From assembly GCA_016748015.1 (NCBI GenBank), contig JAAOMT010000093.1, forward strand, positions 10,074 through 41,652: DNA of 31,579 nucleotides, read 5' to 3'. The translations under genes were made by a program, and so were the position numbers. The stretch is from Geosiphon pyriformis. Taxonomy: Eukaryota > Glomeromycota > Glomeromycetes > Archaeosporales > Geosiphonaceae. Positions within the stretch are counted from its first letter, which is position 1; each line of letters begins with the position of its first letter. The notes under the pieces are model-generated. The model had not been told where the DNA came from. It saw nothing but the letters and a program-made list of their open reading frames with translations, and did no database searches. Shown piece after piece: positions 1 through 31,579 of the stretch.

Positions 1-437
1 TACTTCGAGGCAGTCGAGACGGATTCACTCCAGCCGATTTTCATCGATTATGTGATGATAAAGGAGCAACAGTAAGCGTAATCAAAGTGAAAGGAACTGG
101 TCAGCTAATTGGCGGCTATAACCCACAATCATGGCATTCTAAAAACGCTTGGTTGCAGGGAGAAGGAAGTTTTATTTTTTCCCTTGGAGATGGCAATGCT
201 GGAAATGCTAAACTTAGCAAATTTGTTGGCGCATATGGACCTTATGATGGACAACACTATGGACCCAATTTTGGAAATGGCCTTATTTGGTTGGTTGGAA
301 ATGACTATAAAAGTAGTCCAGGGTGCTATTGTATAAAGACAACAGATTATGAGCATGCTATAATGCCTGGTTCAGAAAATCAACAGGTGAATTTCTTTGT
401 CGAGGAATATGAAGTTTTTCAAATTATAAAAAGATAA
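1..437 (+). CDS. TLDc domain, C-terminal end of a BTB-BACK-TLDc protein (5' cut by window edge)
   Basis: The frame is open from base 3 and encodes the C-terminal ~144 residues of a TLDc domain, beginning LRGSRDGFTPADFHRL and ending EEYEVFQIIKR before TAA. The recognisable TLDc features are the GFTPADFHRLCDDKG start, the GGYNPQSW segment and the FSLGDG turn. TLDc domains are known from oxidation-resistance proteins. The BTB-BACK-TLDc combination, inferred here from the two paralogs in this window, is typical of the expanded Glomeromycotina family and may act as a CUL3 adaptor; that role is inferred. Most of the sequence is nearly identical to the copy at 2255-3755, with differences concentrated at about 281-345. 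The true start lies outside the window, so an ATG at 87 is internal. Identity of the domain is secure; function is not. Confidence 0.88.
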   Translation, partial: LRGSRDGFTPADFHRLCDDKGATVSVIKVKGTGQLIGGYNPQSWHSKNAWLQGEGSFIFSLGDGNAGNAKLSKFVGAYGPYDGQHYGPNFGNGLIWLVGNDYKSSPGCYCIKTTDYEHAIMPGSENQQVNFFVEEYEVFQIIKR

Positions 438-541
438 ATTCGTTTTTATTTAACTTGATTATACATTTCTGAAGGTTGTGCGACCTATATTTGAAATTTT
501 CACTAGCAGAGTATTCTATAGCCTTTTATTTTAAGCTCCAC

Positions 542-547
542 AATAAA
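542..547 (+). promoter_or_regulatory. Candidate poly(A) signal AATAAA
   Basis: AATAAA lies 105 nt after the TLDc stop codon. The same hexamer is kept at nearly the same distance in the inverted paralog (2145-2150 minus) and in the 3' fragment (10643-10648). This conservation in fast-diverging flank is the main argument that it is used. Confidence 0.5.
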
Positions 548-560
548 GTTAACATAATAA

Positions 561-2131
561 CACTCTATTTAAATCAAAACTATTTAGAAATTATAAGTTT
601 TATTAATAATAAATGATCTTTGAAGTTTAGGTTTTTATCACAGGCTAAAACCATAAAATGTTCTTTGGCAGAATAACATTAGAAATATAATTTCCAAATT
701 CATATTTGTGTTTTCTCGCTCATTAAATTATAAATTTCTGGTTTTTACTATGCACTTATGTATAAAAATACTTTGAAAAAAAGTAAAATTTTGAAATAAA
801 ATATAAACTCAGCTTCGAGAGATAGTAACTCTTTAATGAACCAAATTCTTATTAACAATATTTTTTGATATGTAATTATTTTCTTCTTATATATTTCAAC
901 ATTGCAAAACTTTCTTTTTTAATTAATTAAAGAAAGGTTTAATAATTACAGATTATGATTTATTATCAATATTAATTTTTACTATCTAACTAAATATTTC
1001 ATAAACTTAATGGTTATTATCACAAAACATTTGCTCTTTTTACCTATTATTTATTAATTGAATTTTTGGGCAGTAATTTTGTTTAAAATTGGAACTCGTT
1101 ATTAATGTAACACCAAATCTCAATCTTTATCTAAGGTAGTTCAATTGTCAATGATTTAAGTGTCAAATTATATTTATGAATTTTTATTATTCACATAAAA
1201 ATAATTTAAAAATAAAAATTCTTAAAATGAATAGGTAATAATTATATGTTTAAACATCAATAATCCTATGATTCCTTTCACAAATTTTTATCTGGTTTAG
1301 CTAATATCATTTAGATAAATGGAAATGTTTTATAAAATTGCGAATCACTTTTATTCCTTAAAAAAACAACAAAAATGATTAGAATAAAACTTTGACAGAA
1401 ATATATTATTTTTTATAATAACCAATCGAATTTAAAAAGGTATCCTAACGACATACCATTACTCATAAAAAAACCAAATTTGGAAAAAAAAGGATTCCCA
1501 ACTATCCCAATAGCCTGAACAAAAACGACTTGGCCATTCAGTTCAAATATATATAACAATAACAAACTATATAATTGATACCACCAAAACATTAACCAGA
1601 ATAGATTAAAGAATTATTTTTGAAATACCTTCAGAAGCAAAAATTTAAACTGCTTTTAAATTTTTACTAGCCAGTAAAAATTAGCTGTTAGATAAAAATT
1701 ATAAATGCTGAATACAATGAAAACACCAAAATAATGATTTAAAATAAACTAATAAGGTATTTACAATTGTACCAAACAAAAAATTGTTCGAGCTATTGAT
1801 TTATTTTACTCTAAATTTGGGTCCATAACTGGTTCGAGAACATAAATAGTTATGAGTGAATGTAAAACCCCAGAATTTGGCTCTATTGGCTGTTTTAATC
1901 TAGTAAATACGGTTTTCAATATTCAAATAAAAAATATCAGCTTTTGAAACTACTCTAAAGAATTACAATTTAATTTTTAAATTTACCATAAAAGCATAAA
2001 TTTGTTCTAAATCCACCACTACATAATAAATCTTTGAATCAATAAACAAATTTAGAAACATTAATTACAAATTTGAAATAGTTTTATTTTTCAATTTTAA
2101 AAAATTTAAAATGTTTAAAATAAATCAAATG
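561..2131. other. AT-rich spacer between inverted BTB-TLDc copies
   Basis: No coding stretch, RNA gene or clear repeat was recognised. The first part (to about 690) is still 3' flank of the TLDc gene, because it is matched in the fragment ending near 10785. Confidence 0.5.
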
Positions 2132-2691
2132 ATATTCTTTTAACTTTATTGTAAAGCTCAAATAAATGGCTATAGAATATTCTGGCAGTAAGAAATTTAT
2201 AAATTGGGTGGTAAGACTTCAGAAAATGTATAATCAAGTTAAATAAAAACGAATTTATCTTTTTATAATTTGAAAAACTTCATATTCCTCGACAAAGAAA
2301 TTCACCTGTTGATTTTCTGAACCAGGCATTATAGCATGCTCATAATCTGTTTTCTTTTGACAAAAGCACCCTGGACTATTTTTATAGTCATTGCCATACA
2401 ACCTAATATGGCCATTTCCAAAATTGGGTCCATAGTGTTGTCCATCATAAGGTCCATATGCGCCAACAAATTTGCTAAGTTTAGCATTTCCAGCATTGCC
2501 ATCTCCAAGGGAAAAAATAAAACTTCCTTCTCCCTGCAACCAAGCGTTTTTAGAATGCCATGATTGTGGGTTATAGCCGCCAATTAGCTGACCAGTTCCT
2601 TTCACTTTGATTACGCTTACTGTTGCTCCTTTATCATCACATAATCGATGAAAATCGGCTGAAGTGAATCCGTCTCGACTGCCTCGAAGTG
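2132..2691 (-). repeat. Right arm of a tail-to-tail inverted repeat
   Basis: This is the reverse-complement counterpart of 1-560. It contains the last ~436 coding bases of the paralogous TLDc gene plus about 120 bp of 3' flank with the candidate poly(A) signal at 2145-2150. Confidence 0.85.
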
Positions 2692-3755
2692 ACAACTTAA
2701 AATCATTTGCAAGTTGATTTTCAAAAGATTTATTTTCATCTTTGCCTAGAATCCAATGATCAAGCTGTCTTATATTATGCGATTGAAGAAGCTCTGAATC
2801 AATATTTGATCCGGAAAAACGTAATGGCTGAGCGTCTAGAGACTTTTGATGACTACCCGGTACGAGATAATGATGTAAAAGATCTTCATATAAAGTTCCA
2901 GGTAAGATTCTCGCAAATGGTTTTACTTTGTGATAGAAGTCAACTGAAGATATGTTAAAGAAGCGGATTAAAGGTAGAATTCTTTCAATGGATTCCTTAA
3001 AAGCGTTAAAGTTTTCATCTGTCCAGGTAAGAACTTCTTTCATCTGAATATTTTTATCCAATTTAGCGACTCCCCATTCCACAATCTTTTCCCATATCTT
3101 AGATTCTTCTATATTTAGGTCATCCCGAGTTAAAATTGAGGAAAGAGCATTTTCACTAAGGGAGTTGAAATCTTGGGAGTTGAAGACTATAGCTGAATTA
3201 TTAACAATTATTTCGGTGCAAAAATTTTGTAACTTTTTGAAAGAATCATGCATAAATGAAGTTTTTTGCAAAGTGGCAAAATTTTCTTCTAGCTCTTTTG
3301 CATGGTGTTCAATCAAATAATCTTCAAGGGGATCAATAATTTTTTCTGGAATAAGCTCGTCAGCGGTGACAAGCAATTCTAAAATGGTAGATACTCCATG
3401 CTTATCAAGAGAAATTTCGCCGTTATAAATCTGTACAGGAAAATGAAAGATATGATTTAATGTTAGCTAAAATTCTTTAAAGCAAATGAAACTCTTACCT
3501 GAGAATTATTTCAAAAATATTAGGTGAAATATTAGGTTTATTGAAGATAATAGTATTATTTTCCCTTTTAATCCAATTGCCAGAGAGTGCTACAGCAAAA
3601 TATGGTGATCTTGCTGCTAAAATTTGTGAATGACCATGAAAAGTCCTAATATTGGGCGCTTCGCCAACTATAATTCTAACATCAGAGAACTTCTGACTGT
3701 TAAATAGACTCCCGAAATCATTGGATAAAGCGTGAAAGAATTGCTGAGGTGCCAT
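2255..3755 (-). pseudogene. BTB-BACK-TLDc gene with a 4-bp frameshift at exon 2 start
   Basis: Exon 1 (3755-3499) starts MAPQQFFHALSNDF and encodes a BTB domain with FSDVRIIVGEAPNIRTFHGH and ARSPYFAVALSG. A 68-nt intron (3498-3431, GTAAGA...CTGTACAG) matches the intron of the copy at 30518-31579. Exon 2 (3430-2255) carries the rest of BTB, a BACK-like helical region (about 100 residues after the junction) and the C-terminal TLDc domain ending FQIIKR. The reading frames do not join: exon 1 ends in phase 2, but exon 2 begins ATTTATAAC in phase 0, because ATAT present in the paralog right after the acceptor is missing. As written, translation would stop within about 20 codons of the junction, giving a BTB-only product. 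Everything else looks intact, so the lesion is recent or is a sequencing error. The family probably forms CUL3-type adaptors; this is inferred from family knowledge. Confidence 0.85.
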
Positions 3756-3832
3756 TAGTAAAAGATATAAAAAGCTTTTAATATTGATATTTCAATCTGC
3801 AGTCTTTAGGGGAAAAGGATTTCATAAAATCC

Positions 3833-3846
3833 AATCAGCGCTGATT
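3833..3846. repeat. 14-bp perfect palindrome upstream of BTB-TLDc copy
   Basis: AATCAGCGCTGATT is its own reverse complement. It lies about 80 bp upstream of the ATG at 3755 (minus strand), in DNA that is otherwise very AT-rich. It could be a dimeric transcription-factor site, but nothing identifies a factor. Confidence 0.35.
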
Positions 3847-6265
3847 TTATACTACAAGTAATGTGACCGACAGGTGACCTGTTATTTTTTAACTTGAATA
3901 ATAAATTTTCTTTTTTAAAATCTCTATCATCACAAATAAACAATCCAAAATTAAATATATAATTGAAATATAAAAATAAAAATTTTTAAAAATTGAATTC
4001 ATTTGATAAAAACTTCGCAGAATACTTTAGAAAACTTTCAAAAATATAACAATAGAAAATCAAAATTTTTAAGAAAAATTTTTTTTAATTAATAATATAT
4101 TTTTAGTATAAATTGTTAAATTTTGGTTTTATTCGTTTTGTTTTGTTATTTATTTTAAAAATGTAAAATATAAATATATATAATTAAAATAACGACAATA
4201 TTATTGATTCTGAATAAGATGTTGCCTTGATATCAAATTCAGAAAATAAATAATAAAGTTATTAGTTATTTTTTTAAATTTACATTTTCACATTGGAATT
4301 TTTTGTTTTCATAAATTTTTGCTAAATTTTTAATATTAATGCTTTTTATAAAACAAGCTTTTTTAACCATTTTTTGAGATCCAGTTTTTTTGATTTGAAA
4401 AATTTAATTTTACACCAAATTTGAGTTTTTCATATTTAATTAAATTTCTCATTGAATATAGCGAAAAAAAATTTTATTTTAAAACTTGAAATTATTTTTG
4501 TTGGATTGTATTGTCAAATAATATTTATGAAAAGTAATATAAAAGTATACTCATGGAATCAAAAATTAATATATGTTAATAAAATATATAGGTGACATGA
4601 TTTTTTGTTTGGTTAATATTTTATGCATTGAAATAGAATCAAACAGAGTTATGAAAAAGATAATTTTTGCATATAATTTAGTGCTTAATATAATATATTT
4701 GTTCGTTAAAGGTATACTAAGTTTTTCTAACAATATTTCCAAGTAATTAATCTGTTAAATTAACATTCAAACCGATAATTCATTTTTTGTCAGATCTAAC
4801 TAACAAGACGAAACTAAATAAATCGTTTTAAAGCTTTAGCAGTGCAATTTAAATATTTTTGAAACAGTTTAACCGGTTTTTAGTTGTTTTTCCCTTACGA
4901 ATAAACCATTTTTCTAAATTCAAGATGTATAATTCCAAAAAACTTTAATTCCTTGTAGTTGAATATTTCTCAAATAACATATTGTTTAAATGAACTTGAA
5001 TTTCATTTATAATTAAAGGTAACAGTAATTTTTTTATTCATAAGTATTGTACATCCAAAGATCTGCCGCTATTTTCTCCGGTAGATATTATTCCTTGTAA
5101 AGAGCATGCATACAAAATGGTTTTTTTGAATGAAATTCGAGGCATTTAGAATTTGTGGTAACATCTTTAACTTGGGGCATTTTGCGTTTATTAATCAAAA
5201 AACTCTATTATGAGATCAATTAATTTCATAATAAAGCAATGTAATTCTTTGAAAAAAAATAGTATTGATTTTTTAAATCTATAAAATCTATATTAATATT
5301 GACAGAAAAGAAAATTTTAAAATTTTTTATGTAACTTGCATTCTGAAATATTTCAAAAATTTATTTTTATTTTTTTAAAAATCTATTCTAAAATTAGAAA
5401 CAGAAATTTAGGTGTTACAGAATGTAGGGGAATTTCGGAGAAAGTCCATAAAATAAAATAAACTGAAAAGACAGAGAAATTAAAAAATCCCGAGTTTTAT
5501 TTAAAACAACGACTATAAAATGGAATAAACTTTATGAAGTTTTTCTTGAAAGCACTGATTTTATTTAGTTGTTTAGATTTTGAATTTTTGAGCTGTTGGT
5601 TTTTGAGTGTTAAAGACTTGTACAGATATAATATCTAAAGTTTAATTGTAAATAGCAAAACTATTTTTACATTTCAAGCACTTTACTAATTATACAGAAC
5701 ATATAATTTACTGCCAATATGCATATCAGACAGTCTCATGGTACAAACGTTTTACTTTTAATGAATTTATTCAAGTAGCTAATCAAATTTATTATAGTAT
5801 TATTAGTCACAAATTTAAAATATAATAAGCGTAAAAACTGTTGAATCGTGGAGTAAGGATTAATTAAAGCCATGTTTAATTTTGGCAAGTCTTCGATGAC
5901 AACAGAATACTTATGGAATTCAATATTGGTATTAAATATTAATTTCGATAACTTTAAAGAGAAAATTAAAAAAACTGCTTATTTATTAAAAAATGAATGA
6001 ATAATTCAGGTTAACTCAATAAAGTTAGTCAACTGAAAAAAGATTTTTTTCTTAACGTATGATTTAATAGATATTTATTCATGAATCAAGTTTCTTTGTG
6101 CACCATTTCAATTTAATACTGATGAAACTAGATTTCAATCGTAGAGTAATTATCATAATTAAAAAATTATGCGACAAAAATTGCTTAATTATGCTACAAA
6201 AATTTGTAAATACGCGTGAAAATTAATGACCATCTGTTTAATTCTAGCTTTTACTGAGCTTGGTG
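3847..6265. other. AT-rich intergenic region
   Basis: The proximal part is the presumed promoter side of the BTB-TLDc gene and contains AGGTGACCT at about 3871. The only other coding-like stretch noticed is the weak minus-strand remnant at 5034-5180. No RNA gene or transposon terminal repeat was recognised. Confidence 0.4.
5034..5180 (-). pseudogene. Short coding-like remnant, unidentified
   Basis: A 49-codon minus-strand frame begins MPQVKDVTTNSKCLEFHSKK, has one internal TAA after ALYKE, and ends at a second TAA. Local composition is less AT-rich than the surroundings, which suggests former coding sequence. It was not matched to a family, and chance is a real alternative at this length. 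Confidence 0.2.
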
Positions 6266-7635
6266 TTAATATTTATTACAATTAGTTATTAAGTAGCCAG
6301 AATAAGGTCCAGCATGATCTTTAGGGTCAAGTGAAGTTTGATTATTAATTCAACCTGTTTTCAAGCATTGAGAAAGTTAAAGATAGCAAATTTCTTTTTT
6401 AAAATAAATCTTTTTCGTTTATTTTAATATTAATAATAATAGTAATAGTAATAATAATAATTTTTTTATCAAATTAGGTATATTGTATCTAGCTTTCTCT
6501 AAAAGTCTTTTCTGGATGATATCAAAGGGTCTCACCTTTCGGAGTCAACCAAATTTCTGTGCTACCATAGACAGATTTTACATTCTTATATTCGGTAGAT
6601 AATTTTGCCCTTGAATATCTGAAAAATTCAAATGCTGCAAGTTGGGCGTACACTTTCAATGAAAAAATTTATTTAAGAAATTCTAAACATTTTGAAGATT
6701 TTTTTTTCAGAATGATATGGAATTAACATCAATACTATATCCCAAGAAAATCGAATACTTTAGTGATTCTGAATCGATTTATTTAACAAGTTTGGTAAGA
6801 GCCTCTTGTTGAAATCTAAGGTACTGTTTATAAATATTTTTGAAAACTTTGGTATCAGTCACTTTTGAATAATCTATTAAGACTGCTCCATCTTCTTCAG
6901 GGTTTTTTTTAATGATTCCTCACTCTCAGTAAAATTGATTGTGATTGAAGTTTTCCCTCACAATATCTCGACTTTTGAATTAAATTATAAAATTTTCGTT
7001 GAATTATGTTTAAAAAATTTATTGATTAAATCTTTTTCGGAAAAAATTACCAAAAATTAATTCGTTTGAAATTTTAGTTTTTTTTTGATAACAAATAACT
7101 TTATAAGCTAATCTAACAATAAATTTGAATGCATCTTTTTCTTTTGCACTTACTGGTGATACTTGTGAATCCTGAGCCGTCGATTCATGTATTAATTTGA
7201 GGCAAAGGTATTGGCTGATTCAGCAGCAGAAAAGGAGAATTTCGGTTATGAAATCGGGTAACCTTGATTGCTTGTGATTTGTGAAAGGCTGGTTTCAAGT
7301 AAGGCATGCACAAGTGCGGTGTTATCAATAAAGCTTTTTAAATTTGTTTAATGAGCATCCTCTCCATTCATTTTTGAATTCTTTTGGCTCCCAAACATTC
7401 GACGACGGCAGAGGTTTATTTGAGAATGAACCTTCACTATCATTTTGAATGAAACCATTGGACAAATTTATATATGAAAATGTTGGTTCATTTAATAAAA
7501 CTTTACCTCCATTTTCAAATGAAAAAAAACCAACTAAAACGATATTACCAATGTTATTTTTAAAGGTTTACTTTTTTCTCTTCTATCCACTTCTTCATTC
7601 GCCTTTCGTCCACATTAGTTATGTTTTTCTATAAT
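6266..7635 (-). pseudogene. Decayed class-3 lipase-like gene
   Basis: Broken minus-strand coding pieces occur in the order of the intact lipase-like genes of this window. NVDERRMKKWIEEKK lies near 7575-7625. A 64-codon piece at 7516-7325 ends in TGA after a frameshift. A piece around 7170-7070 with DAFKFIVRLAYKVICYQ resembles the AWKAHCLLQ region of the gene at 24616. A 63-codon piece (6898-6710) has one internal TAA and ends FLGYSIDVN, at the nucleophile-elbow position. VYAQLAAFEFFRYSRAKL...STEIWL lies at 6653-6525. The last-exon piece at 6354-6266 has DHAGPYSGYLITNC, matching the catalytic-His exon (HxGPY). The GQPRxG segment is missing. Several stops and frame changes make it non-functional. 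Unlike its relatives it still shows a serine at the elbow (GYSID). Assignment rests on alignment to paralogs by eye. Confidence 0.6.
6426..6461. repeat. AAT/AGT-type imperfect microsatellite
   Basis: A run of ATT AAT AAT AAT AGT AAT AGT AAT AAT AAT units lies between the decayed last exon and the rest of the lipase pseudogene. Confidence 0.6.
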
Positions 7636-10439
7636 GGTCAAAAAAGTAGAAATTAATAATGCCTAGAAGCAAAAATCTACTATGAAAAAAGTTAATTCTT
7701 TACTTTAAAAATATTATATGAATAAGCCAATTGTTCAAAAGCTTTTATTTTATTATTCAATATATTTTTAAAATATTTAAAAGTTTGAAATTTCTTATAC
7801 ATACATACGTTACATAATAGTTTCAAAAATAAAATAAAATTTTACTCAATTATATTGTGTTAAGATTTGTTTTGACAATTTATAGAACTTACATAAAAGG
7901 AATGGGAATATTTTAAAGTTTTTAAAACTTATAAACTAATTTCTGGGATTATTAAAATGAAGATTTTTGATATATTTATATTCATGGTTTTTTTTATAAT
8001 CAAAACAATTTTATACATATAAAGTAAATAAAAATTTTAATCTAGCTTCGTTGTGTAATTACTTAATAGACAACATGGCAATAGACAATATATATCTGAG
8101 GTTAAAACATTCAAATAAAAATATGAAGTACGACCAAAAAAGACTATGATTTTTTTCTGCTGCCTATTAAAAGTTTCAATTCAAAGTTAGTTTTTGAAAT
8201 TTTTAATTCTTTTAAATCTTAAATTTTGATAAAAGACTCAATTAATTGTCTTCATATAATTCTAGATATAGAATTTTAAAAACAAATACATAACAAATTT
8301 CAAGCTTAATAAAATATTTTTAAATAGCTTATTTATCCACCTTAAAGAATTGTGTGTCTTTGTATTCGTCATTTAAATTTTTGTGACTCATCATTATGTT
8401 TCTGAAACCGAAGTCCAATCAAAAATGGGATAATTTGATTTTTAATATAAATTTTCTAATTTATCATGGGTTTTCATTATTTTTTCAAAGTATAAATTTA
8501 TTTGCCCACATTCATACAATTTTTGGTTTTTATAATTAAAGCTTTGAGCTTAATTTTTTAAAAAAATTCAGAAATCAAAGATTTTCCTGTTTAAAACATA
8601 GTTAAGGTTTAAGAAAACATCGATTTGAGGAAATATTTCAAACAAAGTAACTCCAATATGACATTTCAAATTAAAATTGAATTTTCAATATCCCTTAAAA
8701 AATATTTAGGTAGTTTAGCTTCAATGTTAAATTAATGTTTTCATTCAAAATATTAAATATACTTGACACTTATTTTCGTAAACTGATTGCTAATCTGGCA
8801 TAATGAGTACAATAAAGCTTTTCTTATAAATTTTTTTGCGTTTTAGAAAAAGTTTAGTTTAAATAATTTGACAAGAATTGTGGAGTTTCTGGATTTCGTT
8901 TTTTCTCCAAGGGAGATGAAAAGTTACGAATAAGCTATTTTAATATCTTAAAATTATAACTCAAAAAAAGATTACACCTTATATTTTTTGAAATACTATA
9001 ATTAAAGTTGTGGAAATAATGATGAAATTCTATTAAAAATAAAAGAATTGCTAGCATAATATTTAAGCTTAAATAATTTAAAATATTTGGGAGATGAATC
9101 TAAACATGAGAAAATGTCCAATTTCGACAAATATCTGAATGATCAATTTGAAACAATGCTTTTTTAATTTAGGAATAAAGAAATATTCTAAATTTCATTA
9201 ATGAAAAAAGTACATGTTAAAACAGCTCAACCACAAGAGTTTTATAGTTTAGATTAGAGGAATCTAATTTAAGAACTTGACTAGAAAATCTCATGATTTT
9301 TACAAGTAGGAAACATATTTGAAAAATATTTTTATATACAACAGAAACCATTTTTGTTTTATGGATTAGATTTTTTAAATTAAGAAAAATTAGTCTTCAA
9401 TTGATAATATAAAGCTAAAAGGAATAAAACAGATGAAAATCAAGAATTTTTAGATTCGTCTTTAAGAGCTAAAGTTGAAAAACCAGCATGCATCTCTTTA
9501 ACAAGAGGGATTATGTAAAACCCTAATACAATCGATTACAGGTGATTGATTGTAATGGAATTTTCGAAATATTTATTCTACCCGTTAGCCTGAAAATTTC
9601 AAATAGCATTTGGTATTGCATAGAGACTAACTATAATTCATTCTAATAATTTGAAACTTTTTTAACTTGATAAAGCTCTATACCGCCATTTTTCATCTTA
9701 CTTTCTATGAATAAATTGCATGTCATAAGTAAAAAAAATTTTAAAAATAACTTTTTTACCTTTTATAATATTGAAGTTAATAGAGGCAATGTGTCCAAAA
9801 TACATATTATTTATAATGAATATTCAATATTTTAAAATTTATTCATCGATCAATAGCTATAGCAAAAGTATATGTGTCAAAATAACCATTTCTCAAATTC
9901 CATTAACAAAAAAAAATATATAAGATAGTTTTTTATAGCCAGAAATATCATTAGAAAGAATCGATTTTTGAATCATTTATCAATAAACACAATTGAGGAG
10001 TATTTTAAACGAAATCACATAAAATTGGGATATTTTTCTCAAGATCATAAAGAATCTTAAAAATCGCAGCAATAATAGCCTTAAAATGGCATGTGAGTGC
10101 TTATTTATAATAAAAAGACATTTGTTTTTTTAATTTACTATTTAATCAAAAGCAACTTGACAATCTTAGTAAAAATAAATGTTATAAGGTAGAAATGTTC
10201 AAGAAAAAGGGGATATCTACTGCGCATTATTAAATAGTCAGCTAACTGTATTAAGCTATTAGCATTAAAAAAATTGTGGTAGAAAATCTATTACTGATAA
10301 ATGTTCTAGGTCAAATTCTCCAGGAATTAAAAAAACCCAGTAATAAAATGCCAAAACATCATAATCTCATCTAAATCCAAACTCCATTTGTTGTGACTCC
10401 ATAGCATTTAAATTGTTAAAATTTTTACCTATGCATTTC
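7636..10439. other. AT-rich intergenic region
   Basis: No gene, RNA or long repeat was recognised on either strand in about 2.8 kb. Homopolymer A/T runs dominate. Confidence 0.4.
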
Positions 10440-10785
10440 GTATAAAGACAATAGATTATGAGCATGATATAATGCCTGTATCAAACAATCAAAAGAGAGA
10501 TTTCTTTGTCGAAGTTTTTCAAATCATAAAAAGATGAATTTACTTTTATTTAATTTCATTATAAATTATCTGAAGGTTTTACAATCTATCTTGGAAATTT
10601 TCACTAGCAGAATATTCTATAGCATTTTATTTTAAGCCCCACAATAAAGTTAAGATAATAACACTCTATCTAATTTAAATCAGAAACACTTTAGAACTTA
10701 TAAATTTAATTAATAAAAAATTATATTTGAAGTTTAAGTTTTTATCACAGGCTTAAACCATAAAATACTCTTTAGTTAAATAATA
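10440..10785 (+). pseudogene. 3' fragment of a BTB-BACK-TLDc gene plus its 3' flank
   Basis: Starting abruptly at TATAAAGACAATAGATTATG, the sequence matches the last 35 or so codons of the TLDc gene at 332-437. It has an in-frame 9-nt deletion (GAGGAATAT missing after TTTGTC) and ends with TGA at 10535-10537 instead of TAA. The match then continues through about 250 bp of 3' flank (for example TTTTCACTAGCAGAATATTC and TTTTTATCACAGGC), including AATAAA at 10643-10648. It is closer to the copy at 1-437 than to the one at 2255-3755, because it shares TATAAAGACAA in the variable patch. There is no upstream BTB or BACK sequence and no poly(A) tail, so it looks like a truncated genomic duplicate and not a retrocopy. 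Confidence 0.85.
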
Positions 10786-11128
10786 TTTAATTTAAAATTT
10801 TGAATATTATAAAAACAACAACATATTACCTATAAACTTTATTTTATTGATTTAATTAATAATTTGAAATATTGTAAATATATAAAGAAATATTTTATAT
10901 AAAAAAAATCTCAAATTTATTGATAATGTATAAAAAAATTATAAATTTATATTAATAATAAATTAAAATATTTTAAAAAATACGAAATAAATTTAAAATA
11001 ATCCAAGTTAAATATGTTAAGATTTCTTGATATATTTATAGTTATTGTAAAAATAAAAATTTATAATTTATAAATAACTGTCAAATTTATACAAGATAAC
11101 AAGCATGGTTGATTTTGTATTATTATAG
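10786..11128. other. AT-rich spacer
   Basis: Nearly pure A/T sequence. Nothing was recognised apart from serving as 3' flank of the lipase-like gene that ends at 11129. Confidence 0.4.
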
Positions 11129-12692
11129 CTAATCATTTAAAGTTCTTTTACAATCATTAATCTCTACGGACCAATATGGACCTTTATGGGTTGCCGATCC
11201 CAAACTTCCTAGACCCAGAGAATTTGAACATTGCTAAAATGATAAAATGATAAAACAATGAAACGGATTAATACTGATTTTTTAAATTAGTCATTGTCAA
11301 ATTCTAAGATATGCAAATAAATATTTCCTCATTTGCTTAAAAACTCACCGGATTTTCGCGCAGATATTTTCCAGATTGATCTTTTATTGCTTCACATTTA
11401 AAAGTATAAAATTGACTAATTCCATGAGATTGAATCCAATACTCTGTATCAAAATGTATATATCCTTGATGTATTTGAGGACTATGTGGAATAGAGTCAT
11501 TGTCCAGAACAACTCGTCGCACAATTAGATTTTCTGTTACAAGTTTGGCAAAAGCTTTATCTCCAATACGAGGTTGCCCAAATGTATACACGTTAATATC
11601 TTTGGATCTAAATGATTGGCTTTGAAATTTTAAGGCTAATGCTGTAAATATTGCATATACTAAATAAGAAGTAAATTATAAAAAGAAATTAAAAAAAGTT
11701 ATTTTAACTTCTACTCTTCAAAACAAAAAGCATTAAAATAAAAATATTTTCTCTTTCTTTGAGATATATTTACATACCACCACCAGAATCAAACCCAGTC
11801 ATACTTAAAGAAAAGTTTATATTCTTATTTATCTCTGTTAACACTCGATCAATCAATACTTTTCGATGGTTTTGAAAAATTTTAAAAAATCCTTGATGAA
11901 CTTTTGAAGATTGATCAAAAAGGTATTGAATTAATGTCATATCTCTAATGATATGATCCGCTGGTTCGTAACCACGAAAACTGAAAATTATTTCCGATTT
12001 CACCACATCTTTTTTTGCTATTACTAAAAAAAATATTATCATTTCAATTAATAATAGTTAAAAGAGTTTAGAAAATTTTTATGATATTTAAACTGAGTAC
12101 CTTGAATATCATCAGAAGAATATATAACTCGTTCGGCTTGCAAAGGTATACCACAATAAATACGTTTTGCGGATTTTCCGTATAATTCGATTTTTCCACT
12201 AACATTCTGATCAATTTCTTCCTTAATTCCTCGATCTGGGTCAGCTTCAGTAAATAGTGTTCCATCATTTTGAAGTAGAAAAGGATTTGTATTTTCGAAG
12301 GAATTTGAAGCTAGTTGAAAATTTATTCCATCTTGACTTGATGAATCGACTGAGGATCCTTGTAAATTATCAGTTACAGATAGTGAAAGCGCCAAGTCAC
12401 CTATCTCTTGTGAACTAGATATTCCAGCTAATGTTTTAACTTCTTGGTCATTATTATCAAAAAAATTATTACTAGAAATAAAAATAGGATCCAAGTTTAA
12501 ATTGATATTATCGTTCAAAGGAAATAATTCAAATGAATTATCCCTTTTAGAAATACTTGTGGATATAGGTTTTGCATATGCAATTGAATTTATGAAAAAT
12601 AAGATTAAAAATATTGTAATGTTTCGCCGATTAAAACTTTGAAAGTAATCTTTGGATTGATACTTTCTTTGAGAGATAATATAATTAAGCAT
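11129..12692 (-). CDS. Secreted class-3 lipase-fold protein lacking the catalytic serine
   Basis: Four exons join in phase to 417 residues: 12692-12101, 12023-11778, 11659-11349 and 11233-11129 (introns 77, 118 and 115 nt). Residues 25-40 (ITIFLILFFINSIAYA) form a signal peptide. A dibasic KR at 49-50 could be a Kex2-type processing site. A low-complexity Asn/Ser/Asp-rich linker runs to about 155. The lipase-3 fold follows: EIIFSFRGYEPAD strand, nucleophile elbow at 274-279, YTFGQPRIG at 304-312, acid position D334 in DNDSIPH, and H399 in THKGPYW. The elbow reads GFDSGG instead of GHSLGG, with Asp where the nucleophile should be, so ordinary hydrolysis looks unlikely. The last exon was chosen because it restores the HxGPY motif in phase. 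A nearer acceptor (11304) gives a shorter tail without it. The first acceptor TTTTTAG/TAATAG is tandem and may yield two isoforms. Secretion is predicted; function is unknown. Confidence 0.8.
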
Positions 12693-14083
12693 AGAGAATA
12701 AATAATTAAAGAGATTTTTTCAATGGATTTGTATTGTTGATTTTGAATTGAGAATGAAATAAACCTGCAAACAAAAAAAAATTTATCATATTTATAAGTT
12801 TCAGCTAAATAAAAATTTAAAAGCTCATTTTGTTTTATTTAAAAAAGACTCACTTGAAAAAGAAAGTTTCTAATTTATCCTAAAATTTTAAGAGTTAATC
12901 CATTATCAGAAACACTTTGGTAGTTTTCTTTGAATTTTTTTGATATAGATATGGTTTTTGGTACTTTGAATTTTCCTAAACTATAGTCTATGATATTCAA
13001 ACTCTTTCTTTTCCGAAATATTAGGAGGTTATTCGAGACTGTGAATGGAAAAACATTAAAATTATTAGTAAGTCGATTCGAACGCGGAATACGTCCCCGC
13101 TGGTGCGAAATTGATTTTAGAGTAAAAATATATTTTAGACGACTAAAAGCCTATTATTTATTTTTAATAAAATGTCTTAATTTGATATTTTGAAATTTGA
13201 AATTATTTTGTCATCGGAAAAACTTTCTTTATCTTTGAGATATAAAATGTATATAAATTTAAAGTGCAAGAATAACTGTGTTAAAATTTTTTATCACTAG
13301 ATAAAAGTCCGTGGTACACGTATATCCTTCTCATGTTTTAAGAAGCATTGGATATTTCATTTAACTATTATTCTTGGAAAAGAATTTGAAATAACTTAAT
13401 TTTCTTCAAGATATTTCAATTCCATAAAAATTTAGAGATAATTTTGCTATTAAAAGATTTCTTGGTTTCCTATTAATGTGAGAGAAAGTTGCCATTGAGG
13501 CTTTAAGTTTCAATTAAATTTCTTTCTTTCTTCTGTAAAAAAAAGAGCTTAATTTTTCAAGTCTTTAATAGATGAAACTAATTTAAAAGATCAAGAGATA
13601 AAATAGCTAGCCAAGAATTTTTGAAATTTTCAACCAAATATTTATTGAAGTTAGTCAGATTTTTTCCAAGACTTATTAGTCATGAAACTAAAAGAATAAA
13701 CAATGGTATAATAGTATTTAAGTTGAACTTCAAATCTTTTTTTGTGCAAGATCAATTCTGTTCTGTATTCTTATGATTAATGATTTTGAACACATTACCA
13801 TGATAAGGAATATCAAAAGTTTCTATCTAAATGTAATATCTAGCAAGATAAAGGATTAAAAATAATTTTTTTGCGATGGAAGAAAGCTAATAAGAAAATA
13901 ATTTAATAAAAAGAAAAAGATATAACAACTATTATAAACGTTAAAAAGCCTATTAAACATGCTATCTTTCTTTCAAAAAATTACCAACTTTCCTGGTGTA
14001 CAAAATATTAACAAAGGACATAATCTTTTATTTAGATATTCTAGTTATATATAACTACACTTTTATATTAGATCTCAATTCCT
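12693..14083. other. Intergenic region upstream of the lipase-like gene
   Basis: This is the 5' side of the minus-strand lipase-like gene and, on the other side, of the N-terminal fragment at 14084. A 67-codon plus-strand frame (12990-13193, with SRFERGIRPRWCEIDFR) has a less AT-rich core near 13070-13115 but no recognisable family. It is not called as a gene. Confidence 0.35.
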
Positions 14084-14251
14084 ATGATTGCGGCTTTACC
14101 AATCAATGCGAGTAACTTTTCAAAAAGAAAAATTTCCTTGGAGACGGCAAATGAAACCTTTGGGCGAAAATTCCAGCCCCTCAATTTTCATAACTCGTCT
14201 TCTTTTGAAGATTCCTCTGAATTGATTTCATTTATTTCTGGACTAATATAA
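14084..14251 (+). pseudogene. N-terminal exon fragment resembling the secreted lipase-like gene
   Basis: A 55-codon frame begins MIAALPINASNFSKRKISLE and ends in TAA. Its start aligns with the mature N terminus of the gene at 11129-12692: ALPINASNFSKRK against AKPISTSISKRD, keeping the Pro-Ile, the serines and the dibasic KR. The part after it is also Asn/Ser-rich (FHNSSSFEDSSELIS). No hydrophobic signal peptide precedes it in frame, because a TAG lies five codons upstream of the ATG. No lipase-fold exons were found downstream. It therefore looks like an isolated first-exon remnant that once faced the intact gene head to head. A short independent secreted-peptide gene with an upstream signal exon is possible but not seen. 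Confidence 0.4.
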
Positions 14252-16462
14252 TAATCTGTAAAATTCTAATTCAAACTTTATATTTTTATAAGAGATTGAA
14301 TAAAACTAATGAGTAAAAAAGAATATTTTATTTTATGTCTTTTTTAATTCATTGAATTCAAATTTTTTGTTTCAAATTCAATTTATAAAAATACATTAAA
14401 TCAAATTTTTGATAAATACAATTAGATTTTGAAGGGAAATAAAAAAATCAACTAGTCTACCTTGTGTTTTAAATATATAGTGCATGCAAAATGAACAAAA
14501 TAAAAATTATAATTTATTTGAATTAAGTGACATGCTTGTTATTACATTTATCTTATTTTATTTAGAAAGAGGACAAATTTGGATTATTTGCATTTTTAAA
14601 TTTAAATTTGCCTTTTTTTTCAATCATTCTTTATATAAATTTATATTGGATAAAACCAAATAATTTGAATTCATAATAATTTTTACATCGACGTAAACAA
14701 TTAAAAAAAAGTTATAAAGAATTATAAAACGCCAACTTTAATTTATAATGAACAACCCGTGGAATTTTTCAGGTAAAAGAAAAAAGGAAAATATTGTTAA
14801 AGAGCTATTTTTATTGTCGTGAACAACAAATTTTCCCGAAAAATTTTGCTAGCAAAATTCTCAAGATTTAAAACATTTCTCCATTTTTGAATAATAAAAG
14901 ATTTAATTTTGAAATATCTAAAAAAATCAAACCATTTTTAAAAAATACTATTACAACTAAATATTTTGCTTGAAAACACTATTTGGAACATTTTTTTAAA
15001 TTTTGAACTTTATTATTCCAGTTTAAATGATAAAAAAGTAGTGTTCAAACAAAAATCTGACCATCTTCAAATTTTTGTTCAGCATATATCACAATAGCAG
15101 TTTTAGTTTCACTTTCCTGAAAGTCGCAAAAAAAGGTATTTTCATAGGATATATTGCCAAACCATTAGTTCAAATCCTTTGATTACAAACTATTATCAAA
15201 AAAATTTTGACAATTACGTCTCGGCATCTTTGAACCCAGGTTTAAAATGATAGTTCGATTACTTCTTTATGTGAGATAATTTTTTGTTAATTCAAATGTT
15301 GATATAGACGAAATGAGGTTATATCCCAGAATTTATAAGTAATTCCTGTATAAAAAAAATCCCAACTATTAAGAGCGGTTTTCAAATATTTTCATTTAAA
15401 AAACCAATAAATCATGTCTATCTTTTCTCATTTTTATAAAGTAATATTCAAATGAACCAAAAATTTTTATAATATTTTATTTAATTTTCTATATTGTTCA
15501 ATTTTAGGAAGCTTGTAAATTTCTTTATATTTAATTTTTATTGCAAAATGGCAAATTTTATGGAAAGAACCATAAAAAAAAAGTTTCCTTTAGTTATCAA
15601 ATAAGAGTTTCTTTGTTTGAAATGTGATATTATAATAAGTGCAAATTTGATTGTTTTAAATTTTAATTTCAATCAAAAAAAAAAGAAGAAAGTTTTCAAT
15701 GTTTAAATAAAATAAGGAGGCAAAACTAGATTTTCCAAGTTTATTAGAAAATATTTCCATTTAAAAAGTAATTTTAAAAGAAATTATTTTATTAAAGAGT
15801 TAGTGTCTCGAATTTGAGATCAAAACTTTTACATCTTTCTTGAACCTCTCAAAGTTTTCTTTTTGAATATTTTTTAAAGTGTACCTTTTTTATTTCATTA
15901 CCCCAGTAAAAAACCAAAATATCATTTAAATATTATAGTTTTAATGTCATTCAGCTATTAAGAATTTTATGGTTTTAGCGCTAATAAAAACTTTCACATC
16001 AAGGATTACTTTGTACATAAAATTTAATGGTTTTACAAGCTTCAAGAAGCTTGTAAAAATCAATATGCTTTGCTCTGAATCCTTCAATACATCTCAGTCT
16101 TGCTAAATTTGCTTCGTATTGACTCTTTTGTAAATTTTTAATTCCCTCCCCCCCCCATCTTCTCTCATTCCGAGTTTGACTGACCAGAATCAATTTATTC
16201 TTAGATCCCTTAATAAGACAATAGGGCGAACAATTTTTTATTTAAATTGCTTTAAATCAAAGATTTTAGAACCTTTGAGTAAAAGACAAGAGCTTACAGA
16301 AGAGGTAGCAGAAATTTATTCGTTTAAAATAAATTTCAATAAAAATTGTCCATAATGTTGTGTCATTAGTGATTATGATGCAATTTGTAAACTTCAATGT
16401 TTAAAAAGCCGATAATTTTGATACGGTCTAGGTCTAGCAAACACCATCTGTAACCTTAGAAC
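14252..16462. other. AT-rich intergenic region
   Basis: No gene was recognised. A minus-strand frame at 15999-16193 ends LLEACKTIKFYVQSNP and contains a 9-C homopolymer near its start. Its coding status is doubtful, because part of it is the palindrome at 16031-16058. Confidence 0.35.
16031..16058. repeat. 28-bp near-perfect palindrome
   Basis: TTTTACAAGCTTC, a two-base centre AA, then GAAGCTTGTAAAA: 13-bp perfect arms. In RNA it would form a strong hairpin on either strand. Confidence 0.7.
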
Positions 16463-16522
16463 TAGGGTTAGGGTTAGGGTTAGGGTTAGGGATAGGGATA
16501 GGGATAGGGATAGGGATAGGGA
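16463..16522 (+). repeat. Interstitial telomere-like hexamer array
   Basis: Ten uninterrupted hexamers occur: four TAGGGT units (TTAGGG register) followed by six TAGGGA units (ATAGGG). TTAGGG is the telomere repeat of most filamentous fungi. The second block is a homogenised one-base variant. It lies 220 bp upstream of the ATG of the Sel1-kinase gene, with the G-rich strand reading toward that gene. Confidence 0.9.
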
Positions 16523-16742
16523 TTTTCGAAAGCATAGTTAACCTTTTTAAGCATTTAGAGTCATTTGAGTCCCTGAAGATCTGTACCCTTTTAAGCAAGC
16601 GTCTATTTTCAAAAATTTCTAGCGTTTCAAATTTCTTAAAGGCCAAGCCTTTTCAAGAACGTGATTATGGATTGAATTCTTATTTATTATTAAGACGAGC
16701 TCTTTTAAATCTCCTTCTTTACCCAAACAAAATACTCAAAAC

Positions 16743-19143
16743 ATGTCCTCAACTTCATCCATTGAAAATGCAACTTCACCCCTCGACTGGCTTGAAGGAG
16801 CATTAATTGTCATCAAAGAAAACTTGTCTATTTTTCCAGCTAGTGAATATTCAAAAGTTGCTGAGTTGGTGAAAATATATCTTGAGCGCGATCAGAAAAC
16901 ACCTGAAAATTTATTCGATCGCTTGAATAATAAAAGTTCAAAGCGTTCAATAGATTATATTGCCCTCGGCTTTTGTTTAGAACATGGGATTGGGACTATT
17001 CCCAATTTAAAAAAGGCGTTTTTAGAATTTCAAAAAGCAGCGAATGCAAAAGATTCTTTTGGACAATTTTTTTTAGGTTATTGTTATGATAGCGGAATCG
17101 GTACTGTACAAGATCGAGAAAAAGCATTTGATATCTATTCAAAAGCAGCCGAGGCGGGTAATACAAATGCACAAAACGTTCTTGCCCTTTGTTATGATAA
17201 CGGATTAGGAACAACGAAGAATAGGGAAAAAGCATTTAAACTCTATTCGAAAGTAGCAGACGCGGGACATACAATTGCACAAACCAGGCTTAGAACATAT
17301 TGTCTACACGGACTGCAAACAATGAAAGATCTGGAAAAAGTGGGAAATCCAAGTTCTCAAACTAATATTGAAATGTATTATCAAAACGGATGGGGAATAA
17401 CGAAAAGTCTAGAAGAAACTTTTGAGTTTTATTTAAAAGCAGCAGAGGTGGGAAATCAAATTGCACAATACAACCTTGGATGGTGCTATCAAAATGGATG
17501 GGGAACCACAAAAAATTTAGAAAAAGCATTTGAAATCTATTCAAAAGCAGCAGAGACAAATAACTCAAGTTATCGAAATAATTTTCCTGATTTGAATGTC
17601 CTAGACCTCATTTTAAAGGATCAAAATAGTCTAGAACGTTTTATTTTACAATTTCAATATAGAGGATTAAAATCCCTGGGAAATTCTAAAGGAGAGTTTT
17701 TAGATTTTGAAGCTTTCTTTGACCTGCTTTCAGATGAATTCAAGTGTCTTAAATGTGGTAACTTGGGCATAATCATTACTGGATCTCCTATATGTCCATT
17801 TTGTGATACTGATAAAAGTGATAATAATGTATTTGAGGCTGGCTTGCCGAAATGTCCAGGATGCAACAGTACATTAAAAGATCCACTTTGGTGTAACTCT
17901 TGTGAATCATCACGATTTTCAAAGATTTGGAGAACATGGGATAGTGGAGAAGATAATATTGATAAATATATAGAATATACACAGAATAATTCTGAAAACT
18001 CCAGGGAATGTCTAGAATGGATTTCTCCCAATGAGATTGAATTTTTAGATAAAGTGGGAGAGGGAGGATTTAGTATTGTTAAAAAAGGTAGTTGGGAGAG
18101 AGGCAAAATTCTATTTTGGGACGAGAAAAATCAAAAATATGAGCGGAGTGGTGTTACTAAAGTTGTTTTGAAATATTTTAAAGATAAACAAAATAAAAAA
18201 TATATTAATTCAGATGAGGTATTTTCTTTTAAAAAACCTATGCTATTTTTATTATTCCAATTTCTTTTTCTAATAATAGAAAACGTATTCAAATAGTTGA
18301 TTGCTTATCTTACCTGTGCCTCGTGCAAATACATCCTTGAATGCTATGGAATAACCAAAGATGTCATAACTGATGAATTTGTTATGGTTTTATCATTTGC
18401 GGAACATGGAGACCTTAGAGCTTTTCTCAAGATGAAGGAAACCACTCTTACTTGGGAAATGTTTCTTCGTATTCTATTTCAAATCGCTAGTGGGCTAAGA
18501 TTCATTCATAATTCAAAATTGGTGCATGGGAACTTACATCCTGGAAATATTCTTGTTTTGAAATCAAACCCCTTAAAAATTGTCATTGGTAGCCTAGGAG
18601 TCTGTCGTCCTGCCAATTACCCTCAAAAGTCTGGGGAAATTTTTGGTGTTATTCGATACCTAGCACCTGAAATTTGTAACTTGTCCCCTCATACGAAGTA
18701 TAGCAATATTTATAGTTGTGCCATCATTTCCTGGGAAATTATATCGGGAGAAAGACCGTGGAATCGTGTTATAGATCATATATCCATTCAATTATATACA
18801 ATTCAGGGAAAGCGCCTCCCAATCCAAAAGCATATACCTCAATGTATTAAGGAAATAATTGAAAAAAATTGGGATGATAAACCGCACTGTCGTGATAGTG
18901 CAGAAGAACTTCAACAAAGAGTTATTGCTGCTCGTGATAACTGTGACTTGTATGGATTTATCCGTGAAAAAAAAATTAAAATCGAAAAGGTACAAGATAC
19001 GATGCATTCTAGAAGTCGTAGTATCTCGAGCCCTGAACTTTCTGAAAATGGTAAGCCTTTTCACTTATTATTATTATTATTATTTAAAAGGTTTCTTTAA
19101 TTTAAAAGGCCTTTTTTTAGAGTTGGATTTGGCGTTTGGTTAA
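16743..19143 (+). CDS. Sel1-repeat / double zinc-ribbon / pseudokinase fusion
   Basis: Exons 16743-18218, 18297-19050 and probably 19121-19143 give 750 residues. Five or six Sel1 repeats span about 72-275, with signatures such as GYCYDSGIGT and AFEIYSKAAE. Four CxxC knuckles follow (CLKC 335, CPFC 351, CPGC 371, CNSC 384), i.e. two zinc ribbons. A TKL-like kinase domain starts near 430: glycine loop GEGGFS (439-444) and VVLK with K477 are kept. The catalytic loop reads HGNLHPGN (569-576), so the HRD Asp is Asn. DFG is SLG (591-593), and the F-helix DIYSFG is NIYSCA. APE (615-617) is kept. This is a predicted pseudokinase, probably a scaffold or signalling adaptor. The 78-nt intron keeps the frame and its only in-frame stop is the acceptor TAG. 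The third exon rests on a good donor GTAAGC and a CTTTTTTTAG acceptor. Without it the protein ends a few residues differently. Confidence 0.85.
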
Positions 19144-19424
19144 GTAAGCAATGATAAATTAATCCATGGTCGATGATTCATAGTCCATAGTATATTTTTC
19201 CTAATTGGGTACATACATTTCAAAATAATTGTGGTTCTTTAAACCTAATCTGATTAGAATTTTTGAATATTTTTAAAAATTTATATGCGAGTGTCAAACT
19301 ATTAAGGACGGTTTCCATTACATACTTTAGAGTTAGACATGCTTGGCGTGTCAATATTACATAACCAATAATTTTACCTCCATAAACTTTAATCTTATAA
19401 ATAGCGTGGAATTTTATTCTTTAG

Positions 19425-19503
19425 CAGAGAGCGTTATGATGAATATGAAAAAATAGATATATTTATTCGTTCTTATGCTCCTAGAGAATTGAATTGGGAA
19501 TAA
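19425..19503 (+). other. Candidate alternative terminal exon
   Basis: After a TTCTTTAG acceptor, a frame reads RERYDEYEKIDIFIRSYAPR and ends ELNWE before TAA. It looks coding and lies just downstream of the pseudokinase gene. Joining it needs a phase-2 donor, for which only a weak GTTTGG inside the proposed last exon (19133) fits. It may be a true 3' exon, part of another isoform, or a remnant. Confidence 0.3.
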
Positions 19504-21680
19504 GAGGTTTTGAATCTTTTTTGAGAATCAAAAAACTTTCTCTCATTTTTAAAATATAAAATATTTTAATTTTCTATGAATATTTTGGATCACAAATTAG
19601 AAAATAGATTTTCAACAATAAGCGACTTTAATAATTGAATAAGATAAAGCTAAAATAAGCAAATAAAATAAATGAAAATTAATATTAATTTTTTAAAGTG
19701 AATTGATAAATTTTGATCTATTTTATTATTTTAGAAAAATAGTTAGGCTATTAATAAAATTGTGAATTTCAGAAAAACTCTTATTCAGAATTAAGTAATC
19801 ATATTTTGTTTTGCTTAAAAACAAAAACAATAAAAAATGTTAATTTAGTTATTGAAATATTTTGTAGTTATATAAAAATTGGCATTTAAAGCTGTAAAAT
19901 AGTAGTTTATAATTTTCTAATTTTAAACGATGAGTTTATTTTTGACCAGTTATTAAAATATTTTCCTAATTTAAATGATATAGAGCACCTATTGAGCTTT
20001 TTTAAAAAGTTTTTTTTAACAAATATTAGTTTTACTTATTTTTTTATTAAGTTAATAATAATTTTGCAAAATGTAAAATTTAAAACTATAAATTTTAACT
20101 CATAGATACAACTTAGAAGTAAAAAAAAAAAAACTTTTATTAAAATGTGTTGATAATAGTTTGTTTTAAAATTGGTTTTGATAATGAAATCAATTAAATA
20201 AAAATTTTAATTAATTATTTGTATTGCTGATTTGTTAATTTCTATTATTATATGCTTTAAAAGTTTTCAACTTAAAAAACTATTTTAATTACAATTTTTC
20301 TCTTGAAAAATAATGTAAACAAAGATTAATTTAGTTTTTTAATCGAAACCTTTCCTCCATTAAAATTAGAATGAGAGTCAAATGCATCTGAAAATTTTAT
20401 CAAATTTGAGTATTTTCTTACATGTTCGCATCTTATAATTGTGGTTTATCTATTTGCCACTTTATTACTGAACCTTTTAATGTGAGATTCACCCTTTAAG
20501 CCCTTGATCAACTTGGAATCTAAAATATATTATATACAATTTTTATTAGATTTATTTTTACATTGTTATACTTTTATTAAATTATTTTAAAAAAGTATTA
20601 TTCAAGTTTACAATAATAAAATTTTTTAAAAAAATAAAAAATAAAAAAAAAATTGATTAAAATCAAAAATCTTTAATAAAATTAAATATTAATTTTTAAA
20701 TATACAAATTATAAAAGTATTAATTACTTAATATTATTTAGCATTTTTTTATTATGTAAAATGTTGAAAAAAAAATTTAAAATAAACAAATTATTTTATT
20801 TAATTATTAAATAGTAAATGAAATAAAATAAAATATTTTTAATTTTAGTTTAAAATTATTATATTATAAGTAAATTATATTAAATAAAAATTTAATTTAA
20901 AAAATTAATAAAATATTAAATATTTGAATTAAATAATAATAACTATCGGAATAATTAAAATTTGTAATCATTTCAAAGTAAGTTTTAAGAAAATAAAATA
21001 TAATTTTTAATTATTATCGTATTAATTATAATTAAATATAATAGTTGTTTAATTCTTTTAATTATAATGATACTTTTATTAAAAAATTTTGAAACTATAT
21101 TTTATTAAGAAAAAAAATTTATTTTTGAAAAACCGATTTCTCAATTTTTTTTATTCAAATTAATAATATTATTATTACATGTATTAAAATTTTTAAAAAT
21201 ATTTCAAATTTTCAATTTAAAAGTTAAAAATATATATTCATAAAATATATTTTAAAGTTTTTCTAATATATATATTCAAATACTTTGTAATTTTTAAGTT
21301 ATTGCATCGTTTCTCAACATTTTTTTCACATATTTCTTTGATTCTTTAAACTGTTCCATTTCAGTCGTCAGTTTCACGCAGTTCATACCTTTAGCGGTGG
21401 AATGAGAATATTTATTATAATTTTTACGATCATAATAATGGAGGCTTTCTTATTGCTAATTCTATAATAAAATGGAAAACTTATAAATGTAAGCTTTTCT
21501 TCTCTAAAAAATAGTATTTTGTTTTAAAATATACAAATAATTAATTAATTGATTATAATGTTCATAAAATTTCTTTGTAAATTTGATTATCATATTATTA
21601 TTTTAATTTATTATTCATATTTATAATTTCATATTGTCATAAATTAAAATAATGTGTTGGAAAAATTTTAATTATAAAAA

Positions 21681-21707
21681 TTTTGATTTTGATTTTGATT
21701 TTGATTT
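21681..21707 (+). repeat. TTTTGA hexamer microsatellite
   Basis: Four tandem TTTTGA units plus a partial unit. Confidence 0.85.
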
Positions 21708-21791
21708 AATCTGATAGGAAATACAAAAATAAACTATAATTTGTGATTGTCAAATCAATTTAACAAATTCAATTAATAAATTTTAAAATTC

Positions 21792-21840
21792 AATAATAAT
21801 AATAATAACAATAATAATAATAATAATAATAATAATAATT
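21792..21840 (+). repeat. AAT trinucleotide microsatellite
   Basis: About 16 AAT units with a single AAC interruption. Confidence 0.9.
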
Positions 21841-22659
21841 AAAAACCTTGAGAAAGCAGTTAAATGGTAGTTAAAGCTAAAAAAAAATCCAAGAATATAA
21901 ACGAAAACGTCTACAAATTTTATCTTTTTTTTAAGTCTATGTATTAATCTCGATTTTATTTTATTTAAAATTCTTTTTAAGAGTTTAAAATAAATTGTAA
22001 ATTATTGGCGGTTAAAATTCTTTGCGGTAAAAAAAGTATCTATTAGAATTAAAATATCTATCATATATGAGTTTTGCATTAAACCTTTAAATTATTATAT
22101 TATTTGGAAAATTTATCTTTCGAGTGTGGTGCATTGAAATGCCTATTGGTTGAAATTTAAAGCCAAAGTGGAGTTGATTGTGATCTTAAATTGTTTAGAT
22201 CTTATTAAGTTTTATTCAAATCCACGACTTGTATAGCAATCATGTAGAGATTTAAGCTCTTTGTGCAAACTTTCTAATTTCCAAGTGAAAAATGCGAAAA
22301 ATTTTTCAATGTCAATGTCATTGTTATTATTATCATTTTATTAGATTTACCTTAATTAATTATTCAAATCCCGAAATGATACCGAGCAAAAGTAAGATAT
22401 GACAAAAACGGTCAATTAATTTAAATAGTTAAAATAATCTCCAAGGACACTTGATTGACTAAAAAAGGATAATCTTTCGAATGATCATCTAATCAATTAA
22501 CAACAACGTGACTTTCTTTTGATATATCACATTAATTAAATTTAATGGAGCTTTTTAATTAATTGATCATCGATATATATAAGGATAATTGTTAATTGTT
22601 AAAAGGGTTATTACTATTTCTTTAAACTGAAAAAAAGTCTTCAATATCAAAAAAAAATT

Positions 22660-24266
22660 TTAGTCAGTTCCAAAAAGAAGTTCTTTAAAGGTCATTTGTT
22701 TTTGTTTTTTTCTCACTTCCCCTTCACGGGTTTTCTTTTCTTTTAGCTTTTCTTTGGGGATGAAAGGGCACATGGTGTGTCCAAAATATGGACCGAAATG
22801 TTCATCATCAGGGTGTGATTCTCTATACTTTTTTAATGAATCTTCTTGGTTAATACCTGGATATATGGCTCTATTAAAATGATTTCGTGCATTACAATCC
22901 TGAAAGTTTTTCAAATAAGATTAAAAAAAAATTGAAAATTTGCTTGATAGAGATCAAATATTGAAATAAACAATTACCTCATTTTCATATAAAGTAGCCG
23001 TATGATAGCACAAAAATATTTTAGGATCTGGACAATGACATGAGGATGGTTCTATCCAAAATTCTTCTGGGAAGTGTCTATATAAAATTCTGCGAGGTCT
23101 TGATAATTTACTTGGAGACGTCTTTTTTACACGATAAAAGCCATCATTCGGAAAATTAGGCATCCAATCATCACCATGAGTTACTCTCCAAACTTTAGAC
23201 AAGATTTCTTTAGTATGATGAATGAATAATTCAGTTCCAATTCGTGGTTGACCAAAAGTAATAAGATTTACTGAAGAATCTTTGCGCCTCATTTTATATT
23301 CAAGCGAGGCAAATACCGCAATCACTAAACATTTTAAAAAAAATTATATCAGTAATTTTTATTAAATTTTTTTCAATCAAATATATACTCGATTTACCAG
23401 CTCCGATACCGAAACCCGTAAATGTATATTTTTTCCTCATTTCTTGGTTTTCAAAAATTTCTAATTTTTCCCAAAACTCTTTTGCCACAGATTCCCAACG
23501 CTTATAAAAAATTTTAGCAACAAAACCATTCTCTACGTGTGGGTAAGGAATTAAATCCCATTTAGTATTGTCCGTATTACTCACTGTATAATTAAAATCA
23601 TTCTCAAAAGCCCCAAAAGAGATAATTTCTTTTGAAAATATTGCTGTTAAAATATGAATGTAAGAAATTGAGATTAATCTTTTTTTCACTATATATTTTT
23701 TTCCACCTTTAAAACTTAATCAACTAAAAATATATTTACTAACCTAAAATTTGGTCTTTCCCACGACCCGATAAATAATGTTGATGCTTAAGTTCAGAAA
23801 CTGTTTGACAAGATGCTTCCCATGCCAAAGTCGCACTTGAAGATAATTTAAGCAAAATATCTTTGTCACTAACAAGCTCTTTTACAAAGGTTACATCTAC
23901 GTTATCAGTTCTTCTCATTGCAACTATCGTATCATCAAAGCTATTAGCTAGTATAGTAAGAGTCTGAATATTATTAGAAGATATATTATTTCTTTTTTGA
24001 ATTGATTTAATTAAAATCTTTTTCTGTTTTGAGTAAGAAGAAGAAATTTGAAACTCATTTTCAGTTTTATTTTGGAATGATTCAAGAAAATTTCTCTCTT
24101 TTTGCGAAAATAAAAGGATATGATCATTATTAACTGTAGTAAGTTCATTTTTAGAGTAAACATAAAAAAAAGAAGTTTGATTAAAATATGAAAAGAATAA
24201 TAATATTTTAAGGAATATTTTTAACCAATTGTGTTTAATTGAATAAAGCATTTTCAAAGTGCACAT
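22660..24266 (-). CDS. Class-3 lipase-fold protein with Gly at the nucleophile position
   Basis: Four exons in phase give 451 residues: 24266-23744, 23643-23398, 23324-22978 and 22899-22660 (introns 100, 73 and 78 nt). Exon 2 is 246 nt, exactly the length of exon 2 in the gene at 11129-12692. An N-terminal hydrophobic stretch (about residues 15-36, LKIFLKILLFFSYF) may be a signal peptide. A Ser/Asn/Lys-rich region follows. The lipase-3 fold shows EIISFGAF, the elbow TGFGIGA (250-256) in place of TGHSLGG, NLITFGQPRIG (276-286), DDWMP with D309 as probable acid, and EHFGPYFG with H406. The catalytic Ser is Gly, so the protein should not work as a normal serine hydrolase. A charged Lys/Glu tail after HTMCPF ends the protein. 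It is divergently paired with the gene at 24616. Met6 is an alternative start that leaves a tighter signal peptide. Confidence 0.82.
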
Positions 24267-24301
24267 ATTTCTTCCCTGACTAGCATCCTATCTATAATTT
24301 A

Positions 24302-24348
<47 letters not shown>

Positions 24349-24615
24349 TTATTATTATTATTATTATTATTATTGTTATTGTTATTATTATTGTTATTAT
24401 TATTATCGGATAAAATTTTTTAATCTTATTTAGGAGTGAAAACAAAAGATGTAATTTTCAAAACAAATAAATCAATGTTCAACTATTATTCAACAACACA
24501 TAAAGTTTTTTAAATTTGGGATATTCTTAACCAAAATTGTGGATATATTAACCGACTTTTTTCGATTTTATAAGCACAACATATACTGAAAAATTGATGG
24601 AAAGAAAAAACTTTA
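24267..24615. promoter_or_regulatory. Shared divergent promoter region of two lipase-like genes
   Basis: The two start codons (24266 minus and 24616 plus) face away from each other with 349 bp between them, about a third of which is an ATT microsatellite. Both promoters must lie here or overlap the genes. No specific factor site was recognised. Confidence 0.5.
24302..24414 (+). repeat. Long ATT trinucleotide microsatellite
   Basis: About 37 ATT-type units with a few interruptions (ATATTT, GTT). It is the longest simple repeat in the window and sits inside a divergent promoter. Confidence 0.95.
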
Positions 24616-26163
24616 ATGGCTAATAAATCTAAAAATATGATTAAAACATTTTTTTTTGCACAAATTATGGCAACCCTTTTTTTATCTCTCTTTAAATCCT
24701 TTTTATCGTCAGATGAATATTTTTCGTCAGATAATTTAATACGGAATAACATGAAAATTAATTATTCTCATCCTTCACAAAAGATATTACAAATTAAAAA
24801 TAATTTAATAGACCAACATCAAGTTTCAATGATAAAAAATAACTTAAAAATTAAATCAGAAAATTTTATTTTTAAAAAAAGAAATAATTTTGGTCCTTTT
24901 TTCAGAAAAACTTTACTCAATGATAAAAACCTATTAAACCTACTTATTAAAAAAGCGGATTTAGCTTGGAAAGCACATTGTCTTTTGCAGCAACAAAATT
25001 TTTTGAATAAAGGTGAACATCTAGTTTTTTTTTCGTTAAAAAATTGAAAGAATACATATCCTAATCATCTCAAAATTTTACTAAAAAAATCAGATAACCG
25101 TAAAATTACGTTTTTTTTGTTCGCCCATGATCAGTCAAAGATCACATTTAGCTTTGCTTATTATAAAATCAATGATATGCAACCGTTGTTGCAGAGTTCA
25201 GGGAGATTATTTAAAGTCGTTCAGTTCCCAGATGTATTCGGTGCCTGGGTTGCTACAACTTATTATCACAAATGGCGAAAATATCTTGAAAAAAAATTTT
25301 TACATCGTCTTCAAAAGGAATCCAATTTTGAGTTCACTGGATTTGGCGAGAGTAGTCGTAAATTTTTATTTAATAAATGAAATATATTGAATTTAAGAAA
25401 ATGTAAAATTTTTAATTTCTACAATTACATCATTCTTACAAATTAGCGTATGCAATCTTTGCTGCTCTTGCATTTTTAAAAAAGTATCAACCAGAAAAGA
25501 GACCAATAGTTGTTACTTTTGGTCAACCAAGAATGGGAAATGAAATTTTTGTCGCTTATGCCCAATCCAAACTTGAGGTAAAAAATAAAAAAAAAAGATT
25601 TTTTTTTGTGCCTAATATTAAAAGAAGCTTTTTGAAAATTTTTAATTGAATTGAATTTAAAAAATCAAGATATATCGTGTTACTCTTGAAGATGATTGGC
25701 TACCTAACTTGCCCCTACGAGGGGTAAGAAAATTTTCTAAATGGAATGATAAAATCGAAAGATCGAGTGAACTTTCTCTAATTTATGAAGAATACAAACA
25801 CTTTACACCTGAATTTTGGATTGAACTTCAAAAAGATTTAATTTCCAAAGAAATATATTGTGAATGCCCGGAAAGTGATTATTCACTTGTATATGAATGT
25901 TATAACACTCATTCATTGGAAGAACATCCGGTATAAATCTCGAAAAATTTTTTTTTTTCAAAAAATGATAAATGTTTAATACTTAACATTTAACTAAAAA
26001 AATTTAGGAATGCAATGCTCGGAATCACGACTTTGACTTTCCAAGACAGTTAAAGTATTTCGGAAAATCAAATGACTTTCGTTATGGTCCATATTTTGAA
26101 AAAAATATGAGAAATTGTGAGAACCTTGAAACCAATGATCTCTTAAAAGAGACAAACAATTGA
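24616..26163 (+). CDS. Class-3 lipase-fold protein lacking Ser and His of the triad
   Basis: Five exons in phase give 402 residues: 24616-25012, 25094-25357, 25447-25577, 25670-25930 and 26008-26163 (introns 81, 89, 92 and 77 nt). A hydrophobic N terminus (about 10-30, KTFFFAQIMATLFLSLFKSF) may be a signal peptide. DLAWKAHCLLQQ matches the paralog DLAWEASCQ-type region. The fold shows KITFFLFAHD, elbow TGFGESS (214-220), VVTFGQPRMG, EDDWLP with D273, and a last exon starting ECNARNH. The nucleophile is Gly and the HxGPY His is Arg (R376, FRYGPYF), so two of three catalytic positions are lost. The third intron (25578-25669) is absent from both other genes. The first intron is the least certain: donor G/GTGAAC was chosen because phase and alignment fit. 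It is the divergent partner of the gene at 22660-24266. Confidence 0.75.
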
Positions 26164-27019
26164 GATTAATGAAATCTGAAATGTAAAACAAACAATATAG
26201 TTATAAAAATTTTAAAATTCTTTGATTTAAACAAATTCAACTGGTAAAAAAAGAAATTCATTAATTATATCACTTACACATTTAATTGGCTTGTTTGTTA
26301 TAATTTTATTTAATATAAGTTAATATTGAAAAATAAAAACTTAATTTTAATTAAATAAATTGTTTTTGTTTTATAATTTTTTATTAAACACTACTTCTCT
26401 TTAATTCTCTGAATTATTAAATTCATATCTGAATAATTACTGACCAAATATTTGAAATATATTTCTAAAGCGAATCAAAATATGTAATCTTTTTTCAAAA
26501 ACCATTACACTTGTATAGTAGTATCTTTAAAATAATAAAAATTTTGACTATTTTAAAAAAAAAAAGAATTTTTGTTTTTGTTCAAGCTATATATAGATTT
26601 AAACTAGGGAAATTTTAAGTTTATGCAGTAATGACATTCATAATATTAAAAGTAATTATTAATGTTTTATTTGTCATAATTAATGATAATCTTGTAATTA
26701 ATTTGAAAAAATTGCAATTATTATGATAAATAATATTATCAAATATTTATTTAGAAATAATTTATCAATTATAATTTTCCAGGTCATTTTATAAATTATA
26801 AATAATTTGAATATATTATATGATTGCAAATAAGTTATTGTATTTGAACAAAAAAAATATAATATATTTTTTAGCAGCTTTTTACATTTAAATAGTTTTT
26901 TTTTCAAATCGGTCACAATTCACTAAACACAATAAAATTTTTATTTTTATTATTATTTAAATAATAGCAAAAGATAAAAACTAATTTAAATAATATTTGT
27001 CATTTTAAACGAATGTTTT
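26164..27019. other. AT-rich spacer between convergent genes
   Basis: This is the 3' flank of the lipase-like gene and of the minus-strand Sel1 gene. A 72-codon minus frame at 26698-26916 is built of Ile/Phe/Leu/Lys codons typical of chance frames in AT-rich DNA, and is not called. Confidence 0.4.
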
Positions 27020-27994
27020 TTATTTACTTTTGGCGAGATATTCTAATTTCACCATTTTTTTTTCGTGTTCAGCTTCTTCTGTGAGTAATTGTACAGTTAA
27101 TTGAACTTCTGATTAACGAGAGTTACCTTTTGTAATTGTATATTTCCTTTGGGCCTGAGGATCATCACAAATTGCCGAGCTCAAATAAACTTTTCGTACA
27201 TATTTCGCCCCCTTTTTGATGACCTGTTTTTTGTCGAGGTTAGCCAGCTTAACCTTGGCATTAAGATCACCACCCGTTGCAGCTTTCTTATACCAATACA
27301 ATGCTCGTTTATCATCCTTTTTTGTACCCTGTGCCTCTCGAAAGCACTCAGCCAAATTAAATTGAGCACAGGGAAGACCAGCCCTGGCTGCTATTTGATA
27401 CCAATAGAAAGCTTTGAGAAGATCTCGCTGAGTACCTAATCCTGATTTGTAAAAGCATCCGACGTTATTTTGGCCACCTAATTGACCTAATTCAGCTGAT
27501 CTAAGAAACCATTTATATGATTTTTTCATATCAACGATGGTTCCTATTCCACGCTGATAACACCGTGCAAGCCGGTATTGGGAATGTCCATTACCATCAA
27601 TCGCAGACATCCGGTACAATTCGAAAGCTTTTTCTAAATTTTTTTTCACGCCAAATTCAATCTCGTAACAGATTCCAAGGAATAAATGACCATACGAGTA
27701 ACCATTTTCGGAGGCAACTTTGTAAGCTTTAAATGCTTTTTTCGGATCAAAACATTCATTCATATACTGATAACAAAATCCGAGAAGGCATCTAAACTGT
27801 CGAACATAATGTTTTCTACTCGTAATTTTTTCAATTAGATATTCCAGGGAAATGTCGTGACTTTCAAGGTTGTTTTGTATCTCGAGCGCAATATCTAAAT
27901 AAGTTTCTCCACGATTGATTGACTCAAGAAAACTTTTTGCGATCTGGTTCAATGGACCATATGTATAATTTAATGGGTGGAGATTTGAAATCAT
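27020..27994 (-). CDS. Sel1-repeat protein
   Basis: Exon 1 (27994-27127) and a proposed small exon 2 (27078-27020) give 308 residues. About five Sel1 repeats span 67-245, with signatures GICYEIEFG, ARCYQRGIGT, GCFYKSGLGT and AECFREAQGT, each followed by the A..WY..AA helix. Sel1 repeats form TPR-like alpha-alpha solenoids for protein binding. The N-terminal 66 residues are a helical cap without a named domain, and there is no signal peptide. The 48-nt intron (27126-27079, GTAACT...CTCACAG) is short but well formed. Splicing adds an Glu/Lys-rich tail (EEAEHEKKMVKLEYLAKSK), while unspliced reading ends GNSR. The start at 27994 is the first ATG of the open frame. It probably acts as a cytosolic adaptor, like the Sel1 part of the kinase fusion at 16743. 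Confidence 0.88.
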
Positions 27995-28140
27995 TTTGAA
28001 ATTTAATGAATTCTTGTTATTATTGAATTTGATGGATTTTTGTTATTATTGAAATTTGATGGAATTTTTATTATTATAAAGATTTTTTGTTGTTATTTAT
28101 AATTTTATGGATTTTGTTATTATTCAGATTTGAAGAGTTT
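27995..28140. repeat. Imperfect ~27-bp minisatellite abutting the Sel1 start codon
   Basis: About five degenerate copies of a unit like TTTGATGGATTTTTGTTATT plus ATTGAAA run from the base next to the ATG into the promoter. Unit length varies by a few bases. Confidence 0.65.
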
Positions 28141-28544
28141 TTTAGTTTATTATTGATTTTCGATTGATTATGGTTTTTTGGTATTTTTTGAATCTAAAAA
28201 ATTTACTATATTTATAGAAAATTTCTCATTGATTCCTAAATAGGCGCAAAACAAAGAAAAGTGGTACATGATTCGAGTTGTGCCAATTTATTAGTATTAC
28301 CCCGCATTTTGTGCTGAAATGACAGTGAGAAAAAGGTTTATTTTTGGTAAGAGTGAGACAAAGATATTGTACCTTGGTTTTTTGTAACGTTGTTGCGGCC
28401 AAATTGAGATAAAGCTTTTATTTTTTCAAACACAGTTTTACATGAGTAAAATGAGAATCATAATAACAAGTATGTTTCAAGATTTTATTATTATCATTAT
28501 TCTTCTTCTTTAAAGTGAGAACTAAATAAAAAATTATTCAAAAA
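28141..28544. other. AT-rich spacer upstream of the Sel1 gene
   Basis: This is presumed promoter-side DNA of the Sel1 gene. It is a little less AT-rich around 28240-28400. No gene was recognised. Confidence 0.35.
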
Positions 28545-28719
28545 ATGCCTCTAAAAATTGTCATTGCTGATCTTAGACTTTGTCGTCCTGCCAATTATTC
28601 AATAAATTACATCGTTGGTTATTCACTACTTACAGCCCGAAATTAGGAAATCGTTGCGTCTTATCATATGCAGGGATATTTACAGTTTTGCCTTTAAATT
28701 ATTAGTTAAATATAGATAA
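28545..28719 (+). pseudogene. Kinase-domain remnant
   Basis: PLKIVIADLRLCRPANYS matches PLKIVIGSLGVCRPANYP of the pseudokinase at 16743-19143. After TAG at 28644 the match continues in another frame (from 28618) as VIHYLQPEIRK and then DIYSFAFKLL, corresponding to VIRYLAPEI and the NIYSCAIIS segment. It covers only the DFG-to-F-helix part. It keeps the metal-site Asp (ADL) and DIYSF that the larger gene has lost, so it derives from a different, once more canonical paralog. One frameshift and a missing activation-loop part make it dead. Confidence 0.75.
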
Positions 28720-29266
28720 ATATTTAGTTATTTGCAATAATTTTTTATTTAACATTTAATAAATGACTACTTTGATTCCTCCAAGTTTGAAAGTTATTTA
28801 AATTGCAAAGAGTTTCCTTATTTTAATGTTATTTTGGATGCTTTTTTTTTTTGACTTTCCCTTTCTCCAGAGAATCAATCTTTAATTTCTTTTATTTTAG
28901 GCTATAGTTGTAACTATTAGGATATATATTTTACCATTTAGATTTTTCAGCGCGTTAATATTAAATAAATCGTCATTATTGTCATTATTATATTATAAAA
29001 AACAAAGATTTTATATTTCAAATTATTTACAACCTGCTTTTTTCTTATATGTCTAATTTCCCAATGTTAGATCAAACTTAAAAAGAAAAACCCTTAAAAA
29101 AGCATGATTTTTTGTTTAACAAATAAAAAACACCTGGTAATACAATTCAAGTGATATTTAGACATTTGATGATGGTCTAGCACTGGTAATTAAAATTTTA
29201 ATTAATTTGTCATCCACTGAAAATTTACCTTTGTATCTTCAGATTATTAGGACATTACTCGATAGT
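28720..29266. other. AT-rich spacer
   Basis: Nothing recognised on either strand. Confidence 0.35.
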
Positions 29267-29374
29267 TTAAAGGGTAAATTCTTTGCAACCGTTTTTGCGT
29301 CCACTACAATAGACATATTCTCCGTAGGGATCATCAATTAGGTCATCAGTTTGTTGAAAAAATAGTTGTTGCTG
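29267..29374 (-). other. Orphan terminal-exon-like coding segment
   Basis: After an ATTATAG acceptor, 35 codons run to TAA: it starts QQQLFFQQTDDLIDDPYGEY and ends with CSGRKNGCKEFTL. It is acidic, then has two Cys six residues apart. Composition is clearly less AT-rich than the flanks, as in the exons here. No preceding exon was found on the minus strand in the A/T desert to the right. It may be the last exon of an unrecognised gene or a leftover; the family is unknown. Confidence 0.35.
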
Positions 29375-29865
29375 CTATAATTAGATTTCTAATTTAAATA
29401 GGAATTTTGCTATTACCTTAAATCATTTTTCATTAGACTAATTCTTTTTTTTAGTTAATTAATTTTAAAAAAATTAATTATTAACTTTAATAATTGAATT
29501 GATCAATAAAAATTGCAAACTTAATATTCAATTATTATATAGGTTATAACTAAAAATAATAATATTTTAATAAGTTAAAACCAGTATGCTTAATTATTAT
29601 ATTATTACAACTTGGAATCATATAGCTAGTTGCCAATTAATGTAATGTTTATTTATTATTTTCAATTTATTATTCTAAATTATATAAATATAATTAATTA
29701 TAGTTAATATAATGCTTATTTATCAAATTTTCTAATTTAATTTTTATTATTATAATTTAAATTATAATAATTAATAAAAAAAGTTCAAAAATTATAAGAT
29801 AACAAGATAACATTAATTTTTTTTAGTAATTTCAATATATATTTGTGAAAAATTTGTTTTATAAA

Positions 29866-29907
<42 letters not shown>

Positions 29908-30517
29908 CATTAATAATAAATATAATATTGTTTTAATTAAACAAATATAGTATTAAAAAAACTAAATTAAAAAAATTTAAAATATAAAAAGCCAATTAAA
30001 AAATGGTTTATTGAAACCAAATTTTTTTTTGAATATTGTTCAGAATATTTTTTTCGTAATATAAATATGATCTTTTCAGATTAAAACTTTAGAACTTTTG
30101 TACAGCTTTATAAAACAAAGATTTTAAATTGTTAAAATAAATAAATAATAATAAATTTAAAATTTCTAAATATCAAATAATAAGAGTGAAAGATTTGAAA
30201 ATGTGAACATTGAAAGATGATTAATTCAACATTCATTGATTTAGCTAAGAATTAATTAAATTCTAATGCTTAAAAATCAGGCATTTAGAAATAAAATTTG
30301 CAATGATAATTTTGTTTTTAACATGCTAATATATTGTAATATTAAAGAACCAAAATTTACAGCCAACTTTTATAAGTTTTTGAGACCAAAAGTTTCATCT
30401 TAGCTAGTAATAAAAAATATGTTCATATATAACTAAAATTTAGCTTTAATGTTATACCTGATCGAAAAAACGGAAAATTTTAATGCTTAAAAGTTTCATG
30501 CTTTTCAAATATAGGCC
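29375..30517. other. AT-rich spacer
   Basis: Very A/T-rich DNA with one long ATT microsatellite (29868-29906). No gene recognised. Confidence 0.4.
29868..29906 (+). repeat. ATT trinucleotide microsatellite
   Basis: About 13 uninterrupted TTA/ATT units. Confidence 0.9.
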
Positions 30518-31579
30518 TTGATTTTCGAAGGCGAATTTAAAGACTCAGAATTAGTTAATAAATTAATAAAGTGCGGATTAAAAATGTTACTTCAGCTCCG
30601 GATAAATATCAGGTCACATGTCAATAACATACTAATATGCGGGCAGTCATCTCACTCCCAAGATACAATAGATACCTTGAAACTTCTGTTTTACCGATGT
30701 TACCCCAACAACACCTTCTCGCGTTATCTAATGATTTTTGCGAATTTATTTAACACTCAGAAGTTCTCTGATGTTAAAATTATAGTTGGCGAAGCGCCCA
30801 ATATCAGAACTTTTCAATCTCATTCCCAAATTTTAGCAGCAAGATCACCATATTTTGCTACAGCACTCTCTAGTAATTGGGTTAAAAGGGAAAATAATAC
30901 TATTATCTTCAATAAACCTAATATTTCACCTAATATTTTTGAAATAATTCTCAGGTAAGAGTTTCATTTGCTTTAAAGAATTTTAGCTAACATTAAATCA
31001 TATGTTTCATTTTCCTGTACAGATATATTTATAATGGCGAGATTTCTCTTGATAAGCATGGAATACCTACCATCTTAGAATTGCTTGTTACCGCAGACGA
31101 GCTTATTTTAGAGAATCTTATTGATCTCCTTGAAGACTATTTGATTGAACACCGTGCAGAAGAGCTAGAGAAAAGTTTCGTTACTTTGCATAAAACTTCA
31201 TTTATGCATGATTCTTTCAAAAAGTTACAAAATTTCTGCACAGAAATAATTGTTAATAATTCAGCTATAGTCTTCAACTCCCAAGATTTCACCTCCCTTA
31301 GTGAAAATTCTCTTTCCTCAATTTTAACCCGGAATGACCTAAATATAGAAGAATCAAAGATATGGGAAAAGATTGTGGAATGGGGGGTTGATAAATTGGA
31401 TAAAAATATTCAGATGAAGAAAGTTCGTTGCTGGACAGATGAAAACTTTAACGCCTTTAAGGAATCTATTGAAAGGCTTCTATCTTTAATCCGCTTCTTT
31501 AACATATCTTCAGTTGACTTCTATCACAAAGTAAAACCATTTGCGAGAATCTTACCTGGAACTTTATATGAAGATCTTT
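30518..31579 (+). CDS. BTB-BACK-TLDc protein, 3' cut by window edge, altered N terminus
   Basis: The BTB exon ends at 30954. A 68-nt intron (30955-31022) is followed by exon 2, open to the window end. BTB motifs FSDVKIIVGEAPNIRTF and ARSPYFATALS are followed by RYIYNGEISL at the junction and a BACK-like region ending LPGTLYEDL. The TLDc domain lies outside. The ancestral start seems to be ATG 30697 (MLPQQHLLALSNDF, compare MAPQQFFHALSNDF of the copy at 3755). One extra T near 30746 throws that frame into a TAA. The BTB frame itself is open upstream to 30518 with no homology, and has an internal ATG at 30731 that would give a protein starting MIFANLFNTQKF. So the gene may use a new start, or be damaged. 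Splice phase here is intact, unlike the copy at 2255-3755. Confidence 0.8.

Follow-up and report, generated by a model that had tools for sequence, protein, structure and literature searches.

Lipase-fold genes without the catalytic serine, and a recurrent divergent pair among them, in Geosiphon pyriformis

Three lipase-fold genes in one stretch of Geosiphon pyriformis DNA belong to a large family with the Lipase_3 fold, in which the catalytic serine is missing from most readable members and most countable places. Among the loci read directly, which were picked only as kin of the three genes or as top Pfam hits, serine is absent from 53 of 59 readable nucleophile elbows, the three described here included, and genome-wide a serine elbow is recognized by pattern at 35 of 331 family exon places. 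The loss is thus common among the relatives in this genome and is not local to this stretch. Pseudoenzymes are known in many families; a lipase expansion with more serine-less than serine-bearing elbows would be out of the ordinary. Because arbuscular mycorrhizal fungi rely on plant lipid, tallies of lipid-degrading enzymes in their genomes may be misled by genes that carry a lipase annotation. Titles and abstract openings in the literature searched offered no description of serine-less class 3 lipases in these fungi. Judging from sequence features, we consider it reasonably probable that the three genes encode secreted-type pseudo-lipases, probably acting as non-catalytic binders and possibly as heterodimers.

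The stretch analysed (the window, 31,579 nt) comprises forward-strand positions 10,074-41,652 of contig JAAOMT010000093.1 in assembly GCA_016748015.1, and all feature coordinates are window positions. Gene models were rebuilt from the DNA with GT..AG introns, so that splicing is predicted; all three have complete reading frames:

Gene 1: 12692-11129, reverse strand, 417 aa, GFDSGG elbow at residue 274
Gene 1 exon 1: 12101..12692, reverse strand, hydrophobic N terminus followed by a pro-region
Gene 1 exon 2: 11778..12023, reverse strand, 3′ end is the elbow GFDSGG (residues 274-279)
Gene 1 exon 3: 11349..11659, reverse strand, GQPRIG core and acid Asp (DNDSIPH)
Gene 1 exon 4: 11129..11233, reverse strand, CSNS...THKGPYW, His kept at the motif-assigned site
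Gene 2: 24266-22660, reverse strand, 451 aa, GFGIGA elbow at residue 251
Gene 2 exon 1: 23744..24266, reverse strand, hydrophobic N terminus
Gene 2 exon 2: 23398..23643, reverse strand, 3′ end is the elbow GFGIGA (251-256)
Gene 2 exon 3: 22978..23324, reverse strand, GQPRIG, acid Asp in DDWMP
Gene 2 exon 4: 22660..22899, reverse strand, DCNARN...EHFGPYFG, His kept
Common upstream region between divergent genes 2 and 3: 24267..24615, no strand, 349 nt, (TAT)n tract at 24302-24406
Gene 3: 24616-26163, forward strand, 402 aa, GFGESS elbow at residue 215
Gene 3 exon 1: 24616..25012, forward strand, hydrophobic N terminus
Gene 3 exon 2: 25094..25357, forward strand, 3′ end is the elbow GFGESS (215-220)
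Gene 3 exon 3: 25447..25577, forward strand, GQPRMG
Gene 3 exon 4: 25670..25930, forward strand, acid Asp in DDWLP
Gene 3 exon 5: 26008..26163, forward strand, RYGPYF, Arg at the catalytic His site

By their Pfam matches, genes 1, 2 and 3 are Lipase_3 (PF01764) members by descent, with E-values of 6.1e-21, 1.6e-17 and 1.7e-11 and scores of 75.2, 64.1 and 44.6 bits (cut-off 22); no other Pfam family was matched by any of them at E up to 1. A sequence-only reading had described three intact spliced lipase-fold genes without an elbow serine but with the GQPRxG core and acid Asp, and this description holds for the rebuilt models. At the GxSxG site, Asp takes the place of the nucleophile in gene 1 and Gly does so in the other two genes, while GQPRxG and the acid Asp (DNDSIP, DDWMP and DDWLP, respectively) are present in all three. 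The catalytic His, placed by motif and not by structure, is present in genes 1 and 2 and is Arg in gene 3. The hydrophobic N termini, together with shared cysteines, suggest entry into the secretory pathway. The elbow forms the 3′ end of exon 2 in every gene, and alternative GT/AG combinations around the adjoining intron were enumerated (78, 16 and 35 for genes 1, 2 and 3); none yielded GxSxG before GQPR in an open frame, and an alternative splice restoring the serine was rejected on this basis. A chance origin of the altered elbows was likewise rejected, because the same replacements are found again in relatives.

Comparison with solved structures illustrates what has changed. Residues 197-358 of gene 1 match the class 3 lipases 6qpp and 5tgl, which we take to be of the secreted Rhizomucor miehei type, at 4e-22; the alignment includes GQPRxGD and the acid Asp and sets GFDSGG over GHSLGG. 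The CSNS and C-terminal His motifs of gene 1 resemble those of the Rhizomucor miehei-type lipase. Unlike such lipases, gene 1 carries Asp and genes 2 and 3 carry Gly in place of the catalytic serine, and the latter two also have a CxC stretch close to the C-terminal end.

In a family tree built with the elbow letters masked (3 of 62 rows were dropped because the elbow was unreadable), gene 2 and gene 3 fall into well-supported clades (100/98 and 100/99) that are sisters (93/97). The gene-2 clade reads GFGxGA/G and the gene-3 clade mostly GFG[E/Q]S. The earlier proposal of three independently altered elbows is not supported: the sister clades share Gly, so that two loss events suffice, and serine-less elbows are common genome-wide. 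The nucleophile codon specifies Gly in 18/18 readable gene-2 copies (GGT 11, GGA 6, GGC 1) and in 17/17 readable gene-3 copies (GGT 9, GGC 6, GGG 1, GGA 1). Gly has thus been maintained through three and four synonymous codons, respectively, although AGY serine codons are one base away from GGY. The acid Asp (DDxxP) is found in 18/21 gene-2 and 15/17 gene-3 rows, the five rows without it all coming from short fragments of broken copies, and in every copy that covers the site in full. The His, by contrast, is kept in 18/18 gene-2 rows versus 2/16 gene-3 rows; in four gene-3 copies the Arg at this site is immediately followed by a His, which makes its loss there uncertain.

Against their relatives at C301, genes 2 and 3 of the window have dN/dS values of 0.47 (95% CI 0.29-0.81) and 0.51 (0.33-0.84), and the medians over all pairs in the two families are 0.38 (105 pairs) and 0.33 (91 pairs). 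In 6 of 7 bootstrapped close pairs the upper bound lies below 1, and the remaining pair gives 0.77 with an interval up to 1.34. Both families are under moderate purifying selection, accompanied by birth and death of copies: broken, partial or remnant records make up 10/24 in the gene-2 and 8/21 in the gene-3 family, and the nearest relatives of the window's pair each have one damaged partner (gene 2 at C291; gene 3 exon 1 at C301). One of the eight defective gene-3 records (C203, 12 bits) is probably spurious. Plain birth-and-death decay, in which serine-less copies are turning into pseudogenes and the genes are paired simply because a duplicated segment was long enough to hold both, would account for such broken copies; it would also fit the flanking DNA common to related loci, which falls into three groups and shows that segmental duplication is real. 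We nevertheless regard it as an unlikely account overall, given that Gly is fixed despite synonymous turnover, that dN/dS is bounded below 1 in 6 of the 7 close pairs bootstrapped, and that the divergent pair is retained at C355, C315, C92, C214 and C240, where the 1.0-1.5 kb compared on each side has no match to the flanks of the remaining loci, save for one 127-nt match between C240 and the window. For gene 1, the values of 0.59 and 1.01 against its two close relatives, that for C374 being about 1.0, are mixed, so that decay of this gene may be under way. The earlier suggestion of a maintained pseudo-lipase family is accordingly supported for genes 2 and 3, in whose clades the elbow letters are fixed and dN/dS lies below 1, and not for gene 1.

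Genes 2 and 3 lie head-to-head, and this arrangement recurs. Where a locus carries a member of each family, the two are transcribed divergently in 13 of 14 cases, compared with 11 of 57 for other adjacent members of the wider family (p=5e-7), and in 8 of 9 when loci are grouped by shared flanks (p=1e-4). With remnants included, 16 loci are divergent (C266, C378 and C257 being added) and three are not, namely the tandem C302 and two loci, C317 and C232, where gene-3 pieces lie downstream of gene 2 on the same strand; either gene occurs alone at C168, C203, C295, C296 and C302b. Distance matrices of the two families are correlated across nine loci (r=0.83, p=1.5e-4; r=0.45, p=0.011 when C301 is left out). 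A motif search in the intergenic regions found no shared motif and nothing above control. The recurrent pairing and the replaced His of gene 3 are additions to what the sequence-only reading had noted.

Under the pseudo-lipase reading, the proteins would enter the secretory pathway, retain the alpha/beta-hydrolase fold and, instead of hydrolysing, bind a lipid-like ligand or another protein. The nucleophile turn of alpha/beta-hydrolases is strained, and Gly would suit it once a nucleophile was no longer needed. As adjacent sister genes with a short common upstream region, genes 2 and 3 would be co-expressed, and their products might form a heterodimer in which gene 2 contributes an Asp-His pocket and gene 3 is the more degenerate partner; this is the least supported step, and we advance it only tentatively. 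The recurrent pair is a concrete unit that could be expressed for the study of binding and dimerization. More speculative, and improbable, is a scenario in which a biotrophic fungus living on host lipid turned class 3 lipases into hundreds of secreted, non-cutting binders of acyl ligands, one branch of which would comprise about a dozen divergent two-protein units. Where fungus and plant meet, these units would serve as heterodimeric carriers of, or receptors for, lipid or monoacylglycerol; alternatively, they would be decoys against plant lipase surveillance.

A partial parallel is offered by the plant immunity proteins EDS1, PAD4 and SAG101, whose lipase-like domains act as heterodimers of related proteins, Ser-Asp-His being retained in EDS1 and PAD4 (PMC9528080). 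The likeness would consist in two related lipase-fold partners that bind each other, for which linkage and partly matching histories are seen here, whereas genes 1-3 are without the catalytic serine and are probably secreted. The C-terminal EP domain of the EDS1 family is absent from all three genes in the Pfam search (E up to 1), and no EDS1-family chain occurs among the PDB sequences matched by gene 2 (21) or gene 1 (26).

Continued enzyme activity by a changed mechanism, with Asp as the nucleophile in gene 1 or a water activated by His-Asp in gene 2, strikes us as quite improbable. Gene 1 clusters weakly with three other GxDSGG genes, and in this group GxDSGG and the acid Asp are present in 4/4 readable members, gene 1 included, and the His in 3/4, all those in which its site could be read; the consistent His and Asp of the gene-2 family would fit as well. 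Epoxide hydrolases and haloalkane dehalogenases use Asp as a nucleophile, and gene 1 has Asp at that position, but its only profile match at E up to 1 is to Lipase_3, a different family. Moreover, the Asp codon is GAT in 4/4 members, so that constraint on this residue is not visible, and the replacement of His in 14/16 gene-3 rows makes a single activity common to the pair unlikely. An active serine shifted by one place in gene 1, as in the GDSAG elbow of hormone-sensitive lipase relatives, is highly improbable: the Ser following the Asp is kept in 4/4 members with three different codons, but the distance from the elbow to the following helix is unchanged, which sets this Ser against the position that follows the nucleophile, and two places ahead of it stands F, F, S or H, never Gly.

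The three Lipase_3 (PF01764) genes of the window were rebuilt, and all gave complete frames with GT..AG introns at coordinates identical to those of the sequence-only reading, confirming its claim of three intact lipase-fold genes that lack the serine of the nucleophile elbow (GxSxG in active class 3 lipases):

Gene 1, 11129-12692, minus strand: elbow GFDSGG at residue 274
Gene 2, 22660-24266, minus strand: elbow GFGIGA at residue 251
Gene 3, 24616-26163, plus strand: elbow GFGESS at residue 215

Lipase_3 is the sole Pfam family matched by each of them (E up to 1). Genes 1 and 2, the two compared, also match solved class 3 lipases, over whose GHSLGG the GFDSGG of gene 1 aligns. Alternative splicing would not bring the serine back: on sequence only, none of the 78, 16 and 35 alternative GT/AG combinations tried for the elbow intron of genes 1, 2 and 3, respectively, yielded an open frame with GxSxG before GQPR. 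All three proteins begin with a hydrophobic stretch, in line with the signal-peptide-like N termini first described (highest Kyte-Doolittle mean over 15 residues: 2.27, 1.64 and 2.03 for genes 1, 2 and 3). Together with several C-terminal cysteines that genes 2 and 3 have in common in alignments, these N termini fit either secretion or a signal anchor.

The replacement follows the clade. All 18 readable gene-2 copies have glycine at the nucleophile position, encoded by three different codons, and so do all 17 readable gene-3 copies, which use four; the proteins mostly differ between loci at 38-50% of sites (21% between C88, the contig whose positions 10074-41652 make up the window, and contig C301). 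A tree was built with the elbow letters masked, and its bootstrap stopped short of full convergence. In it, a gene-2 clade of 17 rows (support 100/98) is sister (93/97) to a gene-3 clade of 16 rows (100/99), and both are nested in a larger group (96/96) in which every elbow has Gly except for one Ser member. Gene 1 is placed elsewhere with three relatives, all with GxDSGG; this four-gene group is weakly supported (61/53), and its inner three reach 97/98. Two kinds of serine loss are therefore sufficient for the window, and the proposal of three independently altered elbows is not supported. Across the tree, Ser versus non-Ser requires at least three changes, and a single clade of the six Ser rows is rejected (AU p 2e-7). 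The Ser member at locus L048:7581-7751 (C328; GHSFGG) lies beside L046 with strong support within the otherwise Gly-elbowed group; by its position, it is a case of serine regained or of several losses around it.

Of the gene-2 rows, 18 of 21 keep the acid Asp (DDxxP), as do 15 of 17 gene-3 rows; the five exceptions are 37-68 aa pieces of broken copies. The His site, assigned by motif, has His in 18 of 18 gene-2 rows; in 16 gene-3 rows it reads Arg in 10, Leu in two, Thr in two and His in two, with His one place later in four of the Arg copies. As judged from these alignments, the nucleophile has been lost, the family's conserved core kept and the replacement fixed by clade.

Plain decay would predict dN/dS near 1 and many disabled relatives. 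Pairwise dN/dS against C301 is 0.47 (0.29-0.81) for gene 2 and 0.51 (0.33-0.84) for gene 3, and the upper bound falls below 1 in six of seven close pairs bootstrapped, the seventh giving 0.77 (0.49-1.34). For gene 1, by contrast, omega over exons 2-3 is 0.59 versus C91 and 1.01 versus C374, so constraint is not demonstrated. Records in which each exon is one open piece make up only 14 of 24 for gene 2 and 13 of 21 for gene 3; the remainder are broken, partial or remnants, among them a probably spurious gene-3 record on C203 (12 bits). For genes 2 and 3, the estimates thus demonstrate purifying selection accompanied by turnover, and the two genes form linked pairs.

A 349-nt region separates the divergent genes 2 and 3; a 105-nt TAT microsatellite (24302-24406) lies inside this common upstream region. 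Head-to-head relatives occur on contigs C291, C301, C355, C315, C211, C52, C239, C300, C92, C214, C240 and C226, which makes 13 divergent two-gene loci with the window, against one tandem (C302, 73-82 kb). Gene 2 is damaged at C239, C291 and C52 and runs into masked or unknown bases at C211; gene 3 is damaged at C301 (exon 1) and at C226. At seven divergent loci (C88, C355, C315, C300, C92, C214 and C240), every exon of both genes is a single open piece. Remnants of a divergent partner persist at C266, C378 and C257, while at C317 and C232 gene-3 pieces follow gene 2 on the same strand, giving 16 of 19 divergent loci when remnants are counted. Other family places that are neighbours within 6 kb (57 cases) are divergent in 11, tandem in 33 and convergent in 13 (13/14 versus 11/57, p=5e-7). 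Loci with common flanking DNA form three groups, five loci have no flank match save one of 127 nt (1.0-1.5 kb tested per side), and the window flank is linked to C52 by two short matches; grouped by shared flanks, eight of nine are divergent (p=1e-4). Over nine loci, the distances of one family track those of the other (r=0.83, p=1.5e-4); omitting C301 lowers this to r=0.45 (p=0.011). The existence of solo gene-2 or gene-3 copies indicates that an adjoining partner is not essential.

Serine-less elbows extend well beyond these clades. The genome (124.7 Mb, 406 contigs) holds at least 163 Lipase_3 matches (150 of 748 candidates scored), with at least 331 distinct exon-type places among the matches listed. 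A Ser elbow pattern, which recovers six of six directly read Ser elbows, lies just upstream of 30 of these 331 places and inside or upstream of 35. Of the 91 places listed as far as contig C226, GHGxG[GA] directly precedes 36 and the Ser pattern six, and 49 fit neither. Genome-wide, GHGxG[GA]G occurs 317 times versus nine for the reversed control, GHSxG[GA]G with AGY codons 44 versus one, with TCN codons 10 more among 34 matches of a wider pattern (control 11), and any GHxxG[GA]G 606 versus 136, motif occurrences not being gene numbers. The elbow could be read in 59 of 62 rows, with Gly in 42, Ser in six, Asp in four, Arg in three, and Cys, Glu, Asn and Ala in one each; the rate of 53/59 without Ser is biased, as these rows are the window's genes plus loci picked as their kin or top Pfam hits. 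The rarer letters include GHCVGG at L003 (C301), GHRLAG in three genes of one clade at L021 and L041, GHEIGG and GHNVGA at L022, and GHAIGG at L032.

Glycine suits the strained nucleophile elbow once no nucleophile is needed. We infer that these lipase-fold proteins would bind without hydrolysing, in keeping with the binding or decoy role first proposed. Their linkage suggests that the gene-2 and gene-3 products may form a heterodimer, a state for which passages on the EDS1 family offer a lipase-like precedent (PMC9528080); the window genes differ from that family in that Pfam finds no EP domain in them (E up to 1). Passages of PMC10629195, PMC8778642, PMC12266115, PMC9528080, PMC7034887, PMC7550596 and PMC4771724 do not describe Ser-less class 3 lipases.

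The AT-rich window also encodes BTB, BACK, TLD, Sel1 and kinase domains. At 16665-19100, the open stretch that comes after Sel1 repeats encodes a protein kinase domain; passages of PMC8778642 describe a Sel1-bearing family confined to Glomeromycotina among the fungi compared. Such content would fit an arbuscular mycorrhizal fungus. BTB-type gene copies at the two ends (2878-3717 and 30736-31579) are inverted repeats (92-94%), and 2-499 recurs inverted at 2193-2690 (95%). A tract at 16463-16523 contains ten TAGGGA units, one frame of which would encode a repeat of Gly and Leu/Ile.
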